Source: Marasmius tenuissimus
Lineage: Eukaryota; Basidiomycota; Agaricomycetes; Agaricales; Marasmiaceae
Direction of reading: 5' to 3'
NCBI GenBank assembly: GCA_029532415.1
Contig: JAQOTA010000071.1
Coordinates: 1,426,001-1,490,000 of the forward strand
DNA: 64,000 bases
The notes beneath the pieces were generated by a model, which saw only the letters and a program-made list of their open reading frames with translations, was not told where the DNA came from and searched no databases. Of the stretch, positions 1 through 64,000 are shown in pieces (the first letter of the stretch is position 1; the number at the start of each line of letters is the position of its first letter). A program made the position numbers and the translations under genes.

Positions 1-1127
1 CGGCTATCAGTTCACGCAGAAACTGGAGGGGATGTTCAACGATATGAAAATATCGGCGGATCATATGGATGAATATAAGAAGCACATCGCGTCCGCAATG
101 GTAGGTGGTTTGACTGTCCACGCACACTCAGTCCTGAAACCTCCCGAACGTAGTCGCTCCCAATAGAGCTATCTGTCATCGTTATGACCTCGACTTTTTG
201 GCCGATGTCTCACTCAGCGGCGACATGTGTCCTTCCAGAATTGATGCTCAAGGCTACTAAATCATTCGAGCAATTCTACTACAAGAAACACACTGGACGC
301 CGTTTAACTTGGCAGTTATCTCTCGGGAATGCAGATGTGCGAGTGGCCTTCAACGCCAAGAAATATGATTTGAATGTTGCAACATTCGCCTTGGTCATTC
401 TTTTGCTCTTCGAGGACGTCGAGGACGACGGATTTCTAACATACGAGGTAAAGGGGACTCATCGCCTCTCCTGCAACAGCTAAACTATTGCCATTGGCAG
501 GAAATTAAACAGGCGACCTCGATGGAGGATGCTGAACTCCAAAGACACCTGCAATCGCTCGCGTGCGCCAAATACAAGGTTCTGAAGAAGCATCCACCCG
601 GACGGGACGTGACCCCAACAGACTCCTTTTCTTTCAATTCCGGTTTCACTTGCAATCTACAAAAGATCAAGATTAGCACCGTTTCCTCCAAAGTCGAGAG
701 CGGAGAAGAGCGAAAGGAGACTCAAGACCGGATCGACGAGGAACGGCGACATCAAACGGAGGTTGGTAGCTTGTCGTCTCCGAAGACCAGCATTGAGCAA
801 TCTGACTCTTCTGACTCTTCAGGCATGTATCGTCCGCATAATGAAAGATAGGAAACACATGACACATAACGACCTTATTAACGAAGTCACCCGGCTCCTG
901 TCGAGTCGTTTCAAACCCAACCCACTGCTCATAAAGAAACGGATTGAAGGACTGATAGAGGTAAGATGTATCGACAAACAACCCGTCACATTTATGCTCA
1001 ACCATCTCAATCCAGCGTGAGTATCTGGAACGTTGTGAGGATCGGAAGTCCTATAATTACTTGGTATGTGGTCTCTGGAGTTTGGACGGCTATTGCAACA
1101 TTCTTACAAACATTTTTCAAGGCATGA
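1..1127 (+). CDS. Cullin-4, C-terminal part (5' end outside window)
   Basis: Scaffold of a CRL4-type RING ubiquitin ligase; this part carries the RBX1-binding cullin-homology region and the winged-helix B domain that receives NEDD8. Exons by phase: <1-104, 167-447, 501-761, 823-960, 1016-1063, 1122-1127. The reading begins at GYQFTQKLEGMFNDMK, passes TSTFWPM, QFYYKKHTGRRLTWQ and EEIKQATSMEDAEL, and ends with the winged-helix segment IVRIMKDRKHMTHNDLI and the cullin terminus YNYLA. The neddylation lysine is expected in the VRIMKDRK motif of exon 4. The EIKQATxxEDxELxRxLQSLAC wording fits CUL4 better than CUL1 or CUL3; the cullin family is certain and the subclass likely. The last exon encodes only Ala-stop. 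The N-terminal adaptor-binding repeats lie outside the window. Confidence 0.93.
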
Positions 1128-1371
1128 TGAAATATGTATCTTGGTTTTGTATTTCTCGAGCATCTTCATTTCGACGCATTTCTTGTATCCGTATTACCTT
1201 CGCTCAATGAACGGCCTTCGAGTCTATTATCTACCTCGCTTCCGGAACGCTAAGAAACGGGCGTCAACATGACATCAGGCGCCAATAGATTGCCACGTGC
1301 CTGAAATTTCATACGTGTCCGGAGCGAGCGTGTCGATTCTGCTGTCGGCAACACGTTCTCTTCCTCTCACC

Positions 1372-3097
1372 ATGCCTCCGTTCCACGTCTGCACGCTCTT
1401 TTTATTATCATTTATTGCTCTAGTGACAGCAGCGGACTTGTACAAAACTTTGGATTGTACGCACTCACGCGTCTCACACTTGAAAACTACTGACTCGCGA
1501 CTTATTACCAGTGCACAGATCGGCATCGGACAAGGATATTAGACATGCATACAAGAAACTCAGTAGAAAGTACCATCCAGACAAGAACAAAGACCCTGCT
1601 GCTGCAGACAAATTCGTAGAGGTTGCATACGGTGAATTGTTAGCTTGGAGGTCTCTGAACTTTGTGGACTGACTGTTGGTACGAATACAAGCTTATGAGG
1701 TTCTGTCGGACTCAACAGTGCGTGTACTTTTCAATTTCATTGTCACCGGTCTGATATCCTCGCGAAGAAACGGCAAATATATGATCGACATGGAGAGGTA
1801 TCGATCGACGCACTGTCTAAGCAAGCTGAACCTCATTTCGCGTTTTCTCGCAATACAGGAAGGCTTGAAGGCCCACGAAGGTGGACAGCAACATCATGCT
1901 AATCCTTTCGACGTATTCTCCAATTTTTTCGGTCGTCAGTCTCCCTGATTTATCCCTCACACGAAGAGACCTCACACAAAATGCCTCCAGATCAAGCATA
2001 CCAAGCTCGACGTGGGCCGACATCTGTTACGGAATTTGAGGTTGAGCTCGCAGATATGTGCGTCGTGTCCTATCACTTTGGCTGCCATACTGACTCCGTG
2101 ACATTAGGTATAAGGGGGCAAGCATCGACGTACGTTGAAATCCGCTCCCATAAGTCCGTACCTCACGATCCTATTTCAATAGTTTATGGTGAAGAAACGG
2201 ATACTTTGCGATCACTGTCGAGGGTCAGGCGCCGCTTCGGACGGCGATATCCATACCTGTTCAGGTTGCGGAGGTTCCGGAGTGAAACTCGTTAAGCAAC
2301 AAGTAGGTGCTCTCGAGGCTTTCTTTGGTTACTCTCACCTGTATTCCCCCAAGATCTTCCCAGGAATGTTTGCTCAAACGCAAACGTCATGTCCGGACTG
2401 TGGTGGAAAAGGCAAGATAATTGCGAAGAAATGTGCGCATTGCGGGGGCGACAAAGTGGTCGACCATACCGCCCATTATACCCTAGAAGTTACACCTGGG
2501 ATGCCTGAAGGTCATGAAGTTGTATTCGAAGGCGAGGGAGACGAGAGCCCGGACTGGGAAGCAGGCGACGTTGTACTCAGAGTCAGAAGTAAACGGGGCA
2601 GGGGCGGATGGAGAAGGAAGGAAAGCAGTCTTTACTGGAAGGAGACGATTGGAATCGATGAGGTAAAGGAATCTGCACTGCAATAGCTCACACCTTGCGG
2701 CGGACTGATTGCTTACCTTCCTTGGTTCTCAGGCCCTGTTGGGATTCGACAGAAACCTGACACATTTAGATGGACATGTTGTTAGACTTGTTCGGAAAGG
2801 TGTGACACAACCAGGTCAGTACAACCATTCGCATGCTCCCCAAAACTTACTTATAATATGTGGTTACAAGGATACGTCCAAGTCGTCGAAGGCGAGGGAA
2901 TGCCGCTCCAGGAGAATCACAATCTTCACGGTGATCTATATGTCGAATACAACGTGGTTCTGCCGAGTCAGATTTCACCTCACACTAGACGCAGTAAGCC
3001 GTCCTCCTTTTCGTGATCCAGAGGAGAGCGCTGAAACCTGTCACTAGAATTGACAGAGGCATTTCAACCATCTGATTCTCGACATGACGAACTATAA
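1372..3097 (+). CDS. ER-lumenal DnaJ co-chaperone (Scj1/ERdj3 type) with HDEL tail
   Basis: Hsp40 partner of the lumenal Hsp70 (Kar2/BiP), for folding and quality control of secretory proteins. Twelve exons: 1372-1456, 1512-1631, 1692-1717, 1768-1797, 1859-1931, 2006-2057, 2108-2129, 2183-2302, 2354-2662, 2733-2814, 2871-2993, 3048-3097; about 363 aa. A signal peptide (about residues 1-20, ending VTAAD) leads into a J domain with YHPDKNKD (HPD present). Next come a short G/F part, four cysteine repeats (CDHCRGSG, CSGCGGSG, CPDCGGKG and a degenerate CAHCGGDK) and the C-terminal substrate-binding domains. The last four residues are HDEL, the ER retrieval signal, which with the signal peptide fixes the compartment. 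The exact acceptor of exon 6 is the weakest junction. Confidence 0.92.
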
Positions 3098-3797
3098 TTG
3101 TCGCTGTCTGTACTTACCATCATTTGTTCGAGGCGATACCACTGTCTTCCACCTTCTATGATTGTATTGATTGAGACGGAATCCGTATATTCGTGGGTAC
3201 GGCGGTCGGTACGTTAGCAATATCGAAGTTTCTCTGTTCACACGTCTACTTCCACTCTGCTCGTGAACCCTTGCTTACAGGGGAAGCGGCCTACTACTGG
3301 CCAAGGTCCTTAATGATCTATAGGTATACTAGAACCTACAGGTAGCACGGATTCAGTGACTTCGATTGCCAGCAGCTAGAGCGCAATGCCATAGGCGGTC
3401 CTTCGAACGTCCCGTGTTCCAACTTGTCGATATCCAGCTTCTTGGAAAGTCCATCGACGTGGTAGTCAAGCGTGTCGACGGGATGTCCATGTCAATGTCA
3501 AACCGAGAACGCTGGACTCGAGACCCACGCTTTCGATAATGAGTTTACAGCCCGATGGTATGATATAAAAGCTACTACACCTATTTGACATGGTCCCATA
3601 TCCCTCAGATCTCCTACTTTCTTCTCTCTCGCTACTCCTCGGCCAGGTTGCCACTCCGCCTTTCTTTCGTTCTATTTTCTTCGTTCTTCTCGCCGAGACC
3701 TTTTTGACGTCTGCATCCCGTCTTACGGTGAGTAGTTGGCTGTTCTGTCAGTACAAGGAAACTGACCTTGCGTTGATACTCCAGTAGCGTGTACGAC
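3098..3797. other. Intergenic region with probable promoter and 5' UTR intron
   Basis: No coding segment recognised. It holds a TATA box (3564-3570). The stretch 3727-3784 has a good donor (GTGAGT) and acceptor (CTCCAG) and may be a 5' UTR intron of the secreted-protein gene that starts at 3798. Confidence 0.4.
3564..3570 (+). promoter_or_regulatory. TATA box of first secreted paralogue
   Basis: TATAAAA about 235 bp upstream of the ATG at 3798. The distance fits if the leader contains the candidate intron at 3727-3784. Confidence 0.5.
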
Positions 3798-4625
3798 ATG
3801 TTCGCTCAGTTGGCTACCCTTGCTATTGTGGCTCTCTGTGCCGCCGCTTCTCCCTTGGTCGCAAAACCTGCCACTTTGGGTAAGGGCCGATCCCTGTGTC
3901 ATTGATGTTATCTGCTCATCTAGAACATGCCCAACAGCTGCTCGAGGCAGTCGCTCCTTCAACAGCTGGGGTGGATTCGACTCCTTGCACAACTTTGACA
4001 ACTTCTACGGCGCGGATAACTTCTGCCACACGAGATTCGAACAAACCGTCATTCAGGAACGGCAGGTTGTATGCCGCACCCAGGCCATCGAAGTCATTCA
4101 ACAGCGCCTTGTCGTGCTCCAGGAGATGGCGAAGAAGTGGGTCCCATTTTGCCACTGAAATGCCTATACACCGGCTAACCCTTGACAGGATCATTACCGA
4201 GCAGATTTGTGAGGTTGAAACTCAGACTATCGGTAAGCCGTTTCTCTCGGAGCTATTCTTCATCTTTTTGAATGATTATCTTGCACAATAGTCTTCTCTC
4301 AATTCCATGCCTCACTCGGGGAGTTCCATGGCGACCTAAGGCGACACTCTGGCCATCAAGTTGGCTTTGACGAAAAGATCATTGGTCATTATGGTGATGT
4401 TGTCTCCTCCGACGGGTCCATTAGCACCCACGACCTCGGTCAGTAAGGCCTGCTTTATTCCACGCTATTTACTGACTGGATCTCGTTTCTTTCTCAGGTT
4501 TCAAAGGCTCGGATGTTGGCAAGAGTACAGTTGTGGTCGGAGGCAGCAACTGGGACGACAGCAAATCCTCTCAATCAGTCGAGTCAGCGTACTTTGCCGC
4601 TCAGGGTGCTCGATTTGAGCTTTGA
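3798..4625 (+). CDS. Small secreted Gln-rich protein, paralogue A
   Basis: Unknown function; family not named here. Five exons: 3798-3879, 3938-4136, 4189-4232, 4292-4438, 4498-4625; 199 aa. It has an N-terminal signal peptide (MFAQLATLAIVALCAAASP), an F/N/D-rich stretch (WGGFDSLHNFDNFYG), a helical Gln-rich core (VIQQRLVVLQEMAKK) and the motif ITEQICEVETQTI, then a C-terminal part with HQVGFDEKI and VGKSTVVVGGSNWDD. Two cysteines (VVCRTQ and QICEVE), about 30 residues apart, are shared with the neighbouring paralogue at 5537, which keeps the same intron phases. Expected to be extracellular or in the cell wall. Part of the protein probably forms a helical hairpin held by the two cysteines (inference). 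Confidence 0.82.
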
Positions 4626-5536
4626 TGCATGCATACATGACATCGTGATGCAACTTCGACAAGGACTTTTACGCCATTTTTCATTCTTTTCGAGAGGGAC
4701 AGGTAGTCGTATCTGGTTTACAAGTTACTACTGGCCAAGTCATTACTGGGTATTTACTCACTGGGATGTATACGTTTATCACAACACCGAAGGAGTCGTG
4801 TCCTCAGTGACTAGTACCGAAGCCGAAAAGCTTTGCATGGCCACAGGCCCGCGCTTTAGCTGGACTTCCTCAATCATCGCGCCACCTGTGTGAGAAACTG
4901 GTCGGCGTCTTCCGGCGCCTCACTCCCTCGTGAGTCGTGGGTGCAAAAGCCTCGACTCATTCACCATGAACTTCTGATCAGCCCGATCCCGAGAACTTGG
5001 TACTGGAACGTCGAAAAACTCCGAGTCGTCATGGCCAGTTTCCATTCCAATTCCCATTACATGTTTCCGCAACTCCCGTTCGAATAGAATGGCAAACCTT
5101 TGGAAGCCTAGCCGTAAGTACTATCATCTGACCTCGACTAGGAAAAAATCCACAAACTCGGTAACAAAAATTTACGTCCTTCAGGTCTTCCTGTATCCTT
5201 GGATACACCGATATGCCCACAGTACTAATAGCACCGAGTGTAGGAAAATACTTCGCCTGGTGGGATTCTTATAAAAACTCAGAAGTGGGATTACTTTCCA
5301 CAACAGCCTTCCTCTTCTTTCCTTTTACCCTTCAGTCTTTTCTTGGCCTGGTTGCCCTTCTTCTGGTGCCTCTTTTCGTTCGTTCCTCCAAAACAGGTTT
5401 TTGCTTGCTCAGGTCAGTCTTCGACTTATTCTCGAAAGGTGGCGTCCTACCATCGTTCCTTTTGCTCGACGAAGGCTAACAGTTTGACAGATAAATCTTC
5501 CTCAGATCAGCCCTGTCCACTTGTTGTTGTTTTATT
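4626..5536. other. Intergenic region between the two secreted paralogues
   Basis: About 910 bp without recognisable coding sequence. It contains the TATA box of the second paralogue (5270-5277) and pyrimidine-rich leader sequence downstream of it. Confidence 0.5.
5270..5277 (+). promoter_or_regulatory. TATA box of second secreted paralogue
   Basis: TATAAAAA, about 260 bp before the ATG at 5537. Both tandem paralogues carry a TATA box at a similar distance (about 235-270 bp), suggesting the promoter was duplicated with the gene. Confidence 0.5.
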
Positions 5537-6420
5537 ATGCATTTCCTAGCTGGCCTATTTCTTTTCGTCTCTGCCGTGCTCGCAGGACCGATATCCTCAC
5601 CCCTCCCTGGTACGGAACGTTCATCTGGAGTGCCACGAGATCGAATCTCAATCTGAATGTTTGAACCTAACAGCTCAAAGTGATCTTGATACCACCCCCG
5701 TTGGTTTCAACGACTGGCAGGGATTCTCCCAGCTGGACGGCTTCGACGACTTCCGAGGCGTGGACAACTTTGATGGCAGCCAGAATGCACAAGTCGTTGT
5801 CATACAGCAACAGCAACAAGTCTGTCAAACAAGACAGATCCAGATAGTCCAGCAGAGACTAGTTATCCTGCAGGAGATGGCGAAGAGGTATGTCCCCATA
5901 TCTTCATCTGTGTGGCAGCAATGCTCACCTCGGTCATTATTAGGATTGTCACCCAACAGATCTGTGAAGTAGAGGTCCAGACAATCGTCCTCGAGCAGGT
6001 ATGTTTACGTTCACCTCATCAGACTGATGGGCTCATTGACCTTGCGCTGCTTTACAGTTCCAGTCTGGGTTGAGAGTATTCCAGCAAGATGTCCAACGTG
6101 TCACTACTCGTCAGGTTGGCTTCGACGAGGAGGTTGCGCGGAAGATCACCGAGGTCGTCAACGCCGACGGCACGCTCAGCGACAAGGACTTGGGAATCAA
6201 CGGCGAAGATGTCGGGAAAAACACTGTTGTTGTTGTGGGAGACAATTGGGATGATGAAAAATCTCCGGAACAAGTGAAGAAGGCGAAGGAGGATGCGGAG
6301 AAGGCTGCCGCCGAGGCGAACAAGGAGGATCCCAAGAAGGCTACTCCCGGCATGGGCAAGGACGGCGCGGGCAAAAATGAAACCGAGAGTGAACTGACTC
6401 GAAGGGGATGGTTTTTCTGA
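5537..6420 (+). CDS. Small secreted Gln-rich protein, paralogue B
   Basis: Tandem paralogue of the gene at 3798; function unknown. Four exons: 5537-5609, 5674-5887, 5944-5998, 6058-6420; 234 aa. It has a signal peptide (MHFLAGLFLFVSAVLAGP), an F/D-rich stretch (LDGFDDFRGVDNFDG), a poly-Gln patch, the shared core IVQQRLVILQEMAKR and VTQQICEVEVQTIVLEQ, then QVGFDEEVARKI and VGKNTVVVVGDNWDD. A charged Lys/Glu/Ala-rich tail (EQVKKAKEDAEKAAAEANKE), absent from paralogue A, extends it by about 40 residues. Introns 1 to 3 match those of paralogue A in phase; the intron after the VGFDE region is missing here, so the last two exons of A are fused. Confidence 0.84.
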
Positions 6421-8119
6421 AGTGGCTATAGCACTGTGTAGCCCAGAGCGCCTGACGCGTACGGACTTTCATTCATTTTAACTGCACCCAATGTTTTCAA
6501 AGAAACTTTCTGTCCTTAGGTACCTAGAGTTGTAGTAGTTCTAAATGGCATAACTTGTCGAGTGTACTCGGAGATCGGTACTTCAGTGACTACTCAGTGC
6601 GAGTTAAAGCGAAATGCGCGGCCGCGATGGCGTGGGAAACACCGCTGGATAAATATCGGCTGCTCGCTTAGATAACTCTTCGGAAGCTTCCATCATGGCG
6701 ATGGCGACATGAAGAGCGACCCCAGTGTTCAACCCGTCGGCGGCTGGTGAGTTTAGCTTTTCTTAACGGCCCTTTGCAGTGACTCAACTCGTCCACAACG
6801 CATATAGGCACTGCTACGTTTTGCATGCGGTCGGTGAGACACGAGTGTTCCCAAATTAGTGACGCCCGCTCAAATGCTCATCTTCCAATGTAGAGGCGCC
6901 GCTACGTTTCAATAAATGAGCCAGAGTGCTCTTACGAATTCTTTGCTGAATCAAGCATGCATACACATCGATCTCTAGCTATGCTAGGAGAGAAGTGCCG
7001 GAGTCGAGATCCGTTTACTCCTCATTCTACAACTGCTCGTTTTGGGTCGCCAACGAAAAGAGCCGACGCTTGGCTGTTAGGTTGCGGTCAGAGCAAGAGT
7101 GGATGATAAATTCTTCCTTGACAACAGTCAGGTGGTTTTGGTTCGTTGTTGAAGTTACTTCATGAACCTACATACTCAATAAAGTGTCAACAGGCCTCGT
7201 TAAAGAGGATCCATAATACAAATCAAATACCCCAGGACATCCATTGGTACAGGAAGCTTCGTGGTGGGTCATAATCCCGCTGTCGTATCGTCTGTATCTC
7301 TTATCTAGAACCAGGCGCATCACCGGTATGCTACTGGCTGTTCTTGCATCAACCGACATGGCTGCCGACTTTCTCTGTGAACGCTGCACAGAGGAAGCCG
7401 GCTTTCAGGGCAACCAGCTTTCGCAATGTGAGCAGGGACTTGGACAAGCCCTTGCGTAAGCTATGGGTCGGCACAGGTTCCCTCCCTCCCTTTACTCCTC
7501 GTCCACCCCCTTGCTGGATCTTGTGAGCGTTTCGCTACTTGCTATCAATATTTGTGCATGAGTTGACTCGTTCGTCTCTTCAGAGAGTGATTCCCGCATA
7601 GGAGGTTGAGGAGGTTGCTCTTTTCTTTATTCCTTACCATCGACATAACCCTCGACCAATTGAAGAAATATTACGACCAGGATCTCGGGGCGAACTCGAC
7701 CCTCCCGGTCCCTGTAGTGACGTCCCTGGACCTCCATCAACGGAGGACCGGGATTTGTTAAAAATCAAATAACCCAGGCCATTTTTTCCGTTCTACAATA
7801 GGATTTACCAGTAGGACCTCCTGTAGCGGAGGCACGTCGTGTATTTCCTTTGTCAATCCTCGAAATACATTATCTGTGCCATGTACTCTTTCGAGATTTT
7901 CTGCTCCGCGCTCGTTCTCGTCGTCCCGACTTTGTACCTGAGCGCCCCGCCGAGAAAGCGAGTGAAATTGATTAGATAATCACGCAGTACAGTTACCTCA
8001 CTGCCATTCAAATCTCTGTCCATGTCATCAACGAATTCTGTATAAAGCCATCTAATCGCCTGGGCCGTTCTCTACCTTCTTTTATTCTCTGAATGCTGCC
8101 TTGATTGACCTGCAGCAGC
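6421..8119. other. Long intergenic region, no gene recognised
   Basis: About 1.7 kb with many stops in all frames and no family motif. A 32-codon ORF (7881-7979, + strand) starts with a hydrophobic segment but is too short to support alone. A TATA box for the downstream protease lies at 8041-8047. Confidence 0.5.
8041..8047 (+). promoter_or_regulatory. TATA box of aspartic protease gene
   Basis: TATAAAG 73 bp before the ATG at 8120; spacing fits a short 5' leader. Confidence 0.55.
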
Positions 8120-10456
8120 ATGACCTTCCTTCCGTTGGAGGTTGTCCTACTCTTATTTATTGCTTACTTTAACAGTGCATTGGCCACTGCATCGGTCAAA
8201 GCGCCGTCCTTGTTCTCCCGAGACCTGGTAGTGGACGGTCAGAATGCTACTATCGCGTCGTTGTCGTTGTCAAGCGATAAACAGTGAGTGTTGATTCCCT
8301 CAAGGTCTTGAGACTTGCTCTTAACCATTCCAGGTCATACTACTTGCTCTTGAAGACTGGTCAAATTTCTTTCCGTGTTGCGCTCGATACAGGATCTTCG
8401 GACTTGTGGTTAACATCCTCAGCCTGCTCCAGTCCAACATGCAAAGAGTCCCCTCACTATCCATTATCATACCAGAACCCCACTTTTGTCGCTGTGAACG
8501 CCAACGCTACTGCTTTCAAGGCAAGTTACGGAGATGGTACAGGTGCGCGGCGCTATTTTCATCCGTCTTGGCTCCATTTTTGATCTCGTTTCTCCCTCAG
8601 CTGTATCAGGCTTTGTTGCAAAGGAGACGATTACTATCGGGAACATGACAGTGCCCCAGCAGGCTTTCGGTGCGAAACTAGTGTCCCCAATCCTTCTCAA
8701 CCCACTCTGATGTACTTACGTTGTAGGCCTCATCACTCAGTCCGACGTTACCTTGGTGGACCAAGTCAGTGGAATATTAGGACTTGGATTTCCCCGCTTG
8801 TCAACCATAAACCGGAGTTCCAATGACTGTGAGCACGTCCTCATACCCAACATCCGATCCGGTTCTGAATAGAGAGAAACAGCCTCGCCGCTCTTGGCTA
8901 CTCTCACGCAGAAAGGGCTTCTCGACTATCCGCTATTTGGCCTCAGCCTTACACGGGACATACATGGTACTCTAGCATTGGGTTAGTTGCCGACCTCTGT
9001 TCGAGGGTGCATCTAGACACTGATCGATAAATGAATCCAAGGTGCCATCGACGGTTCGGTCGTCAAAAAGATCGAAGATGTTGAATGGCACGAGGTTGTG
9101 CAGTTCCCGCCGATCGGCATCGAGACCAACGAAACGAGCTATTGGCATTGGGCTCTTCCAATGCGGGATCTATCTGTAAACGCGTCCCTCTACCTTCATG
9201 TGGGCAGTTGCTCACACCCGGATTTAATAGGTCGATGGCATTCCTCTCAAACTCTCACCTTCTTACCCGGATAAGACTGGTGGTTTACCCGTCGCCCTCT
9301 TCGACGTGTGAGTTGTGTACGTTTTCGATTTCTCCGCGACATTCTCATGGTTTTCAAAGAGGCACTTCTGGAATCTATGGACCGTGGAGTGATGTAGGTC
9401 TACGGAATTTTTTCAAAAGGGTGCAGTTCTAACTAATGATCAAGGTTGCTCAACTATATGACGAGATTCCGGAGTCGCGCCTCGTAGATGCTAGTAAGCA
9501 CGAGCACTTTGTGTGCTGTTAACCTACTCACTCCCACTACCAGATGGACAATGGGCCGTTCCTTGTGAAACTCGCGCAAACATGTCGTTCGCCTTTGGGT
9601 ATGTACCATGTGTCATTACTCACTCGTGCCGCCACTAATTTTCGTCGAAGCTCGCGGAAGTTCACCCTTCAACCCGTCGACTACCTCATCGGTCCCACAG
9701 CTGGAAATCCAAGGTTGTGTCTTTCGTGGCCTAGGGCCACCAATCCTACTCCGGACGGAATTGACTGGGTGTTGGGTGCGTTGGACGCCTTGGATTCTGG
9801 GTTGATTTACCAAGCCTTAACTCATCTTCAACCTTAGGCGCACCTTTTCTCCGTTCTGTTTACTCTGTTTTCAGGTGAGAGCCTCGTTGCAACTTATTCG
9901 GCAGGCTGGCATTGACCCCGCTAAACAAAGTTACGGAATCGATACCAAGGAACCCCCTATGATCGGATTTTACGCTTTGAACGCAACGAATGCTACGACC
10001 TCTATATCGTCATTCTTCTCCTCCTTTTCGGCTACTGTCGCCACCACGCTGCCCAATTCTCTGCTGAATACCCCCACCCATACTATTCCTCCGTACGGAC
10101 TCAACGCATCATTCACAGCACCAACAGGGACTGTTATTTCATCTGGTCTGGCCAATTCGACCTACAGCCCAATCCTGGGACAAGAACCCACCAATTTCTC
10201 AGCCTTGCCTGTCATCACAGCCTCGCCAACTATCAGTACTTTCATCTTCACGGATCCGACAGGAGGCGTGAGCACATCAATATCGACGTCTGAACCTGTT
10301 GGTTCTGTCGTGTTGGGAGTTCCTCCGGGATGGACTGAAAATAGCGCAATGAGCAGAATGCGCATATCCGCGGACGGGTTCTGGATGGTGTTGCTGCCGG
10401 TCATACTCATCTCATGGACATCTACGTTCAATGTGTTGGACATTGCATTTCATTAG
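8120..10456 (+). CDS. Pepsin-type (A1) aspartic peptidase with C-terminal membrane or GPI anchor
   Basis: Secreted or surface endopeptidase. Thirteen exons: 8120-8283, 8334-8542, 8601-8669, 8727-8828, 8883-8981, 9042-9175, 9231-9307, 9360-9393, 9445-9493, 9544-9598, 9651-9775, 9838-9874, 9931-10456; 559 aa. It has a signal peptide, the first catalytic loop VALDTGSSDLW, the flap ASYGDGTG, the second catalytic loop ALFDVGTSGIYGP (DVG instead of the usual DTG/DSG), and the A1 C-lobe signature DYLIGPTAGNPRLCLSWP. A Ser/Thr-rich stalk of about 120 residues follows, then a hydrophobic tail (FWMVLLPVILISW) consistent with a GPI signal or a transmembrane anchor. I find no long propeptide. The start at 8120 is preferred because it is the first ATG after the TATA box. 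A yapsin-like cell-surface role is an inference. Confidence 0.9.
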
Positions 10457-11190
10457 CACAAAGCGTGTAACAAAGCAATTGCTATGAAGCCTAGCTTGGA
10501 AACGTGAAGTGTCAATGCGCGATTTACTCGAACTCCGGTTCTGTGTCTTGTGGTCTTGTGGGGTGAACTGTTAAAGACTCGTGTTCCGTGGAGAGTAGGT
10601 TACCTTTCATAGGAGACCCTGAACCCAGGTCATTGGACGCGGCCTATCAATCAATTGAAGATGGAAGATGATGCATGATGCGCGAAGGCAGGAAAAGGCA
10701 GGAAAGGGCTTCTGTGATTATCACTGGAGCTCGAGGCGTTGCGGCAGCTTCGGTATGTTACTATTAGTCGTGCAGAACACGCGTTTGGGACAAGCGACCG
10801 GAGAGCTCCGGGGCAGGGCTCAAGCTCTCTCAGCACATCGACTTGGATATGAACTAAGAACATGAGTATTCATAGACCGTGTCCGCAACGCGTACCTGGG
10901 CGCGCCACGGGTGCTTTTGAAGCAAGGTTTGAAACAGAACGTCGAAGGACGAGGACAGCCCACAGAACCATCATTGCTAGGAACTTCCAGGTGCTGCCGA
11001 GTCCCAGTCCCTGTGCCGAGCAGTGTTCACATAGGCGGTGCCTCGTTGAGGTTTCCTGAAAAATTTTGACGGTCATCTTAGCCCTGAAGAGAAACACGAT
11101 GCAGCAATATAAAGAAAGCCTTGAAGGTGAAAGAGGGACCGTCTTATTTACGTTCCCCGCATTCTTCCTTTCTTTCGCGTCCCCCCTAAT
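10457..11190. other. Intergenic region, promoter side of small membrane-protein gene
   Basis: About 730 bp without recognisable coding sequence. A TATAAAG at 11108-11114 lies 77 bp before the next ATG. Confidence 0.5.
11108..11114 (+). promoter_or_regulatory. TATA box of small membrane-protein gene
   Basis: TATAAAG, 77 bp upstream of the ATG at 11191. It supports that ATG as the true start and argues against a missing upstream exon with a signal peptide. Confidence 0.5.
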
Positions 11191-12160
11191 ATGCCTCCTA
11201 CCGACCGCCCTACAACTGAACCAGGACCTACAAATCCGACATCCAACGCCGCTTTTCAGCCTCCGAGCAATGACGACGAAGTGCCACTGGGGGCGATCGT
11301 GGGTGGTGTAGCCGGAGGGGTCTGTCTTGCTATCATAGCAATGTTGGTATGGAAGATCTGGCGCAGGTCTATGAAACGCACACGCATCGAAGAGGTGAGT
11401 TGGATCGAATGTAATGGTCATTGTTCAAGTAATCGATGAAATGAATGCACACCAGCAGGAGACCGTCTGCATAACGAGGCGAAACACATTGCGCAACAAG
11501 AGAGCTCCCGCTAAGTTGCAATCACAATCACCCATGTTGTATACGCCGGCTGCTGCGAAGGTGAAATGGGCAGCGTCCGAGAAAGACACACCCATGCCAG
11601 CAGATTGCAATCTGGTCGAAAAGAAACCGAAGGTTGAGGCGAGTGTGAAACCGGGGTTGACCGTGTCAACGACGAAGTCCAAAGAGAAGGATAACGAGCC
11701 TCCGGGAGGGTCGCCAACAACACCTTCCAGACCGAAACCTTTGAGGTCTACAAAATCGGCGGGCCAGGAAGCCAAACGGGCTTCGAGACGTCCTGCCGAT
11801 TTGACTCCGGACGTGAAGCTCCCAATTCCACCTCCTCCAACTTCCCCTCCTCTACGTGCTCCCCGACACAAGCCGTCGACCGTCAGCTCGAGGTCCTACT
11901 ACTCGCTGGAAAGCGGAGAGGAGTACCCAAACTCGCGCCCAGCTCGATTGCATTCCGTATTGTCTGCTTTGGGGAACTTGAGCGACGTAAGGACATCCGT
12001 ACATGGCGGGAATCGAGCATCCGTATCGTCCTCCATGTGGTCGTTCTTTTCCAGGAATAGTAGGGCGGCGCGGACGGTTGCTTCAAGTCGTTACTCCCAG
12101 GCGACGTCCAACTCCGTTTATTCTCAACCGGAAGACCCTATTGTCGGGGTGGCGTATTGA
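11191..12160 (+). CDS. Single-pass membrane protein with Mid2/WSC-like transmembrane segment
   Basis: Function not recognised. Two exons: 11191-11394 and about 11459-12160 (acceptor alternatives 11455 and 11458 both keep frame); about 300 aa. A short Pro/Thr-rich N-terminus of about 35 residues with no signal peptide is followed by a Gly-rich transmembrane helix (VPLGAIVGGVAGGVCLAII), a basic stop-transfer (RRSMKRTRI), and a cytoplasmic tail rich in Ser, Pro and basic residues. The helix wording resembles stress sensors of the Mid2/WSC class, but the Cys-rich or Ser-rich ectodomain is missing, so a type III (signal-anchor) topology is likely. The 3' part is duplicated as a relic at 15115-15435. 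Confidence 0.75.
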
Positions 12161-12895
12161 AGTTTGATGTTGATGATGACATGGCCGAGATGATTCTTTA
12201 TGAAGTACGGACTATTGAGGGTGGACTTTTGACTGAGGTTTTAATTCTTATTATGGTGGTTGACGAGAAGGACGATGAATGTAAAACGCAAGATAGGATT
12301 GCCTAGAATTTATTGTAACGTTTTGAAGTATACCTGGTGAGATATTGTCAGTGTGTTGGATCAAAGAATAGGTCTACGCGAAACTTACCTGCTCTGGAGT
12401 TCCTATCTCTCAGGCAATCTAATGCAGTCGTCAGACGTGACCTGCACGGATAACCGAACGCGAGAAAAACTCGGGAATAGGATTTTACTTCAGGGTAGTC
12501 CTGCAGGAGCCTCCGTGTTTGGCATCATTCAACTTTCGACCGAATCTCTTCCAGATCGCCAAAAAGTGCTACGCTGCTCTTCACGGCTCCAGCGAAATCA
12601 TCGCCACTTTCCTCATCAGCCATTGACTTCTGCTTCTCTGACGCACGAGCAATTTCGTCCTGGACCCCTTCCTCTGTCTTTCTCAACTGTTTGACGTCAT
12701 GTTCTATCCTTGAGCCTATGTGCTGGTCAATAGTTGACTGTCGTTCTGGAGTCGAGACACATGTAGCCTCTCAGTCTTTCAGCTGGTAATAGTTCGCGGC
12801 AACTGGAGAAGAACTTCAGCGCTTCAAACAAAGAACGAGAACGACGGAAGTGTACTTACCTTTAACAGGTCTCGTATCTGAAGAGTCTTGAAAGA
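11816..12895. repeat. Segmental duplication, left copy
   Basis: About 1.08 kb similar to 15115-16200. Shared landmarks in the same order are the tail of the membrane-protein gene, a 3' UTR segment around TGTAAAACGCAAGATAG, and MIC19 sequence on the minus strand including AATTTATTGTAACGTTTTGA. In this copy the membrane-protein gene is intact and MIC19 is broken. Boundaries were placed by eye where similarity fades. Confidence 0.85.
12314..12890 (-). pseudogene. MIC19 pseudogene (broken duplicate)
   Basis: Clear minus-strand counterpart of the intact MIC19 gene at 15540-16232. It retains the last-exon wording YFKTLQ-stop, the exon-2 core (ERQSTIDQH-like and VKSSVALF-like segments) and several splice sites. 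It has internal deletions in the cysteine-containing penultimate exon (about 35 bp) and at the end of the long exon (about 60 bp), many substitutions, and no recognisable first exon with the MGAS start. A functional protein is not possible without these parts. The limits are approximate. Confidence 0.85.
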
Positions 12896-13212
12896 GTGCA
12901 GGCCTGCCTGCCAAGCCGGCTCGTACGATGGCGGCAGTCTGCAGAATCCACGAGCATTCACCAGCACCGTATGAAACTATTCCTGATCATTCAGAGTCAC
13001 CATCTAAGGCGATATTGGAGGAACGAAAGAAAACAATCTGGGGCGATTGGGTCAAAGAACAAACGTTGCAACCATGCATGACGGGTACAAGCTACTTATA
13101 ATTATATACAGTTATCTTGACACGTTCGGCAGCCCGGCGAATCGAATAACAAAAAATCGTAATCTGAATCATGGATATCTCATGTTCTCTTGAGCCGAAC
13201 GCGCTGGACAGT
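12896..13212. other. Intergenic region downstream of kinase-like gene
   Basis: About 320 bp, no coding segment recognised; it follows the right end of the duplicated block. Confidence 0.4.
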
Positions 13213-14561
13213 CTATGGACAGGATATATCCCGTTCAATACCAGATGTGGGATCTCTCCGAGTCCGATCAAGAATATCGTCAAGTCGCTTCATCATCTCC
13301 TCGATCGTTGGCCGTGTCTCTGGTTTGCCACCGTCCTGCATCACCCAGGTCGCAAACAACATAAGCTCTTTGCGATGAAATGTACTTCGGACCTTTCGTT
13401 GCTTCAGAAGAAGATGAACGATATTGCCAATTGACCAAATGTCCGCGTATTTAGGGTGATAGGGCATTGGAAGGTCAACATTATTCTCTGTATCTGTGCG
13501 ATCCTCCCAATCGAACCAAAGGCGAATCTCTGGGGGTACGTATTTCAACGTCCCTACTGCACCCGTAGCCTTCGCGAGCAGGGGTCCCAGCTTGACCGGT
13601 GACCGTCGAACCGAGGTCGATCACAGTAAGACGATGTGGTTCCGCAGGGACTTGGAGATTATCCGGCTTGATGTCGAGGTGATAGAAATGGTGAGAATGT
13701 AGAAACTTGATAGCCTCGCAGAGTTGACGGATGAGCCGTGCAATCGCGTCTCCGTCGAATCGTAGACCGTATGGTGCGTCTATGGGAATCCCATAGTTGG
13801 GAGTCGCTATGAGATATTGGTTCGTTGGGAGGCGAGGAGAACAGAGGATGAGTTCGGCGACGTGGTGGGCATGCGGCTCGTGCGGTGCGAGTGCTTTGTA
13901 CTTCTCGAGTTCTCCGTGTTTGACCAGCTTGTACCATATTTTGGTTTGATCGTCGATGTAGCCTGGAGCTGCCTACAGATCGAATGGTTGAGAAGGATTA
14001 ATGTCTAGAACCATAAACTTCACGAAAGAGCCAAGCTTCAAGACATACCGTACAGCCTATCGTCATAATTTCTGCATTGTGCTTATTCAGAAAAAGCACC
14101 ACCTCACGAGATAGATATCGGTTTTCATCACCCTCTGGAATGTCAGAGATGAGAGAGGGCTCTTCAATAACCACGTTGAGGCAAGACCCATCGGACGGTA
14201 GTAGAGACCCTGCAACATCCAGGGTCACAGCCTCAAAAGAACACATCAAGTCTAAACCAGGGAGCTCTGCACGGCTCGGAACGCGACTGATGTCGTGGAT
14301 TGGGAATGGCCTATTGGGAGAGAGGAACCAGAGGTGATGAGGCTTGTACTGGCCTTGCCGCATGAGTTGAAGGATCTCGAGTGGAATATCGTAATCGCCA
14401 GAGAAGAGAACTTGGTGGAGGACGTCCTTGATGAAACAGGGCTTTGGAATCCGTACACGGACGAGTTTTATTCCAAATAGAAGGAAGACAACTAAAAATG
14501 GGGCCTGAGATAGATCCAGATACAGCCTTTTATCGGAGGGCTCACTAGTGACTGGAGACAT
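13213..14561 (-). CDS. Protein-kinase-like protein with divergent N-lobe
   Basis: Minus-strand gene, three exons: 14049-14561, 13597-13972, 13213-13556; 410 aa. The C-lobe is clearly kinase: catalytic loop FYHLDIKPDNLQV (near residue 270), a metal-binding DLG in place of DFG (LTVIDLGSTV), an activation-segment end KYVPPEIRL instead of APE, then ADIWSIGNIVHLLL. The N-lobe is hard to recognise: I see no glycine loop or VAIK-type lysine in the first 170 residues, although the exon carries EVVLFLNKHNAEIM. It could be an active kinase of a fungal-specific group or one with altered ATP handling. Intron 2 is only 40 nt; its donor and acceptor were chosen to keep phase into GTLKYVPPE. The gene lies between the two copies of the duplicated block. 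Confidence 0.75.
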
Positions 14562-15114
14562 GGCTCCTAGATTGAGGACGGTGGTGTAATATCAAGCCTT
14601 GATGATATAGAAGACCAACGCCTGAAATTTGAATATTCCCACGGGCATGCACGAGTATAAACTTTAGCCCGATTGGCCAGTACTACAGACAATTTCTTAC
14701 CATCAAGTTAGTCTCCTGAACCGGTGTCGTGTCCACTATAGTGACTACAGGAGCCATACTTCGAGCGAATAGGCTGCCTCTCGGAGACTAGTCGACAAAT
14801 GCTGGCCGTCGCTCTGACACAGTTCTAACCTGGAAGAACGCCAAAGATGTATAGGCTTACCTCGCCATCGTCCCTGTTCACTGCTCAGGCCTACTATCAG
14901 TATTCACGATCAACCTTTGAAATCAGGCTCTGTCATCGAAGAAGGGTTTCTGAAAGCCCCTCGGAAGGCTATCAGCATGGATCGGAAGCAGTTGCCTGAT
15001 GATGACGATGGGCGTGAACGCTGCTTGCAATCTCGTTGGGCGAAGAGGTCCTACACTGCACGCGTTGCTTGATAGAGCCTTTACATTTCCAGTATCTATG
15101 GCACGCTCCGAACG
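14562..15114. other. Intergenic region, no gene recognised
   Basis: About 550 bp upstream of the kinase-like gene. No coding motif or RNA gene seen. Confidence 0.4.
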
Positions 15115-15435
15115 CGAAGTTCCCGATCTCGGTCCTCAACTTCCCCTTCTCTACGCGCTCCTCGACACAAGTCGTTGACCATCAGCTCGAAGCGGAGAGG
15201 AGTACCCAGACTCGCGCCCAGCTCGACTGCATTCCGTGCTGTCTGCTTTGGGGAACTTGAGCGACGTGATGACGTCCATACATGGTGGGGATCGAGCGTC
15301 CGTATCGTCCTCTATGCGGTCATTCTTTTCCAGGAACAGCTGTTTATTCTCAAACGGAGAACCCTAGTGTCGGGGTGGCGTATTGAAGTTGTGACGTTGA
15401 TGACAATGGCAAAGCTGAGGTGATTCCTTATGAAG
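15115..15435 (+). pseudogene. Relic of the small membrane-protein gene (3' part)
   Basis: Plus-strand copy of the last 340 bp or so of the gene at 11191-12160, including the sequence that encoded the ARLHSVLSALGNLSDV region and the terminal VGVAY stop context. Two deletions are evident relative to the intact gene: one in the Ser/Tyr stretch before the LHSVLSALG part, and one of about 55 bp before the tail. The transmembrane segment and first exon are absent. It cannot encode the membrane protein. Confidence 0.85.
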
Positions 15436-16200
15436 TACGGACTATCGAGGGTGGACTTTTGGCTGAGGTTTTGGTCTTTATTATGGTGGTCGACGGAAAG
15501 AATGATCAATGTAAAACGCAAGATAGTATTGCATATAATCTATTGTAACGTTTTGAAGTATCCCTGGTAAGATATCGTCAGTGTGTTGGATCAGAGAAGA
15601 GGTACGCGAAACTTACCTGCTCTAAAGCACGCACGGACTCCTTAAACTTTCCTACTTCCCTCCAGCAATCCAATGCAGTCGTCGGATGTGACCTGTACGG
15701 ATATCATGAATGAACGTATAGACGCAGGAAAACACTTGACGCACCTGTAACACTCCAAAACGGCTTCTTGGTAGGATTTCACCTCAGGGTAGTCTTGCAA
15801 GGATCTCCGTGTCTGGAATCGTTCAATCTTCGACCGAATCTCTTCCAGATCGCCAAAGAGCGCAGCGCTGCTCTTCACGGCTCCAGCAGAATCACCCCCA
15901 CTTTCCTCCCCGCCAGCCATTGACTTCTCCTTGTCCAAGTTTTCTTTCTCCAACGCACGAGCAATTTCGTTCTGCACCTCTTCCTCCGTCTTTCTCAGCT
16001 GCTTAACCTCATGTTCTATCCTGGAGCGTATGTGTTGGTCAATAGTTGACTGTCGTTCTGGTGTTGGACCAGGTGTAGCCTCCCGGTCTTTCAGTTGGTC
16101 GACGACATCTGGAGAAAACTGGAACACTTTGAGCAAAGAGACGGAAATGACGGGAGTGACAAGTACCTGTATCGGCGTCTCGTTTCTAAAGACCTTTTCG
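15115..16200. repeat. Segmental duplication, right copy
   Basis: Partner of 11816-12895, same orientation, about 3.3 kb apart. Here the MIC19 gene is intact and the membrane-protein gene is a relic, the reverse of the left copy. Confidence 0.85.
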
Positions 16201-16232
16201 GATGAGCCCGCCGTCGACTGAGAAGCACCCAT
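15540..16232 (-). CDS. MIC19: MICOS complex subunit MIC19 (CHCHD3-like)
   Basis: Peripheral inner-membrane protein of the mitochondrial contact site and cristae organising system, which links MIC60 to other subunits. Exons on the minus strand: 16167-16232, 15745-16118, 15617-15692, 15540-15563; 179 aa. It starts MGASQSTAG, a context suited to N-myristoylation. This is followed by VFRNETPIQFSPDVVDQL, a central coiled coil (about residues 45-110) and a C-terminal CHCH-type half motif, CYRSHPTTALDCW, with cysteines in a CX10C spacing, then VGKFKESVRALEQGYFKTLQ. All junctions keep phase and the last exon codes for only seven residues. Its 3' half overlaps the duplicated block whose other copy is decayed. 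Length and motif order fit the fungal family. Confidence 0.93.
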
Positions 16233-17203
16233 TGCAAGGCTCAAACCCGCTTGCAACCGGAGAAGGAGTAGTTTGCCACGTGGAATGTGGGAATAAGTCT
16301 CTGACCGGTTACGCTGTAAACGCCCAAAGTCACCCCTCCTTTCTTTTCTCGAGTACTACCACGAAAAACCGGGGGGTAAACAGTCGTAGTTGACACTCAG
16401 TTGAGTAGTTATTTTAGCTGTCCTCCCGCTTGAGGAGCTTCAAGTTCGGGCTACAGAAAGCTACCGTGGGAGTAGGGTTGAGGGAAAACTTTAGTTTTTG
16501 ACCGAAAATGTTTTTACCGGTAAATTACTGTCACGTGGCCGGTCAAAAAGAGAGCTAAAAGTTTTTGACCTGGAGGCTGGATCACGTTGGCCAGGTATGG
16601 GAAAGCAAGAACTCAAATAGCGAACATTGAGGGGCGTAGGCCCAGGATACCCTCTGAGCTGCGAGCGCTGAGCAACCAGCTCGCTCGTGTCAATAAGCAG
16701 CGTGAAGCTTGAAGTAGATTGCCACTCGGAGTGAGTACTGTCAAAATTATTGTCATCTGATTCCCCATGGGCCGCGTGGGAAATTCACGTCAACGCGTCT
16801 CACCAGCCCAATCCAGGTCCAGAGGCAAGAATAAACCCCCCAAAACTCTCGTGTGTAACGGAACACCTCCCACTACGCGTCCTCAGCCAATAACTCACTG
16901 GCCTCGCGGCAGCGAGGTAAGAATTCGCGAAAGGGAAAGATCACGTGCTGGTAAATTACCGGTCAAAAACCCCAGGGTATGGCACGTGCCGGTCAAAAAA
17001 TGGGTCAAGAACTCGGCGGGAGTTTTTCACTCAACCCTACGTTCACCCTACGTGGGAGTTCGCGATCATGTGGAGGCTTTTCGAGCATGTGACTGGACGC
17101 GAGACCGTGGGACATCGAATCGCTCTTGCCGTCTTACGGTGACCATCTCATCCAAGTCAACTTTGGTCACCGCAAAGGCCACTCTTCTTCGCATTCTATC
17201 TCT
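16233..17203. other. Divergent intergenic region holding an inverted-repeat element
   Basis: About 970 bp between MIC19 (minus) and the RecQ helicase gene (plus). The plus frame open from 16767 runs into the first RecQ introns and has no family motif upstream of 17204, so I treat it as a shadow. The inverted-repeat element is listed separately. Confidence 0.5.
16472..17040. mobile_element. Candidate MITE-like inverted-repeat element
   Basis: The left end GTAGGGTTGAGGGAAAACT (16472-16490) is complementary, with one mismatch and one extra base, to the right end at 17021-17040. Just inside each end are further inverted matches: motifs of the form TTTTTGACCGG and GTAAATTAC next to TCACGTG occur on the left (16494-16560) and in reverse on the right (16940-17005). 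No transposase frame is present. About 570 bp with subterminal repeats suits a non-autonomous DNA transposon. No target-site duplication was proven. Confidence 0.5.
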
Positions 17204-20200
17204 ATGTCTGCAAGTGGCCCTAGAAACAATTTGGACGACGTACTGCGTCGAAGAAAGTCCAACACAACGCCATCCAGTTCTATATCCGCCCCGGTACCCG
17301 CTAGCAAGGTATCTGAATAAGCTTCATCGTGGTCAAGTCGATACTCAACGCTTGCTACAGGGATCAAAGTTCAAGCCCTCCAATTTCAAAGCTTCTACTT
17401 CCTCATCGTCGCTGTCGACAAGTGGTGCGTGATGCCAGCTTCCTGCACCAGCACATTTTAACCAAATTTCCCAGCGCGGAAACCTGCCCCCCTGCCCTCA
17501 TTCTCGACACCCGGTTTTGGGACTACCATCAAGACCATAGCATCCTCAAGCACAACTACTACCCCGGAAAGTTCATGCCCGGTAATTGATCTCTCCGACG
17601 ATTCACCTCCACGGCCACTACCAAGTCGCAAACGAGCATCGGACGCGTCGGATTGCCTCTCAGAGCTACCCCTTGTTACGAAGCGTAGTCGTGTTGACCC
17701 CACCGACGACAAAGAGAATGTTTCCGTTCGTCCAACGCCAGTGCAATCGTCAAAGGATAAAGGGAAGGCCAAGGCTCACCAACCGGTCTCTGCATCCCCA
17801 GTGGCCTCACCAAGGAGAAAGGGCAAGGACGAGGAGAAGGTGAAGCAAGATGTAGAGGGTCCGTGGATGCAAATGCCTGCTGATTGGAACCCTGACCCGT
17901 TTGCACGGTTGGATGTAGATTTTCCTGGTCTCGCGAAGAAGGGTGTTGAGATGCGTAAGGAGCACCAAGACCTCCTCGAAGTAAGCCCAAGTTTCTCGTA
18001 TCCTTCGTTTATACTCACGAAACATCCTCTAGTGCACGGCTGAACGACTACGGGACCTTTTGTCATGGAACGACCAGTCTCTGGCATCATTCGAGGGCAA
18101 GATCCGGGACTACAGGCGCTGTCCTGATCCAAGAGTTGACGTGAAGACACTTGAGGGATTTCAGTATGTGACACTCCTTCCAACGGCCTTTTCATGTGCT
18201 CAAACCCGTTAGATCAATCCTGACGGACAGGATATCCGCTATCAATGATATCTTGAACAAGAATATGCCCGCCCCTCCGTCTACCGACCCAATAGTCTCG
18301 CCTTACTTCAACATGGCCACCTCACATTCTGCTTCTTCGGAAGATCTGGTGACTCCGTCCAGCGACCACATACAGCCCAGTATGGACGATTCCAATGAAA
18401 TCGAGGATATCGAAGAGATTCGACGAAACGACGCACCACCGAGCGATGACATCTACTGGGAAGGTGTAGATGATATTGACATGGATAACTTTGACGACTC
18501 GTTCGATGACGAGCAACCCGAGGAACAAGAGCAAAGCTTCGCGCCACCAGTTGAAGAACCCTCTTCTCATCTCCGGCACAAAAGCAATCCCTACTATATC
18601 GAAGTCATGCGAAACCTCAAGGGAATCTTTCGTTTGGAAAGCTTTCGCAAAAATCAACTGGAGGCGATACTCGCAACGATGGAGGGCCGAGACGTTCTCG
18701 TACTGATGCCAACGGGTGGTGGGAAGAGTTTATGCTACCAACTTCCTGCTGTTTGCAGTGGTGGAAAGACGAAAGGGATCACGATTGTTATATCTCCCCT
18801 CAAGTCCCTGATGTCAAACCAGCTCACGTCTTTGCGAGAGAAGAACATCGACGTGATCGCCTGGAATTCGGAGAGTACCGACGTTGCCGATATTCTGCGA
18901 AGGTTGAGGGGGAGCCCGAAGCCAAGCCTGCTTTACGTCTCTCCAGAGAAGCTTAAGGAAAGCGGGCAGTTGAGGTCGATCATGCAATCTCTGCATAGAG
19001 GAAACGAGATTGCCCGTTTCGTCATTGACGAAGCGCATTGTATATCGACGTGGGGACAAGACTTCCGGGAAGCGGTGTGTGCTTCGTCATCAACTTTTTC
19101 TGCCTGTCGTTCTGATTTGCATTACAGTACAGTTGCTTGGGTAACCTTCGTCACGACTTCCCTGGTGTGCCTATGATGGCTTTGACTGCTACTGCAACGA
19201 CGGCGACACTGGCTGACATCAAGAAGCAACTCAAGATGAATTCGAATTTGGAGCATCTTACACAGTCCTTCAACCGCCCTAACTTAAATTACATCATCCA
19301 CGACAAAGGGAAAAAGGTGGTCGATAGCATCGCGGAGTTTATCCTCAATAAACACCAGAACCACACTGGAGTGATTTATTGCTTGGGGAGGGAGAAGTGC
19401 CAGAATGTTGCTAATTCGCTACGGATGAAGGGACTTACTGCACGACACTATCACGCTGGGATGGAATCGGCCGAGAAGGAGGAAGTGTTGAGCGAGTGGC
19501 AAACAGACAATTGTAAGATCATCGTTGCTACAGTAAGCTTCTCCGCACCCCGTCATGGGTTCGAGCTGAACTCGTCTTCTACAGATTGCCTTTGGTATGG
19601 GTATTGATAAGCCCAATGGTGAGTGCGGCTCTGTGACTAGAATTTTCCTAGCTCATGATCGAGTACAGTTCGTTTCGTCATTCATCATGATCTTCCAAAG
19701 TCTCTCGACGGGTGAGTGTCTCCTTAGATTGGCGACTATTCGTAGCCTCACACAGCCACCTAGGTATTACCAAGAGACAGGTCGGTTATTCCTGGATTTG
19801 CGCTTTCTCTTCTGGACCCTGATGTTGTTGTAGGTCGTGCTGGTCGAGACGGGAGGCCCGCAGACTGCGTGTTGTGTATGCCTTTTTGCCTATCTTTCCA
19901 CCTCGAGGATACTGAGAGACGTTTTGCAGATTACAGCTACCGGGATTTCAAGGCGATTGTTCGGATGATCAATAACTCCAACGAATATCAGTCGCAGGAT
20001 TCTCTCGATCGACAGGAAGCTGCGGCTCGTATGGTCGTCGGATACGTCTTAAACAAGTCAGATTGCCGTCGCGTGCAGTTGCTCCAGTTCTTCGATGAAA
20101 AGTTTGACCACAAATTGTGCCAACGCCGGTGTGACAATTGCACCAAGGACGGTCCTGTCGTTGAGCAGGACCTCACCAAAGAGGCTAGGGAAATCTTCGC

Positions 20201-20668
20201 CCTCGTACAGTCATTCGGGCCACAGAATGTTACCATGGACCATTGTCGTGCGGTGTACAAGGGTGCGAACACGGACCAGATTCGCAAGAAAGGTCATGAT
20301 CGACTTGCATTGTATGGTGCAGGGAAGCATCTTCCCAATGATCTCATGGAGCAGTTATTCAGACGGTTATGCTACCTCGGTATAGCTGACGAGAACGCAG
20401 TTCTGGGAGCCAACAACTTCCATACATATTACTTTGGAGTAAGGCACTTTTTTTGCCTACCTCGATGTCGTGCTGACGATGTTATCATCAGCCTGGGAGG
20501 AGTGCCGACGAGTTTCAGAAGGGCAAGATGACAGTCAAATTGCGTTACAGGCCTCAGACCCCAAAGCAGCTAGCCGCCGCTTCCAGCACCACGGCCAATG
20601 GGAAGAGGACTAACGCGGCTGGCACTGGGCAACCTCGAAAGGCGAAGACAACAAAGAAGAAATTCTGA
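17204..20668 (+). CDS. RecQ-family DNA helicase (Sgs1/BLM type)
   Basis: 3'-5' DNA helicase of recombination and replication repair, acting in the nucleus. Twelve exons: 17204-17308, 17361-17424, 17475-17980, 18033-18163, 18213-19074, 19128-19532, 19585-19618, 19669-19711, 19764-19780, 19834-19875, 19930-20438, 20492-20668; about 964 aa. The acidic, Ser-rich N-terminus (about 470 aa) is disordered. Helicase motifs: Walker A MPTGGGKSLCYQLPA, DEAH box DEAHCISTWGQDF, ALTATAT, VATIAFGMGIDKPN, and YYQETGRAGRDGRPADC (motif VI). The Zn-binding/RQC part has CQRRCDNC and continues to TYYFGPGRSADEF. The protein ends in a Lys-rich tail (QPRKAKTTKKKF); I see no HRDC domain, which many Sgs1/BLM proteins have. 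Exon 9 is only 17 nt, and all phases close. Confidence 0.93.
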
Positions 20669-21245
20669 TCTCTTTCCGCTCCTCTTTTGCTTATCTACCT
20701 GCTATACCTTCCAGATTATCATCGACCAAGCAACTATTCCTTCCGTTAGTACTCTATCACGTATCATTATTGTTCATGTTCACTGTCTAGTATACTTTTA
20801 TCCCTACATCGCATTTGTAAAGTAGTAAGCTCATATCTTCGTGCACTCTCATGTATTAACAAGGCGGGGGCCATCAATCCATCCCACGGACGGCGAGTTC
20901 CAAAGTTGGTGATTGGGAAGGGCGCTGGTGAGACTTTGATTCAGGCGTTGTATCAGGCTGATCGTAATAGTTGGGTGTCTGGTGATGCTCGTGAAACGAT
21001 CTCGAGGTTCGAAAAGCTCGGTGGTAAGTTATCCTTCCATTCCGTTCGAAGTAGAGAGACAAACGCCTATAAAGATGCAGTGTACTACAGATGGTGATAA
21101 TACATCCGAGGAAACGAAAGAACTGAAAGCCGGAACAAGGAGGACGACAGTAGCAGAAGGAAATAAAAAGATGAACGAAAACAAATGAAATTTAAGGATA
21201 GTTCGTGGAGAGGATAATACATAGACAAATAATCAATCATGAGGT
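20669..21245. other. Convergent intergenic region with an unexplained open stretch
   Basis: Between the 3' ends of the RecQ and RasGAP genes. Plus-strand frame from about 20865 to 21025 reads protein-like (INPSHGRRVPKLVIGKGAG, then ETLIQALYQADRNSW) and ends at a good donor (GTAAGT at 21025), but no start or family was recognised. Confidence 0.4.
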
Positions 21246-24057
21246 TCACCGTTTGGCGAAGACTTTCTTCAATAGACCTAGCACCTTCGGTACGTTCAGT
21301 TGTACGTACTCCAGATCAAGAAGATGTTTGTTATCTTTTTGCTGTTGGGGAATAATTAGTTGTGATTCCACTCCGTTCGGGGAAAGACATACCTTTTCAA
21401 GCAGGTCATCAATCTTCAGATCCATCTCTAAGATCGCCCGTTCTCTGCCTTTGTAGTGCAACGCGATAATGAATGTACCGGGAGTGGGAGAAGTGATGTT
21501 GAAGTAAATATTCGGACGCCTGGACAAGAGACGAGTCAGCGGACGCATCGAACTTCGTAATACGAACAAGCTCACCTGTTGTCAGGGACGTTGCTCTCGA
21601 CGATAATTCCCTCCTTCTCGAGCTGCGCGTGTGTGAACCGATACGGCCCCAAAACAACGGACTTTGCAGGTTTCTTCTCCTTCCCGCCGACGGTGACGAC
21701 ACCAACGCCCGTTGTGGCACCCTTGTCCTTCGAGGCAGTCAATCGCACATTCTGCAAGTAAGCCTTGTATTGCTCTAGTTGCGATCGTAGGTAGTTGTTA
21801 TGATCGCAGATGGTCTTGAACACCGAGTCGAGGGACTTGGTCTCGAGCACGACCTTCTCACGAAGGTTACCCAGATGAACTAGCTCAGCAGAGACCTCCT
21901 CTTGCATGAGTTTGTACCCGTCCGCCTGGTCGACGATCTTCTGCTCCTCGAGCTCACGAAGCATCTCCTTGACCTTGATGCCCTTACGCACAAGCGTGGC
22001 ATCCTTGGTCGTCGCCGCTCGCTCAGCGATGGCGCTCAAGTTATAGGGACGCTTCTCAGCTGCGTTAGGTATCGAACGAATGAGCTGCACAAATATGGAT
22101 TTGGTCTCCATGTAGAGCATGTCGCTGGAGGAGACAGAGTCCATCAAGGCACTCTGTATATCGTGCACAGGCGTCTCCCAGCGACTGTACAGTGGAAGTT
22201 CGATTGTCCGGTTTTCCTTTCGGGGAACCTGAGGGGGAGCAGGGCCCAACTCATCGGTTAAGATACGTAAGTGTTGTTTGTCGTTCGGCGACTAACGACG
22301 GAGATAACCTGTCAGAAAAGCAGTTGCGAGAGGTTCAAAGTGACGTACCAATGTTTCGATGTGCTGTAAGATCAACGAATGGGTGTTGTATAACTCATTC
22401 AAAGTAATGTGGATCATAAGATCTTTTTTAGACAGCGCCATATACTGGTCCATCTGGAATAATCAAACGATAAACAAGGTGAGGGAATAGTTACGCTTCT
22501 CACACTCACCTCAAGCGTGTCGTAAAAGTCTCCTACTTCGCACATGTTGTTCAAGAACTGGTTGATCCGAGCCTTGTTATTCTCCACGAACGGGTTGAGG
22601 GTCATCATGTATGCCTCCTTCGAGTACGACGGCTTGTTGGCAAGGTTCTGAAGCATCTTGGCAATCTGTGAAGAATGTCAGAAACCACTTGAAATTTGAC
22701 AGATAGTTGTAAACTGACAAGAGTCAGAGTACGCCGTGGGTGTTTTGCCGGTACACCTTCGACCAACATGTATGCTTGGGGTGTCACAATGGCAGGGTTG
22801 ATGAAGCGTAGGAAGAAGAATCCGCCGATAAGCGAACAGATCGCATAGTCGGTTGCTTCAGGGTATTTTCGCTGTGAAGGTATGAGAATGCGGAACGTAC
22901 GAGCCATCATCGTATTACTCACTCGTGTCAAACTCCGAATCTGCTTGCATATCCACCTGATACCGTAGGGGACACTCTCCATGCTCTCGATGATCGTTAC
23001 GAGAAAACTGTTGGCGATCTCCATCAACATGGTCAGACGAGGAGCAATGATCGTCTGGACATCCAGATTCTCTGCAGCGACCTCAGGTGCAACGCCCCGA
23101 GGAAGGGTAGGAGGAAGCGACCCCGTTTCTTCTTCAATTTGGTTGATCATTTGTTCGTAAACCTGGAGACACAGGTGAGATGGAGAACCATCAGAATCAT
23201 GGAGACGAATATTGATTCACCTTGACGGGATTGATTTCCAGATTCAAATCCTTGTGTTCGATCAAACTGTTGATTCTTTCCGCTAATACACTCTTCAGGT
23301 AGCTTTGTCCAGGTCCACGTCGAGTGTACGTTGTCATCATGCGAGAAACAGGGGTGTTGGCACGTAGTAGGGACCCAAACTCAGTTGCGGTCTCGAACTG
23401 CGTTGAAAGAACGGATTGGAACATGGTGAGAAGTAAATGTTCTTCCCGACTTTCGTATTGGTTCCCGTAGAGCGTGAACATGACTGTTTGGAGAAGTGTG
23501 TCGATTTCGGAGAGGCTGACAAGACGACATAGGGCGGCAATGTGCTTGGGTTCTGATTGGAGAAGGAAGAAAAGGTTGGAATATTGCTGCATCTTCCGGT
23601 CGTCAGGAAAATGGCCTTCGGTTGGGTCCACTTCCTCGAGTGTCCGCTCGACTTCACGTTGCTATTATCGGTGTCTGTCTCAGCCGCAGAGCTCGAGCCG
23701 ACCTTGAAATTAAGACGCACCTCGTCCAGGGCCATACGATTCTGGATCAAAAGGGCAATTCTGGAATCCAGATAACGAACGTCCCGCTCTAAAACGAAAT
23801 TCTTCTTGGATTGTGCGGATATTTTACCCTTGAGATCTCGAAGACGCTTTTGCGCTGAGGGTTGAAAATCTGCTCAGAACAAAAAACTGATACCGATAAG
23901 TTCAAGACACACCTCTCGCCAAATCGTCTTCAACTTCCACATCCTGCTCCGCTGCCATACTAAACAGGGCGGTAACACTGTAGCGGTTGGTGTTCCTGTT
24001 GGTAAGGCGGCGTCCCGACATGCTTCCAGGTGAGCTAGGCTGTTCGGAGTATGACAT
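21246..24057 (-). CDS. Ras GTPase-activating protein (S. pombe Gap1/IQGAP-related type)
   Basis: Down-regulates Ras by stimulating GTP hydrolysis. Minus-strand exons: 23913-24057, 23721-23854, 23221-23661, 22923-23162, 22719-22871, 22510-22665, 22349-22453, 21576-22291, 21393-21519, 21246-21341; 770 aa. A coiled N-terminus ([18 protein letters not shown]) precedes the RasGAP domain (about residues 120-450). The domain carries the catalytic-finger context [13 protein letters not shown] and the family signature [20 protein letters not shown] RasGAP C-terminal domain follows (from [14 protein letters not shown] to [15 protein letters not shown]). There are no IQ motifs or calponin domain, so it is of the Gap1 class rather than a full IQGAP. 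Every intron keeps phase. The start at 24057 ([13 protein letters not shown]) is the first ATG of the open exon. Confidence 0.93.
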
Positions 24058-25682
24058 GACGGTCGTTCAGTAGACAGAGAGAGGCCAAGAACTGGTGAGT
24101 TTGTGTGTTATAAGGGCCGTTGACGGAAGTTGTGTAAGGTGATGAAACTAGAGCGGACCCAGCGCTTGCAGCCCAGAGGAGGGCTAGCAACGATATAAAA
24201 ATATAGGATAAAGTTGAGTTGAAGAGGGTATCAATGAGGGAGAGTGAGGAATTGTTGCCGACGCTCGTCGAGGGTGTTGACAGACTGAGAGTGTTTGACG
24301 CTGTGAATTTCCGCTGAGCTCAGCAGCCCCCCTGCCGTCGCGGCACTGCCACAGCCACACCATTTACTGCGCCATGACCACTGATACCAACAGCTAATCT
24401 TCTCTCCTTGTTTCACTGTGCCAAACTAGGCTGTGATGAGCCCGAACAGTAGCATCGGAAGCTTCCAACAGTCTCGAGAGGTGATCATTTCGGGCGACAA
24501 AAATATGTGACGAGAATACGGCAATTGTGGCTGAGAATCATACACGAAAAGGTCTGTGTTATGTACATATCGTGATGTCTCGACTCTCGAGTTGTCGATA
24601 ACGGCTTACTCGGTGATTCAGGTGTGATTTCGAGTTGTACTACCGGCTTTGCACTGTGCACCGGCTCTAAGTGAGGCGCAGGCACTGTGCACGCGAGTCC
24701 CGACTAGTTATTTAACTATTTTAATTAACCATGATGTCGCGACTCGCAAGCCGAAAGCTCGAGGAAATACGTACCCTCGCTTCCAAGTACCACAAGGGTC
24801 GAATTCAACCACCGACGAAGTGAAAGTCCCGACAAGTCTCCACCCCCGACCGCGTATCGCAAGCGGCAAACGAGGCTCCAGGGTCTCTTCGGGAGGAATG
24901 ACGGAGGTGAATGTGAAGACCGTATCGGTTCTGCTCGTCCTGATCCCCGGTGGCATGATAATCCTTTTTCTTCAAATTCCAAAGTCTCTCACACTCGTGA
25001 CGGTAGACTCACAAGTGCTTCCACTCCACGCGACTCTCACTGGTTTCTCCACTCAGACGTATCCCAACAGCGGGGGTTTTAGAAGTGGATGCATCAACTT
25101 ACCCACTATCTCCATGCTGCTAGCAGGCTTTTTTTACGGGGAACATGTGTCTTGCGGCTCAAGCCTTTTCTACTCTACTTCCCTGACGATGATCAAAGAG
25201 AACCGGTGAAGATCTGGGGATCTGGGGACGCGTTGACTGATAATCAGCACGCTGTACCCCGCCGCTCCTGGCATCACAGGCTTGGGGCAGGACTGTATTC
25301 AATCCATGGTTACCCCGGTACCGTAAAACAGATACTGCCCTAGACTGCCCTTCGCACGATGGCCTCATGAAAAGCCTAGAGGTCGAGGTCCCACGTTATT
25401 TCAATTTATAATCAATCAACAATGACCAATGGGGGACATTGTCATGAACGACGACGTCTGTTCCGTGATCGGTAAGGTTTTTGTGAGATCAGGGATGAAT
25501 TGAATGGATTTATAGCACGCCTGTGGATAGGTTATCTGCATGTTTCGAGAGTTGGCGAAGTAGGAGTGAATACAACTTGTGGCGGATCCGATAAGTAGTA
25601 CACGATTCTGGATTGAGCAGTAAGATAGGTTGGAAAGGGTGGGCCCAAGAACATAAAAAATGGTGGACGAGGACGAGGGAGG
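24058..25682. other. Long intergenic region, no gene recognised
   Basis: About 1.6 kb. Frames open on both strands around 24650-25200 show no family motif or consistent splice pattern. A 10-bp sequence CACTGTGCAC occurs twice (near 24651 and 24683). Otherwise nothing notable. Confidence 0.4.
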
Positions 25683-26298
25683 CTAACGGGGGCGGATGCG
25701 GTCTACGCCAAAGACGTCGGTAGATTCACCGCCGCCTAGGGTTCTGTAACGGATTTCGTAGCCGAAGCCTGCAATCTAAAAAGAGCGGAAAGTGTCGGCA
25801 AAGAAATGAAATAAAGGCAGGAAGGGACAGGGATCTGGACGCACTTTGTCAAAAAACGTGAGGACGCTCACGACCAATCCCACCACAAACACGTTGGAAC
25901 GAACGCAAACTTCAACCTCCTGACCCTTTATTGCATATTAATAATGACCTCGAGCAAATGTTAACGAACTCACGACCGCCAGGTTGAAGAGCTGATGTCG
26001 ATCGTCAGGTTTGGAGGAGGATGAAAATGGCGAGGTCACATACCTTCTGCTTGAGAGAGGATGGCTTCGGGGGAGCGCGATGAGCGGGACGAAGAGGTCC
26101 AGCCTGGTCAGGATAGTGTTGAGGGGCGCCAGGAAACGGCGACGAGTGTGTAGGATATGGCGGTGGAAAATAGGAAGAATGCTGGTTTGGGTAGTGTTGA
26201 GGAGTGTACGGCTCGTAACGCTGGTCGCGTTGGTCGCGTTCAGAGCTCTGAGGAGGGAACTGGCCATTCAGCCCCACCTGAACAGAGTACGAGGTCAT
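25683..26298 (-). CDS. Small Pro/Tyr-rich protein with one membrane segment, function unknown
   Basis: Not recognised. Proposed exons on the minus strand: 26044-26298, 25974-25991 (18 nt), 25845-25919, 25683-25775; 146 aa, all phases zero. The N-terminal 85 residues are rich in Pro, Tyr, His and Ser (PQHYPNQHSSYFPPPYPTHS). The second half has a hydrophobic run (NVFVVGLVVSVLTFF) followed by IAGFGYEIRYRTLGGG and a basic end (VFGVDRIRPR). The consistent phases and the wording of the last exon make it look like a real gene. The 18-nt exon is supported only by splice consensus and frame. Confidence 0.6.
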
Positions 26299-26403
26299 GG
26301 TTGGAGGGTAAAGAACGACACCCTGGGTGGAGGTTTCAAAGAGGCTTACAGGGAATTTGCCGGTGGAGAATCATATATGTATGTAACTCTTTCCTAGCTT
26401 TAC

Positions 26404-26580
26404 TGAACTAGTTCAGGAATGTCATAATAATTGATGCGTGTCCAACAGCCATGTCGTGATTGACCTGGTTGGGTGGCTTGAATCTGAACGTTTCCAGATT
26501 GAGATACCGTGTACCAACGCTTGGGTTTCGGTCGATAGGCTGTCGCATGCAAAGAACACGAGGAGAGACATGTAGACCCG
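26404..26580 (-). other. Unassigned protein-like open stretch
   Basis: Minus-strand frame ending at a stop near 26404, reading through ATAYRPKPKRWYTVSQSG and ending NYYDIPELVQ. It may be a terminal exon of an unrecognised gene. No start or upstream exon could be joined with confidence. Confidence 0.25.
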
Positions 26581-27007
26581 ATGATTTCTGCAGGGGAGGT
26601 CTGCGATCGTTCGCGAAAGAGACGGAAACGGAAGAGGGAGAACAACGAGTAGCTCCTGGTCAATTGACTCACAGATATTCCCAGGCACATGGCGAGATAC
26701 ATTTTACAACGGAGAGAATACTTCCCGTCGTATTCTCTAAGTAGTAGCCTCCGCAGCATTAGAGTTTCTTTAAAATGATACACATGACAAACGCTACCTT
26801 ACCTATATCTTTATCTAGGCAGTGATGAGACGCCGTCAGCCCAAATGCTACCCATCGAGAGTTATTTGTGGTGCAAAAGTAGCCGAGCCTCGCATGCTAA
26901 ACACAGTATCAGTCGTATCAATCCATTTTCTAGAAAACCTGCGCCTTGTATTTCATTGAAGAGAACGGGAAGCCCTTTTGAGATCGTCCAGTCGTCGACC
27001 CTGGTCC
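26581..27007. other. Intergenic region, nothing recognised
   Basis: About 430 bp. Scattered stops in all frames, no motif found. Confidence 0.35.
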
Positions 27008-27185
27008 TCAATTGAACCAGAGGTTCCGTAGTGCAAGTATGTAAGCCGAGGATTCCAAAGGAAAGGCACCCTTGTATTCCTCCTTTGCAGACATTTTCTG
27101 CACTCCGAATAGGACTGTATCACGATACATAAACCAGAGTTCGGTTCTAAACGCCGTGTAGGGATTGAACAGGTTGTCAACAAGA
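27008..27185 (-). other. Unassigned terminal exon candidate
   Basis: Minus-strand stretch of 59 codons after an acceptor (CATCAG), reading VDNLFNPYTAFRTELWFMYR, then DTVLFGVQKMSAKEEYKGAF, and ending NLWFN-stop. The composition is clearly protein-like. A short upstream exon may lie within 27200-27410, but I could not close the phase. Family unknown. Confidence 0.35.
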
Positions 27186-27573
27186 CTGATGAGAACTGAT
27201 GGAAGTCAGACTCAGTTCACGGCGGCGAACGAAGGGTTTGCGGATTGATTATTGTCAGGGCCCCAAGTTGAAGTTGAAGTCTTTGAGTGTCGGTACCACG
27301 AGGCTTAAGCACCAAAGATTCACTGTGGCAGCATAACGGACATAGGAAAATAAACCTGAAGCGTGAACGTCGATATAGAGGGAGAATCAGCTGCGGAGAA
27401 TGCATCATCACGAATCAGTCTGCATCGGCCTAGACTCGGAACTTGCTTGGGACCTCAGGGTCGCGTGACCGCGCCTTTCTCATCTCCCTCGATAGCCTCA
27501 TCTTCTGCGAAATTCCACCCAAGACTGGTACAGTTCTAGACGTTATATTGCATTCCATAATACCGGAAGCTCT
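27186..27573. other. Intergenic region upstream of BRO1 gene
   Basis: Promoter side of the BRO1-domain gene and possible 5' part of the unassigned minus-strand gene. Nothing firm seen. Confidence 0.35.
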
Positions 27574-30500
27574 ATGTCAAATCTCCTCGCAATACCGTTC
27601 AAGAAGACCTATACAATTAGTCTCAAAGAGGCCGTTCGCAATCACCTTCTCGAACACGGCGAAACTCATCCAGATGCAGTGAAATCGGACATCAATAGAT
27701 GGGAAAGGCTCAGGCAACGAGGTGTAGGAGGAGAAGCCCATGCAGATCGGCTCGATGACATACTCAGGTGTGTCGCGCAATCGATTCGAACTAAAACTGC
27801 GAACAATTCAACTCTGATATCTCCAGGTATCAGGCCCACTTGACCTCAGTTTTGACGAAACTACCGACAGATGTAGGTTTCAAATACTTGCTCAGCTTAT
27901 GCTTGTTTAGGCTAGTCATGGATAGATCCAACTTGACATCCCTTACAACACGGTGTTCTCATCGTCTGCGTTCCCAGTCACATTGCGGAACCTCGTCTTT
28001 GAGAGGGCTGCCGTGATATTCAATCTAGCAGCCCTTTACTCTCAACTGGCAAGGGATGAAGATCGGGCGAGTGGTGATGGACTAAAGAGGGCTGTTTCGT
28101 TTTACCAGGTAGGCTCTTATCCTACTCATCGTTTTTGCATCATCTACCCTCGCGATTACTCGGAATTCGTCAGGGACGTTACAATACTTGAGAATCGTTA
28201 TCCTTCCGAGGCTAGTATTTTCTCCGGAAGATGAAGAAAGGCCCTTCGATCTGTCAACGCCCTTTGTTCAGGGTCTCGAGTGGCTGATGCTCGCCCAAGC
28301 ACAGGAATGCTTCTGGCAGAAGGCGAAGCTCGGTATGCAGTCAGTTCTCCGATCAAGCGCGAACCTCGGGGCTGACATACGTCGCCACATACATACAGAT
28401 AACTACAAGAACAGTCTGATCTCAAAGTTGGCAGCCAGCGTAAGTGGCTTCGCACGGTGAGCGAGGGTTGTGCACTGAAACATGTTTTAGACTTCAGCTC
28501 TGTATCAGCATGCGTTCGATGCCATCCAGAATGCCAGTCCCCTGTCAAACACTTGTTCCCTTCGGTACGCGGCTTTTTTGCCAAAACTGGGCCTCTAATA
28601 ATGCTAAACAGGATTGGCTAGCCCACGTAGAGGCGAAGCAGTATCATTTTGACGCTGTTTCGCAATACCGGAAAAGCAGGGAGGAGCTGGAAGGCAGCAG
28701 GTAAGTCGATTCTTGTCAAGATTGTTCCACATTCATTCAAAGCTCCCTAGATACGGATCGGAAATAGCGTACTTGACGCAGGCGCTTTCGGGAGCCCAAC
28801 GCGCCCATGGCATCGCTAGGAAAGGGAAAGTCTCGTCCTCCGTGCAAAAGGACGCTCAGGTATTGTATTTCTGTGAGTCCAGGGGCTGCATTAAGACTTA
28901 CTGGGACTTCCAGTCGCTCCTCGAGGCGTTACAGAAGGACATCGCTCGTGCAGAACGCGACAATGATTTAATTTACCATCAAGATGTTCCCGTTACCTCT
29001 TCCCTTCCTCCGATTCCCCACGCTGCCGTTGCCCAAATGACGATACCTAAGGAGCTCACTGCCCCGACTAGTATTGTTGCCAGTGAAGACATGATATTCT
29101 CGGAATTAGTGGGGTGGGGGACCCGAGAAGCTATCAGTGCGTGTCCATCACATCGTCACATCCTTGTCGCATCGTAAACTTCGCCGACAGAAATATATTA
29201 CGATAGGAGGAAGAACCTGATTCAGGACGAGTTAGTGACAGTGTCCACTCAGGCGCGGGAAACAGCTCAGCAGTGCGTCCACGCACGAGGTCCTAACTGC
29301 ACCCTTTGATCGACTGACTCGAGTCGCGACAGGGTCCTGCAAGAACTGAACCTTCCGGGAGCGCTGGAAGCCTTGGAGCGTCCCGTGGGGCTGCCTCCGA
29401 GTTTGTTGAAGAAGGTTGAAGAGGTCCGTCTAGAGAACGGGCCTGTCAAGATTGAGGCTGCCATTAGGGACCTGGGTAGGATGGCGCGCCAGAACATGAA
29501 GATTCTTGATGAGGTATGTAGATAGACGCTTATGTTTCTATTCTGGTGCAATACTAACCTCTCGTAGGCAATGGACATTCTGGACCACGAGGCTTCTGAG
29601 GATGAGGCTACGCGAGATACCATTCCTCTCGACAGGCCCCCTTCACACGAAGCGAATGTACATCTGGTCGAGAAGGAAAAGCGCTACCGTGACATATTAA
29701 AACGAGCAGCGGAAAGCGATGAAACGGTCAGGACCAAATGGGACCAATGGGAAGCGAATATCACAGAATTAACTTGGGACGAGGTAAGACGTTGAATGCT
29801 TGACAAGATTTTCGCCCTCTTTATCCTCACATTACTCTAGGCTGACCTTGAGGCTTCCATTCCATCCACCACTTTGGCCACGGGAACTTCGGCTGCCTCC
29901 GACAAACACGCCAGGAGTCTCCGGGGTTTCCTCGAAGAATTAGATAGGCTTCAGACTGACCGGGATGATATCGTGAGGCGAGCGCAGAAGCTCGCCGAGG
30001 TTGACAATGTCGAGCCTCGGATCCTGAAGGCGGCCGCAGGGTTCGAGCGACTGGCCGAGGTCCAACCAGCCATGTTCGAGGATGTTATCGACGAAGAGCT
30101 CGTCAAGTATGATAAATTCATCAAATGGATGAACGAGTTACAACCAAGACAAGAGGAGCTGCTGGACTCGATCCGGGTGAGCGCGGGGCTTCTGTTAATG
30201 GCACAACTCTTCTAACAGGGAGGCAGGCGGAGAACAACTTGTTCCTCCAGTCCCGGAAGGAGGACCAAAGCGTGAAAGAGAGGGAGCGGGCACTGCAGTC
30301 ACTGGACCTTTCGTACCACAAGTATCAGGAAATAATACAGAATCTAGAAGAGGGCATCAAGGTACGTGGTCGACCGTGTGCTTCTCGGATCGAAACTCAC
30401 ATGAATATTTAGTTCTACAACGACCTGCTCACGCTTCTCTTACAACTCAAAGACGCATGCAAGCAATGGACCAACGATAGAAGCAGGGAGGTCCAGTAAG

Positions 30501-30755
30501 TTGCCTGTTTATGCCAACACTCACTCGAGATGACAAGGAGCACCGTTCTCCAGTGTCCTGTCCAGGTCCCTTCAGTCGTTGTCTTTGCCGCAGGATGGTG
30601 CTTCGGAGGGCGAGGACCCTCCGCCCTCTCAACCGCAGGGAGAGACTGCTCTATCGAAACAGCTCTCTTCTCTGCCACCAATGGACTCGGATGACTGGGG
30701 CTTTGAGTCAATGAAATTACCACCGGCCCCCAGTTCGAAGAAGAGTAGGCACTAG
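27574..30755 (+). CDS. BRO1-domain ESCRT-associated protein (ALIX/PalA/Rim20 type), two frame breaks
   Basis: Adaptor of the ESCRT machinery; in fungi PalA/Rim20 links ESCRT-III to ambient-pH signalling. About 780 aa in 16 exons: 27574-27767, 27827-27872, 27926-28108, 28174-28332, 28399-28439, 28491-28564, 28612-28700, 28751-28859, 28914-29136, 29191-29272, 29333-29513, 29568-29783, 29841-30176, 30227-30361, 30413-30495, 30566-30755. The BRO1 domain starts LLAIPFKKTYTISLKEAV and includes RAAVIFNLAALYSQLA and FWQKAKLDNYKNSLISKL. An ALIX V-domain coiled region follows (EEVRLENGPVKIEAAI, GFERLAEVQPAMFEDV), then a short Pro/Ser-rich tail. Two breaks occur: the exon 3/4 junction does not close in phase without one extra base (or an unusual GTTTTT donor), and a run of four C at 28539-28542 is one base short, since VKHLFPS is in the +1 frame. 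Confidence 0.88.
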
Positions 30756-30878
30756 TAAAGAAAAGCTGTTGAATATGTTCTGATGTGTATTGTGTAACTT
30801 GTGAACTGGATCCCAGACATCCACGCGATACATGATGCATGACGGGGCAGTGTCGTCGCGACACCGCCATCCCCCTAA

Positions 30879-30885
30879 TATAAAG
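30879..30885 (+). promoter_or_regulatory. TATA box of DM9-repeat gene
   Basis: TATAAAG, 57 bp upstream of the ATG at 30936 and 124 bp after the stop of the BRO1 gene, so the promoter is very compact. Confidence 0.55.
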
Positions 30886-30935
30886 GCCTGTGTCGATGTT
30901 ATTGATGATCACGAACTTGAACTACGTTCACAGAC

Positions 30936-31966
30936 ATGGGTCGTAGTAGGAGCTCTTCCGAATCCAGCGGCGGTTCCGATAAATCTGGCAAAGGATGGTC
31001 CAAGAAGGAGAAGAAAGACAAAAAAGACAAGAAGGATAAGGATAAAAAAGAAAAGGATGAAAAGAAGAGCAAGGATAAGAAGGAAAAGGACAAGGACAAG
31101 GACAAGGACAAGAAGGATAAGAAGGAACACAAAGATGAAGGCCATCATTCGAAGGGCCCCGAGGTTCGTTTCATGCGGTGCGCTAATGCGGGCATCATAT
31201 CTTACTCTCTTACCACCACCACTAGGGTCACTCAGGCCAAGCAATGCAGCATCAGATGCCTCTCATGCCTGAAATACACGGCAGTGGCTTCCCTCAAGCA
31301 CCTGGGTTCCCCCAACACCGTAGTTTTGATCAGGCAGGATCGGGCCAGCAGTCACCTAGCGGCAACACTGCACCTCCCTCAGGTTATCGTATTCCATTGA
31401 CAACCACATCTACGTTCCCGCCTCCAGATCAGACTGGACATCCTCCTTTGCAGGACCTTGATGGTTCTCCCGTCTTCATTGGTTCAGCTCTATTGGAGAA
31501 CTCCGTGCAACCCTGCAAGATTGCACCCGCTTTGTCACCTCCTTGCATGGTGCCATACGGCGGTCAAGAATTGAATCATCATGGAAGATACGATTTGTTA
31601 CCGTTCGATTCCAACACCATGGAATTTGTCTCAACATCGCATGGTCGAATTCCTTCCGGACGGCGTCCTGTTGAGGGAGGCTATGAAGAGAATGGAGCGA
31701 AGTTGTATCATGCTGTGGCCGTCGTACAAGGCCTGCGAGTTCCAGGAAAGGCCGGTGAACATCTGTATGTCTTCCCTCTTCTTGTACAATATCTCGAGGC
31801 TACGTTTTCTGATTGTTTCGATCATCTGCAGCGGTGCGGCCCATGTTTCCTTCGGAGGGAGTGAGCATAGCATCTCTGACCACTACGAAATCCTGTAAGG
31901 GCCCCTTCGATATGCACGAATGATTCTACTGACGAGACGATCCAACCTAGATGCTGGAAGTACTAG
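30936..31966 (+). CDS. DM9/DUF3421-like protein with Lys/Asp-repeat N-terminus
   Basis: Exact function unknown. Exons 30936-31163, 31226-31764, 31832-31894, 31951-31966; 281 aa. The first exon has an RS-type start (MGRSRSSSESSGGSD) and about 40 residues of KKDK/KDKD repeats. A Gln/Pro/Gly-rich linker follows (HGSGFPQAPGFPQHRSF). The C-terminal third resembles a DM9-type fold: GYEENGAKLYHAVAVVQG, LRVPGKAGEHLG, HVSFGGSEHSISDHYEIL and a final CWKY. DM9 proteins in animals bind mannose; whether the fungal relatives do is unproven. The repeat could direct nuclear or RNA-bound localisation (inference). All junctions close in phase and the last exon is only 16 nt. Confidence 0.8.
31005..31135 (+). 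repeat. Lys/Asp codon-repeat tract (AAGGAC-like)
   Basis: About 130 bp of imperfect AAG-GAC/AAG-GAT hexamer repeats in the first exon of the DM9-type gene, encoding alternating KKDK and KDKD. The opposite strand gives a spurious hydrophobic Ser/Leu/Phe-rich frame. Confidence 0.75.
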
Positions 31967-32421
31967 CGGTTGTAAAGGCCGACGAGCACGGCAAATTCGA
32001 ATCGCCGAACATGTTTTTGGTGGAAATTGTACAACAGTGTACGACAATACTATACCGTGGAGTGCGTACATATCACTTAGGTCTAGACCCAAATATAAAG
32101 TATGGCGTACCCGCGAACGCTTCTGAGATTTCCGAGGGAACGGTCGAAGGTTAGGCACGGTAAAGTCGGAGGGCGAACGAGAAATTTGGTCGCACCCTCC
32201 ACGTTCTTCTAATGCCACTGGCGTTCGATGTGTCTGCTGGTTGCTGCGAGACTGCTTGAATGGGTAAATATCCATCGAAGCTACATGTTGCAACTGAACT
32301 CGTTCACACAAACATAAGTATGTACATGGATGCCCAAGTCAATTGGTACCGAGTCGTTATCAAAACAAAGTCCCTGCAGTTCCTGAGCCCAAAAAAGTCG
32401 TTGATACTAGTGTTCGATCGA
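31967..32421. other. Convergent intergenic region
   Basis: About 455 bp between the DM9-type gene and the zinc-finger gene; no feature recognised. Confidence 0.4.
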
Positions 32422-33480
32422 CTACTTGGAGCGACAAGTGCCGGAGTGGCGTTTCATCGTGTGCTTCGTCGTGAATTCCTTGCTACAAAATTCACAAACG
32501 AAGTCCTTGATTCCCTTGTGGACTTTCTCGTGGTCTGTGGGACAGAAGCGGGACCGTGAGCTTCGTAAACGCAAGGAAGGGACCCGGATGCACTCACTAG
32601 TAAGCCCATGCCCAGCGGTGAAAGTCTGTCCACATAAAGTGCACTTATGTTTCGCAGGGAACTTACGGCGCTTGAAGGACGCTTCGATGACGCTAGGGGA
32701 CGCGACAGTATCCATCGGCATCGTGGTCCTCGGAGGGAAGTCGCCTCCGACCCCTCTGCCAGTGTCTGGTGGAAGGACAATCCTGCCATGCGTGGACGTC
32801 GGGTGACATGATGGGGAGTGTCCCGCGACCTGGATTCCAGGAGGGACGACGGGGTGATTGTATGTGTATACGGGGACGCGGGATTGCGCGGAGGTCATCA
32901 AGCTCAATCCGAGTCCGAGAACGTTATTCGAGGCTTCGGAAGCGTATTCTGGATAGGAGTGGCCACGCGAATTCCGGGATATGACGTTGTAAGAAGTCGT
33001 TGCTGCCTCCATCATGAACTGATTGTACCCATTCCCTGGTAGTGCGGCGCCGCGAAAGTGGGCACCATCGGTGTTGGAAGGCCAAGAATTCACGACATCG
33101 ACGGTGGCAAGGTCGTTCGAAGCATATAAGCGATCCTGAAGTGTTCTGTGTAAATGTATGTTGCTGTAGTCCTGCGCCTGCGTTATTGAGGAAGGGCCTT
33201 GCCAGTTGCTAGGGGTATTCCCCGGCAAATCTGTAGGATCGAGGGAATAACAGAGAGGGCGCGTGACAGAGCGAGCTGGCTGAAAATGATAAGACTCGTT
33301 TGAAGCCCGGGCGGTCTGTCTCTCTAGGCGCTGTGGAGAAGGAGTCGCGGGACTCGTGGTGGAAGTGGCTGAGGAAGGAGAAGGCCACGTCGGTAATGGC
33401 GATGGGAATGATGACTGCGGGCAATGAGGGTATTCTGGGCTCGAATGAGAGGGTATATCTGCAACGGGTTGAAATATCAT
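32422..33480 (-). CDS. C2H2 zinc-finger protein (putative transcription factor)
   Basis: Minus-strand exons 32598-33480 and 32422-32534; 331 aa with the ATG at 33480. The first 270 residues are rich in Ser, Pro and Thr with no known domain. The basic stretch SFKRRKFPAKHK leads into a canonical finger CTLCGQTFTAGHGLTNHEKVH, built across the intron, and a second finger CEFCSKEFTTKHTMKRHSGTC of C2HC form. Joining the exons is what creates the first finger, which confirms the intron. An upstream first exon from an ATG at 33626 is possible but its phase did not close, so the start is uncertain. Likely a DNA-binding regulator; target unknown. Confidence 0.8.
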   Translation of the reverse strand: MIFQPVADIPSHSSPEYPHCPQSSFPSPLPTWPSPSSATSTTSPATPSPQRLERQTARASNESYHFQPARSVTRPLCYSLDPTDLPGNTPSNWQGPSSITQAQDYSNIHLHRTLQDRLYASNDLATVDVVNSWPSNTDGAHFRGAALPGNGYNQFMMEAATTSYNVISRNSRGHSYPEYASEASNNVLGLGLSLMTSAQSRVPVYTYNHPVVPPGIQVAGHSPSCHPTSTHGRIVLPPDTGRGVGGDFPPRTTMPMDTVASPSVIEASFKRRKFPAKHKCTLCGQTFTAGHGLTSECIRVPSLRLRSSRSRFCPTDHEKVHKGIKDFVCEFCSKEFTTKHTMKRHSGTCRSK

Positions 33481-33626
33481 CAGTTATGAGGCAACCCGGT
33501 CTGATGTTGATAAACACCGACGTTGGCAGTACTGCCTAAGGCGCCTATGAGGGAGTATTAGTGCCGCGACTGAAGTCGTAAATGTGAAACTCACGTTGGC
33601 GGAGTTGAAGATGGTGAAAATGACAT

Positions 33627-34397
33627 GACGAGCTAAGCGAACGAATAGGACGAAAAGTTGAAGGAGGGGCGGGGGAGGATGGAAAGGGAGAGTGGGGTAG
33701 TGTTTATATGCTCGCAAGGAAAGGCTGTTGAGACTGGCAAGTGGCGACCTCGACCGTCGAATCTAGGATTCGATAGTGCTTACGCAACCTACAGCCTGCA
33801 GCCCCGATTAAGCTGACAGGAACGTCTCCAAATTGTAGAAATTGTGAGGGAAAGAGGCAAGGAGGACCTCCAAAAATGCTGTAGCAGGAAAAAATGAATG
33901 GAAAAGGACCAATAGTTGTATCCACAGCAGAGTAGAAACGGGCAAAGCAGACTCGCATCACTTGCCGTTCTGCGAAAAGCGGCGGCGTTGCGAAAGGGGA
34001 AAAGGAAACGGGTCTAAATGTATGCCTACAGGTGAGTTGCCGGAGAAAGAAAGAGCAAAAAAATGCTACCAGATCAGGTACGAATGTTGTCGAAAATCAG
34101 ACATATAGTTACGGACCAAATCGAACAGTAGGTTGGTGCCTTCTGCATCTTTAGTGTCTATCATCATGATTTTCATTGGGAAGGTTGTGATCGTGAATAT
34201 TAAATGATCAGTCAGATTGAGGCATAGGAATAGGAATCAGGAAGTTCCCCGGAAAGGGGTGGAATTAAGGCGGGGGGAGTAAGTAATAAACGAAAAGGCG
34301 AACCGGAATGCATCGCCCGTGAAGATTGAGTATGCAGGGGGTGAGGATGGAAGACATAGGAACTCGCGGGCGGTTCCTCCGATGTGTAAAAACCATT
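33627..34397. other. Intergenic region, no gene recognised
   Basis: About 770 bp. On the minus strand a TATATAA-like sequence near 33705 could serve the zinc-finger gene. Nothing else seen. Confidence 0.35.
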
Positions 34398-36514
34398 TTA
34401 AGACATTCCCTGAGCCAACGGACCATCCCACCTTGCCTCGCCACGAGTAGTACCGCAGGCTGAACACGCCAGATGATTGACTTCGTTGTCTCTGCAGGAC
34501 CGTGTATTTCATTTAGTTAGGTCCATATGTTTCACAAGTCTTGGCCGGGTGAAGTTGCACTTACAACGTACACACTAGACAGCTCCACTGCGCGCTCTCG
34601 TGGCGTTGGGTCGAGCTGCTCCCGGGCGCGACGGCACAGTGTCCGCGCATATCAGCTCCCCTGTTGCCCTGACGAATTTCTATGCCCTTGCCGGGAGGTT
34701 GGACACTCTGAGCGGATGAAGGGATCGCGCCCAACTGGCGCGCCTTTCCAGGTTGCATCCCAAGCGATTCTTGCCGCCTGAAATGAATCTCGTCCTGCAC
34801 CATCCCTCGAAAACTGGACATCGGTGGATCTGACTCGTCCCGCTCTCTAGCCCTGGGAGCTTTCGGTTGGGGACCTACGAATGTCAGTGAAGTTAAGCCA
34901 TTTCAGGAATAAGGTAAAACACATCAACGCGAACCTGTCGAAAGATGACCATGGTTGTCGGCTTTTCGTTTGCCCTTGGTATGGTCGGAAGATCCGGGAC
35001 TCACATCGTTGGTCGCTCTAGATAAGGGCACGACCCCGGACTGACCAGCTCCGACAAAGATACAATCGTCGTCAAAGTCCTCCCACGAAATTGCGGTGTT
35101 GGAAGGGTCCTCGAGCCCCGAATCGAGAAGGACCTTCCGACGATCTGCATCGGTCTCAACAAACTCGATGTCACTATCTGACTCGTCGTAGTCCGTCCCT
35201 GCGGACAACCGAGATGTAGACGCTGGTATCAACGGATACAAGTAAATTAGATTGCACATGAGGCAATAACCAGAAAAACAACGAATAATACCTTTTTCAC
35301 TCTGTTGCTCCGAGGTCTGCAGTCTTCGTTCCGCAGCTAGAGCCCGCTCTTCGCGGGCTCGATTACTATTGGAGCCATTCAGCCTCGCGACGCCGGAAGT
35401 GATGATGTAGGGCCTGCCGACCCGCTCACCTGTTGGCCCGTTTTCCCTTTCCAGTTCCGTGCTCGGAATCTCCGGGGTTATTCAGAGAAAGACCATCTCC
35501 AAGGAAAGCATATTTTGATGCCACTCTGGAGCCAGGCTTCCGTTTCTTGGTAGTTTGCCTACCAGTGTGATTGGATGGCACGACTTCCCTCCTTCGTGGC
35601 TTACGGCGACGATTAGATGGTCGAGATCGAGTTTGAGCACCACCACACTGTTGTTGGCCAGTTAATTTTACAGCAGATACAGCGGATGAACGAATAAATT
35701 TTACCATGTATTCGGGCAACTCTCCCGGATCGATTCCGTTTCCAGATATGGTAGCCGAGTCTGCAAGCCTCTTGCCCGATGACCAGTATCCTGTGTGAAA
35801 GAAGTCGATGAGGGATCTCAACTATTGCATGTGGGTTTGGGAACGCACCGTCTCCATAATATCCCTTGTTCTGTAGTTCACGAACGTCATTCCGTAGACG
35901 TCGCCAAAGGTCCTGAAAGGCGGTGCCATGGTTCATGTGCTTTGACACTCCGTTGATTATGATTTCCGGTCAATTTAGAGACTCGAAAGAGCGCTCACTT
36001 TGATATGAGCGAGCTAGGAATAGTTGGCCAACAGTGTCAAGACGACGGAAGACGTGTAAATGTTTGAACAGCACACACTTCGTGGCAGAGTGTGCTCATG
36101 AGCCAAGCGGTCGGCAAAAAAGACCCTCCTGGACGACGAAGAACCAGTTCTGTTGCGAATGGATGATGTATAAGTATAACGTGTCTCTCCTGATGAACAT
36201 TGACAGCGGCTCACCAACAGTTTCACCATGGTTCCAGTTCCTTCCTGCGAATACGGAGTTGTGTTCATACTATAAATTGGAAGATTTGAATCCAAAACAA
36301 GATCAATACGTTGGAACGATCAATCTCCGACCTCCTCGAGACTGTTCACAACGAATCCGTGTGCTTTCATCACCGGTCTGACCTGGGCAGCAAGCGCGCG
36401 GAGAAATTGCCGGGCATCCTCTTGATCTTCAGGAGTAGAAGCGGGGAGAGCAGAGATGAAGTTGATATGAGGATTAGGGTTGGATTCAGTTTCGTTCAGG
36501 CGGACGTGAACCAT
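34398..36514 (-). CDS. Wss1/SPRTN-type metalloprotease (WLM domain) with RanBP2 zinc finger
   Basis: Protease that cleaves DNA-protein crosslinks; nuclear. Minus-strand exons: 36332-36514, 36215-36269, 36079-36149, 35999-36013 (15 nt), 35849-35939, 35705-35790, 35430-35647, 35292-35383, 34935-35222, 34565-34874, 34398-34491; 500 aa. The WLM domain (about residues 15-200) has NSVFAGRNWNHGETVELVLR, the zinc ligands CHELAHIKHMNHG, and NKGYYGDGYWSSGKRLADS ending in LPEYMCGG. A basic linker, an acidic segment (DYDESDSDIEFVETDAD, a possible SUMO or Cdc48 contact) and a C-terminal RanBP2-type finger (WSCLVCTLDNEVNHLACSAC) follow. The HELAH motif is assembled over three exons, including the 15-nt one, and every phase closes. 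The start at 36514 is the first ATG giving the conserved N-terminal strand. Confidence 0.92.
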
Positions 36515-36958
36515 GATAACCGAGTTGAATGGCCCTGGGGCCCTGGGAGAGAATATCGCGAGGATGACGCGACTGGTCACAGAGTCACATGGAGTCAGAC
36601 ACTGCCACGGCATGACTATCATGTGAGATACGCGTTGTAATGTAGGCCACGTGACTTTATCGGTACCGTTTGCTTCCGCCCCGTTTTGGGGTTTTGCACC
36701 CGTTTTTACTTTGACGATTCCCATCGAGCGAAGGATATATAATTTGATTTCCCTCACACAGGAAGAATGACCTTGATGAGGCAGGCCGGGATATGCATGC
36801 ACTGGGAATCGCGTCTGAAGTATCTCGGTCTTCGTGGTCAAATCGCGTCACCTCATATGGACACTGCCGGAAGCGGCGCCACAATGACTCGACCATCAAA
36901 AGTACCGTGCTCTGGGTATATAAACCCTCGCCCCCCAGAAAACGAATCAAGGCTCGTC
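36515..36958. other. Divergent promoter region (protease / small heat-shock protein)
   Basis: About 440 bp shared by the Wss1-type gene (minus) and the small heat-shock gene (plus). TATA box for the latter at 36917-36924. No convincing heat-shock element by eye. Confidence 0.45.
36917..36924 (+). promoter_or_regulatory. TATA box of small heat-shock protein gene
   Basis: TATATAAA, 35 bp before the ATG at 36959, implying a very short leader or a start site close to the ATG. Confidence 0.6.
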
Positions 36959-38384
36959 ATGTCTTACCCTTACCAATATCAGGATGATTATTCTACTCCT
37001 TCTACCCCCCAGTTCCCTCAGTGGGAAGTCATTGAACAGCAACATCAAGCTCAAGACCCAGCTCAGCAGCAGCAGATGGACGCGGGAGAGTTGCTCAACC
37101 CCACTGCTCATGCTCATCAAGGCAATACTCCGCAGCAACTCTACCATCCGCCAGCGAACGTCGAAGCGTCTGATCATTTCGCCCCCACGCAACCTTCTCC
37201 GGTAGAGGCACCTCCAGCTCTACTGCACCGGCATTCCCACAGTGAAGTTCCGGAAGCTAGCACGTCGACCGCTTTTGCAAGACATAGGACTTCCACCCAT
37301 CCTATAACGTCTCAAGCCCCAATGGGCCGCATACCTCTCCGCCGTTCTCCTGGAGCCCGTCCTAGAGCCCGAGCCAACCCCTACCCCCAGCGTCCCCAGA
37401 GTGCAGGTCATATCGCCACAACGTCAGGGCCGACCTCAGCAAGACTTCACCGAGTGGGAGAAGTAGATCCATCGGGCAGTGTCTTCGCTCCTCCACCAAT
37501 CTCCACCTCGGTTTCTTCCTCATCAGAGGGTCCTTCAACCGCACCACCTGCCGTGCCAGGTCGCGTTGTCAGCTTTGGTTCTAACATCAGGTGCGTCCCC
37601 TAGCCCCTCCTACGAGCGTGTGGTAACTGGTCTTGGTTTGTGTGGCGTTTCTAGTGGCACGTCGCCCTACAATCCAACGCCAATGTTGCCCCCAACCACT
37701 TCAAATTTCACGGCCGCAGGAGGCCAACAAATACCGCGTCAAAGGCACCATACAACAACACAAGACCTGGCTCTCAGACCGAAACGTTATATTATTCGGT
37801 CTGATATCCAATATGACCCGAGGACTCAAGTGCTCACGGCATCCATGGAGTTACCTGGTCTGAATAAGTCGCAGCTGAACATTACTCTGTCTACGTGTCT
37901 TATAAACCGCATAAAACAAGTGGTTGTCTTGGCTCACGCGAGTCCTATCTTTCCACCTTCTTCTGTTCTTACGTCTGGTGGCGCCGCTGCTGGTAGCTCA
38001 ATGGTTGGAGGGTCGATGGATGGTAGTCGAGCTATCGTTAGCAGCGGCGATGCTGGTGGTGGAAACGAGGAGCCCCCACAGCATTATCATGTTAGAGAGC
38101 GACGTTATGGCGAGTTTTCCCGGACCTTTGTTGTCCCCGCCGAGACCAAAGTGCGCATTCCTTTCTTTTGAAACCTCTTTTCTTTGTCTCCTCCATCCCT
38201 TGCCACGAGTCCCCTCTCGCCCCCCTCCCTCTTTCTTGCCCTTTTGTCTGATGCGGACCCCTTCTATTCGTCTCTACAGCCTGAAGATATAGATGCAGCG
38301 ATGGAGAATGGTGTTCTTACCCTGAAGATATCGTGCGGTCAGCCTGCACAGTCCGCTGACGTGCAGGACATACCCATTCGATGA
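36959..38384 (+). CDS. Small heat-shock protein (alpha-crystallin domain), unusually long
   Basis: Holdase chaperone that keeps unfolding proteins soluble. Exons 36959-37590, 37655-38150, 38280-38384; 410 aa, against about 150-220 for most fungal sHSPs. The N-terminal arm of about 270 residues is Gln/Pro/Ser-rich (MSYPYQYQDDYSTPSTPQF) and probably disordered. The alpha-crystallin domain begins near YIIRSDIQYDPRTQVLTASM and ELPGLNKSQLNITL. It is interrupted by a Ser/Gly-rich insertion of about 65 residues and resumes at HYHVRERRYGEFSRTFVVP; the last exon gives PEDIDAAMENGVLTLKI. The insertion follows LNITL, the loop where family members show NVxVxGE. A short acidic-free C-terminal tail ends DIPIR, with an IxI-type motif. 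Confidence 0.88.
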
Positions 38385-39054
38385 GCTCCTGCGTGAACCG
38401 ACCGACCGAACCAAAATCATTTCTTGCAACTCCCAGAGTGCCCCGACCACTCCGCAAACTTCTTGAATCGTCCGACCCTGAGAGTCGCGTCTGAACACTG
38501 TCCATAAATGTTGAGTATTCAAGATCTCGTTCTGCGCCCTTGGAACTTCCGCGATACATATTCCGCCCGTCTCGATTGCCATGGTACGATGTAGGTCGTA
38601 ACTAGTAAATTGATCTCGTTTCCCGCCTGTTTCCTCTTCTTGCCATCCGAATTCTACTTGATGTAGCCTCAATCTTGGACCGTGTTCTGCATTTCCACAC
38701 ATCGCATCTCCCTTGCCGCACATATATCCCTTGCTACTAGTACATCTGCTTTTTATTCGTTATCTTACTGCTTCCTTTTCGCATTCGTTGTGCTTTCCTG
38801 CTCAGATATTCTTGATACAGTAATCCTCAGCTGTGTACACTTCCAGGTCCCATCAGCTCGTCTCCAGCTTCGAGCTCGCCGCCCGATGTATTTATTCTGC
38901 ACAAGTCCAAAATTCCATCGCTTTCAAATTTGAATTATTTTGTCTGATGCAAGCAGTTCATTTGTTAATCTACATACAAGTCTAGCAAGTTTTCGTCTTC
39001 CTTTCCTGTCTATCTGAGCTAACACCTGAGGCCACACCTGCGCCTTCTCCACCT
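38385..39054. other. Convergent intergenic region
   Basis: About 670 bp between the small heat-shock and phosphofructokinase genes, holding two 3' UTRs. No gene recognised. Confidence 0.45.
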
Positions 39055-42000
39055 TCAGAGAGTGGTCGGCATCGTCAGTTTGGCAGCTAACTGCGGTCTG
39101 CCGACCAAAGATTCCACCAAGTCCTTCAAAGGAAGCCACCAAGGATCCTTGCCCCTCCTGTTCTTCATATCTGACTGAGCGACCATGTCCTGGACGGGGA
39201 CCCATTCGATCGAACTGGACTGAATCGTAATCACCGCCGCTGACTCCGGGAGTGCATGTCTCGTCTTCTGAGGCTGCTTCATCAAGATCCCATGTTGCTG
39301 TTCGATGAAGGTCATGCACTTCAAGGAGAGTCGCACGGCTCTTGCACGATCTGTAGGTGACGGTACGCCACCTTGCAAAGTGTGCCCGAGTGATGCGGAG
39401 CGAGAATCGAAGAGGTTTCCACCTTCCTCTTTGAACATTTTGGTGATTACATCAGTTGTGTAAACCTCAGATGCTGCTTCGTTTCTGAATAACGGCAAGT
39501 CACCCCCGGATCGGAACAACCGTAATTGAAAAAAACATACTTGATAACGAGACGCCCCTCCGCCCTGCCCTTTTCATCTAACTTATATCGCGTCTTCATG
39601 AATCTGACATCCCTTCGTAGGGTATCAAGCCCAATGCCGTGTTCTGGAGTGTACACCAAAGATGCACCGGTCTAAGAGAAGACGTCAAAACCGATAGGAG
39701 GCAAAACATGGAAAATGTCCTTGCCGCTAAAGCTCCTAAAGTCGCAATATATCCGCACTTGCCACCTTGCGTTTCGACAACAAACACACGGTTTCGACTA
39801 GCACTCGCGCTCTGTTTAATCGCGTCACACGCGTCAACGAGCGCGTTCAAACTCGTGTCAGAGCCCAAGCTAAAGTCAGTAACGGGGACATTGTTACTGA
39901 TTGTAGCAGGTAGATGGACCAAGGGGATGTGGAACGCAGGGTAATGTTTCCTTCCTTCCTCCATAATCAGCAACGAGCTGAAGGCTTCGAAGCCTCCGAT
40001 CATAAGCAAAGCGTTGAACGAGTACTTCTGGAACTTGCTTGCCACAGCCCCGAGATCGACTGAAGGAAGAGATCGGTTCGTTCCGAGCTCTGATCCACCT
40101 CTGGAAGTCCAGGAGTCAACGCCTAACCAAGATAATTCGTGAACTTGGTCGTCTAACAGGCCGCGGAAGCCGTTATGAACAGCAATCGGCGTGTGACCGT
40201 AACGGAGGCACCAACGCGCTGCAGCGCGCGTAGCTGCGTTCATGCCACCAGCAGGAGCGCCCATGCTACCGATATAAGGATGTATTCAGGAAACTTGTTC
40301 GGTTAAAAAAAGGGAGTTTGGACGAAAACTCACTGCATGATGGCGACACGCATTCTCTGTAAGATAAGAAAGAACATGTCAAGTCTTAACAGCGTTCCTG
40401 ATAAATTGCGACATAGATCTCACCTTGCTTGCAGGTACTGGCTGCTGTTGAATGGCAGATATGGTCATAAAACCGTCCAAGCTCTCTCTGAACTCAGGGT
40501 CTCGGAGTGACATGGCTTTGTCGAATTGTTTAGCTTCGATAGCATCCGCGACTGACCGTGTCTAGAGTACAAAGATTAGGGACTAAGCTCCACCATAAAG
40601 ATCCGAAAAAACGATACCATCGCAACAGCTTCCACGAGAGGGACTCGAGTAATCTTGTTTTCTTGTATTCCGATCATGTAAGAAGGTGTATCAGGAGTGG
40701 CTTCCATGAGCGCATTGACTGCCTCGAGCCCTTGGAGAGTCGGCTGGATCCTTCCGGTTAGAACACGTCTGGAGTAGGAGGAAGGATCATACTAAGATAC
40801 GGTCAAACGCACAAGGACTTCCACCTCGTTGGGTATGTCCCAGGGTAGTGACACGAGTATCCAGTCCCAGCCTGTCGGTCAGGACATCCTTAACATAATC
40901 GGCCTTGATTGGCTTTAGGTTCCTATCATGGGCACCCTCTGCAATTATCACGATGGTTTTGCGCTTTCCCACCTCACGGTGCTAAACGAATGTAATGAAA
41001 GTTTAATCCACGTATCCATTTCAAAAGCGGGAGAAGAGGATGCTCACACGTTGAATATGTTCACACATCTCATCTTCCCAAGGGTCTGCCGCTGGGGGAC
41101 GTTCCGGTATGAAAATGAAGTCGGCACCTCCGCTGTAGGCCAAATCAGGCTAAAATTCATCAGCTCCGAGTGTGATGAGATACCTGACACCTGCAAGCAA
41201 CGCTAGCCAACCGCAATGCCGGCCCATGACTTCCAGAACAAACGCCCTGGAGTGACTGGCCGCAGTCGAGTTAATGTTATCTATGGCTTCGCAAATTCGG
41301 TGCAACGCAGTTGGAGCTCCGATAGTAAGATCCGTCATGGACATATCATTGTCGATAGACCCCACGAGACCAGCAATCTTGAGGTGGGCATGAGCAGTCG
41401 CTTGTTCTCTGGTAATTTTGGCTATCCAACAGAGTCGTGAGGAAGCAATCAAGTCACATTCTGAACCTGACCCACATTCTGACAATAATTGTGCAACCAG
41501 GCTAGGCCATTCCGCTCTGAATACATCTGCACCAGTCAAACTTCCGTCACCACCACACACTACAAGAGCGTCGATTCCCTCTTTGATCAAGTTGTGGGCT
41601 GCAGCCAATCGACCTTCTGGTGTCCTAAACGTTTTGGATCGAGCACTACCAATCAACGTTCCACCCTGGTACGAGGTGTCAAGAGAGGATCAGCCAGGAT
41701 GAAACGCCGATATGGGTAGCTGGGTGAGACTCACCTCAGAGAACCATCCTTTGACATCGTCCCATCCAACCCTCACGATATACCTTCCCTTCAAGGTCCT
41801 GCCTCCGATGTAGTCACCCGTGCCATCTTTAAGAAGTTGTCCGTCTCCAAACCGGAGATTGTGCAGCAAGTTGACATCTCCGTCTGTTTCCGGTGGAAGA
41901 TCAGGGAATGTGGGAGGAGCCGGTTCGGGAGTTGATGCTTCAAGATTTCCTCGAACAAGGCCTTCATATCCTTCTCTGACTACCCAAGTCTCGCAGCCTC

Positions 42001-42138
42001 TGAGATCGAAAGAGAAATCAGTACGAAGATGTCATCTTGCACAGTGACATACTTGAGAATCCCACCACGCACTACCGCACGCACAACCGCATTCATCCCC
42101 GCGCTGTCACCTCCCGAAGTGAGGACCGCGATTTTCAT
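39055..42138 (-). CDS. ATP-dependent 6-phosphofructokinase
   Basis: Phosphorylates fructose 6-phosphate, the committed step of glycolysis; cytosolic. Minus-strand exons: 42053-42138, 41735-41999, 41476-41665, 41184-41421, 41048-41132, 40793-40981, 40618-40743, 40424-40561, 40334-40356, 39725-40265, 39541-39671, 39055-39484; 813 aa. The N-half is catalytic: [49 protein letters not shown], and [13 protein letters not shown] wording ([16 protein letters not shown]). The C-half is the duplicated regulatory copy, starting at [18 protein letters not shown] and including [19 protein letters not shown]. Intron 10 (39672-39724) uses a GC donor (GCG|GCAAGG), the only way to reach [14 protein letters not shown] in frame. 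Fungal enzymes are duplicated hetero- or homo-oligomers; this has the usual internal duplication. Confidence 0.95.
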
Positions 42139-42579
42139 CTTGAAGAACGACAGAAGGTGCTGAGATCGATGTATGAGGGACGAAAAAGTGCACAAGAAAT
42201 AAGGAAAAAGTGAGAATAACGACGTCAACGGAGGCACAGCTAAAGCCCGACTCCGCGCTCGGTGGAATGTTGAGACGCGTCTCCCACGTGCGCGGCAGTT
42301 GATAAGAAATCGGACTACGTCCTCACTCCGAGTATGCACTAAGTATGTACTATTCTTCATTTCAAAGCGTGCTACATGCCTGGGTACGGATGAGCATCAT
42401 CTGGCAAGCATCTCGTTGGTGTAGCTGCCACAAGTACGATTTCGGCCGTACCGTCGAGGGATTGAAGGAGAGGTTCCACAATTCAAAGGAACGAAACGAA
42501 AGCACAGTGATAAAAAACATTAAGATAAGGAATGCTACGTGCGGTTGGTGTTATCCTGATACATTAGTTCGTGAGGTCG
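42139..42579. other. Intergenic region
   Basis: About 440 bp between two minus-strand genes; promoter of phosphofructokinase and 3' UTR of the coiled-coil gene. No element recognised. Confidence 0.4.
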
Positions 42580-45500
42580 TTACTTGGAAAGATTCACACT
42601 CGGTGAACTCGGTTTGCCAACTTTGTTTGTGTCAATCACGTCGGTGAGTTGCTGGCTGCGTTTCTGTGCTAACTCTAGCTGTCTCTGGAGGCCCCTGTGG
42701 ACAATAAAACCATTAAGAAATCAGGAACGATTCAGAATAGATGGACACATACTTGATACTGTTCTCCAATTCAGCAACTCGCTCTTTCCCTCCCTGTCGT
42801 TCTCTCTTCACTCTTTCCTCCGCAGCCTTCAACCGGGCTTCGTATTCCTTCACTCTGGCTTCCCACTTCGAGTCTGCAACAACGCTCTTTTGGTTCATTT
42901 GAGCTATCTTCTCCTCTGTCGCAGCAAGCTGGTTCTGAGCGTTGTTCAGTCTCCTCTCAGCGTTGACAGCTCGGGCGGATAGGGATCGGACTTCCATGCT
43001 CTCGGCGCCTCCCGGTCGTTTCGAGATACCGGACAGTTGTCCGGTAAGCTCTATGTTCGACGCCTGTGAATGAAAATTGTAGGTATATGTAACGTGTTGA
43101 CTGGGACGGAGCCAAAACATACCCTCAGAGCCTCCAATTCGCCCTCCTTGGCACTCATCTTTCGTTTCCATGTTGCCTTCGCATCAGCGTAAGCCCTCAC
43201 GCTCGTCTCGAACTTGTCTATCTGCTTCCATCGGTTGTCCAGCTGCTTCTTCATTTCCGTTATTTTCTCCATGAATCTCCCTTCCGCCTCTTTGCACCTC
43301 TTATCAAACTCTGCCTGGATCTGGCTGAGTGTCTTCAAACGGCTGAGGAGGTTGTCATGGAAGACGCCGAAGTTGGTGAACGGTTTGGTCTCCGCCTGAC
43401 CTCCCTTCTTCTATGTGAACGTTTAGTCTACTGAACGAAAGCGACTCGAGACGTGCACTCACCGGTGTCTTATCAACACCCAGAATCTTATCCAAGTACT
43501 GATAGATTGTAAGGAGCAGCGTATTTCTCTCGGTCAACTGATCCCTGTACTGGGATTCTGCATTCAACAACGAGCGTTGGTCCTTGGACAACCTCAGCTC
43601 GAGCTCGGCAATCTTGCTCTTGAACGCCGCTATCTCTCCTTCGGCTGTCTTCAACGCCGTCTGAACGGTGTCCAGCTTCTCGGAGATGTTGAGCCGCGCC
43701 TGGGTTTGAGCTGATAACTGGGTGGCCAAATCTCTGTTCTCCGCGTACAACTTGTCCATCTCCCCATCTCGGTCTCGATTCCTCGCGTCTTTGTCACCCA
43801 GGTCTTGCCTCGCTCGAGACAGCTCATCCTCGACCCTCTCGAGATCCCTCTTAAGCCTGTCCACTTCTAGCTGTAACGAGAATCTTGCTGTCGAATGCGT
43901 CTCTCCCGCCCGCTTGGACTCTTGTTCAAGGCCCTTGAGGACGTTCTGTACTTGCTCAAGGTCGGATTCACGCTGCGATAGTAGTGACTCCGCACGAGCC
44001 AAGTCATTGAGGGCGCTTTGAAGCGCGGATTCTTTGGCCTCCAAAGTCCGTCGTTCTTGCCTAAGGTCCGCCTCGTGCTCCCTTTCCGCGCTCTCCAAGT
44101 CTGCTTCAAGACGCTCACGGGCTTCCCTTTCGCGCTCGAGTTCCTTGACAAGAGATTCGACGTATGTTCCGAGCTCATCTTGCTTCGATTGGTGGGCGCG
44201 GATTTCATCGGTGCAGGTCTCGTAGGCCTCGTTCAACTCGTCAAGTTCTTGCTTCAATATCACAAGTTTCTGTAACGAGAATATCTGTATAAGGCGAAGA
44301 CACTAAGAGACATTGGCACCGTACCTCCTTGAGCGCAGCAACGAGTTGCTCGAGTCTCTCCCGCTCGTTTGCCTCATCTTCCCTTATCTCCTTCATCTTA
44401 TCATTCTCGTCCTCCAGACCATAGATTTGGTCACCAAGCCTCTGAATCGTGTCGTTGAGGGACTCGATGTCTGCTTCCTTAGCATCTGCCTCTTCCTCAA
44501 GGTGAGCGAGAGTCGTCTCGAACTTCTGATGGAGGTCATTTTGGCCTGCCTCGAGTTCGGTAATGTTCAAGCGAAGGTCCCTGGCCTCAGTTTCACGTTC
44601 AGCAAGAACCTGTCGTTTTGTTCAGTAGAAGAGCCTGCGAGGGAGGAGGATGTGATGCTCACGTCGCGAAGTTCCTCCACTTGCTGTCTCGCTTCATCCA
44701 CCTCCCCTCTCCATTCCTCTTCAACTTGTGCCACGACGCGTTCGTGTTCCGTCATCAAGTCGTCAAGAGCTTGATTCTTGCGCTCGATATCGTCCTCTTT
44801 CTGTTGCAACTCGATAAGGGCAGCGGCCAGTCGGTCCTTGATGGTATTGAGATCCTCTTCGACGGCCTGTCTCTCCTCCATCTCCTCGATCATTTGTGCC
44901 CGACTTTCGCTCCGGGCTATGGACGCCTCGGCTTGCTTCTGATGCATTTGTTCTACGTCAAGCTGCAATGCCTCGAGTTCGTCCAATAGATCAACTCTCT
45001 GGTCTTCCTTCTCCTCCAGTAGAGCTGCCTGATCGTCAACCATTGCTGTGAGTCTTTCGATCTCCGCCTCCAGTTCGTCCCGTCGGCCCCTTGTAAATGA
45101 GGAATTGGCCCTACTTCCGTTTTCCACCATCTCTTGCAATCTCTCGATCTCAACTAGATTATCCTGAAGCAATGCTCTAGCGTCTTCCAACTCGTCCTCC
45201 AATTCCTCGTTCCTTGCCTCCAACTCCCGTATCATAGCCTCGTTCCCTGATGTCGAGCTTCGACCTCCACTGGACTGTCTTTTCCTCAGCTCACGAATTT
45301 CCCGTTCGCGCTCCTCAAGCTTCTCCTCGAGATCGCGATCCCGCGCACGCGAGCCGACGCCACGCTGCAACCGTTCAATTTCTCTCTCGGCCTCGTGTAG
45401 ACTCTTCTTGAGCTTCTTACACTCGCGGCCCCTGTTGAGAGCTTCGACTTTGAGAGTGATATTCTGCTTGAGCGCAGCATCCATTTGTTCAGGCGCTAAT

Positions 45501-46093
45501 TCGGCTAACCGCTCCTCGAGGAAATGCACGCGGAGTTTGAGATCAAAGTTCTCCTTAGTGAGACTGTCTATGTGCTAGAAAATTAAGTGTGAGTTATGGT
45601 AGATAGAAGTATTCAATATACGTACCTTTTCCTGATCACGAAGCGTCAGTGTCACTCCCTTTGTCCCTGCGGTACTGGACCTCTTGCGATGCTTAGGCCG
45701 ACTCTTCGTACCCGTTGCTGGCGTCTCTAGTGTGGAAGAGTCTGCTGGACCCCATCTTGTACTCTTCTCGACTCCAGGGGTCTTAGCCAAGTCGTCGTCG
45801 AGGTCATCGTCATCTTGGTGCTCCAGTTCCAGCCGTCTCGACAGAAGTGAGTCGTCCAAACCAGATGTTCTTCTGATATGTCGAAGAGATGATATTGACG
45901 GGGGAGAGGGCGTTGAGATAGGTGCCGATGAGATAGCGGTGGTTCCGGAGGATGTGGAAGGCACTCGGAGTGCGCTATTGCCATGTAGTAGCCTTCCCGG
46001 AGTGGCGAACGACGTTTCTGACGGGAGAGAGCCCAGAGACAGTTCTGGATGAGTTCCTAGAGAATTGTCCGGGAGAAATGAAGAGCTCGACAT
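42580..46093 (-). CDS. Centrosomin-type (Cnn1N) coiled-coil protein, Mto1/Pcp1/ApsB-like
   Basis: Microtubule-organising-centre protein; the Cnn1N (CM1) motif recruits the gamma-tubulin complex. Minus-strand exons: 45626-46093, 44663-45574, 44325-44609, 43463-44269, 43123-43410, 42753-43063, 42580-42694; 1061 aa. The N-terminal 150 residues are Ser/Thr-rich and disordered. The CM1 motif spans the first intron: TLRDQEKHIDSLTKENFDLK followed by LRVHFLEERLAELAPE. Nearly all the rest is predicted coiled coil (Glu/Leu/Lys/Arg heptads, for example ELEDELEDARALLQDNLVEI). I see no PACT motif at the end (VGKPSSPSVNLSK), so Mto1/ApsB is a better guess than Pcp1. It shares a 197-bp divergent promoter region with the Bqt4-like gene. 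Confidence 0.87.
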
Positions 46094-46290
46094 GGGAGTA
46101 ACATGAAAAAAGGCTCTCAGACCCACGGCCCAAGCTGCACCCAAACAACGCGATAGATCACGTGTACGCAATGCAGATCAATCTTATCTTATCACACACG
46201 TGCATTTTGCACAACTTTGTCTTTGTTTTGCGGCCGGGGGCTGGTTGTTGATTCGGTCCGTACTTCACGCTTCTTTGCTCGTTGACCACC
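46094..46290. promoter_or_regulatory. Bidirectional promoter region (Cnn1-like / Bqt4-like)
   Basis: 197 bp between divergent ATGs at 46093 (minus) and 46291 (plus), without an obvious TATA box. Confidence 0.55.
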
Positions 46291-47732
46291 ATGCCGACCC
46301 AACGTCCACCGCTTCCGTCTCGCCATGCGAACCAACACATCCGGACGATCCGTGAGTTATTCCCCCTCAAAGTACACCATAATTCTCACATCAAATCTAG
46401 TCGCATCGGGAACATTGCCTCCAGTCAAGTACCAGGTTCTGAATTGTCAGGGGAATGATATTCTTGTACGTTTCTTCGTTACATCGATAGTATCGCTTAC
46501 TGATTTTTCTTTAAGGTCGGAAGAATGAAGGTTGAAACCCCCACGGTGTGTGAAAACAGATATACAGTGAAGGTCCCTATCTTACATGTCATCCACCCAT
46601 AGCCCACTGGCCATGCCTTTATCCTTCGACGCTATGACACCAACGCCATCAGTCTTACCACTATGTACCGTGCCGCCTTCCCTAATGCCTCAGACCAGGA
46701 GGAAAAGGACGAAGTTCAATGGGTAAAAGAGTCCTACGATCTTACAGGGAATAACGGGTCGTCGAAGGATGCGAGCATCACGCGTTTGGCAGGAACGTGG
46801 GTATCACCTAAAGTGGCTTTGGAGCTGGGGAAGGCGTACATGCTGGGGGATTTGATTGTCAGTGTGGTTCAGGCTCAGCCCGATCCCAATGTCAGTTACA
46901 GAAGGAGCGGGAAGGGGCAAGCTACACCGAAATCTTCCTCACAGGCGGTGGCACCATCAAGGGAGGCTGAAGAGACAACATCGTCGTCAGGCAGGAGTAA
47001 TGGCGCTGCCACAGCCGCCTCTTCACCAGACTACAAACCCGCCAAAAGACGACGGGAGGCATCACCTGTTCCTGAACCTTCCCCTGTGAAGACCAAAGCC
47101 CCAGCGAGCGTAGAGGAAAAGCCTGTCCCACGGCGGTCAACGAGGACGAAAAGTCCACCACCCAAAGTCGCCCCTTCTGCGAGCATGATGGCTGTGGTCA
47201 GCAAGACAGCCTCTCCCACCAAAACTCCATCGAAACGTTCCACCCGACGGGCGGTCAAGCAAGAAGAGCCCGTGCCCACGACCCCAGGTGGCTCGGAGGA
47301 AACTGCGTACGAGGACCGGGAAGATGAGAGTCGGGCTGTTGAGGACGTTGCTGGCTCTGAGCTACGTGAACAGGATATAGCTGAGCAGAAGGATTTGATC
47401 GCGGATCTGAAGCGGAAGAGAGTTGCTGCGTTGAAGGATGAGGATGCGGAGATGGAACAATCGGAATCTCTGAAGAATAAACGAGCGAGGGAAGAGGAGG
47501 AGGAAAAGAAACTCAGGTTTAACTTCAAAGAGCCAGAAGTTGGTGAGCGGGCCATCGCAACAAATCGACGTGTGCTGGGCCGTATTATGGAAGAACCCAG
47601 ACGGCAGTCCCTGGCCTGGGGGGTGGCCGCTTTTGTGTTTGGGGCTGGCGCTGTGTATGTTGTTTCTTTTATGTCCGTCGACGATCATCTAACCAATTTG
47701 TGCACAGGACGTTATTGCCCAGCTTCCTATAA
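46291..47732 (+). CDS. Bqt4-like inner-nuclear-membrane protein (APSES/KilA-N fold, C-terminal TM)
   Basis: In fission yeast Bqt4 tethers telomeres to the inner nuclear membrane. Exons 46291-46351, 46401-46465, 46516-46545, 46603-47654, 47708-47732; 410 aa. The N-terminal APSES-type domain has GTLPPVKYQVLNCQGNDIL, VGRMKVETPTPTGHAFILRR and ASITRLAGTWVSPKVALELG. A long disordered, charged middle with TRTKSPPPK-like basic motifs follows, then a single C-terminal transmembrane helix, LAWGVAAFVFGAGAV, ending TLLPSFL. The last intron's phase creates exactly this tail, matching the tail-anchored design of Bqt4. It is not a sequence-specific transcription factor of the Swi4/Mbp1 class because ankyrin repeats are missing and a membrane anchor is present. 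Confidence 0.87.
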
Positions 47733-48163
47733 TCAACCATGTACTCCCATATTATTGCGCTATTCCTTTCCCATTTTTCTTCTGGTTTTGCCCGCTATCG
47801 TGTATATACCACAGTCCTCCGTCGCTTCCTATCCTTATGATTCTTACCTTCTGGATGTACGAGTATACGTGTCGTTGTCGTGTTCTTGAATTGGTGATAT
47901 TCCTACTTACTATCTCCGGTGCATCGCCCGGCCGTTGTGAATCTCCCTCTTCCAGATGTACACGCCGTCGCCGTCGCCGCCTTAGTACCATATTCGTCTG
48001 AATTCCGTAGTTTACAGTCTCCTCCGCCAGGCTTATCTCGTGTTGTAACTAGAAAACTCGATTTACACATGTGTGAGCGGAAAAAGAGGCTGAATTTGCA
48101 AGAAATACAAGCAAGCATGGAAAAATCCGCTTGCGAACCTCGATAGGTAAAGATTCGTGATTT
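47733..48163. other. Convergent intergenic region
   Basis: About 430 bp of 3' UTR sequence between the Bqt4-like and paraoxonase-like genes; no feature seen. Confidence 0.4.
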
Positions 48164-49530
48164 TTACCGCTCGACCTCTGGTTTACATACCATAGCACCA
48201 TCGTACGCGTATAGCCCAGACATGATGAGCTGGCCGGTCAGAGGGTCGTGAAGGCCTGTTGTGGAAGTCGAGAAGAACGACCCGTCGCTCTGGAAGAGAG
48301 TTTCGACGGTATATGGTGCAGGTGGGTGTGGTACTTTGGTGCTCAATGAGAGAGGCGCACGGATGTCAAATGGCTCTGATGTGTTGACTGGTGCGGCTCC
48401 CTCGTTAAGACGAATTGCAACAACCCAACTTGGAGCGTGCGGGGCTTTCATGGCGATGAACTTGAGCAGTGTGGGGAAATGGGGATGCCCTGCAACGACA
48501 ATTTCGGAGGGAGAAGTCCATGCGAGGTTATCAACGCTGAATGGGAGCTGGACGGTGTGGAGGTGTGTAAGAGTTGGCTTCGTTGACGATGGTGATTGGG
48601 TGACGTTGTAGATGAATACCTGGCCAACTACTGTGGATGCGATGGCTAATTGAGATCCCGAAGGCGAGACTGCCACACCGTTCGAAAAGGAGATGAAGGG
48701 TGCTACGACCGAGTGCTGTACCTCCGACGCGCCTGACTCTGTCTGACCATCCAAAGATACGTGAGAAACAAAGCTAAACGGCAACGCAAGCAAGGTTTCT
48801 ATGAGCGGAACGAATTTCCCAATGACGGGAAGCCGTCGCGTGATGAAATGGTCGTTGGAAACGAAGAATGATGTGGGAGAGGTCAATGCGAGGGAGTTTG
48901 GCGAGATAAACCAGGGCGAAGTGAGGGTCTGGAGATACTTGGCGTATCTGGGTTTTGTCGGATCGAGAAGGAACTGTTCAATGACAGTTTTGTGACGAGC
49001 ATGATTGACAACGTAGAGATAGGACGCGTTGCCTCCGTGAGAAGGGTATATCTCAATGCCCAATGGATGGAAGTCGTGCCCTTCGGGATAGTTTTGCAGG
49101 AAGATCCTTGCAGGTGTGGCGTCGGTTGATTGAGGTGAGTAGATCCATAATGTTCCATGAGGCTCAGGGTCCTCTAGAGGTCCCATAACGGTGTTCCATT
49201 CTCTTCGCCCTTCGTCGCAACTGAGAAGGACTTTTCGCTCCGTCAACTTGCCGGCGCTGTCATGCAACTCCCAGAATGTTGCATCCTCGCAATTTCTGAG
49301 TAGACCATTCTGCTCATCCTTCAATGACGAGCACTGTGTGAGATAGTTGCCAGCATGATAGTAACCAGCAGGGAGATCTGGCTTAGTTAGAATCGAATGC
49401 TGGATACCGTATCTTCCTTTCCAAAATTGTATACTCTGTCAAGGGGGTAAGGCTTGTCTATTCCAAGGGTGGGTATATGTGAATAGCTCACCAAAATGGC
49501 CACGGCGGCAGCAACGAACTTTCTCATCAT
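48164..49530 (-). CDS. Paraoxonase/arylesterase-like beta-propeller protein, secreted
   Basis: Six-bladed beta-propeller of the PON/SMP-30 superfamily; a Ca2+-dependent lactonase or esterase is the family activity, substrate unknown. Minus-strand exons 49492-49530 and 48164-49435; 436 aa. A short hydrophobic N-terminus (MMRKFVAAAVAIL) could be a signal peptide or anchor. Family wording: HDFHPLGIEIYPSHGGNASY, LYVVNHARHKTVIEQF, ISPNSLALTSPTSFFVSNDH and FISFSNGVAVSPSGSQLAIA. These contain the Asn/Asp residues that bind Ca2+ in PON1 (N in ISPNSLAL, ND in SNDH, SNG in blade 5), consistent with an active site. The N-terminal cysteine (QCSSL) and C-terminal cysteine (MVCKPEVER) may correspond to PON's disulphide pair (inference). 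Confidence 0.87.
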
Positions 49531-49639
49531 GGTCGAAGTGAGAAGAGTGCCAGCTGAGTCGGAGCATCTTCCCGCTCATCATCAACGTGATCACACTCTT
49601 CTCCTACAATCACAGTCTCAAACTTCCTAAAATGTAACC

Positions 49640-51210
49640 AAAACACCTACGCTTGTTAAACTTGGGCTATCAGCCTACCCCAATCCAAGTTGAATGCATT
49701 CCCTCAGGAATCCAAGGCCGAGATATCATTGGCATTGCACCGACGGGATTAGAAAAAACTGCTGCATTCGCACTACCAGTACTACATCATCTTTGGGGAA
49801 AACCTCAAGGCTTATTCGCTTGCATTCTGGCGCCAACGCGCGAGCTTGCATACCAAATATCTTCCCCATTCGAGGCCCTTGGAGCAACAATGGGAATCAG
49901 AACGGTAGTCGTGGTTGGAGACGATGATCGTGTTCAACAGGCGGTTGCTCTAGCTCTAGCCAAGAAGCCCTATATTGTCGTGGCTACCCCAGGAAGGTTG
50001 TTGGATCGCTTAAAAGCTACGAAAGGATTCAATCGGAACAACATAAAATTCATGGCGGGATGGGCCGTATCGTATGTGGCTTGGAACTCAGAGCTAACTG
50101 CCTTGCCAGATCCTCGATGAAGCCGACCGGCTGCTGGATTCTGATTTTGGTGTCGCGGTAGACGGCATCTCGAAGACTATCCCAGCCGAGCGCATAACAT
50201 ATCTGTTTTCTGCGACTTTGACCGACAAGGTGGCTAGGCTCCAGCGGGCTAACCTTCGGAATCCAGTCAAAGTTCAGGTGTCCACCAAGTAAGTTACACC
50301 CTCACCCTCTCATAAGCAAGAGTGAATCATGCACTAAAGCTTCCAGATATTCGACTGTCGCATCGCTATTACAGTACTATTTGCTTTGTCCTCTTGTCAA
50401 GAAAGAGGCGTCCTTGTTGTGTTTACTGAATTCCATGGCCCAAAACTCTGCGATCGTCTTCGTTCGAACAAAGGCAGCATGTCAAAAGTAAGTTTTCAAG
50501 CTATCATGAAACACATTCTCCGCCCGCCCAAAAGCCTGATAGCCTTGACTGACCGTCCTTAGACTCGCGAGTTATGCTGCGTATTCTCGGGTTTTCTTCT
50601 GTCCCACTTCATGGCGAAATGTCCCAAAGCCAACGTCTAGGTATGACTGTGGCGTGCAGAGGTGGAACAACCTATTCACGCATGTCAAACATAGGGGCTC
50701 TCAATCGCTTCAAAGGCGAAGGATCAAGGATCCTGGTAGCCACCGACATCGCTAGCCGGTGAGACTGTACCTTTAGTCCATATTAGTCTAGCTTAAGTTG
50801 TTTTCCGTAGCGGCCTTGATATCCCTTCGGTTGATATTGTCATGAACTACGATTGACCAACCCACTCGAAGGATTACATCCATCGCGTAGGGCGCAGTGC
50901 TCGTGCAGGGCGTTCTGGGAAGTCGATATTGATGACCACGCAGTATGATGTGGAATTTTTACAGCGCCCAGAGAAGGTCCTTGATCGCAAGTTGGATCTG
51001 TATCCTCAAGACTCTGAAGAAGTTGATCTTCTGCGTGAACGGGTCGGTGAGGCTGGACGAGTCGCCACCAATCAGCTGCGAGAAGAGGAGAAATCTATAG
51101 GTGGAAAACGCGCTCGCAAGCGCTCGCAATTGCCCACGGACGGAGACGATGAAGAGGAAATTGACGGGGTGGCTCTGCCTTCGGGCGTCAAAAAGAAACG
51201 CAGCTCGTGA
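49640..51210 (+). pseudogene. Broken DEAD-box RNA helicase gene, Rrp3/DDX47-like
   Basis: The intact family acts in 18S rRNA processing; this copy looks non-functional. Recognisable parts: GYQPTPIQVECIPSGIQ (Q motif), [84 protein letters not shown], and IHRVGRSARAGRSGKSI. Defects: the upstream ATG (49632) is followed directly by TAA; Walker A reads APTGLEKT, not AxTGSGKT; a one-base insertion shifts the frame near 50566-50572 before [15 protein letters not shown]; and an in-frame TGA at 50854-50856 replaces the residue after NYD. Splice sites are still good, so decay is recent or the transcript survives. A full-length Rrp3 must exist elsewhere in the genome (expected, not shown). Confidence 0.85.
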
Positions 51211-52041
51211 TGTGTGGATATCTTAGTGTCCTGTCCGGTTTTATAGGTTGATTTCACCGTCCTGGAATCTGCCAGGGCCTTGGAGACGCAAGGGCCTAAA
51301 CGCATGGTGCCATCATTAATCGTGAATTTCCTGCAGCTATAGAGGATAGGCGGAGATCTCATGAGGGAAGTCGAGCCGCCGTCTGTCGTGGCCCAGATGA
51401 GCTCCGAAAATGCGATATCAATGAAGCGACTTGGCATTTGCCTGTTATGCCAGCGGACGACATGCAGCAGCCTGAAGTGTTAGAAGCCTCGATGAACGCA
51501 CCAGGATCTTGATCAATGTCGTCGTTGGCTTCAGCTGGATACAACCACTCCATTCCCGTCTGAGTATACCCTAACTTGATGCATGAGCATATCCCAATAT
51601 GTTTCGTTTGCTTCTCTTCAGTATCCTGACATCGGCTAGCGCGGATTTTACACGGACGACCTGTCCAGTAAACTGTATGTAACAATCAGTCGTGAGTGGG
51701 ACTGCGCCAGAGGAGAGATGATTACAAACTTGTATATCTGGAAGTATGTTTGAGCCTCGCTAAACCCTACAGTTTCGCATGCATATGGTGACAGGCGGCA
51801 TTAATGTCAGAAGAAGTTGAGCATGTACTCAGACTGGGCATAACGCCGAAGCGAAGTATGAGCTCATGCAGAATTGAGTTGGAATTTTCCGCTCTTTCCA
51901 AGAGCGCACATGGTCGCGTATATGTAAAGCCGAGATCCTCTTGCCAGCAGCTGCCCTTGCCCACCTTGTGCTCCCTCAAGGATCCTCTTCGCTCTTTTAC
52001 ACCACCGTCTCATTGGAACGGCTACCGGAAGAGGGACAGGG
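51211..52041. other. Intergenic region, nothing recognised
   Basis: About 830 bp. Open frames on both strands lack family motifs; it includes the promoter of the DUF6534 gene. Confidence 0.4.
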
Positions 52042-54248
52042 ATGGCGGAAGAGATCGATCTCGGTCATACATTCGGTGTGTAAAGGCGTTTTCCTTCGAT
52101 TACCCCTCTGTGCTCATTTTTCTTGCTCTCTGGGCTATTAGGTGCCATGCTAATTGGCGCAATGATATCCATGGGATTATATGGAATTACTACTTTGCAG
52201 GTATGCACGTGGAATGGCCAGTCAAGTCAAACGATTCAAGAAAGGACTTCCCAGACATATTTTTACTTTCGACATTACGAATCGGACGATTTGGAAGTGA
52301 AAGCGTTGGTGCGCCATTTCTTGTCGATAACCAGACAGCTATGCTCATTGAGGAGTTTACATTCAACAGGTATCTTCAACATGGTGTGTAGCAAGCTGCA
52401 GTACCCCTCAGCAGCCCAACTCAACGTCTTCGAACGTCGTAGGATCCTTGACACATTGCACGTCGTCTTCAGTAAGAACTAGGTCTTGTGCTGTCCCAAG
52501 GCTGTCAAGAATTGTCTAACAAAACACGTTTAAGCGGGGCACTCAATGTACTATTACCTTGTGCGCGTTTCTCGCATCTTCCACCCCCGATTCAGCAATT
52601 AAACCGAACCCAAATGATACAGATCACTCAATACGGCCAACCATCGTCTCTACGTGCAGGAATCTGGTATGGGATTTTGACATGAGACTATGATGAAGTT
52701 GCTGAGTATCCTTTCAAGGTCGCTTTTTGTGAGCTACGCATGGCGATCAACCTACGAGTTTTACTAAAGGAAACTTAACCTTGCAGGCATCCCTGTTACT
52801 CAACGTAAGTCCGAAGAATATTCGACAGCCGCATGTTCTACCGTACTGAACGGAAACGTTTCCACCAGATCATCGTGGCCTTCCTCTCGCAGACGTGAGT
52901 GGGACCGGAAGTTTGAACTTCCGGTATCTTATCAATTTTTGACTGTGTCCAGGTTCTTCACACGTCGGATACACTACCGTGAGTCAATCCTCTCTCCATC
53001 ATCTGCCGATTGCTGAGTACTGACCTGTATGTAAATAGTGTGCCCACGGCCGTGGAAATGGGTAGTTACAAGCGTGACGGTAGGCCACTAAAGTCACGTT
53101 CCTTATAGACCGTCTCCTAACGCACCATCAAGGCTTTTATCGTCCTTGCCCATTTTGGTTTGTGCTTTCAGTATGACCGCAGGAGCGATATGTTGAAATT
53201 CAACCCGCCATCCCGCAGTTTTTGGAATAGGTAATGGTTCTCCCCGTCTTCACGACTTGTTCTGACCAATATATCAGAAACGGCCATTCAGTTGTGAGAA
53301 TGAATGTTCATTCGGTCGATAGGAACGCTCCCTCAACGTTTGTTCTAGTTTCATCATCAAAGAGTTCGACCGTCTCAAGGAAGTAGATGTAGGCTTTCCT
53401 TGGAATTCATCCGGTATTCCGGGAGCTGACATGAACTTAGCGCATTGCCGTCGTCCCGTTCGGTACATTTGCTGTCTTATCCGACATCATCGTCGCAGCA
53501 GCTCTTGTCATTCTCTTGAAACGTTCTCAGACAGAGTTTGAGGACACACAAAGCCTCATCAACAAACTGATTGTATATGCGATCAACCGCTGTATCTTGA
53601 CCTCGTGAGCGTCATTTGTTTCTTCCGCGTACTTGTGATCGCTTACTCGGTCACTAGGGTGGTCGCCGTCATCGAGATTGCTCTGGTGATTAATTGACGT
53701 TAACTAGCTCTTGTCCTCACCTCGCGCTGACGACCCATCCGTGGTGTCTTTCACCAGTTTCTTGCGATACCCCACTCACTCTACGCGTTCGCGTTCGATT
53801 TCATCATCGGAAAATGTGAGTCACTTTCGGTAGCTACACGTCGCATTGCTGAATCACAAGCCGTAGTATACGCCAATTCCTTACTTGCCCACCTCAACTC
53901 TCGGAAGTCACTGGCCAAACGAGGGACTTCATCAGGGGGAACGTTCACTGGGACTTCCTTCGAGGTGGCTGCTCCGCAGGTCTTCAGTTTGGACCCGGTA
54001 AGCAGCTTTTGTTTCTTTCCTTCACGCCATCCAGCTCATGGACTTCCACAGATTTCGAGCACAACCAATCCGACGTCGTCAACTAGTCGCGGTGTCCACA
54101 GTGAAGATGAAGGCAGAAGTTATTCCACGGTGAGACGTTTGGGCCTACACGACGTCCCCGTTCACTGATGACTTTTTAACAGAGCCTCTCTGCCCCCGAT
54201 AAACGGCGCCCAAAAGTAATGACATACGATTCCGAGACACATGTTTGA
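52042..54248 (+). CDS. DUF6534-type seven-transmembrane protein, 19 small exons
   Basis: Basidiomycete-expanded membrane-protein family of unknown function. Model: 52042-52063, 52142-52200, 52255-52308, 52402-52471, 52535-52560, 52623-52666, 52719-52728, 52787-52804, 52869-52894, 52953-52978, 53039-53061, 53133-53230, 53349-53382, 53441-53604, 53658-53685, 53758-53815, 53867-53997, 54052-54129, 54183-54248; about 344 aa. Family wording: LGAMLIGAMISMGLYGITTL, YFRHYESDDLEVKAL, LDTLHVVFTGHSMYYYL, LSDIIVAAALVILLKRSQTE and LYANSLLAHLNSRKSLAKR. Several exons are 10-26 nt. Exon 4 (52402-52471) is the least certain; the rest close in phase, and the total is divisible by three. The polar C-terminal tail ends MTYDSETHV. 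Confidence 0.8.
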
Positions 54249-54602
54249 AAGCTTGAAGCTTAGCCCTGGCGGATGGAATTCATGTAAATGACCATAGCAT
54301 CCTTGGACTCTTGCCTTTGTACCTCTGTAATATCTGTGTTACACAGACGTATCGACTTCGCGATATATCGATTCTTCGGACAGTCGTCATAACTGACGTT
54401 AAGGGTTTTCGGAGGCTTTCAAGGCGCTGCGGTGCTCCCTGCTCAAGGATTAGGCGCCCACGGTAAGGGAACGCTCGCTTCCATTTACAGTAACGGAGTT
54501 TACAGCTTCTGACTTCGTAAACTGTGACCTCCAACCACATGCATCTCAAGTAAATACGACCTGAGGGCCCTCTTCTTCGCCTCTTCACCTCACTCTTATC
54601 TC
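54249..54602. other. Intergenic region upstream of cation exchanger
   Basis: About 350 bp, no coding segment seen; probable promoter of the exchanger gene. Confidence 0.4.
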
Positions 54603-57238
54603 ATGGCTAAATCCCCGAAAGCGATATTCCTGACTCTCTTTCTGCTCAACTGTCTTTTGTGGTCTAATAGCCGATATGGAAGCACTTTCCGCAGTCAGAC
54701 GAGCAACCGAACGAGCCTGGCGAAACGATTTGAAACTGCTCTAGAGGAGCAGAACGAGGTGTGTTGCTGCAAACTCTTGCACTCTTTAGAGACCCTGACC
54801 TTTCATACCAGTGCCATCCAGTTACATTTCCGGCTGACCAACAGTGTGCCCATGTTGCCGAATCTTGCGCCAGCTCAGAAACATTCCTATCCATACAATA
54901 CCTCAGAAATTACTTCTGTACCGAACCCCCCCTACGTCCTGCGTCCTTTATAGGCCTCATCGTCTGGCTCATTTTTCTGTTTTCAACTCTTGGAATCAGC
55001 GCCTCCGACTTTTTCACGCCAAATCTTGCTACAATAGCCCAACTGCTTGGTTTGGACGAAAATGTTGCAGGTGTGACATTCCTGGCGTTTGGAAACGGCA
55101 GCCCCGACGTGTTCTCAACGTTTTCGGCCATGCGTGCTAACTCCGGTAGTTTAGCTATTGGAGAACTCCTGGGCGCAGCGTCATTCATCGTCTCGTGCGT
55201 TGTGGGTTCGATATGTATCATCAAGCCTTTCAAAGTCAACCCTCGGCCCTTTCTCCGCGACGTAGGCTTCTTCACCGTCGCAGTCACGATTCTGTTGGTC
55301 ATCCTGTGGGATGGCCATATTCGCCCTTGGGAGGCGGCAGCGATGGTTCTATTATATGTGACGTACGTTTCTGTCGTGGTCGTTGGAACGTGGTGGGAGC
55401 GAAGGAGACAGAGACTTAGGATGAACGAGGCAATAGCTCGTTCGGAGTATCAGGATGAGGAATCTCCCTCCGACTTTGATGCTCCGTATAGAGATGATCG
55501 TGCGCCCTCTCTCATTACTTCTATATACTGAATGTGCACTCACACTCCAAAAGCATCGCCGCAGAACCTTATGCCACCTTCACCCAGTCCTATACGAGCA
55601 AGAGCCATATCGAACCCGAATCCGCCGCGAATAACCATCGACATTGATGCCCGGCGAACTTATTCTCGATCACCTTCACCCACCCCTCGAGCATCGCCTC
55701 AATTTTCTCACATCCCCTCGTTCTCTCTCGTGGGAGCCCTCGAATTCCGACAGGTGGTGGCTTCACTTCGTGAAGACGCCTCTAGCTCGTCTTTGCACAT
55801 GTTCGATAGCCCAGTTACGCCGTATGCTGGTGGGCATTATCATCATTCCTCCCGTTCGCTTACCAGGTCTCCACGCGAACGTGCGAGGAATCCATTCGAC
55901 GATTCCCTGGGTGTTCCTATGAGCCACAGGTCGTCACAAGTCACTACGGGCGAGTCCGATCGGCATGAACGGAATGAATACTTCGAGGACCATGATATAG
56001 GTCCCTCCATGTCCTCGTCTATTCCGACCATACAACACACCCCAGCATCTCCGACGGGTACCGAGACAGATACCGATTCGAATGCTTACTCAAACCAGCA
56101 ACCGATGACGCGGTGGAGGCGGGCCAAAAATATCATGGCTTCCGTATACCATACGTTGTTTCCCTCGTTGCATGGCTTCCAGGATCAAAGTATACTTGGG
56201 AAGGTCGTCGCTGTTTTTGCAACTCCGGCGGTGATGCTTCTCACTCTTACCCTTCCTGTCGTGGTCACTCCGTACGAATGTAATCATGGGCCTGGAATCG
56301 AAAAGTCGTTGATAAGAGGGGATGGCGAAAGTAACGATCTAATTGGATTTGAGGAAGAGGGCGTGGAGCGAGTGTTGGTTGCTGAACACGAGGTTCAGGA
56401 CGAGCTACACGGCGTGGAATTCAATAAGTGGTTGACGGCAGCTCAGTGTATATTGGGGCCATTGTTTAGTGTCGCAGTGTTGTTTAGTATGTTTCTCATT
56501 CATTCCTTCTCTATGCATAGCTGACAAGTTTCTAGATGGAAATTCACAGCAGTTGTGGTTGTTCTTAGCGGCAGGTGTTGCGGGAGTCGCCGCTGCAAGT
56601 CTTGTTGTGGTCTTTGCAGACAAGGGCGATAACCCTGCGTTTACTATGGCGAGATGTTCCATGGGGTTCATCGTTGCTGTGGTTTGGATCATGGCTATTG
56701 CCGACGAGGTTGTCAGCGTTCTTCAAGTAAGGACCAATCGTCCGTTTCGTACCTTTTCCCTGAGCATCTTACCCCCCTCTAGACCTTTGGCTTCATTTTC
56801 GGCCTCTCAGATGCAATAATAGGACTCACCGTGTTCGCTATTGGGAACTCACTGGCTGATCTGGTTGCGAACATGGCCATTGCTGTGAGTTTGATTTTCT
56901 TGTCGCACCTTCTTGCATCCCAACTCATTTTGCTCCAGGCATTTGCCCCGATCATGGGTTTCTCCGCTTGCTTCGGTGGGCCGATGCTCAACATTCTCCT
57001 TGGTGTGGGTATATCGGGGTCGTACATAACATCCAAGACGGGTGTCCCGTACGAGCTGCACTTTGGTACGACACTCTTTGTGAGCTCGATAGGGCTCCTG
57101 GCGTTATTGGCATCGACGCTGATAGTGGTACCACTCAATGGGTACCACTTGACGAGGTCTTGGGGGATCTTCTTGATTGCGTCGTACGTCGCGATCATGA
57201 CGATCAATGTGGTCGTCGAATTGAAGGGGTCGGGATGA
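54603..57238 (+). CDS. Sodium/calcium exchanger-type cation antiporter (CaCA superfamily)
   Basis: Membrane antiporter exchanging Ca2+ (or Na+/K+) across an internal membrane. Exons 54603-54758, 54812-55499, 55554-56486, 56536-56726, 56783-56884, 56939-57238; 789 aa. A hydrophobic N-terminus and a cysteine-containing lumenal segment (ADQQCAHVAESC) precede the alpha-1 repeat VTFLAFGNGSPDVFSTFSAM. A long Ser/Pro-rich cytoplasmic loop of about 300 residues follows, then the alpha-2 repeat LTVFAIGNSLADLVANMAIA, completed by FAPIMGFSACFGGPMLNILL. The GNGSPD/GNSLAD pair is the ion-binding signature. The layout resembles CCX/NCLX-type exchangers. The apparent stop after APSLITSIY is inside a normal intron (55500-55553), whose splice restores the frame. 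Confidence 0.92.
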
Positions 57239-57740
57239 AGGGAGGTGTTGTTGCTGAGCCTGTACTCACCCTAATGTATTCGTTGCGGATAATGGGACAA
57301 GTGTATATACCTAACATATCATATTTCTGTCATTTGCAGAGCTGCTTGAATAGGACTTTAGTAGACGCGGATGGGGGATAACCGATTTGTGTAGGTGAAC
57401 CGGTCAGACCAGTCAGGGCAGTTGTGCCCTGTACACTCCTGTAGAAGTGTGAGGTACAAAGCCCTCACGATATTTGAGGTATTTGAGAAACGGCAAGCTG
57501 CTGTACTAACAGAAAAGTACGTCCATTGGTCTAGGGATGTATACGATAGCGTTGAGCAGTTGTTTTGATATATATGTTACATAGATGGCAGGTTCCTCAA
57601 AGTTCTCTAGGAATCAGATATTGGATTTCACGAAAACGTTGCTGACTCGCTGAGAAAGGTGCGCCGACCAGCAGACTTAGAATATTGAGTTGATTAGGTT
57701 ACTTCCAACAGCAGAACCTATCGAAAATAATCAGTAACTC
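57239..57740. other. Convergent intergenic region
   Basis: About 500 bp between the exchanger and SH3-protein genes; nothing recognised. Confidence 0.4.
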
Positions 57741-58690
57741 TCATAACCTGATCGAAGTGCTGATAGGCGAACCTGCACCGAAACCTGTGTAGAGGACGAG
57801 GGAAGTCGACGAAAGAAAAAATGCATGAGTCGCTTGGGTAACAACGCCAAGAATACTATGGAGTACGAACCAAGACCTCCCGCAGCAGAATGTGCGAGAG
57901 TATTACCCATGCCACCCAATTTACTGTCTTTCGCCGGCTCGGCAGCGGGTGCAGGGGGAGCCGAGGCAGGAGCGGGAGGCGGGGTTGCATATGGAGGGTT
58001 GTGATAATGATGAGGAGGTCCAGGAGGGGGAGGACCTTGGTATCCCATGGGAGGACGATAGGGCGGCGCGTAACCGGGTCCCGGTGGTCCAGGGGGAGGT
58101 ACGTAGTGAGGAATTGGTGCATGGGAGGGAGGGGGAGGACCTGAAGGAGACTTGTAGCTATCATAGGTGGGTCCGCGCTCTGGTCTGGGTGGCAGGGAGG
58201 TAGGGGCAAGTTTCTCGACGTAATTTGAAGGGAACAGGCCCTCGCGTCCGTGATTGCGACCGGTCCACCAATCCTTGTTGGTTTCAGCGACAATCTCAAT
58301 GATATCCCCAGGACGGAAGGACAAATCATTCGGGTCCTGCGAGACAGAGAACAGTTGTCGCGTGAGCATGCAGCGGTTGAGCAAGAAATCGATCCTTACC
58401 GATCCTTCTTCGTTGTATCCCCAAATCGCCTTCGCGCGTTGAACATTGGGTGAAGGGGGGTAATTTGGCAGAGGAGGGCCAGTAGGAGGGGCGAACCCGG
58501 GACCTGAGCTAAGATTCAAGTTGCGAGTGTTGTCCGTCAAGGCATTGACTGGATCCGACGGAGGAAGTCTGTTGAGAATTTCACGACCCGTCTCGGGAGA
58601 AATATGGTTCTGTGCCATAAGAAATTCTACATTGGCCTTTGTTTGGGATAGAATATGGTCGAGTAGAGCAGAGCCATTGATTGGGGACAT
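57741..58690 (-). CDS. SH3-domain, proline-rich protein (Lsb1/Pin3-like)
   Basis: Actin-patch or Las17/WASP-binding adaptor by family. Minus-strand exons 58400-58690, 57877-58336, 57741-57784; 264 aa. The N-terminal 85 residues are helical (LLDHILSQTKANVEFLMAQN). The SH3 domain (about 88-145) runs AKAIWGYNEEGSDPNDLSFR, PGDIIEIVAETNKDWWTGRN and GREGLFPSNYVEKL, with ALYDY replaced by AIWGY. A Pro/Tyr-rich prion-like tail with many GPPGP and PPY stretches follows, and the C-terminus has KLGGMGNTLAHSAAGG before a short Ser-rich end (FGAGSPISTSIRL). This order (helical N-part, SH3, Pro/Gly-rich tail) matches Lsb1/Pin3. It shares a 183-bp divergent promoter with the nucleoporin gene. Confidence 0.88.
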
Positions 58691-58873
58691 GGCAGAGAGG
58701 GTCAAGCCTTGCAAGGGTGGTCCCAGGACCCAGGTCCCGTATATCCGTGCGCAGCGCGGCATCGGCCCGTGCCATTGTTTGCCCCTTGTTTGGATCGAGA
58801 ATCGCGGAAGCGGTCACTCCAAGGTCACTCGCGCTCGACGTGCTCAGCGAGTGCAGCGACGAGCAGGTCAGAA
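58691..58873. promoter_or_regulatory. Bidirectional promoter region (SH3 protein / nucleoporin)
   Basis: Only 183 bp separate the two divergent ATGs (58690 minus, 58874 plus). No TATA box is obvious, as is usual for housekeeping pairs. Confidence 0.55.
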
Positions 58874-61800
58874 ATGACCACTCCGCTTTCTCGTCCCGCA
58901 AATCCTCAAGTAAAAGCTGACCCGAATCCTCAGAAATGTCTTGCTGAGGGCCTCAATGTAAGAAATACTCATCCTGATCGTGGCCAGTTCCTGACGCGCT
59001 TTGTTTAGTATCCTACGTTTCGACTTCTGAATAAGAAAAGTCGTGTTACCCTTTCCCCGAATTATCTCAGTGCAGATCCTGCTTTTACCTATCAAAACTT
59101 TGCTGTCGCGAACAAGAAGGGATGGTTTGCTGCTATACAGAATGCGGGTTCATTTGGTGAGTCTCACATACACATCCTGTTTACATTATACTAACCCAGA
59201 ATTTCGTCTCAGGCATCATTCTTTCTCCTCTCAGTCAGCTGCGGATCTCTATAAAAGACTGTAGTGGCGACGAAACCCATCTCCAACCACAACGAGTTCT
59301 GTCTTTCTCAAATAACGAACCAAATATCGTTGCATTCGCGTGCAATGACTCCCGCCTCATTGTCGGTTTCAAGTCCGGACAAATTGTTTCCTACGATACA
59401 GCTACGATATGCACCCAGGGAACGAACGAAATCACACCTCTGAACTTCTTGCAACAATCTACAAGCCCACCCATCCAGATTCAACCGAACCACAGTAGTG
59501 ACCCTGCTCTAGCCGACCTTGTAGCGGTCGTTCGCAAAGATGGAAATGTTGAGCTTCTCAATACGATGTTGGAAAGGCAACATGGATGGAACCCAGGAGA
59601 CGCGAGTTCTACCCCCGTTGCTGGTGAGTGCCTCCCGCTATTGGTGCCTGATTCAAGCCAACAAATTGCCTACAGTCTCTTGGTCAACCAAAGGAAAGCA
59701 ACTTGCGATTGGACTTGCTCTTGGAGATATCATGACCTTCTCTTTGGCGAACAAAACCACCCATCAACGACACATTCCTCCCACTGCAGATGGCATACTC
59801 GTGTCACTGAACTGGCTTGCACCTGGACACACGTTCCGGACAAGCTACTCACCTCCCACCCCTGGATCTGACGACCCAGTCCATCATATCTTACACCAAG
59901 ACGCGAAAACCTCACCGGTCCAATACACCAAGCTGGATCATTCATTTCAAGCACCCGACAGGACAAAACAATCTGCATATGTGGTTGTTTTGCCTAAGTG
60001 GGATGAAGACCATACCAACTCGAACCCGGATGAGAGCAAGCTTTTGGTAGTTGTGGGAGATGTCTCATGCACGGATTTGGAGATACTGGGAAACCAAGGT
60101 ACACAATGGTACCAACAAAGCCAAGATAATCCACTCTCGATACCGTTAGACAAGAATACCGAGGACACTATACTTCTGGCGTTGGATGCGGACTTGACTG
60201 ACACGGAGGTGAGTTGCTTGAAGCATAAACCGAGAAAATGTATCGTGACGTTCAATGTAGGCTGGATATCCAGTCATGTATGCCTACCTGAATGACGGTA
60301 CCATTCAGGCTTGGTACGTGGATGGTTCCAAGACCTACGCTGGCATGATCGGCGGAGATATAGGCGTAGTAGCCACATCCACATCATCAACGACCCCATC
60401 TGCATTTGGAGGAACGTCGACTCAGCCCGCGTCAGTATTCGGGCAAACCTCAAGTTCACCCGCCACATCACCCTTTGGTCAACCTGCTGGGTCTTCCCCT
60501 TCCCCGTTCGGTGCACCAACTGGTGGCTCTGCCTTTGGTCAATCATCCTTCGGTCAATCATCCAATACTGCCTCACCTTTTGGTGCCGGTAATCAAACAT
60601 CTTCCTCCCCTTTTGGCCAGACAACCTCTGCGTTCGGCAGTCAAACTCAATCAGCATCACCCTTCGGCGGTCCTTCTCAGCAAGGGTCTTCCTTCGGCGG
60701 AGCCTCATCCCAGACACCATCTGCCTTCGGTGCTCAGTCATCTTCACCCTCCGCTTTTGGTGGACAGTCTCAGCCCACCTCTGCATTTGGTGGCGGTTCG
60801 ACTTTTAGTCAATCGAGCTTTGGCCAGTCAGGGTTTGGCCAGTCGGGTTTCGGGCAGAAATCTCCAAGTCCCTTCGGAGGCACCAACTCGACGACCCCCG
60901 GCTCGTCAGGCGGGGGGTTTTCAGCGTTTGGTAACACAGCGACTCCAAGCCCATTTGGTGCTTCTTTTGGTGCAGCCGCAACAACTGCTACTTCACCACC
61001 AATCACGAGGGACGATTCGATGGGAGACTCGACTCCTTCCTTCGGAGGACTGTCATTAGGTGGCTCCAATACTAACAATGAAGGAGAGAAGAAAACCTCA
61101 GCGTTCGGCGCGGGAGGGGGTATGTTTGGCAGTGGAGCTAATCAACCAGCTGCTTCGCCATTTGGTGGCAGCTCTGACTCATCGAGCAGCAGCGGTCTGA
61201 TCAAACCTGCCTCTGGCTTTGGTGCTTTCGGTGGAGGAGGCGGATCGTCTGGTTCTTTTGGTTCATCGACGACCCCCTCTGCATTCAGCGGAGGCGCGTT
61301 CGGTGCCAAAACAGATCAGCCGGCCACTAATGCATTCAGTAGTGGTGCGTTCAGCGCGAAGCCTGCCACTCCTCCTGCGACGAACACTGGAGGGGGCGGG
61401 TTTGGACAGTCATCATTCGGTCAGAGCTCATTCGGCCAAAGTGGTTTTGGTCAGTCCGGATTTGGGCAGTCTGCATTCGGCAAGCCCGCACCCGCACCCG
61501 CGCCTGCACCTGCATCGACACCGGCAAGCTCCGCTGGCGGCTTCTCCACTTTTGCTTCTAGCGGTACGTCCAGCTTTGGCAGTGCCGCCTCTGGCGGTGC
61601 GAAGCCGGCATTTGGAGGCGGGGGAGAGACTTCTGGTGTGTTTGGCGGAGCAAAGAGCGAAACTTCTAGTGTCTTTGGAAGTAAAACGTCTGAGAACAAA
61701 CCAACAAGCGGTGGATTTGGTGCATTCAGCGGTCAGCCCTCCGCGTTTGGGTCTACATCGAACAATGGAAGTGCCTTTGGCAGCAAGCCAGCGGAAACTT

Positions 61801-64000
61801 CCAGCGTATTCGGTAACAAATCTGATGCGAAACCTGCCACCGGCTTCGGTGCCTTTGCTGGTCAACCCTCGGCGTTCGGAGCCACGACCACTGGCACGGG
61901 AAGCTTTGGTAGCTCGGCATTTGGTAGCATTCCTTCAGGACAATCTGCTTTCGGGTCGACGTCCACTTCCTCACCAAAACCGGAATCTGACGCGAAACCC
62001 AGCAAACCTGCCGGATTGTCCGGCCCCCCTTCTCCCAATTCTCCCTCTCCTTCACCTCCTCCAATTGCATCTACACCCGCCTCCCCATCTACCACGCCGG
62101 CACCGGCCACAGGTGCATTCTCCAACCTAACACGCTCGACCTTCAAGCCTTCAGAAGGCTTTGGTGCGTTTGGGAGTGCGATTTCGTCTGACTCGCCCTT
62201 CTTCAAGGCGTCAAATGAGAAGAAGGAGCCTGCCGTCACAGCCTTCGGTGGCACCTCTTCAAATGCACCGTCTACTCCCACGTCGTCCCCGTCAACCGCG
62301 GCTCCGGCCTTTGGATCAACCTCAAAACTTGGGTTCGGGTTTGGGGCCAAGACTCCGACGCCGACCGCATCCACCCCTGCTTTTGGAACACCGACCTCGA
62401 GTGGTGGATTCAGCACCTTTAGTTCTGGTACTTCATCATTTGGATCGTTTGCATCCGGCAACAAGCCGACAACTTCGTTCGGAGATTTGTTGAAGAGCGG
62501 TGGAGATGGGCCCAAGAAGGAGGACAGAGCCTCTGTCTTTGTGGAAAAACCAAAAGCGGAGGGAGAAGGAAAGGGCCAAGAGAAAGCACTGTCCGAGGAC
62601 GATAAAGGCAAGGAGAAGGAGAAGTCTACTGAACCTCCAGCTGAGCGGCCTATCACCCCCAAGACTGAGAGCAACCCTGCAACTCCCAAACCGCTTCCAC
62701 CCAAAACACTCAAGGAAGAAGAAAAAACGCCCAGTCTCTTCGGCTCCTCTGTCTTCACGCCGCCCGAAAAGCCCAAATCTACTGAGCCTCCCACTCCGCC
62801 GGCGGAGTCTACCCCGTCGTCCCAGTCGAGCTCTTATGTTGATATACGCAAGTCTGAAGCCGGGAGTGAGGCCGGAAGTGATGTCGAAGAACCTCCGGAT
62901 GACGAAGAGGGCTTCCTGACGGATAGCTATGGGTCGCGATCTGAAGGGGAAGAGGCTTCAGAAGATGAAGGTGGTCCTTCGAATAGATCTCGCTCTGGGA
63001 CACCACATGCAGGGCTACCTGAAAGAGCTTCGCCTTCAACTCACGAACCGGAAGTATATGATGACGACTATGAGGACGAGGAAGAGGAGGACGAAGAAGA
63101 CGAAGAGGAGGAAGGGGAATTGGAAACCGATGATGATGCTACTTCCGATACATCGAGGCTTTCAACCATCAACGAGGAAAGCGAAACCACGACACCCCCC
63201 GGTTCACCTGAAAAGAAGGAAACTCGGCAAAGTCCCAGTGCTTCCCCCGCTCCTACCTCGCCATCACCGCTTCTCGGTATCGGAAGGCCAAGTACACGTC
63301 CATCGCGTAGCTCTCCATTGGCTGCAAGCGCACCACTTTCTGGATACGACGAAGAAACCGATCCCGCTACCCCGACAGCCAAAGAGCAGCCGCAGCTCTT
63401 TAGCGGAAATAAGCCTCGTCCAGCATCCCCCAAAACCCCGTTCGGTACCCCCACGGCAGCCCCAACTCCGAGCGCTCCAGCAGAGGAGAGTAAAACGACA
63501 AAAAGACCGAAGACTCCTCCTCTTCTCAGTAACTTTGGCTTGGGTGGAAACTCTGCACCTAATAAACCTTCTTTGTTCGGACAGCCCTCTGCACCAGCTC
63601 CTTTGTTTGGGGGACAGCCATCGACCAGTTCTACGACTCCAAGTTTAGTAGCGTCCACCACTCCACCAGCCATACGGCCGACCACCGCTCCTCCCGGACC
63701 CTCTCCTGTCGCTCGAAGTCCCTTTGGTACACCGGGGCCTTCCGGTGCACCTGCTCCACTCACGACAGGCGTCTCGCCAGCTTCAGGGCCGGCTTCTGCA
63801 CCAGCTGGAGGTCTATTTGGAAAACCTCCACCCGTATTAGTCGGAGGTCTATTAGGTCAACCGCCTGCACCGATTCCTATCAAAAAAGAGGAGAGTACTC
63901 CTCCCCTTGGGTCAATGTTCTCGATGCCCCCGCCGAGACCAATGACTATGCCACCCCCGCAGACGATGCCCCCACCATCCCAGTCGATGACTACTGCTGC
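58874..64000 (+). CDS. FG nucleoporin, Nup159/Nup146/Nup214 type (5' part; runs off right edge)
   Basis: Cytoplasmic-face nuclear pore protein for mRNA export; its beta-propeller binds the DEAD-box factor Dbp5. Exons 58874-58957, 59009-59156, 59213-59623, 59676-60208, then one long open exon from 60261 to the window end (over 3.7 kb); 1638 aa seen. Beta-propeller (about residues 20-400): LNYPTFRLLNKKSRVTLSP, PNIVAFACNDSRLIVGFKSG, VAVVRKDGNVELLN, STKGKQLAIGLALGDIM. From about residue 430, dense FG repeats: SAFG, SPFG, SSFGQ, SGFG, SVFG. An acidic block (63060-63145, DDYEDEEEEDEEDEEEE) splits them from further repeats rich in LFG and PP. The C-terminal coiled coil is outside the window. Overlapping open frames on both strands here are composition shadows. 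Confidence 0.93.
60399..62470 (+). repeat. FG-repeat coding region
   Basis: Dozens of short imperfect coding repeats built on xxFG (mostly PFG, AFG, SFG, VFG) spaced by Ser/Thr/Gln/Gly-rich spacers. Local tandem units of the form SSFGQ SGFGQ appear at 60810-60860 and 61410-61480. These form the permeability-barrier phase of the pore. Confidence 0.85.
63060..63145 (+). repeat. Acidic low-complexity block (GAR/GAN-rich)
   Basis: About 85 bp of GAG/GAA/GAC codons within the nucleoporin, giving an uninterrupted Asp/Glu tract. The complement encodes a spurious poly-Ser frame. Confidence 0.7.

Follow-up and report, generated by a model that had tools for sequence, protein, structure and literature searches.

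Gene content of the locus and the duplicated segment

The locus was analysed in a 64 kb window, which is the whole stretch of Marasmius tenuissimus DNA under study, and includes a gene of a single-pass-membrane-like protein, a MIC19 gene, a kinase-like gene and the 5′ part of an adjacent RecQ-type helicase gene that served as a synteny marker (Table 1). The first-pass annotation had proposed that a block with the end of the membrane-protein gene and the facing MIC19 gene exists twice. Self-BLAST of the window confirmed this, with limits within about 11 bases of those proposed: the two copies form a direct repeat on the same strand (710 bits) and are the sole non-self pair at E<1e-5. On their common contig (C27, 2,478,824 bases), the second copy starts 3,301 bases after the first. 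The pairwise alignment of 1172 columns, 177 of them with gaps, has 850 identities, i.e. 850 of the 995 ungapped columns (85.4%).

Table 1. Features of the MIC19 locus (positions in the window)
Feature	Position	Strand	Remarks
Intact single-pass-membrane-like protein gene	11191..12160	+	Splice model
Left copy of duplicated segment	11805..12884	+	Codons 184-301 of the membrane gene, spacer common to both copies, MIC19 lacking its 5′ end; ends abrupt
MIC19 relic	12314..12884	-	No start, stops, frameshifting gaps
Stretch between copies	12885..15105	.	2,221 bases, flush with both copies, single copy as DNA
Kinase-like gene (Pkinase PF00069), dispersed family	13213..14561	-	Frameshift between ~13550 and 13605
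Right copy of duplicated segment	15106..16192	+	Self-BLAST, alignment
Membrane-gene relic	15106..15386	+	Tail only, codon 184 on
Intact MIC19 (DUF1690)	15540..16232	-	Exons 16232-16167, 16118-15745, 15692-15617, 15563-15540
RecQ-type helicase gene, 5′ part	17204..19077	+	Neighbour, synteny marker

The copies differ by 108 transitions and 37 transversions. Divergence varies from 9% to 20% along the repeat (overlapping 120-column steps), and the K80 distance over 283 noncoding sites is 0.192 (0.140-0.254). Repeat-induced mutation was considered as the cause of the transition excess and rejected, as CpG-type changes are nearly even between the copies (17 vs 14 of 108) and the CpG ratios are normal (1.06 and 1.02 in the copies, 0.95 in the window).

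Both ends of the repeat are abrupt and lie inside genes. The limit at 11805/15106 corresponds to codon 184 of the membrane gene, within the coding sequence, and the limit at 12884/16192 is located 40 bases inside MIC19. Stretches within the block that score as low as either flank were absent at lengths of 40 bp (0/91), 100 bp (0/85) and 200 bp (0/78), and a single one was encountered at 60 bp (1/88); at 40, 100 and 200 bp, both flanks stayed under the 95% level set by random window pairs. Homology is thus at background immediately past both limits, which indicates that the ends are real and do not result from eroded homology.

In searches of the assembly (71,056,785 bases, 70 contigs), the membrane-gene stretch and the stretch of the left MIC19 each matched the two copies at this locus and no other place, counts that are lower bounds, and all four MIC19 protein matches are located here. 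The Rfam search of the window gave no match, and the promoter/terminator scan, which is bacterial-style and uninformative for a fungus, did not exceed shuffle level.

A DNA search of the assembly with the stretch between the copies returned only the stretch itself, and no donor was found; its nearest protein relatives in the assembly are 31-48% identical over matched stretches. The examination for transposon ends revealed weak short repeats only. The first-pass annotation correctly noted a kinase-like gene in this stretch, but the gene is frameshifted against its paralogues. At least 27 further protein matches were found in the assembly (at least 19 in C19, at least 7 in C28 and at least 1 in C36). 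The C-terminal pieces occupy one frame in eight distinct open stretches representing eight paralogous loci and two frames here, which suggests, at the level of predicted reading frames, that this gene is probably broken like the relics beside it. Another element is located on the far side of MIC19: the stretch 16472-17043, between MIC19 and RecQ, is MITE-like, has an 11-base inverted repeat shared by its ends and has six other copies in the assembly with 91-96% identity, as well as shorter fragments.

Intact genes, relics and related genomes

The splice models and the lesions support the earlier view that the membrane gene is whole on the left and a relic on the right, and MIC19 whole on the right and a relic on the left. 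The right MIC19 has four exons with canonical introns and encodes 179 aa, matching Pfam DUF1690 (PF07956) with 88.7 bits at a cut-off of 29.7. Its residues 130/131-175 align to the MIC60-MIC19 structures PDB 7pv0/7pv1. The first 40 bases of the gene (16193-16232) and its promoter are located outside the repeat.

The left MIC19 relic lacks the promoter, the start, codons 1-13 and part of codon 14. It contains two in-frame TGA triplets, equivalent to codons 34 and 122, and a set of gaps with a net frameshifting effect. A 31-base gap removes the donor of intron 2 and codons 139-147; in the MIC60-binding end, codons 139-147 and 162-169 are missing or incomplete. Polarity of the MIC19 differences was scored against five relatives of 208 matches. 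In 27 of 29 differences, including the two stops, the right copy agrees with the relatives and the left one does not; the reverse was never observed, both copies agree in one difference and neither in one.

The intact membrane gene consists of exon 1 (11191-11394), one intron reaching 11458 (or 11455) and exon 2, which continues to the stop at 12160; the choice of acceptor sets the length of the protein at 301 or 302 aa. The product is 100% identical to M. tenuissimus AAF712_011188, barring one optional residue at the acceptor, and the Pfam search using the exon-2 ORF gave no match at E<=0.1. The relic on the right lacks codons 1-183 and the promoter and carries gaps of 20 and 53 bases plus two 1-base gaps. 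When its differences were scored against four relatives of seven matches, the intact copy agreed with the relatives in 13 of 17, the relic in one, both in two and neither in one. Amino-acid changes are biased to the relics in both genes.

A single-copy pair of MIC19 and the membrane gene had been anticipated in relatives, and this was borne out in part. As judged from locus tags, the two genes are consecutive in two of three comparable assemblies, as expected of a single ancestral pair: in M. oreades (MIC19 E1B28_011277, membrane gene E1B28_011276) and in M. crinis-equi (V5O48_006797 and V5O48_006796). In both, the contigs are equal in listed size. In M. tenuissimus AAF712, the tags of MIC19 (009351) and the membrane gene (011188) are not consecutive. 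RecQ and MIC19 of M. fiardii are found on contigs of the same listed size, as are RecQ and the membrane gene of M. roreri, where the listed MIC19 contig differs in size. Equal listed sizes suggest, short of proof, that the genes share a contig. None of the RecQ matches listed (120 of 210) is a helicase of M. oreades, M. crinis-equi or M. tenuissimus. AAF712_009351, which is located on a 211,217-base contig and whose number is not adjacent to that of the membrane gene, is annotated with a part of the first intron as coding (195 aa) and differs slightly from the MIC19 of the window.

Origin and timing of the mirror arrangement

The arrangement is probably the outcome of a local duplication, in direct orientation, of a stretch of about 1.08 kb that runs from within the membrane gene into MIC19. 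On the left, the membrane gene would have kept its native 5′ half, and on the right MIC19 its native 5′ end and promoter. The inner copies would have lacked start codon and promoter from birth and have drifted ever since, so that their truncation would be as old as the duplication itself. Since both cut points lie inside genes, only the outer copies could be whole, and the mirror pattern would be forced by the geometry of the event.

A plain tandem copy would abut its source, whereas the 2.2 kb between the copies requires an extra or a coupled event. The repeat ends at 12884 and 15106 directly border this insert, with flanks at background, and because the insert is flush with both ends, a single repair may account for insertion and duplication alike. 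The arrival of the segment with the kinase-like gene in the same break-repair event seems about as likely as its separate arrival. A fuller version, in which about 2.2 kb with a kinase-family gene went in and the 1.08 kb target was duplicated in one and the same break repair, in the manner of a very long target-site duplication, is put forward only tentatively. Such an event would have killed the inner copies of the two convergent genes at once and left the outer ones whole. Break-repair insertions with flanking duplications have reportedly been described by Vaughn and Bennetzen in 2014.

A less probable origin is a larger duplication that included both genes whole; a single deletion in the centre, where the kinase-like segment now lies, would later have taken the inner 5′ ends. 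This, too, would be one event for both 5′ ends, and the insert does occupy their exact place. However, one further step is required, and the insert contains neither the missing MIC19 5′ end and promoter nor the 5′ part of the membrane gene: scores of 20 and 23 were obtained against shuffle medians of 20 and 23. A central deletion could also have ended a brief functional phase of the inner copies, and here two yardsticks diverge.

With the first yardstick, mutation was calibrated on the 283 noncoding sites and nonsynonymous counts were simulated. For MIC19, 32.5 nonsynonymous differences were observed against 27.0 (15-40) or 29.4 (17-42) expected under neutrality since the duplication; for the membrane tail, 18.0 were observed against 17.3 or 19.1. 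For MIC19, a neutral period of half that length was rejected (0.000 and 0.002); the membrane tail gave a weak rejection (0.008 and 0.060). The noncoding yardstick thus favours neutrality throughout, against a central deletion.

The second yardstick, calibrated for MIC19 on the synonymous differences of the gene itself, points to some time under constraint for the left MIC19, as a central deletion would have it. Under neutrality of MIC19 since birth, the probability of a ratio at or below the observed one was 0.043, 0.020 and 0.010 at a functional omega of 0.05, 0.15 and 0.30, respectively; at omega 0.05-0.15, a neutral period of 50-75% of the total gave the better fit. For the membrane tail, neutrality since birth fits (P 0.443, 0.315 and 0.228). 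The yardsticks disagree because the synonymous differences between the MIC19 copies (12314-12884 vs 15540-16192) exceed the noncoding expectation (P 0.014-0.026). The Nei-Gojobori omegas, 0.25 (0.14-0.45) for the MIC19 pair and 0.39 (0.17-0.89) for the membrane tail, are below the value naively expected of a neutral relic, but the method ignores transition bias. Taken together, the timing tests lean, short of proof, to truncation at birth.

The first-pass annotation had interpreted the locus as divergent resolution, i.e. duplication of whole genes and subsequent independent decay by point mutations and indels, one gene in each copy. Stops, frameshifts and deletions do occur among the relics, but a dead copy of any origin would acquire such lesions, and the abrupt ends inside both genes are left unexplained. 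As the end points alone would force the pattern, independent decay is not needed, and this course of events appears very improbable. The suggested incompatibility between lineages is not supported either: it needs copies that separate in hybrids, and copies 3.3 kb apart, which by established genetics would rarely separate in crosses, can hardly do so. After a duplication of this kind, the opposite outcome would be closed to other lineages descending from it.

Continued expression of either relic, the MIC19-like stretch on the left or the membrane tail on the right, for instance within another transcript, is more doubtful still, judging by the DNA: the left copy has kept some readable splice signals, but the start codon is absent, two stops and frameshifts are present, the MIC60-binding end is damaged and the changes are biased to the relic. 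An assembly artefact or collapsed haplotypes, to which the differing AAF712 tags might point, can practically be dismissed, as differences at 145 of 995 aligned sites plus 177 gap columns are far beyond duplicated read error and each copy occurs once in the assembly.

Comparison with known systems

It seems that the locus is an ordinary partial duplication of a kind already known. In Katju (2012; PMC3449122), partial gene duplicates without promoter or start are described as "dead at birth", that is, non-functional at inception, and their duplication end points fall inside open reading frames, as in M. tenuissimus. The difference is that one segment here truncates two convergent neighbours, with the inner copies lost mirror-fashion. 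The same review presents Drosophila Sdic and Qtzl, which likewise stem from incomplete duplication over parts of two adjacent genes. Those duplications produced new chimeric genes, whereas the present neighbours are convergent and joined by their 3′ ends; no new reading frame arising from the duplication was found at this locus.

The maize p1 alleles (PMC3014980) resemble the locus in having inserted DNA beside direct duplications of local sequence. In M. tenuissimus, the insert and the repeat are longer and older, and the assembly yielded no donor DNA. Literature searches for Marasmius with segmental duplication and pseudogene, and for linked duplicates with divergent resolution, retrieved no publication.

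In the case of Mimulus pTAC14, divergent resolution involves copies at two loci, hl13 and hl14, and the working copy differs between two species (PMC5896889). Both there and here one working copy per gene is left, but in M. tenuissimus a distance of 3.3 kb separates the copies within a single genome, and those that lost out are truncated. Where the ends of a small duplication fall can decide which neighbours survive reciprocally, without divergent resolution, and checking the end points would be a simple test for genome scans before reciprocal loss is inferred. The locus could also provide a dated marker for the M. tenuissimus complex.
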